Below are positions 1-43,721 of a stretch of DNA of 43,721 bases, piece by piece. The notes beneath the pieces were generated by a model. That model was not told the origin of the DNA. It did no database searches and was given only the letters and a program-made list of their open reading frames with translations. The first letter of the stretch is position 1; the number at the start of each line of letters is the position of its first letter. The position numbers were made by a program, and so were the translations under genes. This DNA comes from Methyloversatilis sp. Lineage in GTDB: Bacteria > Pseudomonadota > Gammaproteobacteria > Burkholderiales > Rhodocyclaceae. The stretch spans positions 1-43,721 of the forward strand of contig JAGNYW010000025.1 of assembly GCA_017984755.1 (NCBI GenBank). The letters are read 5' to 3'.

Positions 1-231
1 CTGATGGGCGAGCGCATCTGGAACATGGAGCGTCAGTTCAACAACGCCGCCGGTTTCACCCGCAAGGACGACGATCTGCCGATGCGTCTCAAGACCGAAG
101 CAGCGAAGGTCGGGCCGGCCAAGGGGCTGGTTTCGGGCATCGACAAGATGATTCCCGAGTACTACGACCTGCGCGGATGGGATCCGGAAGGTCGTCCGAC
201 CGCCGAAACCATCGCTCGTCTGGGGCTCTGA
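1..231 (+). CDS. aorB: Aldehyde:ferredoxin oxidoreductase (AOR), catalytic subunit, C-terminal fragment
   Basis: The last 76 codons of a gene that begins outside the window. The tail (GERIWNMERQFN, GFTRKDD, then YYDLRGWDPEGRPT and a final ARLGL) is the typical C-terminus of tungsten aldehyde:ferredoxin oxidoreductases, which oxidise aldehydes to acids at a tungsto-bispterin cofactor beside a 4Fe-4S cluster. The cofactor-binding domains are not visible here. The family call is supported by the next genes, an FAD-dependent oxidoreductase and a MoaD-like protein, an arrangement like the Aromatoleum-type heterotrimeric AOR operon (aorABC and accessory genes). The symbol is inferred from that context. 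In a methylotroph the enzyme may detoxify or oxidise aldehydes; the substrate cannot be read from this fragment. Confidence 0.85.
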   Translation: MMGERIWNMERQFNNAAGFTRKDDDLPMRLKTEAAKVGPAKGLVSGIDKMIPEYYDLRGWDPEGRPTAETIARLGL

Positions 232-251
232 TCGGGTTTTATCCCTGACCA

Positions 252-275
252 CGCCGCGCCCTTCGGGGCGCGGCG
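252..275 (+). other. Intra-operon GC hairpin with UUCG tetraloop
   Basis: A perfect 10-bp inverted repeat (252-261 with 266-275) closed by TTCG lies between the AOR catalytic gene and the FAD-subunit gene. No run of T follows, so it is not a classical intrinsic terminator. It is more likely an mRNA-stabilising or attenuating hairpin that sets the ratio of the subunits; that role is inferred. Confidence 0.6.
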
Positions 276-294
276 CATTTCGACAGGAACAGAC

Positions 295-1566
295 ATGAAA
301 CACGTCATCATCGGCAACGGCCCTGCAGGCGTGGTTGCCGCCGAAGCGCTGCGCCGTGCGGATGCGTCGGCCGACATCGTCATGATCGGCGATGAACCCG
401 AGCGGCCCTATTCGCGCATGGCCATTCCTTATCTGCTGGTCGGCAATATCGAAGAGAAGGGCACCTGGCTGCGCAAGACCGACGGCCACTTTGCATCGCT
501 GGGTATCCGCGAGGTACTGGGTCGCGCGAAGTCGGTCGACACTGCTGCGCGGGTCGTGCACATGGACGATGGCACAGCGCTGCCCTACGACAAGCTGCTC
601 ATCTGCACCGGTTCGCATCCTTTGCGGCTCCCGGTGCCGGGCATCGACTCGCCCAATGTGCATAGTTGCTGGACGCTGGACGACGCCCGCCACATCGCTG
701 CCAAGGCGCAGAAAGGTGCGCGCGTGCTGCAGATCGGCGCCGGTTTCATCGGCTGCATCATCATGGAAGCGCTGGCATCCCGTGGCGTGAAGCTGGACAT
801 CGTCGAAATGGGCGACCGCATGGTGCCGCGCATGATGACGTCGAAGGCCGGCAGCATGATCGCCCGCTGGGTCGAGCAGAAGGGCGTGAACGTCCACACC
901 AGCGCGCGCGTCACCTCCATACGACAGGAGGGCGGAGCGCTGGTCGCGACGCTGGGTGACGGCAAGGAAGTGACAGCCGACCTGATCATCGCGGCTGCCG
1001 GCGTGAAGCCCAATATCGCTTTCCTCGAAGGCAGCGGCGTTGCGTGTTCGACCGGCATCCTGATCGACGAGCGTTGCGAAACCAATGTGCCGGGCGTGTT
1101 TGCCGCAGGTGACGTGGCGGAGGCGGTCGATTTCTCGACCGGAGAGCGGCTGGTCAATGCGATTCAGCCGAACGCGGTCGACCAGGGGCGCGTCGCCGCA
1201 GTCAACATGGCGGGTCGCAATACGCGTTCGCAAGGCACCATGGCCATCAACGTTCTCGATACCCTCGGTCTCATTTCGGCGTCTTTCGGCCAATGGTGGG
1301 GGGCGGACGGCGGCGATGCCGTCGAAATGATCGATGAAAAGCGCTTCCGCTACATCAGCCTGCAGTTCAAGGACGACGTTCTGGTCGGTGCCACGTCGAT
1401 CGGCCTCACCGATCACGTAGGTGTCCTGCGCGGCCTGATCCAGACGCGCACACCGCTGGGTACGTGGAAGGAGCGGCTGATGAGTGATCCGATGCGTGTG
1501 ATGGAGGCTTACCTGTCGGGCGCACAGGCGCAAAGTGCCGCGCCGCTCGCGGGGGCTGCGCACTGA
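295..1566 (+). CDS. aorC: FAD-dependent NAD(P)H oxidoreductase, probable AOR redox subunit
   Basis: A 423-aa pyridine-nucleotide-disulfide oxidoreductase. It starts with an FAD Rossmann motif (GNGPAG, residues 7-12), has a second dinucleotide motif in the middle (QIGAGFIG, about residues 145-152) and the FAD-closing segment TNVPGVFAAGDV near residue 270. No CxxxxC redox disulfide is visible, so it is a plain electron-transfer flavoprotein rather than a disulfide reductase. It follows the AOR catalytic gene by 63 bp. In Aromatoleum-type AOR the third subunit is such an FAD protein and passes electrons to NAD+ or ferredoxin; that role is assumed from context. The C-terminal 20 residues are Ala-rich. 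A nitrite-reductase or rubredoxin-reductase type flavoprotein is the alternative, but position favours AorC. Confidence 0.75.
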   Translation: MKHVIIGNGPAGVVAAEALRRADASADIVMIGDEPERPYSRMAIPYLLVGNIEEKGTWLRKTDGHFASLGIREVLGRAKSVDTAARVVHMDDGTALPYDKLLICTGSHPLRLPVPGIDSPNVHSCWTLDDARHIAAKAQKGARVLQIGAGFIGCIIMEALASRGVKLDIVEMGDRMVPRMMTSKAGSMIARWVEQKGVNVHTSARVTSIRQEGGALVATLGDGKEVTADLIIAAAGVKPNIAFLEGSGVACSTGILIDERCETNVPGVFAAGDVAEAVDFSTGERLVNAIQPNAVDQGRVAAVNMAGRNTRSQGTMAINVLDTLGLISASFGQWWGADGGDAVEMIDEKRFRYISLQFKDDVLVGATSIGLTDHVGVLRGLIQTRTPLGTWKERLMSDPMRVMEAYLSGAQAQSAAPLAGAAH

Positions 1567-1568
1567 CC

Positions 1569-1823
1569 ATGCGCGTGGTGCTGAAGCTTTATGCGTCGCT
1601 GTCCGACCACCTGCCGGACGAGGCGAAGCGCACCAACGAGTGGCCAATGGACGTCGCCGACGGAACGACCGTCGGCGAACTCATCGAGCGCCATCAGTTG
1701 CCCCGGCGCCTTGTGCACCTCGTCCTGGTGAATGGCCACTTCATTCCGCCGGCGAGCCGGGACAGTCGCGTGCTTGCTGAAAATGACGTACTCGCCATCT
1801 GGCCGCCGGTGGCCGGCGGTTGA
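1569..1823 (+). CDS. MoaD/ThiS-like ubiquitin-fold protein of the AOR operon
   Basis: An 84-aa beta-grasp protein ending in Val-Ala-Gly-Gly. The C-terminal Gly-Gly is what MoaD and ThiS use as a thiocarboxylate sulfur carrier. It begins 3 bp after the FAD subunit, so it is co-transcribed. MoaD supplies sulfur to make the dithiolene of molybdopterin, the pterin that also binds tungsten in AOR. A dedicated copy in an AOR operon suggests a cofactor-maturation role for this enzyme, as noted for other tungsten-AOR operons. No MoaE or MoeB partner is present, so it presumably uses general ones elsewhere in the genome. Family assignment is fairly sure; the exact role is inferred. Confidence 0.8.
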   Translation: MRVVLKLYASLSDHLPDEAKRTNEWPMDVADGTTVGELIERHQLPRRLVHLVLVNGHFIPPASRDSRVLAENDVLAIWPPVAGG

Positions 1824-2128
1824 GCGCGGCGTTTCCGCTCAAGCCGGAGGAGCTTGAATCCGGGCGTGTGGTGCGCCTCATGAGCATCGAACGCGACGAG
1901 TTTTTCCGCATGTTGCCGGGCGGGGCGGGGCTGCCGCTGGTGCATCGCGGCGAAACCGTATGCGGCTCAGGCTGGGCGCTGACGGCCGAGGTTCAGCCTT
2001 CGCTCAACATCGGGCTGCTCAGCCTGCCACGATTGCGTGTGCAGATCGATTTCGTGCCGGCGGACGCGGCGAAGATGCTCGAATTCATGTCGCGCTTCGA
2101 TCGTCATTTTCAGCGCGGCGGCGGTTGA
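1820..2128 (+). CDS. Unknown 102-aa protein at the end of the AOR operon
   Basis: I do not recognise this family. The TTG start overlaps the stop of the MoaD-like gene (TTGA), which indicates translational coupling. The protein is soluble, with no signal peptide and no membrane segment. It has alternating hydrophobic stretches compatible with a small beta-rich fold (TAEVQPSLNIGLLSLPRLRV), an acidic helix at the end, and a C-terminal Gly-Gly-Gly. The single Cys (in VCGSGW) and two His do not form an obvious metal site. Tight coupling to the sulfur carrier suggests an AOR assembly or accessory role. The intergenic spacer before the SRP RNA ends the operon. Confidence 0.7.
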   Translation: MSAAFPLKPEELESGRVVRLMSIERDEFFRMLPGGAGLPLVHRGETVCGSGWALTAEVQPSLNIGLLSLPRLRVQIDFVPADAAKMLEFMSRFDRHFQRGGG

Positions 2129-2200
2129 TCGAGCGACTCGTTCATCCGGTTTTTGACTCCGGGAGTCGCCGCAAGCAGTCCGTCCGGGGTATCATTCGGC

Positions 2201-2300
2201 GTGGCGGGTCTCCCCGCATCGTGGAGCGGTGAATCTGGTCAGGTCCGGAAGGAAGCAGCCACAGCTGCCAACCATGAGTGCCGGGGGTCAGGCTCGCCAC
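2201..2300 (+). ncRNA. ffs: Signal recognition particle RNA, bacterial small (4.5S) type
   Basis: The conserved apical core of SRP RNA is present at about 2237-2261 (GGTCAGGTCCGGAAGGAAGC). The two ends pair: GTGGCG at 2201-2206 with CGCCAC at 2295-2300, closing one long hairpin of about 100 nt, as in the 4.5S RNA. It binds Ffh to target membrane proteins to the Sec translocon. The exact 5' end is inferred from the pairing. A TATCAT hexamer at 2190-2195 is suitably placed for a -10 box, but I see no good -35. It sits just upstream of dnaX, a common arrangement in Betaproteobacteria. Confidence 0.93.
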
Positions 2301-2340
2301 CCTTCCCTTTCCCGTTGATCCCTGTCTCGCCAGCGTTCCG

Positions 2341-4035
2341 ATGACTTATCAGGTTCTTGCGCGCAAATGGCGACCCCGCAGTTTTGAAACGCTGGTCGGT
2401 CAGGATCATGTCGTCCGCGCGCTCACCCATGCACTGGAACAGCAGCGGCTGCATCATGCCTACCTGTTTACCGGCACCCGCGGTGTCGGCAAGACCACGA
2501 TCGCACGCATCCTCGCCAAAAGTCTGAACTGCGAGACCGGCATCACCGCGAGGCCATGCGGCCAGTGCGCCGCCTGCACCGAAATCGATTCGGGGCGCTT
2601 CGTCGACTACGTGGAAATGGATGCGGCGTCCAACCGCAGCGTTGATGACATGGCCGCGCTGCTCGAAAAGGCGGCCTATGCGCCGGCTCGAGGACGCTAC
2701 AAAGTGTATATGATCGACGAAGTGCATATGCTCACCGGCCATGCCTTCAACGCGATGCTGAAGACGCTTGAGGAACCGCCCGAGCATGTGAAGTTCATCC
2801 TCGCGACCACCGATCCGCAGAAGATACCGGTCACCGTGCTGAGTCGCTGCCTGCAGTTCAATCTCAAGCAGATGCAGATGGACGCCATCGTGGCCCATCT
2901 GTCCGGCGTGCTCGATGCCGAGCAGGTTGCCTATGAGCAGGCCGCGCTGCGGCCGATCGCCCGGGGCGCTCAGGGTTCCATGCGTGACGCGCTGTCATTG
3001 CTCGACCAGGCCATCGCTCACGGCGCCGGGCGCCTGGCTGAACAGGATGTGCTCGACATGCTCGGTACCGTGGGTGACGAGCATCTGCGGTTTCTGCTCG
3101 ACGCGCTGCTGGCAGGCGATGGCGCCGCCATGATGTCATTGACCGAACAGATGCGGTCACGCAGCGTCGATTTCGATCAGGCGCTGCGCGAACTTGCAGT
3201 GCTGCTGCATCGCATCGCGGTGGTGCAGACGATACCCGGCGCAATCGTCGATGACGCCGAGCGTGCGCTGCTCGAACCCTATGCGCGCGCCATGGATGCG
3301 GAGTCGGTCCAGCTTGCCTATCAGATCGTCGTTCAGGGTTGCAGTGACCTGCCGATGGCGCCGGACGAAGTGACCGGTTTTTCCATGACGCTGTTGCGTC
3401 TGCTGGCCTTCCGCCCGGAAAATCCGGCGCCGCTGGGCGCGTCGTCGCGCGGCCAGAGCGCCGCCCTGCAGGCGCCGCCACGCGAGGCGCATACCCGGGC
3501 GTCGGTACGTGCCGTGCACGTGTCACCCGTGTCGACCGAGCCAGCGAGGGCGATCTCGTCGCCATCCGAGCCTGCAGTTTCGTCAGATCCAGCTCAGGCA
3601 AACGCTGTTCTCGTGGTGCCGCAGCGAGCGACAGGCGATACGAGCGGTGTATTGCCGCGTTCCAATGAAGAATGGCATGCGTTGGTAGATGTGCTAGACA
3701 TTGTGGCACTCACCCGCCAACTGGCTCACCAGTGCGAATGGCTGGGAAGCGAAGGCAGTGCGCTCAGGCTGCGGCTGCCGCGTGAAATGGCGCATCTGGT
3801 GACCAGTGCCCAGGACAAGCTCCGTGACGCGCTTCAGGCGAAGCTCGATATCGCGGTGCAGCTCCGCTTCGAACATGGCGAGCGGGTTGCGCAGACGGTC
3901 GCGCAGCGATTGAATGCCGAGCAGCAGGCGCGCCTCGGGCACGCACGCGAGGCGATGCGGAACGACCCCTTCGTGCAGCAGGTCATCGAACAGTTCGATG
4001 CCCGGCTGATCGAAGATTCGATCAAACCACTCTGA
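2341..4035 (+). CDS. dnaX: DNA polymerase III subunit tau/gamma
   Basis: A 564-aa clamp-loader ATPase. The start is ATG 2341 ([12 protein letters not shown] is the standard dnaX N-terminus); an upstream ATG would overlap the SRP RNA. The Walker A motif GTRGVGKT spans residues 45-52, a zinc-binding set of Cys lies at 64, 73, 76 and 79, and Walker B is MIDEVHML. After the ATPase and collar domains (to about residue 365) comes an Ala/Pro/Ser-rich linker and then a C-terminal tau-type domain. It loads the beta clamp and links the polymerase to DnaB. No A-AAA-AAG slippery stretch of the E. coli type is visible, so a short gamma form made by that signal is not predicted. It forms an operon with ybaB and recR. 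Confidence 0.96.
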
Positions 4036-4045
4036 GGATCGCACC

Positions 4046-4369
4046 ATGATGAAAGGCGGCATCGGTGGCCTGATGAAGCAGGCCCAGCAGATGCAGGAAA
4101 ACATGAAGAAGATGCAGGAGCAGCTGGCCAGCGTCGAGGTCGAGGGTCAGTCCGGCGCCGGCATGGTGAAGGTCGTCATGACCTGCAAGCACGATGTGCG
4201 AAGGGTGTCGATCGACCCGTCTGTCATGGACGATCGCGAAATGCTCGAAGATCTGATGGCTGCCGCGGTCAACGATGCGGTCCGCCGTGTCGAGACGACC
4301 ACGCAGGAAAAGATGGCGGGCTTCACTTCCGGCCTCAACCTGCCGCCCGGCTTCAAGCTTCCGTTCTGA
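4046..4369 (+). CDS. ybaB: YbaB/EbfC family nucleoid-associated protein
   Basis: A 107-aa protein with the family signature: N-terminal Gly and Met-rich segment ([20 protein letters not shown]), a helix rich in Gln and Met, then the short beta region around [19 protein letters not shown]. The family forms dimers with tweezer-like arms that bind DNA with little sequence preference and may help recombination repair, since the gene almost always sits between dnaX and recR, as here. It starts 10 bp after dnaX. Length is as usual for the family. Confidence 0.94.
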
Positions 4370-4406
4370 TGTTGTCCGGGACGATCCGCATGGTCCTGAT
4401 GCGCGG

Positions 4407-5000
4407 ATGACCGTCGGCGTTCTCGACGAGCTGGTCGCTGCGCTGCGCTGTCTGCCGTCAGTCGGGCCGAAAAGTGCGCAGCGCATGGCATTTCATCTGC
4501 TGCAACGTGACCGGTCGGGTGCGGAGAAACTTGCGCGAGCGCTGGGACAGGCGCTCACCCGTCTGCACAATTGTGTGCGCTGCAATACCTTCACCGAGCT
4601 CGATGTGTGCGAACGTTGTGCCTCGCCGCGGCGTGACGCGTCGCTGCTCTGCGTCGTCGAAAGTCCGGCGGACATGCTGATGATGGAGCAGACCCAGAGT
4701 TACGGCGGACTCTATTACTGTCTCATGGGCCGGATTGCACCGCTCGAGGGAGTCGGTCCGCGAGAACTGCGGCTCGAGCGTCTGCTCGAGCGCGCGGCGG
4801 ATCCGCAGGTTCGCGAAGTGATTCTGGCCACCAACTTCACCAACGAAGGCGAAGCGACTGCCCACTATCTGGGCGAAATGCTGCGCGCGCGCGGCATACC
4901 GGTCAGCCGCATCGCGCGCGGATTGCCGGTGGGCGGTGAGCTTGAGCACACCGATATCGGCACCATTGCACAGGCGCTCTCCGAGCGTCGCCCCGCATGA
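4407..5000 (+). CDS. recR: Recombination protein RecR
   Basis: A 197-aa protein. The start is set at ATG 4407 ([20 protein letters not shown]) because upstream in-frame sequence overlaps ybaB and does not resemble RecR. The helix-hairpin-helix segment [18 protein letters not shown] is followed by a four-Cys zinc finger (CVRC, CERC) and a Toprim domain with [13 protein letters not shown]. RecR acts with RecF and RecO to load RecA on gapped single-stranded DNA. It is the third gene of dnaX-ybaB-recR, and its stop overlaps the start of the next gene by 4 bp (ATGA). Confidence 0.96.
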
Positions 5001-6211
5001 CCGACAAGACGATCCGTCCGATGGCCGGCCTGAAGGTGGTCGAGCTGGGCACCCTCATAGCAGGGCCGTTTGCCTCGCGCATCCTGGCCGAATTCGGCGC
5101 CGAAGTCGTGAAGGTCGAATCGCCGGATGGCGGTGATCCGCTGCGTAAATGGCGTCTCCTGTACGAAGGTACCTCCTTGTGGTGGTTCGTCCAGGCGCGC
5201 AACAAGAAGTCGGTCACCTTGAATCTGAAGCACCCGCAGGGCATCGAAGCGCTGCGACGATTGCTGGCCGACGCGGACGTGCTGGTGGAAAACTTTCGTC
5301 CCGGCGTGCTCGACAAGCTCGGACTCACCGAATCCGCGCTGCGCGAGCTGAATCCATCGCTCATCGTGGTACGGCTGTCAGGGTTTGGCCAGACGGGTCC
5401 CATGGCGCAGCAACCCGGCTTCGGAGCCATCGGCGAATCGATGGGTGGCCTTCGCTACATCACCGGTTTTGCGGACCGGCCACCGGTCAAGGTCGGTATA
5501 TCGATCGGCGATTCGATCGCTGCGCTGTGGGCGGTGATCGGTGCCCTCATGGCCTTGCGCCATCGTGATGCCACCGGCGGACGCCGGGCAGGGCAGGGGC
5601 AGACCGTTGATGTGGCGCTCTATGAAGCGGTGTTCGCCATGATGGAAAGCATGCTCCCTGAATTCGACGTGTTCGGTTTCATCCGCGGCCGCACCGGCAA
5701 CATCATGCCGGGCATCACGCCATCCAACACCCATACGTCGCGCGATGGGCGCCACATCATCATCGGCGGCAACGGCGATGCCATTTTCCGGCGTCTGATG
5801 TGCGCCATCGGGCGAAACGACCTCGCACAGGATCCCGCGCTGGCCGACAACGCCGGCCGTGATGCCCGAAGGGATGAAATCTACGCCGTGATCGATGCGT
5901 GGGTTGCCGAACGCTGCGGAGAAGACGTACTGCGTACGCTGGGTGAAGCCGATGTGCCGGTCAGTCGCGTCTATTCCATCGAAGACATCGCGACCGACCC
6001 GCAGTATCTTGCGCGTGCGATGTTCGAATCACTGGAACTGCCCGACGGGCGGCCGTTCAAAGTGCCGTCGGTCGTCCCGAGGCTTTCGGTGACGCCTGGC
6101 GGCACCGACTGGATCGGTCCGGCGCTCGGCGCTCATACGGAAGAGGTCCTGCATGCGCTCGGTTATGGCGCAGACGAAATCGCCGCGATGCGTGAAATGG
6201 GAGCGATATGA
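4997..6211 (+). CDS. CaiB/BaiF (class III) CoA-transferase family protein
   Basis: A 404-aa protein with the family's N-terminal signature ([20 protein letters not shown] and [12 protein letters not shown]), the [14 protein letters not shown] segment and the GFGQTGP motif. These enzymes move CoA between carboxylic acids. The motif that carries the catalytic Asp in formyl-CoA transferase reads DVALYEAVF here (residues 205-213), so by eye the position appears to be Glu210; this wording is common to a large subgroup (followed by [10 protein letters not shown]). It overlaps recR by 4 bp and may be co-transcribed with it, though no functional link to recombination is known. The acyl donors and acceptors cannot be told from the sequence. 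Confidence 0.88.
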
Positions 6212-6261
6212 ATCGGCAGTGCGGCTGCTTGGCTTCGGTTTGCACGCACACACACAGGGGG

Positions 6262-6291
6262 TTTAAAGAGGGGCCTGCTTGAGGGTATAAT
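6262..6291 (+). promoter_or_regulatory. Candidate sigma-70 promoter for petABC
   Basis: A perfect TATAAT lies at 6286-6291, about 40 bp before the petA start, with a weak TTTAAA at 6262-6267 and an 18-bp spacer. It is in the only sizeable gap between the CoA-transferase and petA, so it is the best candidate start for the bc1 operon. The -35 box is poor. Confidence 0.45.
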
Positions 6292-6331
6292 CGCAGGTTG
6301 CGCAGAATCAATTGTCTGGACGGGGTGACGC

Positions 6332-6940
6332 ATGAGTGGCAATGAAAGGAAAGTGGATTGCGGCCGCCGCAATCTGCTCGTGGCAACCGCCTGTGCTGGC
6401 GGAGTGGCCGGACTTGCAGTGGCAGTACCTTTTCTGACCAGTCTCTCTCCTTCGGAGCGCGCGAAAGCGGCAGGTGCTCCGGTGGAAGTGGACATTTCCA
6501 AGCTGGGCCCCGGTGAAATGACTACCGTGGAATGGCAGGGCAAACCGGTCTGGATCATGCGTCGCACTCCGGCGCAACTCGAGGTGCTTGCCAAGATCGA
6601 AGACAAGCTTGCCGACCCGAAATCGGAACGCAATCCTTCGGAATTCACCCCCGAGTACGCCCGTAACGTACAGCGTGCCCGCGAAGACAAGGCTGAAGTC
6701 GTCGTGCTCGTCGCAATCTGCACGCACCTCGGCTGCTCGCCTTCGGGCCCGTTCGAATCGGGTGCAAACGCACAGCTCGGCGACGTCGCCGGTTTCGTGT
6801 GCCCCTGTCACGGTTCGACCTTCGATCTCGCAGGTCGTGTATTCAAGGCGATGCCGGCACCGGATAACCTTGCGGTGCCGCCGTACATGTTCCTGTCCGA
6901 CAGCCGCATTCTGGTCGGTCAGGATACCAAGGAGGGTTGA
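6332..6940 (+). CDS. petA: Ubiquinol-cytochrome c reductase, Rieske iron-sulfur subunit
   Basis: A 202-aa Rieske protein of the cytochrome bc1 complex. Twin arginines (GRRNLLVATA) precede a hydrophobic segment at about residues 15-35: a Tat-type signal that stays as the membrane anchor. The 2Fe-2S cluster ligands are in CTHLGC (C130, H132) and CPCHGS (C157, H160), with C135 and C159 forming the usual disulfide. It takes electrons from ubiquinol at the Qo site and passes them to cytochrome c1. First gene of petA-petB-petC; petB begins 3 bp after its stop. Confidence 0.97.
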   Translation: MSGNERKVDCGRRNLLVATACAGGVAGLAVAVPFLTSLSPSERAKAAGAPVEVDISKLGPGEMTTVEWQGKPVWIMRRTPAQLEVLAKIEDKLADPKSERNPSEFTPEYARNVQRAREDKAEVVVLVAICTHLGCSPSGPFESGANAQLGDVAGFVCPCHGSTFDLAGRVFKAMPAPDNLAVPPYMFLSDSRILVGQDTKEG

Positions 6941-6943
6941 GCG

Positions 6944-8227
6944 ATGGCTGGTGAAAAGGTTGTGACGACGACCGGCCTGCTCGGCTGGATCGATCAGCGT
7001 TTCCCGTTGACTTCGATGTACAAGGAGCACCTGGCCGAGTACTACGCGCCGAAGAATTTCAATTTCTGGTATTTCTTCGGTTCGCTGGCCCTTCTGGTTC
7101 TGGTCATCCAGATCGTGACGGGTATCTTCCTGGTGATGCACTTCAAGCCGGATGCCTCGCTCAACGCGTCGGGCGTGCCGGTTGCGTTCGCCAGCGTCGA
7201 ATACATCATGCGCGACGTGCCCTGGGGCTGGCTGATCCGTTACATGCATTCCACGGGTGCTTCGGCGTTTTTCGTCGTGGTCTATCTGCACATGTTCCGC
7301 GGCCTGATGTACGGTTCGTACCGCAAACCGCGCGAACTGGTCTGGATCTTCGGCTGCGCGATCTTCCTGCTGCTTATGGCGGAGGCCTTCATGGGCTATC
7401 TGCTGCCGTGGGGCCAGATGTCGTTCTGGGGCGCACAGGTGATCATCAACCTGTTTTCGGCGATTCCATTCATCGGCAACGACCTGTCGATCTGGCTGCG
7501 TGGTGACTACGTCATCGGCGACGCGACGCTGAACCGCTTCTTCTCGTTTCACGTGATTGCGGTACCGCTGGTGCTGATCGGGCTGGTTGCGGCGCACATC
7601 ATCGCGCTGCACGAAGTCGGTTCGAACAACCCGGACGGCGTCGACATCAAGAAGAACAAGGATCCGAAGACGGGTATTCCGCTGGACGGCATTCCCTTCC
7701 ACCCGTATTACACGGTGAAGGATATCGTCGGTGTCGTTGTGTTCCTGATCTGCTTCTCGGCGGTGGTCTTCTTCGCCCCCGAGCTCGGCGGCTATTTCCT
7801 GGAGTACAACAACTTCATTCCGGCCGATCCGCTGAAGACGCCGTCGCACATCGCGCCGGTGTGGTACTTCACGCCGTTCTACTCGATCCTGCGTGCCAAT
7901 ACGGTCAACTTCTTCTGGATCGATGCAAAGCTCTGGGGCGTGATCTTCATGGGGCTGTCGGTGATGATCTTCTTCCTGCTGCCGTGGCTGGACCGTTCGC
8001 CGGTGAAGTCGATCCGCTATCGCGGCCCGATCTACAAGACTGCGCTGACGATCTTCATCATTGCCTTCCTGATCCTCGGATATCTCGGCGTTCAGGCTCC
8101 GACGCCGATGGGAACCCTGGTATCGCAGATCTGTACGGTCATCTACTTCCTGTTCTTTGTGGCGATGCCTTTCTACACCGCAATCGACAAGACCAAGCCC
8201 GTACCCGAGCGCGTGACCGGACACTGA
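6944..8227 (+). CDS. petB: Ubiquinol-cytochrome c reductase, cytochrome b subunit
   Basis: A 427-aa multi-span membrane protein with eight or so helices. The two b-type hemes are held by His in the second and fourth helices (HSTGASAFFVVVYLHMFRG and the FHVIAVPLVLIGLVAAHI segment). GYLLPWGQMSFWGAQVI is the conserved Qo-side cd helix. The ef-loop motif that is PEWY in mitochondria and many bacteria reads PVWY here (Val306), a variant reported in some Beta- and Gammaproteobacteria. It is the second gene of the bc1 operon, 3 bp after petA and 11 bp before petC. Confidence 0.97.
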   Translation: MAGEKVVTTTGLLGWIDQRFPLTSMYKEHLAEYYAPKNFNFWYFFGSLALLVLVIQIVTGIFLVMHFKPDASLNASGVPVAFASVEYIMRDVPWGWLIRYMHSTGASAFFVVVYLHMFRGLMYGSYRKPRELVWIFGCAIFLLLMAEAFMGYLLPWGQMSFWGAQVIINLFSAIPFIGNDLSIWLRGDYVIGDATLNRFFSFHVIAVPLVLIGLVAAHIIALHEVGSNNPDGVDIKKNKDPKTGIPLDGIPFHPYYTVKDIVGVVVFLICFSAVVFFAPELGGYFLEYNNFIPADPLKTPSHIAPVWYFTPFYSILRANTVNFFWIDAKLWGVIFMGLSVMIFFLLPWLDRSPVKSIRYRGPIYKTALTIFIIAFLILGYLGVQAPTPMGTLVSQICTVIYFLFFVAMPFYTAIDKTKPVPERVTGH

Positions 8228-8238
8228 AAGCCTGAATC

Positions 8239-8997
8239 ATGAAACAACTCAAAAAACTGTTTCTGGGCGTGCTCTGCGCCCCCCTGCTTGCGATGGCATC
8301 CAGCGAATCGATTCAACTGGATCGCGCGCCGACGGAAAAGATGCGTGATGCGATCGCGATCCAGCGCGGTGCCCAGGTGTTCGTCAATTACTGCCTGAAC
8401 TGTCACTCTGCGTCCTACATGCGTTACAACCGCCTGAAGGATGTTGGCCTGACGGATGAGCAGATCAAGGACAACCTGCTGTTTGCGGCCGACAAGGTCG
8501 GCTCGACGATGACAGTGGGCATGACACGCGCCGATGGCATCAAATGGTTCGGCGCTGCGCCGCCGGACCTGAGCGTCGCGGCACGCTCGCGTGCGTCGGC
8601 AGATGGCAGCGGTGCCGACTGGCTCTACACCTACCTTCGCGGTTTCTACCGTGACGAGAACCGGCCGACCGGCTGGAACAACAAGGTGTTTGCAAACGTC
8701 GGCATGCCGCATGTCCTCTACGAACTGCAAGGCGAGCAGTCGGCCAGGCACGTCAAGGTTTCGGATGGTCACGGTGGCGAGAAGGAAGTTCTCGAACTCG
8801 AACTGACCAAGCCGGGCAAGATGAGCAAGACAGAATACGACTCCGCCATCGGCGATCTCGTTGCATACCTTGTATTCATGGGCGAACCGGGCGCCGAAAA
8901 GCGCCGCCAGACCGGTTTGCTCGTCATTCTCGGTCTTTCCGTGCTGCTCACGCTGGCGTACCTGCTCAAGCGCGAGTTCTGGAAAGACGTCCATTAA
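8239..8997 (+). CDS. petC: Ubiquinol-cytochrome c reductase, cytochrome c1 subunit
   Basis: A 252-aa protein with a Sec signal peptide (KKLFLGVLCAPLLAMA), one heme c site CLNCH (C52, C55, H56) and a C-terminal membrane anchor (LLVILGLSVLLTLAYLL, about residues 226-243) followed by positive residues. It accepts electrons from the Rieske cluster and hands them to soluble cytochrome c in the periplasm. The sixth heme ligand Met is probably in the NVGMPHVLYELQG segment near residue 156. Last gene of the bc1 operon; sspA follows after about 100 bp. Confidence 0.96.
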   Translation: MKQLKKLFLGVLCAPLLAMASSESIQLDRAPTEKMRDAIAIQRGAQVFVNYCLNCHSASYMRYNRLKDVGLTDEQIKDNLLFAADKVGSTMTVGMTRADGIKWFGAAPPDLSVAARSRASADGSGADWLYTYLRGFYRDENRPTGWNNKVFANVGMPHVLYELQGEQSARHVKVSDGHGGEKEVLELELTKPGKMSKTEYDSAIGDLVAYLVFMGEPGAEKRRQTGLLVILGLSVLLTLAYLLKREFWKDVH

Positions 8998-9103
8998 TCA
9001 AATACACCCGAAAGTCATGCAAGCTCTCGGTCATCGCGAAGCGACCCCATCACGCGTACGTCGCGTGGTGCGGGATGCCGAGTACTCCTGGGGTGTCAAC
9101 ACC

Positions 9104-9700
9104 ATGATGAATCTGTACTCGGGGACCACCGATCCCTTTTCCCATCGCTGCCGTATCGTCCTGTACGAAAAAGGCATGGATTTTCAGGTCATTGACGTCG
9201 ACCTGTTCAACAAGCCCGAGGACATTGCGGTCATCAATCCCTATAACCGCGTGCCGGTTCTGGTGGATCGCGATCTCATCCTGTACGACTCCAACATCAT
9301 CAACGAGTATATCGACGAGCGTTTTCCGCATCCGCAGCTGATGCCGCCGGATCCGATCATGCGTGCCCGTGCGCGGCAGCTCCTGCACACGGTGGAGAAC
9401 GAACTTTTTTCGCACATCGAGACCCTGGAAAAGAATGCAAGAACGGCAGACAAGTCACGTACTCACCTGCGCGACCGTCTTACAGAGCTCACGGCGATCT
9501 TTGCGAAGCAGAAGTACATGCTGGGCGAGGAATTTTCCATGCTCGACGTAGCCATCGCTCCGTTACTATGGCGTCTTGACCACTACGGCATCGAACTCCC
9601 GAAGTCTGCTGCACCGCTGATGAAGTACGCTGAACGCATCTTTTCCCGTCAAGGGTTCATCGATGCGCTCACGCCGTCCGAAAAGGTGATGCGTCGCTAG
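9104..9700 (+). CDS. sspA: Stringent starvation protein A (GST-fold RNA polymerase-binding protein)
   Basis: A 198-aa glutathione-transferase-fold protein. The start is placed at ATG 9104 (MMNLYSGTTDPFSHRCRIVL), the usual SspA N-terminus; the open frame extends upstream without similarity. A thioredoxin-like half is followed by an all-helical half (from about residue 85). SspA binds RNA polymerase and changes transcription in stationary phase and acid stress, and generally lacks GST activity. The order petABC-sspA-sspB is a familiar one in Beta- and Gammaproteobacteria and makes the call firm. Confidence 0.93.
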   Translation: MMNLYSGTTDPFSHRCRIVLYEKGMDFQVIDVDLFNKPEDIAVINPYNRVPVLVDRDLILYDSNIINEYIDERFPHPQLMPPDPIMRARARQLLHTVENELFSHIETLEKNARTADKSRTHLRDRLTELTAIFAKQKYMLGEEFSMLDVAIAPLLWRLDHYGIELPKSAAPLMKYAERIFSRQGFIDALTPSEKVMRR

Positions 9701-9726
9701 GCTGAACGGAATGATCGTTTAACTGC

Positions 9727-10164
9727 ATGGATGTGATGAGCTCCGTTTCGACCAAGCCCTACCTGCTTCGCGCGCTGTTCGACTGGTGCGCGGATCAGGG
9801 GCTGACGCCCTACATAGCGGTCGTTGTAGACGAACGCGCGGGTGTTCCGCGGCAATATGTCAAGGATGGTCAGATCATCCTCAACATCGGACGCGAGGCG
9901 GTGCACCAACTCGTGATGGGCAACGAACTCATCACGTGCTCTGCCCGTTTCGGCGGCGTGGCTCAGGAACTGACCATACCGATCGATTGCGTCGCCGCGA
10001 TCTATGCGCGCGAAAACGGCCACGGCATGGCGTTTGAAGTCACACCGGGTCAAGCCGTACGGGCAGATGTGGCCTCGGTCCCACAGACCGAGCGTGTTGA
10101 ACAGCCCGTGCTCACAACGCCGGACAAACCCACCACGCGGTCACATCTTCGTCGCATCAAATAA
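9727..10164 (+). CDS. sspB: ClpXP protease specificity-enhancing factor SspB
   Basis: A 145-aa adaptor that brings ssrA-tagged proteins to ClpXP. The N-terminal ssrA-binding domain is typical (KPYLLRALFDWCADQGLTPY, then VVVDERAGVP and LNIGREAVHQL). A flexible linker follows, and the short basic C-terminal tail (SHLRRIK) matches the ClpX-binding end of SspB. It lies 26 bp after sspA in the same direction and is followed directly by an intrinsic terminator at 10171. Confidence 0.94.
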   Translation: MDVMSSVSTKPYLLRALFDWCADQGLTPYIAVVVDERAGVPRQYVKDGQIILNIGREAVHQLVMGNELITCSARFGGVAQELTIPIDCVAAIYARENGHGMAFEVTPGQAVRADVASVPQTERVEQPVLTTPDKPTTRSHLRRIK

Positions 10165-10170
10165 GGTGAT

Positions 10171-10215
10171 GCGCACCGATCGTCGGACGACGGTTGGTGT
10201 GCGGCCCTTTCTTCT
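10171..10215 (+). terminator. Intrinsic-type terminator after sspB
   Basis: A long stem (10171-10185 with 10188-10202, including three G-U pairs) begins 6 bp after the sspB stop and is followed by a pyrimidine-rich tail with several T (10207-10215). It would end the petABC-sspAB transcription unit. The T tract is interrupted, so efficiency is uncertain. Confidence 0.65.
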
Positions 10216-10330
10216 GCTTCACCGTTCCGATTTGCAGTATTTGCTCCGGCCTTGAACCTTCTGCACGACGGCTAGGCTGCAGGGGGTTCGTACGCGGTAA
10301 AATCAGGAACTTTCCTGTAAGGCACGACCG

Positions 10331-11299
10331 ATGAAAACCACTTTTCTCGATTTTGAACAACAGATCGCCGAACTTGAGGCAAAGATCGAGGAACTGCGCT
10401 TCGTTCAGGACGATTCCGCAGTCGATATATCGGAAGAGATTTCGCGACTGGAATCCAAGAGCCAGTCGCTGACCAAGGACATTTACGCGAAGCTCACGCC
10501 ATGGCAGATCGCCCAGGTGGCGCGTCATCCGCAGCGGCCGTATTCGCTCGATTTCTTCCGTTTGATGTTCACGGAATTTCAGGAATTGCATGGCGATCGT
10601 TCGTTCGCAGACGACCACGCCATCGTCGGCGGTGTTGCACGCTTCAACGGGCATTCGTGCATGGTGATCGGCCATCAGAAGGGTCGCGACACCAAGGAAA
10701 AGATCTACCGAAATTTCGGCATGCCTCGTCCCGAGGGGTATCGCAAGGCACTTCGGTTGATGAAGCTGGCCGAGAAATTCAACCTGCCCGTATTCACCTT
10801 TGTCGATACCCCTGGTGCCTATCCGGGCATCGACGCCGAGGAGCGCGGCCAATCCGAGGCAATCGGCCACAATCTATACGCGATGGCTGAACTGCGCGTG
10901 CCCATCATCACGACCATCATAGGCGAAGGGGGCTCGGGTGGTGCGCTGGCCATCGCCGTCGCAGATACGCTTCTCATGCTGCAGTACTCCACCTATTCAG
11001 TCATCTCGCCGGAGGGCTGCGCGTCCATTCTCTGGAAGAGTGCAGACAAGGCCGCCGACGCGGCTGAGATCATGGGCATCACGGCGGTGCGTCTGAAGAC
11101 GCTCGGCCTCATCGACAAGGTGGTCGCAGAACCGGCTGGCGGTGGTCATCGTGACTACGCTGCGGTGGCAGCGACCCTCAAGCGCGCGCTGGCCGAAGCG
11201 CAGCGTCAGCTGGCGGATCTCACGCCGACCCAATTGGTGGAGCGGCGCTTCGAGCGGCTCATGTCCTATGGCAAATTCAAGGAGCAGGCAGTCGCCTGA
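10331..11299 (+). CDS. accA: Acetyl-CoA carboxylase carboxyltransferase subunit alpha
   Basis: A 322-aa protein of the crotonase-like carboxyltransferase family, of normal length for AccA. It begins with the conserved [20 protein letters not shown] helix and contains the [18 protein letters not shown] segment and the [15 protein letters not shown] oxyanion region that binds carboxybiotin. With AccD it moves CO2 from biotin to acetyl-CoA to make malonyl-CoA for fatty acid synthesis. Upstream, a TAAAAT at 10298-10303 could be a -10 box, with no clear -35. tilS overlaps its 3' end, an order (accA-tilS) frequent in Proteobacteria. Confidence 0.97.
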
Positions 11300-12635
11300 T
11301 CTGTTTTCCCGGCTTGCGCAGTCGCTCACCGGGCTATTCCCGGCGAGATCGCGTCTGCTGCTCGGCTACAGCGGAGGTGTGGATTCGACCTTGCTGCTGC
11401 ACCTGCTGGCGTCCGTGAGCGCGGAGCACGGCTGGCAGATCGAGTGTGCGCATGTCCACCACGGACTCAGTCCGAATGCCGACGCTTGGGCCGATGCCTG
11501 CGCTGCGCAGTGCAGCGCGCTTGCGCTGCCGTTCACATTGCTCAGGGTGTCCATTCCAGCCAACCCGCCGGGAGGCATCGAATGCGCCGCACGCGATGCG
11601 CGCTACGCGGCGCTGCATGCACACGCCCGCACGAACGCCTTTGATGTGCTGCTGACCGGCCATCACGCGGACGATCAGGCGGAGACGCTGCTGCATAACA
11701 TGGTCCGTGGTGCGGGCCTGCTCGGCTTGGCCGGCATGCCCGCCCGGAAGCCGTGCGATGCGGAACACGTCGCAAGTGTTCGTCCCCTGCTTGCTGTGTC
11801 GCGCGCCGTCCTCGAAACCTGTGCGCGTGAGCGCGGTCTGTCCTGGATAGAGGACGAATCGAACGCGGATACGCGTTTCGCCCGAAATTACCTGCGCCGC
11901 GAAGTCATGCCCCGCTTGTCGGCACGCTGGCCGCGCACGGCGGAGACCATGGCAGGTCTCGCGCGCCGCCTTGCAGAAGCACAGTCGCTGCTGGATGAAC
12001 TGGCATCTGTCGACGCGGCCGCGTTGTCGCTGCATGTCGAATGGGGTACCTGCTTTTCGCTCGATGGCCTGACTGCACTCGACGCCGCGCGCCAGCGCAA
12101 CCTTCTGCGCTGGCTTTTGCGCATGCATGGCGCGCGCACGCCGCCCAACGAAGCGTGGCTGGATGAATGGCGGCGCCAGTTGTGTTCGGCCAGGGCGAAA
12201 GCCGAATGCCCGGTTGCCCATGCCGGCGTGGCAGGTTTCTGTCATCGCGGCGCGTTGTGGCTCATGCCGGATCACGTGCCGCCGTCGCCCGCGGTCGGCA
12301 ACGGTGGATCGCCGCTGGCGTGGGGCCCCGGCCAGTTGCGTTTCCAGCCCGTGATCGGGCGCGGACTTGCGCCCTCTGCGCTCGTCGCCGGAAACTACTC
12401 TGTTCGTGCGCGCGCTGCGGGTGACCGCGTGCAGCGCGGCCCGGGCCGGCCGCGGGCCGGCGTCAAGCAGATCGCGCAGGAGTCCGGGCTGCCGCCCTGG
12501 CTGCGCGACCGGGCGCCCATCCTCTGCGCCGACGGGATTCCGGTGTGGATGCCGGGTTGCGAAGTGTCTCCTCCGCATGCCGCCGCAGCGGGCGAGCCCG
12601 GACTTCTGCCGGTGTGGCATCCCGTCACGGATTGA
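11268..12635 (+). CDS. tilS: tRNA(Ile)-lysidine synthase
   Basis: A 455-aa N-type ATP pyrophosphatase. The PP-loop SGGVDS is at residues 35-40, and the [12 protein letters not shown] and [20 protein letters not shown] segments are classic TilS. The C-terminal substrate-binding domain is present (about residues 355-455). The enzyme attaches lysine to C34 of the tRNA-Ile with anticodon CAU, changing its identity from Met to Ile; it is essential. I chose ATG 11268, which overlaps accA by 32 bp. A CTG at 11301 just after the accA stop is an alternative start; the ATG has no strong ribosome-binding site, so coupling to accA translation is likely. Confidence 0.94.
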
Positions 12636-12731
12636 TGGCTTCTTCTGCACGCGATCCGTGCAGGCTTGCCATGTTGCCGTCGCACACGCGCTCTATGATC
12701 GGCGTCCCGGTTCATTTCCCGTTCGTTCGAC

Positions 12732-13442
12732 ATGACCACCCCGACCCATGCGATTGAATCCGGCGCGCGACGCGCCGCACTTGCGCGCATTCTTCCATTC
12801 GGCCTGTATGTCGCCTTTCTCGCACTCGGTGGCACGCTTGCCGCGACCGTCGCAATGGATGCGCGCTGGATGTACGCGCTGCAGATATCCGCCGTGGTGT
12901 CGGCGCTGCTTTACTTCCGGCGGGATTACGTCGAATTGACCCATCCGGCCGACCCGGCGCCCGGACCGCTTGCCGGCATGAAAGGCTGGATCATCGCGCT
13001 GTTGCTGGGTGCAGTGGTGTGGGCGCTGTGGATCTGGCTTGATTTCCCGCCTTTCGCATTCGCGCCGGGCAAGGGTTACACGCCGCTCGACGACAGCGGC
13101 AGGCTCATCATTGCGATGGTAGCCGTGCGCATATTAGGTGCCGCGGTGGTGGTGCCGGTGATGGAAGAGCTTTTCTGGCGCGCCTTCATCATGCGCTGGC
13201 TCGATAACCCGGGCTTTCTTGCCGTCGCAGCGCGCTCTGTGACCCTGCGCAGCCTGCTGTTCAGTTCCATCGCCTTCGGTTTCGAGCACGGCCAGTGGGC
13301 GGCCGGCATCGTCGCCGGCCTTGTCTATGGCTGGCTTTACCGTGCATCCGGCCGGCTGTGGCTGCCCATCGTGTCGCATGGCCTGACGAATCTGCTGCTC
13401 GGTCTCTGGGTGGTGAATACGGGACAATGGCAATTCTGGTGA
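12732..13442 (+). CDS. CPBP (CAAX-type) intramembrane protease, PEP-CTERM/exosortase-associated type
   Basis: A 236-aa protein with about seven hydrophobic segments. The metal-dependent protease motifs are complete: EELFWR (E145, E146, R150), FEH (H186) and SHGLTN (H216, N220). The C-terminus ending in NTGQWQFW and the EELFWRAFIMRW wording resemble the 'CAAX prenyl protease-related' family that usually accompanies exosortase in PEP-CTERM surface-sorting systems. No exosortase or PEP-CTERM substrate is in the window. The family's reaction in that system is not established; processing of sorted proteins in the membrane is a guess. Some 95 bp separate it from tilS. Confidence 0.82.
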   Translation: MTTPTHAIESGARRAALARILPFGLYVAFLALGGTLAATVAMDARWMYALQISAVVSALLYFRRDYVELTHPADPAPGPLAGMKGWIIALLLGAVVWALWIWLDFPPFAFAPGKGYTPLDDSGRLIIAMVAVRILGAAVVVPVMEELFWRAFIMRWLDNPGFLAVAARSVTLRSLLFSSIAFGFEHGQWAAGIVAGLVYGWLYRASGRLWLPIVSHGLTNLLLGLWVVNTGQWQFW

Positions 13443-13510
13443 GGACAGCCACGGGTCAAGCCGGCGGCTGTGGCGACCGTTAAAGGAGAACTGTTCCTTG
13501 ATGCTCAGTC

Positions 13511-14218
13511 ATGCCCGGTTTCATCTATCCGTCAGTGCAGAGCCGGTTGCCGAGCGCCCGTGCGTTGACCGCATGCGTGCTGCTGGCGCTCGGTACGGCT
13601 CAGGCAACTGCATTCTCCTACCAGGGCTATCTGCTCACCGTGCGTGCTGAACTGCAGCAGCGCATGGAGGCGCGCTTCGGCGGCAAGGCGGGTCTTCGCA
13701 TGAGCGAACTGGCCGAGACCCTGGAGGCAGCCGGGCGCATCAGCGACGAAGCTGCACTTGTCGAGCGCATCAATCAGATCATGAACCGGGCGCGTTACGT
13801 CACCGACCCGGTCCAGTGGCAGTCGGAAGATTACTGGGCGACCCCGGTTGAATTCACCGCCGTCGCCGCCGGCGATTGCGAGGACTACGCTCTGGCCAAG
13901 TACTTCGCGCTGCGCGAACTTGGCATGCCGGCGGATAAACTCCGCATCACTTATGTTCGCCTGTTGCGTCTGGGGCGGCTCGAGAACCACATGGTGCTGG
14001 CCTATTACCCGCAGGCAGGGGACGAACCCTGGGTTCTCGACAATCTCGAAAAGCGCTTCCTGCCGGCACGCGATCGTCCGGACCTGACCCCGGTTTACAG
14101 TTTCAATGATGACCGTGTGTGGAAGGTGCAGAACGGTGGCGACCGGGAGCTCGGATCACCGCAGCAGTTGCGCAAGTGGCGCGAACTGCTCGATCGCGTG
14201 CGGGGAGAGATGAAATGA
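13511..14218 (+). CDS. lapG: LapG-type periplasmic cysteine protease (transglutaminase-like)
   Basis: A 235-aa bacterial transglutaminase-like cysteine proteinase with a Sec signal (ALTACVLLALGTAQATAF, about residues 17-36). The catalytic triad is visible as Cys123 (GDCEDYALA), His160 (ENHMVLA) and Asp177 (WVLDNLEKR); the spacings of 37 and 17 residues equal those I recall for Pseudomonas LapG (C135, H172, D189). LapG cuts giant adhesins of the LapA type off the cell surface when c-di-GMP falls. The ATGA overlap with lapD shows coupled translation. The adhesin and its type I secretion system are not in the window. Confidence 0.92.
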   Translation: MPGFIYPSVQSRLPSARALTACVLLALGTAQATAFSYQGYLLTVRAELQQRMEARFGGKAGLRMSELAETLEAAGRISDEAALVERINQIMNRARYVTDPVQWQSEDYWATPVEFTAVAAGDCEDYALAKYFALRELGMPADKLRITYVRLLRLGRLENHMVLAYYPQAGDEPWVLDNLEKRFLPARDRPDLTPVYSFNDDRVWKVQNGGDRELGSPQQLRKWRELLDRVRGEMK

Positions 14219-16137
14219 TCGACAGCCTGCGTCTGCGCCTTCTTGCTGCGCTGTTCGGTGTCGGCGTACTGACGTTCGCAGCGGCCGTGGCTACGGCGCT
14301 GTGGGTGTCGCGCGACCGTGTGGAGTCGCAGATGGCCAGCCAGGCGCAGTCGATCGCCCTGTCGCTGACCGTTGCGCTGACGGCCGGTGGCGAGCCGGCG
14401 CTGCAGAACGCCGAAAGTCTGGTGGAGCCGGTGTTCGACCAGAGCTACCTGCGACGCGTACAGGTGCGCGACGCACAGGGGCGCGTCGTTGCCGAACGCC
14501 ATGCGCCGGATCGGCTGACCGGCGGTGCGCCGCAGTGGTTCGTCGATGCGCTGCCACTGGCGGCGGGGCCACAGACGGCCGACATCATGACGGGCTGGCG
14601 CATCGCCGGCAGTGTTCTGGTGGAGCCGCATGCGCACTGGGCGCAGTTGCAGCTATGGACCATCGCGCAGACCTTGCTGCTCTGGATGAGCTGCGGGCTG
14701 GCAGCGGCCAGCCTGCTCGGGCTGGCTGCGCTGCGCTGGGGCCTGCGTCCGCTGCGTCGCGTCCAGCGTTCGGTTGTCGCGGCGGCGTCGCGCAAGTTCG
14801 TGCCGATCGACAAGACCGGTGTGCCGATCGAACTCAAGCCGCTGGTGGGCGCGTTCAACAGCATGCTGGTAGCGCTGTCCCAGGCGCTCGAAGCGGAGTC
14901 GGGCCGGGCGCAGCGCTTCCGTGACCAAGCGCTGGTCGATGAACTGACCGGGCTGCCGAACCGCCGTGGCTTCCGTGCTGCGCTCGAGGCGCGCATCGAA
15001 GCGGGTCAGCGCAGCGGTTGGCTCACCCTGCTGCGCGTCGATGGTCTGGAGGATATGAATCACCTCTACGGTCGTGAAACGGTGGACGATCTGCTCGGCG
15101 AATCCGCCGCGTTCATGCAGGCGATCGATTCGGCGCAGCTGTGCGGCCGGGTGGAAGGGGCGTGCTTCGCCATGTTGATCGATACGGACGAAGCGGCTGC
15201 GCGCGAGACGCTGCGCAGTCTGTCGGCTCGCCTCAACGGTCTGGCCGGGGCTGCCGGTTCGGGCGAGGCCTTCCCGTGGCGCATCGGCGCAGCCGACTGT
15301 ACGGACGACGGTGATGTGGCGCACTGGCTGGCCGCGGCAGACCGCGCGCTGCATCAGTGGCGCATCGAAGATGGTGCGGAGCCGGTGCTGGCGCATGCGC
15401 GCGACAGCGAAACCGGCGCCGGCAACCTGCGCAGCCAGGTGCGCGACCTGATCCGCGACGGACGCATCGCCTTTGCGTCCCAGCCCACGATGGCGCTCGA
15501 CGCCAGCGGTACCGGCGCAACGCTGCACATCGAACTGCGCGCGGCGCTCGATGCCGGTGACCGGCTGATTCGCGCTGCCGAATACATGACCTACGCAGGC
15601 GAAACCCGCGTATCGGCCGCGCTGGACAGCGCGTGTCTGGTGCGCGCGCTCGAACACGCGCAGGCACGACGCGACGGCCTGGCCACGGCGGTGAACGTCG
15701 GTGCCGCGACACTGACCGATCCGGACATCCTGCGCTGGTTGCGCAACTATCGTCACGACGAGCGCTGCGGCGCCATCACCCTCGAATTTTCCGAAGTGGC
15801 TCTGCTCGGCGATCCGGACGCGGCCGAATCGTTTGCCCATCTCGCGCATTCGCGCGGGCTCGCGCTGGGCATCAAGCATTTCGGTCTGCATCCGAACGCA
15901 CTGTCGTTGCTGCGCCGCCTGCGCCCGCAGCATGTGAAGTTCTCCGCGACGCTGACGCGCGAAGCGCTGCTTCACCCGGAATCAGGCACATACGTGTCGT
16001 CGCTGACCGCCATCGCGACCACACTGTCCATCACGCCCGTCGCCGTTGCGGTCGAACATCCGGAAGCCTTGACTGCGCTGCACGCGCTGGGCTTTCGCGC
16101 GGTGCAAGGGCGTGCCGTCGCGCCCGAAAGTATTTGA
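14215..16137 (+). CDS. lapD: LapD-type inner-membrane c-di-GMP receptor (HAMP, degenerate GGDEF and EAL)
   Basis: A 640-aa protein. Order: membrane helix (about 7-30), periplasmic sensor domain of the LapD/MoxY type (about 31-145), second membrane helix (about 150-175), HAMP with S-helix (about 176-235), GGDEF-like domain (about 240-395) and EAL-like domain (about 405-640). Both catalytic motifs are broken: GGDEF reads EGACF (314-318) and EAL reads ELR (440-442). LapD does not make or break c-di-GMP; it binds it through the EAL fold and then holds LapG in the periplasm, protecting the adhesin. Start ATG 14215 overlaps lapG. Domain order and the partner gene make the call strong. Confidence 0.92.
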   Translation: MIDSLRLRLLAALFGVGVLTFAAAVATALWVSRDRVESQMASQAQSIALSLTVALTAGGEPALQNAESLVEPVFDQSYLRRVQVRDAQGRVVAERHAPDRLTGGAPQWFVDALPLAAGPQTADIMTGWRIAGSVLVEPHAHWAQLQLWTIAQTLLLWMSCGLAAASLLGLAALRWGLRPLRRVQRSVVAAASRKFVPIDKTGVPIELKPLVGAFNSMLVALSQALEAESGRAQRFRDQALVDELTGLPNRRGFRAALEARIEAGQRSGWLTLLRVDGLEDMNHLYGRETVDDLLGESAAFMQAIDSAQLCGRVEGACFAMLIDTDEAAARETLRSLSARLNGLAGAAGSGEAFPWRIGAADCTDDGDVAHWLAAADRALHQWRIEDGAEPVLAHARDSETGAGNLRSQVRDLIRDGRIAFASQPTMALDASGTGATLHIELRAALDAGDRLIRAAEYMTYAGETRVSAALDSACLVRALEHAQARRDGLATAVNVGAATLTDPDILRWLRNYRHDERCGAITLEFSEVALLGDPDAAESFAHLAHSRGLALGIKHFGLHPNALSLLRRLRPQHVKFSATLTREALLHPESGTYVSSLTAIATTLSITPVAVAVEHPEALTALHALGFRAVQGRAVAPESI

Positions 16138-16167
16138 CCGGCTGTCTGTGCGAGCGCGTCGGGACGC

Positions 16168-16851
16168 TTACTGCATCATGTGGCCAATGGACGGTGTCTG
16201 TGCCCCGCATCCGGCAGGGCGTACCCGATTCAGATCGAGGTGAAGAAGTCGGGCAGTCGTGCCGACGCGCTCACAGGTGCGTTCCTGTCCGAACTGCCGG
16301 ACCCCGAACTGGCGCTGGTAACAGCGGGCGTGGCGTGGATTGACCTCGATCACGCAGTCAGTGGCATCCATTGCGATCCGTCCGAGCAGCAGGGCACGGC
16401 GAATAAGTTCTGTTGCGAGGTCGGTGTCGCCGGCGCTACCCGCCAGGGCGTCGCGATCGATGGCGAAGCGTGTGTACTCCACCAGCCGGCATTCGTGCTG
16501 CCTCAATTCGCCTACATGTTCCGCAAAGCCCGCCTCGGCATGCAGCTTGACGCGTACCCCGCAGCGTACCGTGATCGTCCCGACGATCCGGCCGTCGCGA
16601 CGCGCGATCAGGGTTGTTTCTCCGGTGCCTGACTCGGGGTCTGCAACGCTGTATCCGCGCCCCCCATAACATCGCGTGACCAGTCCGGCCGCAGATTCGA
16701 GATGGGCGCTGTCTGTCGCGATCATGAATTCGAAGGGCTGAACCGCGGTATCGCTGTGCCCGGTCAGAAAAAGCTTCGCCCGCGCGCGGTGCAGAGGAAA
16801 TGGAACGAAGCGCGCGTCGTTGGTCGCATGGTGCTGTGCGCTTGCAGTCAT
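16168..16851 (-). CDS. FeeM-like N-acyltransferase (PEP-CTERM/exosortase-associated type)
   Basis: A 227-aa GNAT-fold protein related to N-acyl amino acid synthases and autoinducer synthases. The signature is in the C-terminal half: EYTRFAID, a helix GRIAMDATDCVIEV and NPRHARCYQRQFGVRQFG. The N-terminal half has the VTRCYGGRGYSV and GETTLIARRDGRIVGTITVR segments typical of the group. Such enzymes take an acyl group from acyl-ACP to an amine, giving lipid-like amides; some are part of exosortase systems, which fits the CPBP protease 3 kb away. The start is uncertain: ATG 16851 (MTASAQHH) or one 30 bp upstream. It converges on lapD with 30 bp between stop codons, so it is a separate unit. Confidence 0.75.
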   Translation of the reverse strand: MTASAQHHATNDARFVPFPLHRARAKLFLTGHSDTAVQPFEFMIATDSAHLESAAGLVTRCYGGRGYSVADPESGTGETTLIARRDGRIVGTITVRCGVRVKLHAEAGFAEHVGELRQHECRLVEYTRFAIDRDALAGSAGDTDLATELIRRALLLGRIAMDATDCVIEVNPRHARCYQRQFGVRQFGQERTCERVGTTARLLHLDLNRVRPAGCGAQTPSIGHMMQ

Positions 16852-17057
16852 GATGTGGCCTCGAACGGATTGACGGTGCATGGGTCATGTACCGGCTTGT
16901 GTCGTTCGGCAAAGCCACTGTCGGGTGTGACAATTGTCCTTGCCGCCGCGTGATGCTGGACGGTTCGCGTTGCAGGCGTTTGATCGTCGGCTTAAGTTTT
17001 TATTTCACCGCGCATGGTCCGGGCCCTCAGCAGGGCGGGCGCGCATCGGGCGCCCTC

Positions 17058-17960
17058 TCAGTGCAGCAGTCTGTGGTGCGCGGCTGCGTCCGAAGTCATT
17101 CCCTCAGCGGGCGTCCAGATGCAGCGGCCGTCATCCAGACCGACCGTCAGGCCCATGCCGCCGAGCACCGCGATGATGCGCGTGCGCAGCATGTTCAGCT
17201 GCAGGGTCCGCGCGTCGCCATCACTGGCCGCAGCCCCTGACAGCAGCGCGGCGATGCGTGGCCATTCACGTCCGATGATCGATGCGTCGATACCCGCCTT
17301 CAGTTCGGGAGCGATGTCGCCGGCGGTGCGCCCGAGACCGGCCAGGTAGCCGAGACTGAAGGCGATGGTCTGCATCAGATGCGTAAGGCGCGCCATGCTC
17401 AGCCCTACCAGCGTGTCCAGATCGCCGTCGTTCCGGTACGCAGCCAGCGTGCGTTCGCCGGCGTCGGGCAGTTCGTCGAGCAGTCCCAGCAGATGCGGCA
17501 GCAGCAGGTCTGCAGTGCCCGGCAGCGACCATGTGCTGGCTCGATTGGCACGGTATTCGTCCAGCATCAGGGTGGCGATCGGTGCGAACTGCGCGACGAG
17601 GGCGTCCTGTGTGCCGATCGGCGTCGCCGTGGCGGCAAGTTCGCCGCGCCACAGCTCGCGATGGACGGCATGCACCAGTTGCATCAGGTGGTCGGTCTCG
17701 CCGCCGAGTGCCTGTTCGACGAACGGAGCGGTCAGCGTGAGGACGAAACCGCCTTCGACATCGCTGCGGGACAGCGGCTGCAACGGTGCCGCGTCCTGTG
17801 GTGTGACGCCGGCCACATCGGTCACCACGAACGATTTCAGTCGTGACGGTGACAGCGCGGTGTCACGCGCATAAAGACGTTCGAGCAGTTCGGACAGCGT
17901 GGTGCGCAGCGCGGCTGCGCCGGCTTCGAGGCGGGCGCCGGCAACGGAGATCGGAAACAT
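17058..17960 (-). CDS. Unknown 300-aa protein
   Basis: I do not recognise a family. The start is placed at ATG 17960 (MFPISVAGARLEAG), because the longer frame would run into the divergent macroglobulin gene. No signal peptide and no clear membrane segment are seen. The protein looks mostly helical, with Leu- and Ala-rich helices (LVHAVHRELWRGELAA, DLLLPHLLGLLDELPDAGER, LTHLMQTIAFSLGYLAGLG) and no catalytic motif I can name. The last 15 residues are His-rich (AAHHRLLH). It is divergent from the macroglobulin gene with about 125 bp between starts. GC and codon use match the neighbours, and the long open frame suggests a real gene. Confidence 0.7.
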   Translation of the reverse strand: MFPISVAGARLEAGAAALRTTLSELLERLYARDTALSPSRLKSFVVTDVAGVTPQDAAPLQPLSRSDVEGGFVLTLTAPFVEQALGGETDHLMQLVHAVHRELWRGELAATATPIGTQDALVAQFAPIATLMLDEYRANRASTWSLPGTADLLLPHLLGLLDELPDAGERTLAAYRNDGDLDTLVGLSMARLTHLMQTIAFSLGYLAGLGRTAGDIAPELKAGIDASIIGREWPRIAALLSGAAASDGDARTLQLNMLRTRIIAVLGGMGLTVGLDDGRCIWTPAEGMTSDAAAHHRLLH

Positions 17961-18085
17961 GGTGTGCAGCGGTTGATCTTCAGGGTCGGGCAGGATAACG
18001 GCCCGGTTGCGCCGCGTCCAATGTGCCGCAGTTGTGGCGCAGCGGTGATGCACATGGGTTCTATCGCGCATAATCGCGATCGGGA

Positions 18086-21000
18086 ATGGCAAACAGGCGA
18101 ACGATGATGGCGGGCAGGCAGACGATCTGGTGGGCCGCGGCTGCGGTGGTGCTGGTGCTCGCGGCCGGACTCTGGTGGCAGACCGGACGGATCCCCGATG
18201 CAGGTGTGGCCGCCATCGGTGATGATCCCGACACCGCTTTTGCAGTCATGCGCTGCGATGCGCGCAGCCGCGATGAAGGTCCCGCGCTTGCCGTGACCTT
18301 CAGCCGCCCGCTGGCAGGGCGGCAGTCGCTGGACGATCTGCTGAAGGTGGTCGATCTAGGCGAAGCCGACGCCACTGCAGATGCCGCGAGACGGGTCGCA
18401 GGCTACTGGCGTCTGGGCGACAACCCGCGAATTGCGTACTTTTCCGGCGTACTGCCGAAACGGCGCTATCGCATTGACGTGGCGGCAGGCGTCGCGTCGC
18501 GCAGCGGCGATCTGCTCGCGGGTGCACACCAGTGCGAAACCGTGGTCGAGGACATGCCGCCCGCCTTCTTCTTCGCCAGTCGCGGTACCGTGCTGCCGGC
18601 TGGCCAGAACGGCGGTCTGCCGGTGGTCACCGTCAATACGCCGGAGGTCGACGTGCAGTTCCTGCGTGTCGAACCGGCGCAGTTGCCGGCCTTTCTGGAC
18701 AAGGTCCATGGCATCCGTCGTGCGCCGTCCGGCGAAGACGATGGCTCGCAGACGGAGAACGCCGACGCTTACGCCGAGGGCTACGAAGGCGAGTACTACG
18801 ACGGCGGAATCGTGGATATGCGCGGCCGCACGTCGGGCTGGACCATCGACCGCCTGAAGGAAATGTCGACCAGTGTCTATCTCGGTCGCTTCCAGACCGA
18901 TGACAAGCGGGATCGCCGGCACGTGAGCTTTCTGCCGGTCGAGCACATCAAGGAGCTGCGCGAGCCGGGCCTCTATGTGGCGGTGATGAACGTACCGGGG
19001 AGTTTTTCGGGCGACTATCAGACCACCTACTTCTACGTCAGCGACATCGGCCTGCACCTGCATCGCAACGGCGCCCGCATCGATGCGTTCGCCACTTCAC
19101 TCAAGTCGGGCAGCGCGCTCGACGCAGTGGATCTCGAACTGCTGGACGGTGACGGCAAGCGCGTCGGCGCGGCCAGAGCCGGTGAAGACGGCCGGGCCAC
19201 CTTCGACGCGACTTCTGCCAACGCACGCCTGTTGATTGCGCGACGTGGCCGCGAACTGTCGGTGGTGTCGCTGGCGGAGGCGGCGCTCGACCTGTCGGAA
19301 TTCGATGCCACCGGTCTGCTGCCGACGAACAACAAGCTGTTCGTCTGGAGCGGCCGCGATCTCTACAGACCGGGCGAAACCTTCGATGTGTCCGTACTTG
19401 CGCGTGACGCCGACGGCAAGCCGGTGGGTGCGCAGCCTCTGGCCGCGCTGCTCAAGCGGCCTGACGGACGTACGGTCAGCCAGCGCGTGTGGTCGCCGTC
19501 GGCCGAACAGCCGGGCTACTTCCGGCAGCCGCTGACCATTCCGGTGGATGCCCAGACCGGTGCCTGGACGCTGGAGCTGCGTGCCGATCCCGGTGCGAAG
19601 CGGCCGGATGCGGCCATGCGTTTCAAGGTCGAGGAGTTTCTGCCGGAACGCATGAAACTTGCGCTCGACAGCGCCGGCGGCGTGCTGACCGAAGGCGCGC
19701 CTTTCGACGTGAGGGTGCAGGGCGACTATCTGTTCGGCGCGCCGGCGGCCGGCAACCGGCTGCTCGCTTCGCTTGCGGTCGAACGACTGCGCTTTGCGCT
19801 GCCGGGCAAGCCGGGCTTCATCTTCGGCGACTTCGCCGACGACACGCTCAAGGGACGGCGCGAACTGGACGAAGCTGCGCTCGACGAAAAGGGCGCCGCT
19901 CAGGTCGCCATTCCCTACGATCCGGCCAATGCAAATTCGCCGCTGCAGTTGCGCGCCAGTTTCAGCCTGCTCGAATCCGCTGGTCGCCCGGTCGTGCGTT
20001 CGATCGAGCGCGCCTGGTGGCCGGCGCCCGCGCTGCTCGCCGTACGTCCGCTGTTCGACAGCGACGTGGCGCGCGAATCGGCGCTGGCCGGATTCGAACT
20101 TGGCCGCTTCCTGCCAGATGGCACCTTTGCGCCGGTCGGCAAGGCGAACGTGCGGCTGTTCCGCGAAGAGCGTCAGTACTACTGGCGCTTTGACGACCAG
20201 CGCGGCTGGCACTCCGGCTTCAGCGATGCCGACGAACTGATCGACAGCCGTACCGTAGCACTGACGGCGCAGGCGAAGCTGGCCTTCCCGGTGACGCGGG
20301 GCCGTTACCGGCTTGAAGTCGACGACCCGCAGCACCGCCGCACACTGCGCTACCGTTTCTACGCCGGCTGGGGCGCGCAGGACGATGAGGCGCTGGGCAA
20401 TCGCCCGGACCGCGTGCAGGTGCGCCTCGAAGGGGCGCCTTTCCGGGCGGGAGAGACCGTGAAGGCGCACCTTACGCCGCCTCATGATGGCGAAGCGCTC
20501 GTGCTGATCGAGGGCGACCGGGTGCTGTGGGCGAAGCGCATCAATGTCAGCGCAGCCGGCACCGCGATCGATCTGCCGCTCGACAAGAGCTGGAACCGCC
20601 ACGACCTCTACGTATCCGTGCTTGCCTTCCGGCCCGGCAGCGAAGGCAGCCGCGTGACGCCGGCGCGCGCGCTCGGTCTGGCGCACATTCCGCTGGCGCG
20701 CGACGACCGCAGACTGCAGGTGACGCTGGATGCACCGGCCAAGGTCGAGCCCGAGACCACGACGTCGGTCCGGGTGAAGGTGGCGGGCGCCACCGGTCAG
20801 CAGGCGTGGCTAACGCTGTCGGCGGTGGACCAGGGCATTCTGAACATCACCGGTTTCGCCACGCCCGATCCGCACGCCTACTTCTTCGGCAAGCAGCGCT
20901 ATGCGCCCGACCTGCTCGACATCTACGGCCGGCTGATCGAAAAGATGGACGGTACGCGCGGCAAGCTGAAATGGGGCGGCGACGCCAGCATGCGGGATTC

Positions 21001-23170
21001 GCAGAGCATGCCGAAGAAGGTGAAGCTGGTCGATCTGTTCACCGGTCCGGTGAAGCTCGACGACAAGGGCGAGGCGACCATCGCGCTCACCTTGCCCGAT
21101 TTCAACGGCAGCCTGCGCCTGATGGCCGTTGCCAGCACTCCGGAACGCTTCGGCCGGGGCGAACGCGAGCTGACCGTGGCGGCGCCCATCGTGGCGGAGC
21201 TGTCCACGCCGCGCTTCATTGCGCCGGGTGATGCCGCGGCGGTGGCGCTCGAGGTGACGAACCTGACGGATACCACGCAGCAGATCCGTCTCAAGCTTGA
21301 TGCCGACCCGCCGGTCTACATCCGGGACGGTGCCCGCAACCTGAGTCTCGCGCCGAAGCAGCGCGAAACGCTGCGTTTCTCTGCCGAAGCCATCGAAGCC
21401 GAAGGGCTGGCGCGATTGTCGCTGGTGCTCGATGCTGCGGGTGGGTCGAAGCCCATCCACATTGAACGCGAGGCCGCGCTGCAGGTGACGCCGCCGGTAC
21501 CGCTGCAGCGTCAGTCTCGGCGCGTGAAGATCGAGCCCGGTGCGCGTCATGTCGTGGATGCAGCGGTGCTCGACAGGTTCTGGCCGGCGTCGGCGGCGCT
21601 CAACCTCACCGCCGCGTCCAGTCCGCCGCTGAACATCCGTGAACACGTGCGCGGTCTGCTGCGCTATCCGTACGGCTGCGCCGAGCAGACCGTCAGTGCA
21701 GCGTGGCCGCATGTGATCATCGACGACGCGCAGGCGAAGGAACTGGGTCTGAAGGCGCATACGCGCGCCGAGCGCGTCGCGATGGTCGAAGGGGCGATCG
21801 GTCGTCTGGCCGGCATGCAGGGCGCCCAGGGCGGCATGACCTTGTGGGGGGGCGGCGAGTACGAATACTGGATCACCGCGTACGTGGCCGGTTTCCTGAT
21901 CGACGCGCGCGAGGGCGGCTTCACCGTTCCGGAAAGCTTCTCGAAGCGCATGCAGGACTGGATGCTGAAGGAATTCCAGCTGGCCCCGTCGCAGATGCCG
22001 CGCCTGCCGGTACGCACTGCGCAGCAGAAGGCTCAGCCGGGTGAAGACGATCTGGTGCGCGGTGCCCATGCCCGCTTCGCCAACGCAGCACACCTCGGCT
22101 ACGTACTGGCGCGCGAGCAGCGCGCGCCGCTGGCGACGCTGCGCCTGCTGCACGACGAGCACCGCCAGCTGGCGAAGTCGCCGCTGGCGCTGGCGCATCT
22201 CGGGCTGGCCCTCAGGCTGATGGGCGACGACGCGCGTTCGCGCGTGGCGCTCGACGAGGCGCTGGCCAAGCCTTACGGCCTGCGCGGCAACGATGAAGAA
22301 TACGAGTGGCTGGGTGATTACGGCAGTCCGCTGCGCGATCGCGCCATGCTTTACGCACTGCTGGCGCGCCATGACGTGAAGCTCGACCGCGCCGCCAATC
22401 TGCTGTTCGAACTGTCTGCCGATGCCGGCAAGCGACGCTGGCTGTCCACGCAGGAACAGATCGCGCTGGTGATGGCCGGTCGCGCAGCGGGCCTCGGCGC
22501 CGGAAAGCCGTGGTCACTCCGCATCGAAGGCGGGCAGGGTGTCGCCGGCAGCAAGCCATCGATGCTGCCGGTCGATGCCGCTGCTGCGCGCAAGGGCGCG
22601 GCACTGATCAATGCGGGAGACGCGCCGCTGTATGTCGAAGTCGAAGCCAGCGGCTATCCGAAAACACCGCCTGCACCCGAAAACGGACTGGGCAGCGTGC
22701 AGCGCACCCTGTTTGAGGCGGATGGCAGGCCGTGGAAAGGCGGGGCGCTCCGCGTCGGCGACCTGATGCTGGTGCGCGTCGAAGTCAGGCCGACCCGTCG
22801 CGCCGACGACGCGCTGCTGGTCGACCGCCTGCCCGCCGGGCTGGAGGTCGAGAACCTCAATCTGTCGCAAGGTCCGGGTGCGGCCGAATTTTCGCTGCAG
22901 CTGCCGTCGGGGCAGAGCCTGCGTGTCGCCGACACCATGACCGACAACCGCGTGAAGCATCGTGAATACCGCGACGACCGTTTCGTCGCCGCAGTGAAGC
23001 TCGACAGTGCGCCGATCAACCTTGTTTACATGGTGCGGGTGGTCACGCCGGGGCGCTACACCGTGCCGGCTACCTTCCTGGAAGACATGTACCGGCCGGA
23101 ACTGCGCACCGTGGGCGAGCCCGTGCCCATGGTCGACGTCGTCGACCCGTCGGCCAGCACGAAGCGCTGA
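18086..23170 (+). CDS. Bacterial alpha-2-macroglobulin (YfhM-like)
   Basis: A 1694-aa periplasmic or membrane-anchored protein with a single N-terminal hydrophobic segment (WWAAAAVVLVLAAGLWW); ATG 18104 (MMAGRQT) is an equally possible start. No lipobox Cys is seen, unlike the E. coli protein. Macroglobulin repeats follow, including an MG2-like YRPGETFDVSVLARD (about residue 430). The thioester motif is intact: YGCAEQT with Cys1198 and Gln1201, in a helical TED domain. Such proteins trap proteases that enter the periplasm, and are paired with PBP1C, which could repair peptidoglycan. Here pbpC lies 2.5 kb downstream on the same strand, with three unrelated genes between. Confidence 0.93.
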   Translation: MANRRTMMAGRQTIWWAAAAVVLVLAAGLWWQTGRIPDAGVAAIGDDPDTAFAVMRCDARSRDEGPALAVTFSRPLAGRQSLDDLLKVVDLGEADATADAARRVAGYWRLGDNPRIAYFSGVLPKRRYRIDVAAGVASRSGDLLAGAHQCETVVEDMPPAFFFASRGTVLPAGQNGGLPVVTVNTPEVDVQFLRVEPAQLPAFLDKVHGIRRAPSGEDDGSQTENADAYAEGYEGEYYDGGIVDMRGRTSGWTIDRLKEMSTSVYLGRFQTDDKRDRRHVSFLPVEHIKELREPGLYVAVMNVPGSFSGDYQTTYFYVSDIGLHLHRNGARIDAFATSLKSGSALDAVDLELLDGDGKRVGAARAGEDGRATFDATSANARLLIARRGRELSVVSLAEAALDLSEFDATGLLPTNNKLFVWSGRDLYRPGETFDVSVLARDADGKPVGAQPLAALLKRPDGRTVSQRVWSPSAEQPGYFRQPLTIPVDAQTGAWTLELRADPGAKRPDAAMRFKVEEFLPERMKLALDSAGGVLTEGAPFDVRVQGDYLFGAPAAGNRLLASLAVERLRFALPGKPGFIFGDFADDTLKGRRELDEAALDEKGAAQVAIPYDPANANSPLQLRASFSLLESAGRPVVRSIERAWWPAPALLAVRPLFDSDVARESALAGFELGRFLPDGTFAPVGKANVRLFREERQYYWRFDDQRGWHSGFSDADELIDSRTVALTAQAKLAFPVTRGRYRLEVDDPQHRRTLRYRFYAGWGAQDDEALGNRPDRVQVRLEGAPFRAGETVKAHLTPPHDGEALVLIEGDRVLWAKRINVSAAGTAIDLPLDKSWNRHDLYVSVLAFRPGSEGSRVTPARALGLAHIPLARDDRRLQVTLDAPAKVEPETTTSVRVKVAGATGQQAWLTLSAVDQGILNITGFATPDPHAYFFGKQRYAPDLLDIYGRLIEKMDGTRGKLKWGGDASMRDSQSMPKKVKLVDLFTGPVKLDDKGEATIALTLPDFNGSLRLMAVASTPERFGRGERELTVAAPIVAELSTPRFIAPGDAAAVALEVTNLTDTTQQIRLKLDADPPVYIRDGARNLSLAPKQRETLRFSAEAIEAEGLARLSLVLDAAGGSKPIHIEREAALQVTPPVPLQRQSRRVKIEPGARHVVDAAVLDRFWPASAALNLTAASSPPLNIREHVRGLLRYPYGCAEQTVSAAWPHVIIDDAQAKELGLKAHTRAERVAMVEGAIGRLAGMQGAQGGMTLWGGGEYEYWITAYVAGFLIDAREGGFTVPESFSKRMQDWMLKEFQLAPSQMPRLPVRTAQQKAQPGEDDLVRGAHARFANAAHLGYVLAREQRAPLATLRLLHDEHRQLAKSPLALAHLGLALRLMGDDARSRVALDEALAKPYGLRGNDEEYEWLGDYGSPLRDRAMLYALLARHDVKLDRAANLLFELSADAGKRRWLSTQEQIALVMAGRAAGLGAGKPWSLRIEGGQGVAGSKPSMLPVDAAAARKGAALINAGDAPLYVEVEASGYPKTPPAPENGLGSVQRTLFEADGRPWKGGALRVGDLMLVRVEVRPTRRADDALLVDRLPAGLEVENLNLSQGPGAAEFSLQLPSGQSLRVADTMTDNRVKHREYRDDRFVAAVKLDSAPINLVYMVRVVTPGRYTVPATFLEDMYRPELRTVGEPVPMVDVVDPSASTKR

Positions 23171-23181
23171 TCCGATGTCCG

Positions 23182-23213
23182 GCCTGTCCGCCATCGAGGG
23201 GTGGCGGACAGGC
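23182..23213 (+). terminator. Hairpin after the macroglobulin gene, possible weak terminator
   Basis: A perfect 12-bp stem (GCCTGTCCGCCA at 23182-23193 with its complement at 23202-23213) starts 12 bp after the stop codon. There is no T run, so it may protect the mRNA end or act with Rho rather than terminate by itself. Confidence 0.5.
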
Positions 23214-23334
23214 ACGCTGCATCTGCGCCGTTTCCTTGATATCGGACAAGCTCGCCCATCGAGGCGCTTCAGCGGACGCGGGATAATCCGCGACACATCC
23301 AGATCGATCACAACATCGTTGCGGAGGTGTCGCC

Positions 23335-24492
23335 ATGTTGCGTGAAGCACTGTTCCGGGCCGGAGCGCCCGAGCCTGTCCGATCGTCGAAGCACGAACTG
23401 CTGTCCGAATTGCTTGCCGAGGCGGATATCCGGCTCGATGGTCCGTCCGTCTGGGACATGCGGGTCGCGTCACCCGCCCTCGCTACCCGCCTGTTCGCCC
23501 AGGGCAGCCTCGGTCTGGGCGAAAGCTACATGGATGGCGACTGGGAGGCCGAGCGGCTGGACGAGTTCTTCGCCCGGCTGCTGCGTGCCCGTCTGGGTGA
23601 CAAGGTCAGGCCGGCCGTCATCCTGATGCATGCGCTCGGTGCGCGCCTGTTCAATCGCCAGACACGCAGCCGCGCCTGGGAGGTGGGCGAGCGGCACTAC
23701 GATCTGGGCAATGACTTCTACGCAGCCATGCTCGATCCGCGCATGACCTACACCTGCGCCTGCTGGGCCGACGCGGCGGATCTTGCTTCGGCGCAGGACG
23801 CCAAGCTGGACCTGATCTGCCGCAAGCTCGGGCTGGCGCCGGGCATGCGCCTGCTCGATGTCGGATGCGGCTGGGGCAGCCTCGTGGGTTTCGCCGCGGA
23901 GCGTTTCGGCGTCGAATGCGTCGGCGTGACCATCTCGCGCGAACAGGCGGAGTGGGGGCGGCAGCGCTACGCTCATCTGCCGGTCGAATTCAGGCTGCAG
24001 GACTACCGCGACCTCGATGAACGTTTCGACTGCGTCGCCAGCGTGGGCATGTTCGAGCATGTGGGGCGGAGGAACTTCCGTACCTTCATGCAGGTGATGC
24101 GGCGCTGCCTGGATCCGGACGGCCTGATGCTGCTGCACACGATAGGCAAGAACACCCGGCAGGGTGCCACCGACCCCTGGATAGACCGCTACATCTTCCC
24201 GAATGGCGACCTGCCTGCGATCGGCCAGATCGGCGACGCGCTGGACGATCTTTTCGTGGTCGAGGACCTGCACAGCTTCGGTGCCGACTACGATCGCACG
24301 CTCATGGCCTGGCATGCCAACTTCGAGGCGGCGTGGCCGCGCTTTGCCGACCGGCTGGGCGAACGCTTCCGCCGCATGTGGCGCTACTACCTGCTTTCGT
24401 GCGCCGGCGCCTTCCGCGCGCGCGACATCCAGTTATGGCAGTGGGTGCTGTCACCGCGCGGCGTGGCGGGCGGTTACCGGCGCACGCGCTGA
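23335..24492 (+). CDS. cfa: Cyclopropane-fatty-acyl-phospholipid synthase
   Basis: A 385-aa S-adenosylmethionine-dependent enzyme. An N-terminal lipid-binding domain (1-110) precedes the core. The lipid-site signature HYDLGNDFYAAMLD begins at His121, and the SAM-binding motif LDVGCGWGS is at 174-182; GMFEHVGRRNFRTFMQ and HTIGKNTRQG are also typical. It adds a methylene group across cis double bonds of membrane phospholipids, hardening the membrane in stationary phase or acid. GGAGG precedes the ATG at a good distance. It is a stand-alone gene between the macroglobulin gene and a convergent hypothetical gene. Confidence 0.94.
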   Translation: MLREALFRAGAPEPVRSSKHELLSELLAEADIRLDGPSVWDMRVASPALATRLFAQGSLGLGESYMDGDWEAERLDEFFARLLRARLGDKVRPAVILMHALGARLFNRQTRSRAWEVGERHYDLGNDFYAAMLDPRMTYTCACWADAADLASAQDAKLDLICRKLGLAPGMRLLDVGCGWGSLVGFAAERFGVECVGVTISREQAEWGRQRYAHLPVEFRLQDYRDLDERFDCVASVGMFEHVGRRNFRTFMQVMRRCLDPDGLMLLHTIGKNTRQGATDPWIDRYIFPNGDLPAIGQIGDALDDLFVVEDLHSFGADYDRTLMAWHANFEAAWPRFADRLGERFRRMWRYYLLSCAGAFRARDIQLWQWVLSPRGVAGGYRRTR

Positions 24493-24496
24493 CCGG

Positions 24497-24907
24497 TCAG
24501 CCTGCGCTGAAGTACTGGCGGAACACCTCGTCCGACGTGTGGGTGTTGAGTTCGCTGACGTTGACGGACGTACTGGCCGACGCCCACATGTAATGCTTGC
24601 GGAACCAGTCGTGCAGTTCATCGGACGCTTTTTCCATCGGTCCGAGACGGCCCGTCTCGATCAGGAAATGCAGCACGCGGTCGGCACCCGGTGTGTGCTG
24701 CGTGACCGCCCGCCGCTTCTCCAGCGGCTGAAAGACACGACCCACATCGAAAGCCGTGACGGCTTGCGGTCGCTCCTTCAGCCGTCTCTCAAGCTTCGCC
24801 AGCGCGGCCGACCAGTCGTCGTTCAGCCTGAAGCGCTGGCGGATGCTGGATAGCCAATCCAGCAGGAGTGTCACGTATTGCTGTTCCATCGACGATTCGC
24901 CGCTCAT
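24497..24907 (-). CDS. Unknown 136-aa protein
   Basis: No family recognised. It is a soluble, helical protein with charged residues throughout (LLDWLSSIRQRFRLNDDW, KLERRLKERPQAVTAFDVG) and Trp/His-rich end (ELHDWFRKHYMWAS). No signal peptide or catalytic motif is visible. It converges on cfa with only 4 bp between the stop codons. The start may be ATG 24907 or the next Met at 24889. Residue composition looks like a real protein, unlike the Arg-rich shadow frames around it. Confidence 0.65.
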   Translation of the reverse strand: MSGESSMEQQYVTLLLDWLSSIRQRFRLNDDWSAALAKLERRLKERPQAVTAFDVGRVFQPLEKRRAVTQHTPGADRVLHFLIETGRLGPMEKASDELHDWFRKHYMWASASTSVNVSELNTHTSDEVFRQYFSAG

Positions 24908-25179
24908 GTGTCGTCCATCCCCGCCCAGAGTGCATGCCCTGTGTCATAACGGCGCGGGACGTGTCCGCTTGAACCACCCCATGTTTCAGGTGTGGCATGC
25001 GCCGCAGCCGGCAACGATCGATTCCGGGCGTCGGGCAAGGGGGATTTGATGGCTGGCCGCACAAGACGGTACAGTGCAGTCCGGTTCGCACCATCTGGCG
25101 CCGGACACCGCTGGCGCATGGCTTCCGGTGTCGCAGGCAGCGCCAGCGTGTTCTCTCGTCAACCCGGCACACTTCACTG

Positions 25180-25623
25180 ATGAGAATCCTGTACGAAGCA
25201 TCGAGCGCCGTCGAAGCCCATCTGTTGAAGGATCTGCTGGCCCAGGAGGGCGTGCCGGCCAGCATTCACGGCGAGTTCCTGCAGGGCGCCATGGGTGAAC
25301 TGCCGGCTGCCGGTCTGGTCCGTCTGATGGTTGCCGACGAGCATTACGCAGCCGGGCGAGCGCTCATCGCGCGTTGGGAAGCCGCGGCAACCTCCGGGCA
25401 CGACGATTCGCACGATGACGCGGTCCGGCCGGCTGCCGATGACCGTCGCCGCACGCCGACCCGCAATCCGCGAGGCATGTGGATTGCCGTCGCAATCGTG
25501 GCGGCTGCCTGCTGGCTGTATGCACGCGCGCTGGAAGCGTCCATCGGCGACTGCGGGGAATGCCGCGTCCCGGACGCCGGCAGCCACGTCATCGTGGCCG
25601 CCCCGGAGGCGCTTTCGAGCTGA
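25180..25623 (+). CDS. DUF2007 (putative signal-transducing) membrane protein
   Basis: A 147-aa protein. The N-terminal domain (1-66; MRILYEASSAVEAHLLKDLL, then GLVRLMVADEHYAAGRALI) is the DUF2007 fold, a GlnB-like ferredoxin fold of unknown function. It is followed by a charged linker and one membrane helix (GMWIAVAIVAAACWLYARAL, about 103-122), leaving a short tail with a CGEC pair. ATG 25180 is chosen because the family normally starts with this wording. The stop is 3 bp before pbpC, so the two are coupled; a link with peptidoglycan synthesis is only suggested by that. The 270 bp upstream (24908-25179) hold no recognisable gene. Confidence 0.8.
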   Translation: MRILYEASSAVEAHLLKDLLAQEGVPASIHGEFLQGAMGELPAAGLVRLMVADEHYAAGRALIARWEAAATSGHDDSHDDAVRPAADDRRRTPTRNPRGMWIAVAIVAAACWLYARALEASIGDCGECRVPDAGSHVIVAAPEALSS

Positions 25624-25626
25624 ACC

Positions 25627-28005
25627 ATGCGGACTGTTGCGGTTCTGCATCGCCCGGTCACGCGCCACCGGCACTTGATGTTCGCGCTGCTGCTGCTGTT
25701 CGCGCTGCTGTGGCTGACCGATCGTGCGTTCCCGCCACCGCTGCCGGCGGGTGATGACGGCTTCATCGTGCTGGCACGCGACGGCAGCCCGCTGCGCGCA
25801 TGGCCGGGGGCCAACGGCGCATGGCGGTATCCGGTGTCGCCCGGTGAGGTGTCGCCGCGTTATGTCGAGGCATTGCTGGGTTACGAAGATCGCTGGTTCC
25901 GCCTGCACCCCGGCGTCAATCCGGCTTCGCTGGTGCGCGCCGCGTGGCAGTGGGCGACGCAGCGCCGCGTCGTGTCGGGCGGTTCGACCCTCACCATGCA
26001 GGTGGCGCGCATCCTCGAACCGGTGCCGCGCACGCCGCTCGGCAAGCTGCGCCAGATCGCCCGCGCGCTGCAGCTCGAATGGCATCTGTCGAAAGACGAC
26101 ATCCTCACGCTGTACCTTAACCACGCGCCGATGGGCGGCATCGTCGAAGGTGTGGAAATGGCCAGCCGCATTTACCTGGGCAAGCCGTCGCGCGACCTGA
26201 GCCATGCCGAAGCAGCGCTGCTCGCCACATTGCCGCGCGCGCCGAGCCGGCTGCGGCCGGACCGCTCGCCGCACGCGGCGCAGGCCGCGCGCGACCGCGT
26301 GCTGACGCGGCTTGAGAGTTTCGGCATCTGGACCCGCGACGTGGTGACCGATGCGCGCATCGAACCGGTCATCGCGCAGCGCGTGCAGGGCGTCTGGCTG
26401 GCGCCGCTGGCGGCAGAACGCCTGCGCGGCCAGACGAAGCGCTCGCAGCAGCACGGCGTCATGCGCGTCGCCAGCACGCTCGACCGCGAACTTCAGGCGA
26501 CGGTCGAGCGTCTGCTGGCCGATCGTGCCTCGGTACTGCCGCCGAAAGTATCCATCGCCGCGCTGGTCATGGAGGTCGATACGCTCGAGGTGCGCGCCTA
26601 CGCCGGTTCGGCCGATTTCACCGATGCCGGGCGCAGCGCGCACGTCGACATGGTGCGCGGCGTGCGCTCGCCGGGCTCCACCCTCAAGCCCTTTCTGTAT
26701 GCGATGGCGCTGGACGACGGCCTCATCCATTCCGAAAGTCTGCTCATCGACGCACCCCAGACCTTCGGCGGCTACCAGCCCGGTAACTTCCAGGCCGACT
26801 TTTCCGGGCCGGTCAGCGCCGCCGAGGCGCTGCAGCGCTCGCTCAACGTGCCCGCCGTCGACCTGCTCGACCAGCTCACCCCGCAGCGCTTCGCCAGCCA
26901 GCTTGCCGCCGGTGGCCTCAAGCTGCGCATCGCCACCGCCGAGCAAGCCAATCTCAGCCTCATCCTCGGTGGTGCCGGCGTCACGCTGGAAGAACTGGTC
27001 GGCGGCTACCGTGCGCTGGCCGCCGGCGGTCTGGCCGGCAAGCCCCGGCTGGTGCCGGACGCGCCGCTGGAGGAATCACGGCTGATGAGCGAAGGCGCTG
27101 CGTGGATCGTGCGTGACATCCTCGAGGGTGGCGGCCATCCCGACCGCCCGTTCGTCGAGGGCACCGCCGCTGCGCCGCTGGCCTGGAAAACCGGTACCAG
27201 CTTCGGCTTCCGCGACGCCTGGGCGGTCGGCGTGGCCGGTCGCCATGCGCTCGGCGTATGGATAGGGCGACCCGACGGCACGCCCAACCCGGGTTTCTTC
27301 GGTGCCAATGTCGCGGCGCCCTTGCTGAAGGACATCGCCGCCGCACTGCCGCACGAAGCGCCGCCCGCGCAGACCCGGCCCGCGTCGGTGCGACGGGTCG
27401 ACATCTGCTGGCCGCTCGGCGTGGCGGTTGCCGACACGCCCGCAGCGCTGTGTCACCGCCGGCGCAGCGCCTGGTCGCTGGCCGGCGCCGTACCGCCAAC
27501 CCGTCCGGACCGCATCGACGGCAGCAGTCTGCGGCAGACCATCCGGATCAACCCGGTCACCGGCCTGCGCACCGTGTCCGGCTGCGGAAACGGTCAGCGA
27601 GATGAAGCGCGGCGCGACATCGCCCGCTGGCCGGTGCTTCTGCAACCGTGGCTTGCCGGCTGGCTGCCCGCCGCTCAGCACCTGCCCGACTGGCAACCCG
27701 GTTGCACCCCCTCCGGCGCTGCCACCACCGCCACGCTGCGCATCGTCGGCCTCACCGAGGGCACCCGTCTGCGCCCCGCTCCGCGCCAGCGTCATGTGAC
27801 GCTGCAACTGCAGGTTCGCGGCGCGCAGGGCACGGTCTACTGGCTGCTTGACGGCCGGCGCATGCAACCGGGGGCAGGCGGAACGCTGTTGCTGGACGAA
27901 CCGGGCGAACACCGGCTGACGGCGATGGACGGCGAGGGACGGCATCACAGCGTGCGCTTCACGCTTGATCCGGCGCCAGGTGCGCGGGGTGTGCCCGCGC
28001 AGTGA
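25627..28005 (+). CDS. pbpC: Penicillin-binding protein 1C
   Basis: A 792-aa bifunctional class A enzyme with an N-terminal membrane anchor (LMFALLLLFALLWL, about 18-31). The glycosyltransferase domain has EDRWFRLHPGVNP and GGSTLTMQVARIL. The transpeptidase has the SxxK motif at Ser351 (SPGSTLKP), an SLN motif in RSLNVPAVD, and KTGTS at 521-525. A C-terminal BiPBP_C domain follows (about 695-785). Length is close to E. coli PBP1C (770). It acts at the outer face of the inner membrane and is thought to mend peptidoglycan near alpha-2-macroglobulin. It starts 3 bp after the DUF2007 gene. Confidence 0.95.
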   Translation: MRTVAVLHRPVTRHRHLMFALLLLFALLWLTDRAFPPPLPAGDDGFIVLARDGSPLRAWPGANGAWRYPVSPGEVSPRYVEALLGYEDRWFRLHPGVNPASLVRAAWQWATQRRVVSGGSTLTMQVARILEPVPRTPLGKLRQIARALQLEWHLSKDDILTLYLNHAPMGGIVEGVEMASRIYLGKPSRDLSHAEAALLATLPRAPSRLRPDRSPHAAQAARDRVLTRLESFGIWTRDVVTDARIEPVIAQRVQGVWLAPLAAERLRGQTKRSQQHGVMRVASTLDRELQATVERLLADRASVLPPKVSIAALVMEVDTLEVRAYAGSADFTDAGRSAHVDMVRGVRSPGSTLKPFLYAMALDDGLIHSESLLIDAPQTFGGYQPGNFQADFSGPVSAAEALQRSLNVPAVDLLDQLTPQRFASQLAAGGLKLRIATAEQANLSLILGGAGVTLEELVGGYRALAAGGLAGKPRLVPDAPLEESRLMSEGAAWIVRDILEGGGHPDRPFVEGTAAAPLAWKTGTSFGFRDAWAVGVAGRHALGVWIGRPDGTPNPGFFGANVAAPLLKDIAAALPHEAPPAQTRPASVRRVDICWPLGVAVADTPAALCHRRRSAWSLAGAVPPTRPDRIDGSSLRQTIRINPVTGLRTVSGCGNGQRDEARRDIARWPVLLQPWLAGWLPAAQHLPDWQPGCTPSGAATTATLRIVGLTEGTRLRPAPRQRHVTLQLQVRGAQGTVYWLLDGRRMQPGAGGTLLLDEPGEHRLTAMDGEGRHHSVRFTLDPAPGARGVPAQ

Positions 28006-28244
28006 GCGAATGCGCTGCCCGGTACGCAATCGACAGCAACGGGACGGTCACCGCTTCCCGCGGTCGGACATCAGCGGAGCGATGACTATCACTGACCTTG
28101 CCGGCGCAGGGGAACAGGTGTTCCGTTCGCGGGATTTTCCGTCGGGCGGCACCGCCACACCGTAGCGATATGGTTCGTTTCCGTGATCCGGGGTGAGCGT
28201 GCCTTGACACCCCCCCCGCCGCCGTGGCGACGATGCGTTCCGAC
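28006..28244. other. Gap after pbpC with no gene recognised
   Basis: About 240 bp with no convincing open frame. It holds a 14-bp inverted repeat, GGAACA-gg-TGTTCC (28111-28124), and a TTGACA (28204-28209) followed by a run of eight or nine C. The TTGACA could be a -35 box for the downstream leader, but no good -10 is at the right distance. Confidence 0.4.
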
Positions 28245-28331
28245 GGGCCGGGCCTGACGCCTGCATCGAATGCCGGCCCCGACCTTCCAGAAAATTCAAG
28301 CCGCTTGAATTCCAGTCAAGCGGCTTTTTTC
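28245..28331 (+). promoter_or_regulatory. Hairpin plus intrinsic terminator upstream of the cupin gene (attenuator-like leader or small RNA)
   Basis: A GGGCCGG/CCGGCCC inverted repeat (28245-28251 with 28273-28279) with a nested GCAT/ATGC hairpin is followed by a strong intrinsic terminator: 11-bp stem 28298-28308 with 28316-28326 and six T at 28325-28330. The cupin ATG is only 30 bp further on, which leaves no room for a promoter after the terminator. The terminator could simply end the pbpC message (long 3' UTR), end a small RNA, or control read-through into the cupin gene. Confidence 0.6.
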
Positions 28332-28360
28332 TTGCAGCAATTTCAATCATCAACCCGGGA

Positions 28361-28642
28361 ATGAACATGTCTCAGATCATCGTTGAACACAATCCGTCCG
28401 AAGACAAGCTGAAGCAGCTCGGCGTATCAGGCTGGGAAATCTGGGAAAAGGAAGTGTCGAAATTCCCGCTCGATTTCAGCATGACCGAAAGCGCCTACCT
28501 GCTCGAAGGCGAAATCCATGTCACCCCGCAGGGCGGCGAAAAGGTCGTGATCAAGGCGGGTGACTTCGTCGTGTTCCCGAAAGGCATGAAATCGATGTGG
28601 GAAGTGGTGAAGCCGCTGCGCAAGCACTACAGGCACAGCTGA
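28361..28642 (+). CDS. Small cupin-domain protein (DUF861/EutQ-like)
   Basis: A 93-aa single-domain cupin. The beta-barrel signature is seen in SAYLLEGEIHVTPQGGEKV and GDFVVFPKGMKSMWEVVKP. The usual metal-binding His of the first cupin motif are missing, as in other members of this short family; the only His residues are near the ends. Function is unknown for the family; roles in small-molecule binding have been proposed. ATG 28361 or 28367 may be the start. It is flanked by two intrinsic terminators and so forms its own short transcript. Confidence 0.85.
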   Translation: MNMSQIIVEHNPSEDKLKQLGVSGWEIWEKEVSKFPLDFSMTESAYLLEGEIHVTPQGGEKVVIKAGDFVVFPKGMKSMWEVVKPLRKHYRHS

Positions 28643-28676
28643 TCGGGTTGTCTGATAAGTGCGTTGCCATGAAGAC

Positions 28677-28705
28677 AAGGGCCTTGAATTTTCAAGGCCT
28701 TTTTT
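28677..28705 (+). terminator. Intrinsic terminator after the cupin gene
   Basis: A GGCCTTGAA/TTCAAGGCC stem (28680-28688 with 28691-28699) is followed by six T (28700-28705), 37 bp after the cupin stop. It also lies at the 3' end of the toxin remnant on the other strand; on that strand the A run gives some T-tract as well, so it may work both ways. Confidence 0.85.
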
Positions 28706-28985
28706 CATTCGTGCCTGTCATTATTGAACCGCTCGATATCAGCGTTGAAGTCGCGCATCAGCTGTTCGGGTAACGAGACGGCACAGGCGCCCTGCATGTA
28801 CCGATGTGTCCTTGATCGCCTTTGCCGCGTTCGTCGCCTTGTCGCACGACACATGCGCCGCCGAGTACATGGGCCGGCAGGTATCTGAACGGATGACCGG
28901 GCGGCGGAGCAGCCTCGGGCAAGCGCCAGACGACGATCTCTGCAGATGCATCGGGCAGGATGCCGTGCAGGCGGGTGGTCGGCAT
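28705..28985 (-). pseudogene. TumE/DUF6516-like toxin remnant, frameshifted
   Basis: Two frames together make a protein that resembles the about 95-aa DUF6516/TumE toxin family. The first frame from ATG 28985 reads MPTTRLHGILPDASAEIVVW, then HPFRYLPAHVLGG and GDERGKGDQGHIG, matching the family's 'W+P..., KYR, YDNERGKGDHRH' pattern. It then runs off into PVPSRYPNS and stops at 28758. A second frame picks up the expected C-terminus (VSLPEQLMRDFNADIERF) and ends at 28705. The join would be a single frameshift near 28765-28780. The TumA antitoxin normally follows the toxin; here a terminator and the cupin gene follow, so the partner is lost. Family similarity is from memory of the motif pattern. 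Confidence 0.55.
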
Positions 28986-29281
28986 GGCGGGTACGTTGCA
29001 GGAAATCAGAACAACGTCGCATGTTGTCGATCGATCCGGTGGAGGGGCAGCGTGATTTTTCGTGCGCTCCGGCGCGTCTGCGGGTTTCATGGTGCATCAT
29101 CGACACCCGGAGGCCGTCTGCTTTGCAGGCGGTTCGATTGGCGAAGCCAGCCTCACGCGGCTGACCACTGCATTCACAAGCATCCTTCGTTTGCAGGCGC
29201 GCACTTCAACATCAAGACGGGGCGGTTGCCCCGGTTACCTCGCAGGCTCGCCCTGAGATCGTCGTCTGTCGGGAGAATGCA

Positions 29282-30214
29282 TTGAGTCCTGCCGCGCCGC
29301 ACATGCTGTCTGCCGATTCCGCAGGATTGCCTGATGCGACCCTCGTGGCGGACATGCATCACGATGCGGCGCACAGTTTCGACTTGCCGGCGGATCTTTT
29401 GCGCGAGTTGCGGCCGGGGGTGATTTTTCCGATCTGCTTCGATGCGCTGCTGCGCATGCGGCAGATGCTGCGCATGCAGGATGCGACGCCACGGCAGCTT
29501 GCCGGCGCGGTATTGGTCGACCCGCTGGTATGCGCGCGGCTGCTGAGGCGCGCGAACCGGTCGCGGCCGGCAACGCCGATAACGGGTATCCGCAATGCGC
29601 TGATGCGGGTTGGCGCGGAGCGCACCCGGCGCATCGCCAGTGCGGTGTCGGGCGGGCAGATCGACTGTGCGCGGCAGCTCACGCATGTCGATGTACTGTC
29701 GCACCGGCTTTGGCTGCACACGCTGCGTACGGCGGCCGGGGCTTTCGTCATCGCGCAGCGCCTGACCTCGATCGACCCGGACGAGGCGATGACGGCGGGG
29801 CTGCTGCACGATATCGGAACCTTCCATCTGCTTGACCGCCTGGTCCGCCATCCGCATGCGACCTTGACCTTGCAGGCCATGATCGGGCGGATTCTCGAAT
29901 GGCATGAAGCCATCGGAGAATCGTTGCTGCATTCGCTCGGTGTGCCGGTGGTGCTGATCGAGGCGATGCGCGACCACGAGCAGCCGCGCGTAGCGCCCGC
30001 CACGCTGCACACACTGTCCGATGTGGTGTTCATCGCCAATGTACTGGCCGGCGGTGCGACCGAGCTGTATGGCGACCCGGTATGCCACGTGAGCCAGCGC
30101 CCCGATCCGGTGCGCGAGCGCTTCGCCGGACTGCTGCCGGACATCGAGCAGGAATTCGCCGCGCTGCGCGGCGTGCCGGTCGATCACGTGCCGGCGGATC
30201 AGCGACGGCCGTGA
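29282..30214 (+). CDS. HDOD-domain signalling protein
   Basis: A 310-aa protein dominated by an HDOD domain (about 50-250): LRPGVIFPICFDALLRMRQM, a helix ending in LVDPLVCARLLRRANRS and an HD-like GLLHDIGTFHLLD. HDOD proteins resemble HD phosphohydrolases but usually lack activity and act in signalling or gene regulation. The start is uncertain: TTG 29282 or ATG 29303; an upstream ATG reads into a stop at once. It converges with the methylofuran genes. The 296 bp upstream (28986-29281) show no gene. Confidence 0.82.
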   Translation: MSPAAPHMLSADSAGLPDATLVADMHHDAAHSFDLPADLLRELRPGVIFPICFDALLRMRQMLRMQDATPRQLAGAVLVDPLVCARLLRRANRSRPATPITGIRNALMRVGAERTRRIASAVSGGQIDCARQLTHVDVLSHRLWLHTLRTAAGAFVIAQRLTSIDPDEAMTAGLLHDIGTFHLLDRLVRHPHATLTLQAMIGRILEWHEAIGESLLHSLGVPVVLIEAMRDHEQPRVAPATLHTLSDVVFIANVLAGGATELYGDPVCHVSQRPDPVRERFAGLLPDIEQEFAALRGVPVDHVPADQRRP

Positions 30215-30358
30215 TCGCCTGCTGTACCGGCCAGGAAACCCCCCGCAGGATCGATGTCCAGTGCCGGTTTGCGATCAATGGGCGGCGCGGGGAAAGCGGA
30301 GCAGCGACCGCTGCCCGCGGAGCCGGAACTCCATGCAGGGCCGGCGCGGGCCGCCCCC

Positions 30359-30380
30359 GGAAAAAAGCGGTATGCCGCTC
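30359..30380 (-). terminator. Intrinsic terminator of the methylofuran operon
   Basis: Read on the minus strand, a short AGCGG/CCGCT stem with a four-base loop is followed by six T (the A run at 30361-30366). It lies about 60 bp after the stop of mfnE. The stem is short (5 bp), so efficiency is moderate. Confidence 0.6.
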
Positions 30381-30439
30381 AAGGTTCCGCTGCCGTGCCG
30401 ATCAGCCCGTTTGGCACTGTGATCCGGCATCGAATCCGG

Positions 30440-31033
30440 TCAGCCGCACCCTTTCGCTTGCCCGGGTAACGGGCCGTCGGCCTGGGTGAGTTGCACCTCG
30501 ATGCCGCTCCCGGCGGCCAGGTTCGGCAGCCATGCGTCGACGATGCCGCGCCCGGCCAGCGCAGCCAGCGGTTCATCCGGAATTTCGCACGACTTCACCA
30601 GTAGCACGCGCGGCAGACCGAGCCGGTGTGCGAGCCATACCGCGAGGCTGTCGGATGTGACGCGCCAGTCGCGCGGCAGGTCGAGCCGGGTGTCCAGTTC
30701 GCGCGCGGGCATCCACACCGGAGTGCGGCCGGCAGCGCAGAGACCGGTCATCCGCGACATTTCGTCGGCCGCGACCAGACCGGGACGGGATTCGGCGAGC
30801 ATCAGTGCGTACTGATCCATGGCGCGCAGCGCCATGCGGTGCGCGACGTCGTCGGGAAATCCCCAGCGCGCCTGGCTGGCACGGACCGCGTCGGCAAACG
30901 GCCCGCCTCCGGCAACGACCACACACTGCCCGGCGTGCTCGCCGCCCAGCCAGTCGCACCAGCGCTCAAGCCGGCCATCGTTCGGGTTGCTCAGCAGGCT
31001 GCCGCCGAGCTTGATGACAAGTGGGGCGCTCAT
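30440..31033 (-). CDS. mfnE: Amino-acid-kinase-fold methylofuran biosynthesis enzyme MfnE
   Basis: A 197-aa protein of the amino acid kinase superfamily: KLGGSLLS at residues 8-15 is the nucleotide-binding start, VVVAGGGPFADAVR the glycine-rich second motif, and TSDSLAVWLAHRLG plus LLVKSC the C-terminal pair. It is a short archaeal-type aspartokinase/uridylate kinase relative (COG2054 type). In methanogens MfnE turns aminomethylfuran phosphate into the diphosphate used to build methanofuran; methylotrophs with tetrahydromethanopterin carry homologues for methylofuran. It is third in the mfnD-mfnF-mfnE order, 173 bp after mfnF. Confidence in the family is high; the assignment as MfnE depends on context. 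Confidence 0.82.
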   Translation of the reverse strand: MSAPLVIKLGGSLLSNPNDGRLERWCDWLGGEHAGQCVVVAGGGPFADAVRASQARWGFPDDVAHRMALRAMDQYALMLAESRPGLVAADEMSRMTGLCAAGRTPVWMPARELDTRLDLPRDWRVTSDSLAVWLAHRLGLPRVLLVKSCEIPDEPLAALAGRGIVDAWLPNLAAGSGIEVQLTQADGPLPGQAKGCG

Positions 31034-31206
31034 GCCATGTGGCTGCGGACCGATGCGTTCGGGGCGGACGACGGGATATCGCGTACCGCACGCGTCCGCA
31101 GCAGGCGCCCCTGTGCTCGGCCGGGACGACGACAGGGCACCCGGCTTGATCCGGACCGATCCACCGTGTCCGCGTCATCCGCGGCGAAGTGCTCGACCCT
31201 CATCGC

Positions 31207-32247
31207 TCAACCTGCTGCCAGCAGCGCCACCGCAACCGCCGGCGCACAGGTGCTTGCGTCGCCGGCGCAGTCATCGGTGCAGTGGTCGGCGAGCAGTTGC
31301 TGCAGCGGAAGCGCAGGGCGGCCCAGTTGCCGCGCCAGCTCGATGGCAACGAAATGACCGGCACCTGCACACACCACCGGTGCACCGGCCGACAGCGATG
31401 CGATGCCGGGCAGCGTGCCGGCGGCGTCGGCCAGCGTGGCGATCTGTGCGTCGGAAAATGCGCCGGCCAGTGCGCGCCAGTCGGCGATCGATCCATCCGC
31501 CATGTCGCGACCGATCATGCGGGCGATGCGACGCGCGCTGGCCTCGGGTGTCTTCATGCCGCCGTCGGCGGTCGGATAGTGGTCGGCGTCTTCCGGCAGC
31601 AGACCGAGCAGGCGCCAGACATCGGAGGTGGTGGCGAAGTGTTCGGCCATCACGCGGTAGCTTTGCCCCTTGAACGGAACCTTCTGCGCAATCGCCATGA
31701 GCGGGGTGCGCACCACGCCGGCATAGACCAGTTCACCGCTGATCAGCCGGTCGGCATCGCTGCGGCTGGTGCCAGCCACGCCGTGGTCGATCACGATCAG
31801 ATCGCTGGTGGTGCTGCCGATGTCGGCCAGCAGTGCCTGCGGGCAGCGGGAGGCGATCCATTGTGCCGTTGCCAGCCAGTTCGCCGATGCAATGTCGTCC
31901 GCATGATCGGCGGCCTGGGCGGGCGTGAGCCAGCCGGCGCGACCCGCAAACAGCGTGATCGCCCCCGGCAGGTTTGCTTCGAGATGCTGCGTGATGCCGA
32001 TGACGCCACCGGTGCGCGAGTCGAACAGGTCGACCATCTCGCCGGTCATCGTGACCGCATGCCGGTTGCTTGCGCCGAGCGCTGAACGTGCCTGGGCCAG
32101 CGCGGCATCGAGGCGGTCCAGACCCTGCCACAGCGGGCAGGCGATCTGCACAACGCCGGTCACGCGCCCGTTGTCGACGCGGGCCGCCTTGAGATGTGCG
32201 CCGCCGATGTCCCAGCCGATCAGGTGGGTGTCAGTAGATTTCGTCAT
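31207..32247 (-). CDS. mfnF: Hydantoinase/ASKHA-like methylofuran biosynthesis protein MfnF
   Basis: A 346-aa protein often labelled 'H4MPT-linked C1 transfer pathway protein' (COG1548). The N-terminal phosphate-1 motif is GWDIGGAHLKAARV (about residues 11-24) and DIGSTTSDLIVIDHG is the second ASKHA-type motif (about 141-155). In methanogens MfnF joins the aminomethylfuran unit to the tyramine-glutamate part of the cofactor. Methylofuran then serves as formyl carrier for the formyltransferase/hydrolase complex in methylotrophs. Its start overlaps the end of mfnD by 17 bp, so translation is coupled. The role in this organism is by homology. Confidence 0.85.
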   Translation of the reverse strand: MTKSTDTHLIGWDIGGAHLKAARVDNGRVTGVVQIACPLWQGLDRLDAALAQARSALGASNRHAVTMTGEMVDLFDSRTGGVIGITQHLEANLPGAITLFAGRAGWLTPAQAADHADDIASANWLATAQWIASRCPQALLADIGSTTSDLIVIDHGVAGTSRSDADRLISGELVYAGVVRTPLMAIAQKVPFKGQSYRVMAEHFATTSDVWRLLGLLPEDADHYPTADGGMKTPEASARRIARMIGRDMADGSIADWRALAGAFSDAQIATLADAAGTLPGIASLSAGAPVVCAGAGHFVAIELARQLGRPALPLQQLLADHCTDDCAGDASTCAPAVAVALLAAG

Positions 32248-33280
32248 GGAATGTTCGAGGGTTGACCAGATCGAGGTTCATGGAGCCGATGCCGGCATGC
32301 GGGCGTGGCAGCAACTGACCACGGGCCGCCGCCAGTGTGGCGGCGAGCAGGTTTAAGCCGAGCGTGCTGCGCAGCGCGCAGGCCGATGTGCTGAATCGAG
32401 GATTGATTTCGACTACGAGCGGTCCGTCGTCAGTGTGCAGCAGATCTACACCCACGTGGCCGAGCAGCCCGGGCAGGGCGGCAGCGATGCGTGTGGCCAG
32501 CGCTGAGTAGCGTGCGTCCGGCGTCACTTCACCCACACCCAGTGCGGCCAGCGACACACGGTCGCCGTCGTGCCTGAGGTATTGCCGGTTGACCGACAGC
32601 AGCACCGCCTCGCCGCGCGCGCACAGCAGATTCATGCTGCGCGCTTCGCCTGCGAACCACGGCTGGGCGATGTGACCGCTGCCGCGCGCGCGCAATGCGC
32701 GTGCGGCAGCGAGGTGATCATCGACGATCTGCAGGCCGTCGCAGCCGGCACCATCGTCGGGTTTCACGACCCAGCGGCCCGGCGTGCCGGTCAGCCGGCC
32801 GATGCGATCGGGATCGGCATGGTGCGGCAGCACGGCGATGCCGTTCAGGGCGAGATGATCGGCGGTGCGCGATTTCGATCCGGCAATGCGGCAGGCCTCG
32901 GCATCGCAGCCGAGCAGCAGCCGGCCCGATGCTTCGACACGGTCGACCAGCGACGCCAGCACGCCACCGGTTTCCGGGGCCAGCACGATGGCCGCATCGC
33001 AGCGATCGAGTGCTGCATCGAAAGCCGTCTCGAAAACGCCGGCGTTCGCGATGGTGATGCATTCGGTGATGTTCTGGGTGACGCCACGGGTCGCGCGGTC
33101 ATCGAGCCCGGGCAGGCGGCCGTCGCGCAGCGTCACCACCCCGGTGCCCGGCAGATCGCCCGCGTCGCGCAGCAGGGCGTCCAGCATCAGCGTTCCTTCG
33201 TACAGCAGCGAGGCGGGCAGCGGCCGATCGGCCAGTCCACCGCCGGTGATAAACTCGAACACGAAAATGCGCTGCTTCAT
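32231..33280 (-). CDS. mfnD: ATP-grasp ligase of methylofuran biosynthesis MfnD
   Basis: A 349-aa ATP-grasp protein starting at ATG 33280 (MKQRIFVFEFITGGGLAD, the normal N-terminus of this COG2232/1821-type family); longer frames enter the divergent gene. It has the WVVKPDDGAGCDGLQI loop that covers ATP and the VEINPRFSTSACALRS metal-binding strand. In methanogens MfnD joins glutamate to tyramine as an early step of methanofuran synthesis. No Shine-Dalgarno is seen before this ATG and only 10 bp separate it from the start of the divergent HisA-like gene, so a leaderless or read-in mRNA is possible. It leads the operon mfnD-mfnF-mfnE. Confidence 0.85.
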   Translation of the reverse strand: MKQRIFVFEFITGGGLADRPLPASLLYEGTLMLDALLRDAGDLPGTGVVTLRDGRLPGLDDRATRGVTQNITECITIANAGVFETAFDAALDRCDAAIVLAPETGGVLASLVDRVEASGRLLLGCDAEACRIAGSKSRTADHLALNGIAVLPHHADPDRIGRLTGTPGRWVVKPDDGAGCDGLQIVDDHLAAARALRARGSGHIAQPWFAGEARSMNLLCARGEAVLLSVNRQYLRHDGDRVSLAALGVGEVTPDARYSALATRIAAALPGLLGHVGVDLLHTDDGPLVVEINPRFSTSACALRSTLGLNLLAATLAAARGQLLPRPHAGIGSMNLDLVNPRTFHDEIY

Positions 33281-33290
33281 ATAAGGGTTC

Positions 33291-33980
33291 GTGGTGCCAG
33301 AAATCATTCCCGTCATCGACCTCATGCAGGGTCAGGTCGTGCATGCCCGCCGTGGCGACCGGCAAGCTTACCAGCCACTGCAGTCTTCCCTGGTCGAGGG
33401 TTGCGATCCGCATGACGTTGCGCAGGCACTGATCCGGGCGACCGGCGCGCGCCAAGTCTATATTGCGGACCTCGACGCCATCCGGGGGCAAGGTGATCAC
33501 TCGGCGCTGATAGCCGAACTGGCGAAACGTCATCCGGGTGTCGAGTGGTGGGTGGATGGCGGTTATGCCGATGCCGCTCCCGCGCTGGCGCTGCATCGCG
33601 CTGCCGGTATCACGCCGGTGTTCGGCACCGAGTCGATGCGCAGCTACGGCGCGTTGCGCAAATGCCGCAATTCGCGCATAGAGGCCGTGCTGTCGCTCGA
33701 CTACCGGCGCGGCATTCCACTCGGCCCGGACTGGGCATTCGACCATGGCGAATGGCCGGCTCGCGTGATCGCAATGGAACTGGCGCGTGTCGGGGCCGAA
33801 GAAGGTCCGGCGCTGCAGCTCATCCGCACTCTGCAATCGATTCGTCAGGACGTGAATGTCATCGCTGCCGGCGGCGTGCGCGACCGCGACGATCTCGCTG
33901 CGCTCGATGCCATCGGCGTCACTGCAGTGCTGGTGGCCAGTGCGCTGCACGACGGGCGGCTGCAGGGCCTGCTGACTTGA
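33291..33980 (+). CDS. HisA-like TIM-barrel protein linked to the H4MPT/methylofuran pathway, function unassigned
   Basis: A 229-aa (beta/alpha)8 protein related to HisA (COG1411 type). The first strand IPVIDLMQGQVVHARRGDR carries the HisA-like Asp and the basic residues that bind sugar phosphate in that fold; VYIADLDAIRGQG is the second half-barrel signature, and the phosphate-binding glycines lie in VIAAGGVRDRDDL and near the C-terminus (VASALHDGRL). It is distinct from true HisA and sits among methylofuran genes rather than his genes. The precise reaction is not known to me. GTG 33291 is used, with AAGGG 5 bp before it; GTG 33294 is an alternative. It is divergent from mfnD and converges on mtfA. 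Confidence 0.85.
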   Translation: MVPEIIPVIDLMQGQVVHARRGDRQAYQPLQSSLVEGCDPHDVAQALIRATGARQVYIADLDAIRGQGDHSALIAELAKRHPGVEWWVDGGYADAAPALALHRAAGITPVFGTESMRSYGALRKCRNSRIEAVLSLDYRRGIPLGPDWAFDHGEWPARVIAMELARVGAEEGPALQLIRTLQSIRQDVNVIAAGGVRDRDDLAALDAIGVTAVLVASALHDGRLQGLLT

Positions 33981-34799
33981 TCACCAGCTCAGCGGATTGA
34001 CCCGGTAGTAGCGGCGCAGCTCGCCGAACAGATCGGGGAAGGCATCCGCCAGATGCTGCGGCCGCTCGAAGAAGGCTTCCGACGCCACGGCGAAGAACTC
34101 GGCCGGGCTGCTGGCACCGTAGGCATTCAGCGCCGGCGCGGCCTCGCCCTGCAACTGGCGGTGCAGCCGGGCATAGGCATCATTGAACACGCGGGTCCAG
34201 CGCTCGACGCGCCGGCGACCGATCATGTGCGGTGCGCCGTTGGCGTCGCCATTCTCCTGATCCAGCTGGTGCGCAAATTCGTGGATGACCACGTTGTGGC
34301 CGTCGAATGCATCGGCCGCACCGCGCACGACGTCGTCCCACGACAGCACGACATGCCCGCGCGATGACGATTCGCCCAGATGCACGGCGCGGCCTTCATG
34401 CACCACGCCGGCGGCATCGGTGCTCGGTCGCCGCACGGCGAAGGCCGACGGATAGATCAGGATTTCCCGCAGTTCGGGGAAGTAGCCGCCGCGCCGGTTG
34501 AGCAGCAGCAGGCAGGCCTGGGCGGCGATGGAGACCCGCATGTCGTCGGTCACTTCCAGACCGTCGCAGCCGATGAAGGTCTTTTCGGCGACGAACACCT
34601 GGATGTGCTTCTTAAGCTGCAGCTGCAGGTCGACCGGCAGCTGCCGCACCTGGGGCACACGCTGGCGCAGGATGGCGCGCCACGCGTGCGGGAAGGGCCG
34701 GCTGCGCAGCCAGCGCCGGCGCGATTCGATGCGCAGCGGCTCGGCCAGCAGCCAGACCGCCGGAATCAGCGTCAGCAGGATGAAGATGATCAGAGGCAT
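33981..34799 (-). CDS. mtfA: MtfA-type zinc-dependent peptidase (M90)
   Basis: A 272-aa protein with an N-terminal hydrophobic stretch (LIIFILLTLIPAVWLL) and the zinc motif HEFAHQLD (His173, Glu174, His177); the downstream Glu needed as third ligand is probably in AEFFAVASEAFFE near residue 250. In E. coli MtfA binds the repressor Mlc and has aminopeptidase activity, thereby affecting glucose uptake. The membrane segment is commonly seen in this family outside enterics. The stop codons of mtfA and the HisA-like gene abut (33980/33981). Confidence 0.9.
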   Translation of the reverse strand: MPLIIFILLTLIPAVWLLAEPLRIESRRRWLRSRPFPHAWRAILRQRVPQVRQLPVDLQLQLKKHIQVFVAEKTFIGCDGLEVTDDMRVSIAAQACLLLLNRRGGYFPELREILIYPSAFAVRRPSTDAAGVVHEGRAVHLGESSSRGHVVLSWDDVVRGAADAFDGHNVVIHEFAHQLDQENGDANGAPHMIGRRRVERWTRVFNDAYARLHRQLQGEAAPALNAYGASSPAEFFAVASEAFFERPQHLADAFPDLFGELRRYYRVNPLSW

Positions 34800-34882
34800 G
34801 TCCGGCAGACCCGTGCAGATGACGTGCGCAGAAGCTTGGGACGCAGCGCCGACTTTTCAACGCCGGCCGGTCTGCCGCGACC

Positions 34883-35413
34883 TCAGTCGCGCGTCGCGTC
34901 GCCGTAACCGGCCGCGCCGAGGAAGTCCATCTTGCCGATTTCGACGCCGTTGTGGCGCAGGATGGCGTAAGTGGTGCTGGCGTGGAAATACAGGTTGGGC
35001 AGCACGAAATCGAGCAGGTAGCGCAGGCCCGTGAAGTGCACCTCGCGCCCGGCCAGCCGGAAGTCGATGTCGCGCGCTTCGCTGCCGTCGATCTGATCGG
35101 CGCCGAACCCCTGTACGAAGGCGATGGCCTTTGCGATGCGCGCCTGCAGTTCGGCGAGGGTGGCTTCGCTGTCTTCCCAGCGGGGTACCTCGGCGCCCGC
35201 CAGCCGTGCCGCACCGCCCTTGACGATGTCGGTCGCGATCTGCACCTGGCGCGCCAGCGCGAACATGTCGGGCGCCAGTCGCGCATTGACGAACACTGAT
35301 TCGTCGATCTTCTTCACCGCCGCATGCGCGGCCGCCTTGTCCAGAACGGCCGACATGCTGCGCAGCACGTTCACGAAAACGGGTACCGAAACCTGATACA
35401 TGGAAATTGACAT
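34883..35413 (-). CDS. DUF1993 family protein
   Basis: A 176-aa protein with the family pattern: MYQVSVPVFVNVLRSMSAVLDKA at the start, RLAPDMFALARQVQIATD in the middle and FDFVLPNLYFHASTTYAILRHNG at the end. DUF1993 is a DinB-like helical bundle of unknown activity. The start is put at ATG 35413 (MSISMYQVSVP). It is 110 bp downstream of the SDR gene, and the spacer holds the heptamer repeat. It may be transcribed from a promoter in or upstream of that repeat. About 83 bp separate it from mtfA. Confidence 0.85.
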   Translation of the reverse strand: MSISMYQVSVPVFVNVLRSMSAVLDKAAAHAAVKKIDESVFVNARLAPDMFALARQVQIATDIVKGGAARLAGAEVPRWEDSEATLAELQARIAKAIAFVQGFGADQIDGSEARDIDFRLAGREVHFTGLRYLLDFVLPNLYFHASTTYAILRHNGVEIGKMDFLGAAGYGDATRD

Positions 35414-35432
35414 CGTTGCTCCGGGAAAGACA

Positions 35433-35481
35433 GGTTCAAGGTTCAAGGTTCAAGGTTCGAGGTGCAAGGTGCAAGGTGCGA
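35433..35481. repeat. Seven-unit heptamer tandem repeat (GGTTCAA/GGTGCAA)
   Basis: Seven consecutive 7-bp units: GGTTCAA three times, GGTTCGA once, GGTGCAA twice and GGTGCGA once (49 bp). It begins 20 bp from the DUF1993 start, on its upstream side, in the spacer to the SDR gene. The unit length is not a multiple of three and the repeat is outside a coding region. Copy-number change by slippage could alter promoter spacing of the DUF1993 gene. Confidence 0.9.
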
Positions 35482-35522
35482 TTGCCGAGGCACACACTTG
35501 CATCTTTGAACTTGAATCTGCC

Positions 35523-36260
35523 TCACCAGGGCAGGGTATCGCCCATGTGGAAGTAGCCGCCGGTCGGACCATCGGCCGGCAGCGTTGCCAGCTGAACGCT
35601 GGTCAGCGCGCCGTCAGTCACCTCGACCGGCGCATTCTCGCCGCCCATGTCGGTCTTGACCCAGCCCGGGTGCGCCGAATTGACCTTGATGCCGGTATTG
35701 CGCAGTTCATCGGCCAGATGCACGGTGAAGGCGTTGAGCGCGGTTTTCGATGCGTTGTAGGCAAACGACTTGGCCGCTGCGATCGGCGACTTCGGGTCGC
35801 TCTGCAGCGTCAGCGAGCCCAGGATGCTGGACAGATTGACGATGCGGCCCTCCGGTGCGAGGCGGATCAGCGGCAGCAGCTGCTGCGTCAGTTCGACCAC
35901 GGCGAAGAAGTTCACCTCAAAGGTTTCGCGCAGCTTCGCCGGCGACACGGTGCTTGCGTCAGGCGAAAAAAGATCTTCGAGCAGGATGCCGGCGTTGTTT
36001 ACCAGGATGTCGAGCTGGCCGTAGTGATGGGCCATGTGGTCGTAGGCATTGTTGAAGGTTGCGGGGCGCTTGGCATCGAATGCAATCGCCGTGGCGGTGA
36101 TGCCTTCGGCACGCAGGGCGGCGATGGCTTCCTCGGCACGCTCCGCGTTGCGCACGCCGAGCACTACTTCGATGCCGAGCCGGCCCAGGCCACGTGCAGT
36201 TTCGAGTCCGATGCCGCGATTGGCACCGGTGATGAAGGCAACTTTCCTGTTCATGCTCAT
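35523..36260 (-). CDS. Short-chain dehydrogenase/reductase
   Basis: A 245-aa classical SDR. The cofactor motif TGANRGIG is at residues 11-18, ILVNNAG at about 83-89, catalytic Ser in NLSSILG and Tyr/Lys in YNASKTAL. It resembles carbonyl reductase-like SDRs that reduce ketones with NADPH. The C-terminal region (GWVKTDMGGENAPV and GYFHMG) fits this subgroup. The substrate is unknown. It begins about 120 bp after the GGDEF gene on the same strand. Confidence 0.93.
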   Translation of the reverse strand: MSMNRKVAFITGANRGIGLETARGLGRLGIEVVLGVRNAERAEEAIAALRAEGITATAIAFDAKRPATFNNAYDHMAHHYGQLDILVNNAGILLEDLFSPDASTVSPAKLRETFEVNFFAVVELTQQLLPLIRLAPEGRIVNLSSILGSLTLQSDPKSPIAAAKSFAYNASKTALNAFTVHLADELRNTGIKVNSAHPGWVKTDMGGENAPVEVTDGALTSVQLATLPADGPTGGYFHMGDTLPW

Positions 36261-36382
36261 CGTGTTGCTCCTGAAAACGGGTGTGCGTGCAGGGACAGAA
36301 CCGGCCCTGTGTCGGAAATATTCCGGATACCGGACGCCGCCTGCCCGCCCGGCGCGGAAACGGGCGCGGTCAGCGGATGGTT

Positions 36383-37741
36383 TCAGTCGGTATCGATCCC
36401 CCGGTCGCGAGCTTTCTTCGCGGCGTACATGGACTGGTCGGCCACCCTGAAAAGCTGGTCGGCATTATCGCCGTTGTCGGGGTACAGCGCGATGCCGATG
36501 CTCGGCAGCACGCGCAGGTCCTGATCGGCGATGCGCATCGGTTGAGCGATGGCGCTACGGATCTTTTCCGCAACGTTGGCGGCATCCTGCGGGCCGTGGA
36601 TGCGCGGCAGCAGCAGCACGAATTCGTCACCACCCATGCGCGCGACGGTATCTGCCTCGCGCACGCACTGTTTCATGCGCCGTCCCACTTCCTGCAGCAG
36701 CCGGTCGCCGGCGAGGTGTCCCAGCGTGTCATTGACCTGCTTGAACCTGTCGAGATCGAGATAAAGCATTGCCAGCCCGCACGGTTCCCGTCGTGCCGCG
36801 GCGAGCGCCGTTTCGAGGCGGTCGCGCAGCAGGCCGCGGTTGGGCAGCCCGGTCAGTTCGTCGTGCTGCGCCATGTGCTTGAGTCGGGCCAGCAGCTGTA
36901 TCCGTTCGATGGCCGTGACGACCTGCGTGGACACGAAGTGCAGCAGGTTCATGTCCGCTGTGCTGTAGTGCGCGCCCCCCGGATAGCTTTTCAGCACCAG
37001 CGCACCGGTCGTCAAGCCGCGGTCCGACACCAGCGGAACACCCAGCCAGCAGAGTGCTGTGCCGTCGGCGGCGAAGCTGAGGTGTTCCGGCAGATCGGCC
37101 ATGACTTCGGGTGGCAGCACAAGTGGCAGACCGCTGCGCACGATCTCGGCGCACAGCGCCTGTGCGACCGGATCGTTCCGCGCCTCTGCGTCGTCCTGAT
37201 CCTGTTCGTCCACGCAGCAGGGAAAGCTCAGGCCACCTTCGTCGTCGACCATCGCGACGAGGAAATTGTCGGCCGGCAACAGCTTGTCGATGATCCGATG
37301 GACCAGGTGAAACAGGGCGGGCAGGTCTTCCGCAGTGTGTGCGGCCTCCGAGATGGAGAACAGCGCCGCCTGCATCGCCTCGGCCTGCTTGCGCCCGGTG
37401 ATGTCGCGTGCGACCGCGATGCGCAGCCGGTCCGCTTCCGACCAGCGCGCCGACCACATGATGTGAACGATGCGCCCGTCCTTGCGCCGATAGCGATTTT
37501 CGAAATGCGGGCGAGGTTCTCCGCTCATGATGGCCGAAGCCGCCTCCAGCGTACGTGCGCGGTCGTCCGGCATCACCATGTCGATCATCACGCGACCGAC
37601 CATTTCGTCCGGCGTGTAGCCGAAGATCTCTTCGCAGGCCGCACTGACCCAGACGAAACGACCGTCCGTATCGACCAGACACACGGCGTCTAGCAGCAGA
37701 TCCATGTAGGTGCCCAGAAGGGCGGCCGATCTTTTTTCCAT
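36383..37741 (-). CDS. PAS-GAF-GGDEF diguanylate cyclase
   Basis: A 452-aa soluble protein. A PAS domain (about 10-125, ending in VARDITGRKQAEAMQ) is followed by a GAF domain (about 140-275; LCWLGVPLVSDRGLTTGALVL) and a GGDEF domain (about 285-450). The active site GGDEF is intact at 370-374, and an inhibitory RxxD site is at 361-364 (READ), five residues before it. It should therefore make c-di-GMP and be inhibited by product. The stimulus sensed by PAS or GAF is unknown. Its product could feed the LapD receptor about 20 kb away, though that is speculative. Confidence 0.95.
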   Translation of the reverse strand: MEKRSAALLGTYMDLLLDAVCLVDTDGRFVWVSAACEEIFGYTPDEMVGRVMIDMVMPDDRARTLEAASAIMSGEPRPHFENRYRRKDGRIVHIMWSARWSEADRLRIAVARDITGRKQAEAMQAALFSISEAAHTAEDLPALFHLVHRIIDKLLPADNFLVAMVDDEGGLSFPCCVDEQDQDDAEARNDPVAQALCAEIVRSGLPLVLPPEVMADLPEHLSFAADGTALCWLGVPLVSDRGLTTGALVLKSYPGGAHYSTADMNLLHFVSTQVVTAIERIQLLARLKHMAQHDELTGLPNRGLLRDRLETALAAARREPCGLAMLYLDLDRFKQVNDTLGHLAGDRLLQEVGRRMKQCVREADTVARMGGDEFVLLLPRIHGPQDAANVAEKIRSAIAQPMRIADQDLRVLPSIGIALYPDNGDNADQLFRVADQSMYAAKKARDRGIDTD

Positions 37742-38096
37742 GGCCGGAAAATACTATCGGATGCGTATGCAAGGCGCACATTTTGTGCAGTCGAATCAAA
37801 CAACGTGCAGCGGGGCGGTCTGGCAGCAATGGCTGGGGTAGGTGAAGTACGGTCGCAGACCTTTCCATGGCACCCTGCAGGATGCCTCCGGCGCTGCGGA
37901 TCGTCCGATCGGCGGTCGCGCCGCCTCCGCGACCGTCGATCCCTGTGCGGCAGCACGCCGACATATCGTCCGCCGCACGCGGGCAGGGCTGTTGCGGCAG
38001 CGCATCGTTCGCCGGTGTTCGGATTTTGCCGACGGTGATGTAGGGTGCGCGCTGAAGTTCCGAACACTTCATTCGATTTCACGCGGAGCCGGTCGC
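37742..38096. other. Divergent intergenic region between the GGDEF gene and the esterase-monooxygenase gene
   Basis: About 355 bp with no convincing gene. The open frame upstream of ATG 38097 has Arg/Ala-rich shadow character. Near the GGDEF gene start there is a small inverted repeat, GCACA-ttt-TGTGC (37776-37788). Both promoters must lie here, but I see no strong -35/-10 pair. Confidence 0.5.
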
Positions 38097-40478
38097 ATGA
38101 TCAACACGCACCACCCCCGGGGTTTCTTCGAGGCAATCTCGGCCTTTCTGCTGCGCGCTACGCTGAAGCTGCTGCTGAAGCCGGTGTTCTCGCCGCGCTG
38201 GTCGGTTGGCTTCCAGCGCCGCTGGCTGGCCGGATTGGCCCGTACGACCTGGCTGCCGGGCGGTGTGTCGATCGAGCAGGCCGAGGTCGGCGGCGTTCCC
38301 GGCGAGTGGCTGCGCCGCCGCGATGTGCCACCGGCGAAGGCGGGGGTGATTCTGTACATGCACGGCGGCGCCTATTGCCTCGGGTCTGCGGCCGGACATC
38401 GTGCGCTGACGTCCCGACTCACGCTTGCAACCGGTCTGCCGGTGTTTTCGCTCGATTACCGCCTTGCGCCGGAACACCCCTTCCCGGCCGCCATCGACGA
38501 TGCGGTCGCCGCCTTTCGTGCCCTGAGCGACAAGGGGCCGGTCATCGTGGCCGGCGATTCGGCGGGCGGCGGTCTGGCGCTCGCCACGGCCCTGGCCCTG
38601 CGCGATGACGGCTCACCTCTGCCGGCGGCGCTGGTGCTGCTGTCGCCCTGGGCCGATCTCGGCCGCGACAGCGCGCCGCAGGTCGAACCCCCCGGCGAGG
38701 CGATGCTGAGCACCGAATGGGCCACTGCCTGCGCCGCGCTCTACCTCGGCAATGCGCCGGCGGATTCGCCGCTGGCGTCGCCATTGCGCGCTGACCTGAG
38801 CGGTCTGCCGCCGACGCTCATCCAGGTCGGGACCGACGAACTGCTGCTCGATCAGTCGGTCGCGCTGCACGACGCCATGCAGGCGGCCGGCGTCGATGTG
38901 CGCTGCGACATCACTGCGCGGCGCTGGCATGTCTTCCAGATGCATGGCGGCGCGATGCGCAGCGCCGACCATGCGATCGCACGCATTTCCCGTTTCCTGC
39001 TGCAGCCGCTCGCCGCCGCGACGCCGCCGGGCGCGAGCCGGCACGAAGCGGTGATCCTCGGTGCCGGCATGTCCGGTCTGTGCATGGCGATACAGCTCAA
39101 GCGCGCGGGCATCGAGGATTTCGTCATCATCGAGAAGCAGGACGGGCTGGGCGGCACCTGGTGGGACAACACCTATCCCGGTGCCCATGTCGATGTGCCG
39201 TCGCCGGTGTATTCATTCTCCTTCGCGCCCAATCCGGACTGGTCGCGCCGCTTCGCGTCGGCGCCGGAAATCCAGCGCTACATGCAGCAGGTGGCCGAAC
39301 GTCATGGCCTGCTGGGCCACATGCGGCTGGGAACCCGTCTCGCCGAAGCCACCTTCGATGAATCCAGCGGTCGCTGGAAGTTCGCCACCGAACGCGGCGA
39401 CACGCTCAGTGCGCGCTTTTTCGTGTGCAGCACCGGCCCGCTGAGTCAGCTGCGCTGGCCCGACGTACCGGGCCTGGAAGACTTCCGCGGCAAGAAGATC
39501 CACTCTGCGCGCTGGGACCACGATTACGCATTGAACGGCAGGCAGGTTGCCGTGATCGGCACCGGGTCGACCGCGTCGCAACTGGTACCGCCGGTGGCCG
39601 GGCAGGCGCAGCAGCTCTATGTGTTCCAGCGCACCGCCAACTGGGTGATGCCGCGTCTCGATCGCCCCTACAACGCGCTCGATCGCCTGCTCGCGCACTT
39701 TCCGCCGTACGCGGCGCTGGTGCGCAGGAGCTGGACGCAGGTACTGGAGCTGGGCCGGCGCGGCTTCGACGAGGGCACGCTGGCGCGCCGGTCGATGCTG
39801 TGGACGGCTGCTGCGCACCTGAAGAGGCAGGTGCCGGACGAAGTGCTGCGCCGCAAGCTCGCACCGCCGTACCCGCTGGGCTGCAAACGCATCATCTATT
39901 CGAATGACTTCTACGCGGCGCTGGTGCGGCCGAACGTCGAACTGGTGACCGACGCCATCGAACGCATCACCGCGAACGGTGTGGTCACGGCCGACGGCCG
40001 CGAACGCAGCGTCGACACCCTGGTGTGCGCCACCGGTTTCGATACCGTGCACCTGCTGTCGTCGGTGCGCGTGACCGGGCTGGGCGGACGCACGCTGAGC
40101 GAGGCGTGGGCCGACGGCCCGGAGGCCTACCACGGCATCACGGTATCGGGTTTTCCCAACATGTTCCTGATGCTCGGGCCGAACACCGCTACCGGCCACA
40201 CATCGACCCTGCTGTACATCGAGCCCGAGGCGCAGCACGCCATCACCTGCATGCAGGCCGTGCGTACCGGCGGCCACCGCTGGATCGACGTGCGCGCCGA
40301 GGTGCTGGGTGCGCACAATCGCGCGCTGCAGGCGCGTCTGGGCAGCTCGGTATGGAGCCAGTGCCGCAGCTGGTACCGCATGGAAAGCGGTCGCGTGATC
40401 GCCATCTTTCCGGGCTTCACGAACGAATACGTCAGAGCGGTGAAGCAGGTGGATCTTTCGCACTACACGCTCGTCTGA
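38097..40478 (+). CDS. Fusion of an HSL-type esterase and a Baeyer-Villiger flavin monooxygenase
   Basis: A 793-aa two-domain protein. The N-terminal half (about 1-310) is an alpha/beta hydrolase of the hormone-sensitive lipase family: HGG oxyanion motif at 89-91, nucleophile Ser155 in GDSAGG, Asp247 (VGTDELLLD) and His278 (RRWHVFQM). The C-terminal half (about 316-793) is a flavin monooxygenase: FAD motif GAGMSG (322-327), GGTWWDNTYPGAHVDVPS, the Baeyer-Villiger fingerprint FRGKKIHSARW (463-473) and a second Rossmann motif GTGSTASQ. A monooxygenase would turn a ketone into an ester or lactone that the esterase half could hydrolyse, so one protein may do two sequential steps. Substrate unknown. 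The first 30 residues are hydrophobic and basic and may anchor it to the membrane. Confidence 0.92.
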   Translation: MINTHHPRGFFEAISAFLLRATLKLLLKPVFSPRWSVGFQRRWLAGLARTTWLPGGVSIEQAEVGGVPGEWLRRRDVPPAKAGVILYMHGGAYCLGSAAGHRALTSRLTLATGLPVFSLDYRLAPEHPFPAAIDDAVAAFRALSDKGPVIVAGDSAGGGLALATALALRDDGSPLPAALVLLSPWADLGRDSAPQVEPPGEAMLSTEWATACAALYLGNAPADSPLASPLRADLSGLPPTLIQVGTDELLLDQSVALHDAMQAAGVDVRCDITARRWHVFQMHGGAMRSADHAIARISRFLLQPLAAATPPGASRHEAVILGAGMSGLCMAIQLKRAGIEDFVIIEKQDGLGGTWWDNTYPGAHVDVPSPVYSFSFAPNPDWSRRFASAPEIQRYMQQVAERHGLLGHMRLGTRLAEATFDESSGRWKFATERGDTLSARFFVCSTGPLSQLRWPDVPGLEDFRGKKIHSARWDHDYALNGRQVAVIGTGSTASQLVPPVAGQAQQLYVFQRTANWVMPRLDRPYNALDRLLAHFPPYAALVRRSWTQVLELGRRGFDEGTLARRSMLWTAAAHLKRQVPDEVLRRKLAPPYPLGCKRIIYSNDFYAALVRPNVELVTDAIERITANGVVTADGRERSVDTLVCATGFDTVHLLSSVRVTGLGGRTLSEAWADGPEAYHGITVSGFPNMFLMLGPNTATGHTSTLLYIEPEAQHAITCMQAVRTGGHRWIDVRAEVLGAHNRALQARLGSSVWSQCRSWYRMESGRVIAIFPGFTNEYVRAVKQVDLSHYTLV

Positions 40479-40517
40479 ACGGCGCCGCCGGCGCATTGCC
40501 CATCGGTGCCGCCGCGC

Positions 40518-40539
40518 TCCTGCATATATATATGCAGGA
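40518..40539. promoter_or_regulatory. Perfect 22-bp AT-centred palindrome
   Basis: The sequence TCCTGCATATA (40518-40528) is followed directly by its exact complement (40529-40539). It lies 40 bp after the fusion gene and 150 bp before the HAD gene. No T run follows, so it is not a standard terminator. It could be a dimeric repressor site or a terminator-like hairpin. No regulator gene is next to it. Confidence 0.5.
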
Positions 40540-40689
40540 CGATTCCTTGCCGTCACCGATACGATGGCTGCAACCCGGAACGCGCAACCATCGCTCGGGG
40601 GAGGACGGATTCGCGAAGGTGTTGCCGGCCGACGCAGGGACGGTCAGGGCGCGCCGGTGCAACGGATGCGGCAAAGAGGAGGGAACAGC

Positions 40690-41397
40690 ATGCGGCGCGT
40701 GAAGGCACTGGTATTCGATGTGTTCGGCACACTCGTCGACTGGCACACGTCGATTGCGCGCGAGGCGGAAGCCTTGCTTGGCGGTGCGGGTGTCAGCGTC
40801 GATGGCGCGGCATTCGCCGTGGCGTGGCGCGCCGCCTATCAGCCCGCGATGGAAGAGGTGAGGGCAGGGCGTCTGCCGTTCATGAAGCTCGACCTTCTGC
40901 ACCGGCACAACCTTGACCGCGTGCTCGCTGCCTTCGGTCTCGATCAGGTCGATGAAGGCACGCGTCGGGCATTGAACCTCGCGTGGCATCGCCTTGATGC
41001 CTGGCCGGATGTGGCACCGGGTCTGCGTCGGCTGCGTCCGCATTTCCGGATTGCGCCCTGTTCGAACGGCAATATCTCGCTGATGGTCGATCTGGCGCGG
41101 CGCAACGATTTTCCGTGGGATGCCGTTCTCGGCGCCGAACTGGCGCGCGACTACAAGCCGAGGCCGGTCGTCTATCTGTCGGCAGCCGGGGCCTTCGATC
41201 TGGCGCCCGATGAAACCATGATGGTTGCCAGCCACTCATGGGACCTCGCCGCGGCAGCGGCGGCCGGCCTGCGCACGGCCTTCGTCGCGCGGCCCGACGA
41301 ACATGGCACTGGCCGCGGCGAATCCGTGCCCGGCGTGCCGGTCGATGTCGCCGCCCGCAGCCTGCTCGAACTGGCGGACGTGCTGGCAGCCCGTTGA
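40690..41397 (+). CDS. HAD-superfamily hydrolase, type II haloacid dehalogenase-like
   Basis: A 235-aa protein starting at ATG 40690 after a GAGGAGGG ribosome-binding site. The HAD motifs are present: DVFGTLVDW with nucleophile Asp (10) and Thr14, PCSNGN, and the Lys in RDYKPRP. Motif IV reads ASHSWDL; where L-2-haloacid dehalogenase has Ser175 and Asn177 it seems to have Ala and His, while the Asp is kept. True dehalogenase activity is thus uncertain; many uncharacterised relatives share the His. It ends 13 bp before the convergent GST gene. Confidence 0.88.
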   Translation: MRRVKALVFDVFGTLVDWHTSIAREAEALLGGAGVSVDGAAFAVAWRAAYQPAMEEVRAGRLPFMKLDLLHRHNLDRVLAAFGLDQVDEGTRRALNLAWHRLDAWPDVAPGLRRLRPHFRIAPCSNGNISLMVDLARRNDFPWDAVLGAELARDYKPRPVVYLSAAGAFDLAPDETMMVASHSWDLAAAAAAGLRTAFVARPDEHGTGRGESVPGVPVDVAARSLLELADVLAAR

Positions 41398-41410
41398 GAC
41401 CTGGAATCGC

Positions 41411-42121
41411 TCAGTCGCCCGCCTTGCGCGACTGCCCCGTTTCGACCATGTTGCGTGCGCCCTGCACGAAGGCGTCGGCCTGCGCTCCGGTGGGGTTGGC
41501 CAGATCGATGTCGGACGGCGGAATCACGACCCCGCGCTGTGCCGCCGGTCGTGCAGCGATCTGGGCAACCCAGCGCTGCAGGTGCGGCAGATCGTCGATC
41601 GGAACGCCGGACCACGGATGCGTGCGCACCCAGGCCCAGTTCGCGATGTCGGCGATCGAGTAGTCGCCCGCGAGGAATTCGTGCTGCTGCAGGTGCTCGT
41701 CGAGTACCCGGAACAGCCGCTTCGTTTCACCCTGATAGCGGTCGATTACGGCCGGAATCTTCTCCGGAAAGTAGCGGAAGAACACATTCGCCTGACCCAT
41801 CATCGGGCCGACGCCGCCCATCTGGAACATGAGCCATTGCAGCACGCGTGAGCGGCCCTTCATGTCGGCCGGCATCAGCTTGCCAGTCTTCTCGGCCAGA
41901 TAGATCAGGATCGCGCCTGATTCGAACACGGCAAAGTCTTCTTCCGAGCGGTCGATGATGGCCGGAATGCGGCCGTTCGGATTGATCGCGAGAAACCACG
42001 GTTCCTTCTGTTCGCGTGCGGAAAGGCTCAGCGCATGCACGGTATAGGGCAGGCCGAGTTCTTCCAGCGCGATCGAAACCTTGTGTCCGTTCGGGGTTGC
42101 GGCGGTGTAGAGATCGATCAT
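41411..42121 (-). CDS. Glutathione S-transferase (YghU/Ure2p-like nu class group)
   Basis: A 236-aa GST starting at ATG 42121 ([20 protein letters not shown]). The thioredoxin-like domain contains the cis-Pro segment NGRIPAIID and the [14 protein letters not shown] glutathione site; the N-terminal TAATPNGHK wording with Asn as catalytic-type residue is typical of the YghU/Ure2p group. The helical domain follows from about residue 95 ([24 protein letters not shown]). Possible roles are disulfide-bond reductase or peroxidase activity. It follows fae on the same strand but beyond a terminator. Confidence 0.88.
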
Positions 42122-42271
42122 GAGAACCTCGATGTGCGGGCGAAGGGGGGGCGAGTTCGTGAGTCTACACAGGATGAGTCGGACTGTCGGCCGTCCGTCC
42201 GGGGCGTTGAGAGACGCCGCCGTCCGGCCTTGTTCAGACGTTCGCCTGAAAAAAGATCGTCTGCAAGCTAA

Positions 42272-42301
42272 AACGCCCCCGGCCTCGCGGCCGGGGGCGT
42301 T
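42272..42301 (-). terminator. Strong intrinsic terminator after fae
   Basis: A 13-bp perfect GC-rich stem (42272-42284 with 42289-42301) closes on a four-base loop. On the minus strand it is followed by TTTAGC. It lies about 20 bp past the fae stop codon, well placed to end a highly expressed fae message. Confidence 0.85.
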
Positions 42302-42323
42302 CTGCGCAACGAAGCCCGAAAGC

Positions 42324-42833
42324 TTAGTTGGCTGCGAACGGGTGCGTGGCGGAACCCTTCTTTGCGACCACTTCGGCAGCGGTCGGGGTGCCGGCAACAG
42401 CGCGCGCGATCGATTCCTTGACGGCGCGGTAGTTGAAGTCCTGGATCTTTGCGTCGTCTTCGGCCATCCAGTGGATGAACACGCCAACGCAGATGAACAG
42501 GTTGTCGGCTTCGTCAGCCGGGATCGTGCCGTCAGCAACGCTGTCGGCAACGGCCATCGCGACGCCGCGCTGAGCCGGGCCGAACATCTGGACAGCCTGC
42601 TTGGCGCCCTTGATGGTGACCTTGTTGAACATGACCGTTGCCGGCTTGCACAGCAGGTTCGGTGCAACGACAGCCAGCAGGGACGTGAAGCCGTCCTTGT
42701 TGTTGACCAGGGCATTGGCAAACGCAGATTCGGCAGCGCTACCGCGCGGGCCCATGATCAGATCGATGTGGGCAACTTCGTTGCCATCACCGACCAGGGA
42801 TTCACCAACACACAGACCATTAATCTTCGCCAT
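42324..42833 (-). CDS. fae: Formaldehyde-activating enzyme
   Basis: A 169-aa enzyme that joins formaldehyde to tetrahydromethanopterin to give methylene-H4MPT, the entry step of the H4MPT-linked formaldehyde oxidation route in the cytoplasm. The start is ATG 42833 ([17 protein letters not shown]), preceded on the minus strand by a strong GAGGAG ribosome-binding site; an upstream ATG is out of place with it. Motifs: [10 protein letters not shown] with the catalytic His22, and [19 protein letters not shown]. Length is normal for the family. A TATAAC (42859-42864, minus strand) could be its -10 box. The protein is usually abundant in methylotrophs, in line with the strong RBS and terminator. Confidence 0.97.
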
Positions 42834-42931
42834 ATTGAATCTCCTCATTTACAAGGCAGTTATAGGGGTTTCCCCCGGGTGTAGCCCGCGTTCCGGGATA
42901 CGAAACACAGGTTCAAAACTTCGTTGTCGCG

Positions 42932-43721
42932 TCAGGCACCTGTCAGGGCAAGTGCAGAGGCCAGGAAGACCGTCACGACCGTCAGATCAGCGCTTGTCCC
43001 GGGATTGATTCCGGCCGTCTTGAGGACGCCGTCCCATGTCTTCAGCGCATCTTGCATCATAACCGGATCATCGCTTTGATCAAACCGATCAAGCATCTGT
43101 ATCGCTTTTTCCCGCACCGATAGCGCCGTTTCCGGACCATGTTTGCGCATGATGTGGGTATCGGGAATCAATGCGAGACAAAACATGAACACTGTGGCCG
43201 CCGCCCATCGATCATCACGCCCCCGGCGACGCGCCGCAGCATGAACGGGCAGCAGGTGTTCGAAGATCAGTGCGTAGCCGTTTGCGTACAGCGACGCAAT
43301 GCTGTCCCGGTGTCCGGCCACCTTCATTGCCTGCAGCAGGGTGATCTGCGCGGGGGCAGCCACATCGTCCTTTTCCCGTCGGCCCAGTCCGGCCGGTTGC
43401 GCCAGACGTATTGCCTCATATGCGTGTGACGCGTCGGTGACGTTCAGTGCATCGAGCGTGCGCTGCAGCGATGTGCGCAGCGATTCGCCAGTTTTCTGCT
43501 GCAGTGCAGCGTGGGCGATCGGCGCACAACCGAGCACGATGCCCAGATTGGTGTTGCAGCCGACTGCCTGCCAGGTTGCATGCATGGCAGCGAGAATGCG
43601 TTCGCCGACCGTACCGTCGGCAGAACACAGTGCCGGTGCAGCGGTTTCTGCGCTGGCCAGGAAATCGGCCACCTGCATGCGATGACCGTCGCCATGCAGA
43701 CCGACATTGCCGGGCTTGAGC
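42932..43721 (-). CDS. CitG/MdcB-like triphosphoribosyl-dephospho-CoA synthase family protein next to fae, 5' end cut
   Basis: Partial: the frame runs open to the window edge, and the first visible residues LKPGNVGLHGDGHRM carry the family's conserved KPGNV motif; 263 residues are seen. The family makes the CoA-derived prosthetic group of citrate or malonate lyase, but in methylotrophs a relative lies next to fae (the gene known there as orf17) and is tied to H4MPT-linked metabolism rather than citrate use. A role in making H4MPT or methylofuran is inferred from that. It is about 98 bp upstream of fae on the same strand. Confidence 0.88.
   Translation of the reverse strand, partial: LKPGNVGLHGDGHRMQVADFLASAETAAPALCSADGTVGERILAAMHATWQAVGCNTNLGIVLGCAPIAHAALQQKTGESLRTSLQRTLDALNVTDASHAYEAIRLAQPAGLGRREKDDVAAPAQITLLQAMKVAGHRDSIASLYANGYALIFEHLLPVHAAARRRGRDDRWAAATVFMFCLALIPDTHIMRKHGPETALSVREKAIQMLDRFDQSDDPVMMQDALKTWDGVLKTAGINPGTSADLTVVTVFLASALALTGA

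Follow-up and report, generated by a model that had tools for sequence, protein, structure and literature searches.

Does the long open frame in this stretch of Methyloversatilis DNA encode a genuine two-enzyme protein, and if so, what would be gained by joining an esterase to a Baeyer-Villiger monooxygenase (BVMO)? The window, by which we mean the whole stretch of 43,721 nucleotides that was analyzed, carries both enzymes in one frame of 793 codons with zero stops and zero frameshifts. The fused protein matches Pfam Abhydrolase_3 at residues 85 to 281 (E 1e-55) and FMO-like at residues 319 to 524 (E 1e-16). Its frame stays open upstream to position 37842; the ATG at 38097 is preceded by a GGAG 8 nt upstream, and several relatives have a methionine at or adjoining the same position. 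No in-frame ATG, GTG, or TTG lies between residues 287 and 319, so an intact monooxygenase has no obvious start of its own inside the frame. Together with the single open reading frame, this rules out a frameshift or two starts in the window gene. Two other readings of the locus were set aside. A foreign island was ruled out by composition, as G+C is 0.65 to 0.69 along the fusion gene and 0.59 to 0.67 in its flanks, with no clear step at the gene edges, and a defense system was dropped, as no PADLOC match was obtained at E 1e-5. A promoter scan found none, a result of little weight. The features of the gene are listed in the table.

Table. Features of the esterase-BVMO fusion gene, in window coordinates
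Feature	Residues	Position	Strand	Remarks
Fused esterase-BVMO coding sequence	793 aa plus stop	38097..40478	+	Single ORF; relatives fused too
HSL-type esterase domain, cap included	about 12-305	38130..39011	+	
HGG motif	89-91	38361..38369	+	Kept in 84/84 aligned esterases
GDSAG nucleophile motif, S155	starts 153	38553..38567	+	S155 in 84/84 esterases
E248, likely triad acid	248	38838..38840	+	Codon after D247; acidic in 84/84 (E 82, D 2)
H278, triad histidine	278	38928..38930	+	H in 84/84 aligned esterases
Junction: last esterase helix (288-308) into short Ala/Pro-rich linker	296-317	38982..39047	+	
Type I BVMO domain	about 310-793	39024..40475	+	
First Rossmann motif, GAGMSG	322-327	39060..39077	+	
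BVMO fingerprint 1, GGTWWDNTYPGAHVD	352-366	39150..39194	+	Pattern in 42/42 distinct fusions
BVMO fingerprint 2, FRGKKIHSARWD	463-474	39483..39518	+	H469 and W473 in 41/41 others; whole pattern in 39/42
Second Rossmann motif, GTGSTA	488-493	39558..39575	+	
R598, aligned with GAKR arginine of steroid monooxygenase	598	39888..39890	+	R in 41/41; STMO alignment

The N-terminal half has the HGG and GDSAG motifs and the Ser-acid-His triad of bacterial HSL (family IV) esterases, and the predicted structure shows their alpha/beta-hydrolase fold with an N-terminal cap. Its relatives EstD11, Est8, E40, EstE5, and Aes72 are 36 to 43% identical and share the whole fold with cap, HGG, and GDSAG; their entries are esterase alone, whereas the window protein carries a BVMO too. 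It is not a member of the NCBIfam GESAG HSL subfamily (NF058651; 227.8 bits against a curated cut-off of 430). D154-S155, HGG, and H278 are unchanged in all 84 aligned esterases, a set made up of 41 fusions of the same order as the window's, 19 fusions of the opposite order (BVMO first), and 24 separate genes; L042 and L181, broken or shortened, count among the 41; left out were L030 and L033, which are truncated, along with duplicates and the distantly related L122. The initial annotation had claimed complete catalytic motifs in both halves, and S155, H278, and FxGxxxHxxxW are indeed where it had placed them, with HGG and both Rossmann motifs present as well, but its choice of D247 as the triad acid did not hold up. 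Column 247 is Asp in 40 of the 41 same-order fusions (Asn in L018), in only 1 of 19 opposite-order fusions (Gln or His in the other 18), and in 9 of 24 separate esterases (another residue in 15), and EstD11 has Ala at this column, followed by Glu. As column 248 is Glu or Asp in 84 of 84 while column 247 varies, E248 is the better candidate and is likely the triad acid. The Asn of L018 therefore need not mean a loss. The basic, hydrophobic N-terminus had also been taken as a hint of membrane association; from residue 12 on, this segment matches residue 2 onward of EstD11 in the alignment and corresponds to the HSL cap, which rules out a membrane anchor.

The C-terminal half shows the type I BVMO fold in the predicted structure of the fusion, and its closest PDB sequence matches are steroid (STMO), then cyclohexanone (CHMO) and phenylacetone (PAMO) monooxygenases. 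These three have the fold, the Rossmann motifs, and both fingerprints in common with the window protein and are 26 to 33% identical to its BVMO half in structure alignment; they differ from it in having no N-terminal esterase, and the middle region of STMO is about 30 residues longer. The half is not a member of the pentalenolactone D synthase PtlE family (NF045818; 223.6 bits against a curated cut-off of 1100). H469, W473, D366, R598, which we take to be equivalent to R337 of PAMO, and the tested Rossmann glycines are unchanged in all 41 other distinct same-order fusions; residue 463 is Phe in 40 of these and Tyr in 1, and residue 493 is Ala in 40 and Ser in 1. Residues 463 to 473, FRGKKIHSARW, conform to the fingerprint FxGxxxHxxxW[P/D] (463 to 474), for which the pattern misses among the 42 fusions are L030, L033, and L177. 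The fingerprint [A/G]GxWxxxx[F/Y]P[G/M]xxxD is found at 352 to 366 of the window protein and in every one of the 42. Two copies of the type I BVMO Rossmann pattern GxGxx[G/A] (PMC9836352) are present in 41 of 42 distinct fusions, the exception being L001, with Ser in the last place.

Structure prediction gave both partner folds complete (pLDDT 91.2, pTM 0.90), and a prediction from fused relatives only gave pLDDT 84.0 and pTM 0.85. Helix 288-308 is present in both models. The stretch corresponding to residues 296 to 318 is 20 to 32 residues long across the 42 fusions.

A scan of GTDB genome contigs returned 136 relatives, and the counts that follow rest on 80 of them. Both halves lie in one frame in 37 (five of which, L015, L019, L022, L030, and L033, are cut by contig ends), 2 are fused but broken (L042 and L043), 6 are close standalone BVMOs 65 to 70% identical to the BVMO half (L036, L037, L038, L040, L041, and L046), and the remaining 35 are more distant BVMOs. 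The central claim of the initial annotation, that esterase and BVMO form one polypeptide, is thus borne out both by the single open frame and by the one-frame relatives. Neither of the findings that it had named as fatal to the idea, two starts or a frameshift at about codon 310 in relatives and a mutated active site in most homologues, is the rule: only the 2 broken loci stand beside the 37 in one frame, and the catalytic residues are kept across the aligned fusions. Those 2 broken loci are what could be cited for an assembly or reading error that joined two genes; given the 37 one-frame fusions, including one on a complete chromosome (L028, CP059256.1), an artifact has a negligible probability. 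The protein is a real, conserved, natural esterase-BVMO fusion.

The spread of the same-order fusion is patchy. The window's genus is Methyloversatilis, as judged by same-genus loci nearly identical to L002 and L004. It was found in 6 of 13 genomes of the window's genus and was absent from 7 at an E-value limit of 1e-30, and, under the likewise strict limits of 1e-90, 1e-80, and 1e-130, respectively, it was found in 1 of 369 genomes of a class-wide sample (the window's own), in 2 of 398 of a phylum-wide sample, and, in one frame, in 10 of 299 genomes of one family of the order, that of G608; in an eleventh genome of this family (G806), the fusion extends only to residue 519. A cytochrome P450 gene occurs in 9 of the 13 genus genomes, among them 4 of the 6 that bear the fusion, the window's own being without it; there is no clear link between the two. 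No esterase remnant was detected in up to 2.5 kb before the standalone BVMOs L036, L037, L038, L041, L046, and L236 (best E 0.23), and the contig of L040 starts 210 bases before its BVMO. The standalone members of the fusion clade may have lost the esterase, or some may be older than the fusion. In L043, two esterase remnants in two frames lie just 5' of the BVMO (4150-4560), a pattern that resembles deletion of the esterase half; the BVMO itself is broken, and the coverage of this contig is 2.4. Separately, BVMO-like proteins of one genus (L165 to L171) occupy open frames of 660 to 892 aa, and L165 and L167 have a similar N-terminal stretch ahead of the first Rossmann motif. As their frames contain no esterase match, they were excluded from the fusion counts.

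The same two kinds of enzyme are also joined in the opposite order. A plasmid search led to an 821-residue Burkholderia glumae protein, annotated as an alpha/beta hydrolase fold domain-containing protein (WP_251108010.1), in which the BVMO comes first and the esterase second. Its halves are homologous to those of the window protein (43% identical for the BVMO and 40% for the esterase), from which it differs in its reversed order, in belonging to another clade, and in its adjoining AraC and GMC genes. Among 200 plasmid records matching this fusion, a single place covers at least 80% of it in 54, and the best-matching place is at least 99% identical in 51; these matches are mostly near-copies, as the 40 listed are all from B. 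glumae. One B. glumae plasmid record has the fusion split in two, each piece falling under an annotated gene of its own. Within a related family, 18 of 200 genomes carry a full-length opposite-order fusion, 71 to 78% identical; four of these had one TGA counted inside the match, and a re-reading gave a single open reading frame with the motifs for 17, L200 being missed by the pattern. Loci of this arrangement include L135 (4950-7412) and L185 to L202, and a more distant example is L118. Nine opposite-order loci were read for neighbors (8 of the 18, plus G029): AraC and GMC homologues accompany 7 of them, with ALDH too in 2 of the 7, while L206 has AraC alone and L211 has no AraC, GMC, or ALDH homologue. 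Near two standalone BVMOs of the same-order clade there are GMC oxidoreductase genes (L038:9231-10811 and L046:7487-9157, both on the minus strand), which share 45 and 44% identity, respectively, with the B. glumae GMC gene.

In a quick tree of 146 BVMO domains, which took in two opposite-order fusions (L118 and L135), the 42 distinct same-order fusions and 7 standalone BVMOs formed one clade (SH-aLRT 100). L118 and L135 grouped with the standalone BVMO L157, and these three adjoined 9 BVMOs that are followed by a separate esterase gene (joining branch, 86). A careful tree of 61 rows recovered the same-order clade at 100/100 and L118, L135, and L157 at 100/99, and left the link of the latter to the neighbor-pair BVMOs inside a larger group at 96/98. 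The two kinds of fusion also lay apart in a quick esterase tree (69 rows), where a separate esterase from L106, a locus of BVMO-then-esterase order, fell on a long branch beside the same-order fusions at 89. AU tests were marginal: one clade holding both kinds of fusion together with L157 and the standalone BVMOs was disfavored at P = 0.0486, and a same-order clade free of the standalone BVMOs at P = 0.0483. The case for two origins rests on the opposite order and the tree placement. Two origins are likely on these grounds, though not proven, and the recurrence of the pair in both orders suggests that the halves work together.

The two families also occur as neighboring genes. Within 400 bases, an esterase gene lies downstream of 11 BVMOs and upstream of 8, and 99 BVMOs stand alone (171-odd places aside), many of them with a flank of only about 1.5 kb. 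A BVMO followed by an esterase, with a divergent AraC gene, was found in L215, L216, L220, and L221, and an SDR gene is next to the pair in both loci checked (L215 and L216). The order esterase then BVMO occurs in L148, L159, and L162; in L217, a wider stretch around L159, the two genes overlap by 4 bases, and no AraC or GMC homologues were found in the wider stretches L217 to L219. Esterase then BVMO, with dehydrogenase genes nearby, also occurs on four plasmids, from Arthrobacter, Rhodococcus, Polaromonas, and Pseudomonas, an arrangement that we take to resemble cyclohexanone operons. In Williamsia (L053), the order is BVMO, SDR, esterase. The gene set as a whole (pairs, AraC, GMC, ALDH, and SDR) would fit a route in which a secondary alcohol is oxidized to a ketone, the ketone is converted to an ester, and the ester is split into an acid and an alcohol. 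On a plasmid of Mycolicibacterium chubuense NBB4 (L134), three BVMO-like genes and one esterase gene stand in a row, adjoining a P450 gene and a fatty acid-CoA ligase gene.

The surroundings of the same-order fusion are different in kind from a catabolic operon of the cyclohexanone type, in which a BVMO is adjoined by alcohol and aldehyde dehydrogenase genes; by this definition, the window locus is not such an operon. Upstream of the window's fusion come a PAS-GAF-GGDEF gene and then an SDR gene, both on the opposite strand, and a HAD gene lies downstream. A scan of 20 neighbor genes, one of them from Williamsia, found no conserved catabolic neighbors, and most of the 20 are unrelated (DnaJ, thioredoxin-like, L25, peptidyl-tRNA hydrolase, LpxC, and ABC transporter). 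Four related loci (L017, L018, L020, and L035) share a GST gene upstream, another alpha/beta hydrolase lies directly 3' of the fusion in L008 and L016, and in L034 a same-strand SDR gene precedes the fusion by 73 bases; SDR homologues (31 to 32%) flank 5 of 34 fused loci and occur near the window's gene as well. No AraC, GMC, or ALDH homologues were found at E 1e-12 near 35 fusions, the window's included. Genomes of the same genus also differ in the fusion site: the HAD gene found downstream in the window lies about 4 kb from the fusion in G007 and about 170 kb from it in G004. The attempt to derive a pathway from these mostly unrelated, unconserved neighbors was dropped.

Collectively, these findings suggest that the fused protein is a self-contained bifunctional ketone-cleaving enzyme, a reading to which we give a probability of about 0.78. 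The C-terminal flavin BVMO half would insert oxygen next to the ketone carbonyl, yielding an ester (or lactone), which the N-terminal HSL-type esterase half would split into alcohol and acid (or a hydroxy acid). Fusion would hold the halves at 1:1, keep the ester near its hydrolase, and pull the sequence forward. That the reactions are consecutive, as the initial annotation had proposed, gains indirect support from the separate-gene pairs elsewhere and from the opposite-order fusion; for this protein, we infer catalysis, reaction order, cofactors, and the advantage of fusion alike. Counting against bifunctional ketone cleavage are the lack of conserved catabolic neighbors, the 7 same-clade BVMOs without an esterase, and the 7 of 13 genus genomes without the gene. 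The first two of these would be expected if the halves acted on different substrates, the esterase being a general hydrolase and the fusion ensuring only co-expression or stability; this is improbable, however, as co-expression of unrelated activities explains less well that several lineages have the two families as neighbors and that fusions exist in both orders. BVMO relatives can oxidize sulfur or nitrogen, for which no esterase is needed, and type I BVMOs are often promiscuous, so the BVMO half might instead oxygenate sulfur or nitrogen and have nothing to do with esters. The conserved BVMO fingerprints and the repeated pairing with an esterase make this a very slim prospect.

Within bifunctional ketone cleavage, a special case would have the BVMO half act on a cycloalkanone, terpenoid, or steroid ketone and the esterase half serve as a lactone hydrolase. 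The PDB matches of the BVMO half, the dehydrogenase-flanked plasmid pairs with their likeness to cyclohexanone operons, and a type I BVMO reported beside a monoterpene epsilon-lactone hydrolase (PMC9836352) speak for it. However, the plasmid-operon BVMOs are only 28 to 31% identical to the window's and sit on a far branch of the tree, and the BVMO half is shorter than STMO in mid-region by the stretch noted above, leaving the cyclic version possible but doubtful. In our judgment, the substrates are somewhat more likely to be linear or aryl-alkyl ketones than small cyclic ketones. A stronger form of the bifunctional reading, in which a predicted fixed domain arrangement would deliver the ester or lactone made at the flavin site to the esterase site without releasing it, a solution evolved twice from gene pairs, once per order, seems to us unlikely.

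Both families and the reaction sequence are already known. Conversion of a ketone to an ester and then an alcohol by separate BVMO and esterases has been described (PMC6304351, PMC12753306), with BVMO and esterase levels higher on a C28 alkane (PMC6304351), and in the sad cluster, SadD (BVMO) acts with the esterases SadA and SadB on 2-ketones (PMC12753306). AlmA was found to be a BVMO (PMC12449030). In the sad cluster, the AraC-BVMO-esterase operons, and cyclohexanone operons, the same two activities are expected in sequence, but in separate proteins rather than one; the sad cluster is likened here by its published description (PMC12753306). Artificial Baeyer-Villiger fusions are under construction for biocatalysis, for example, of an alcohol dehydrogenase with cyclohexanone monooxygenase (PMC5624969). 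A natural one-protein esterase-BVMO form was not found in the open-licence PubMed Central literature, and an earlier report elsewhere is possible. The fusions link a set of BVMOs without an assigned role to ketone cleavage, which has been proposed as a step in breaking down long-chain alkanes and the 2-ketones of a model polyethylene (PMC6304351, PMC12753306). Natural fusions of both orders, with their separate-gene cousins as controls, offer a test of channeling and reduced product inhibition against mere co-expression.

Elsewhere in the window, a bacterial alpha-2-macroglobulin gene and a penicillin-binding protein 1C gene lie close together (18086-23170 and 25627-28005, plus strand), with a cyclopropane-synthase-like gene between them (23335-24492). 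Genes for a formaldehyde-activating enzyme, CitG, Hydantoinase_A, and ATP-grasp proteins are found on the minus strand (42324-42848, 42932-43678, and 31207-33325) and presumably reflect tetrahydromethanopterin-linked C1 metabolism.
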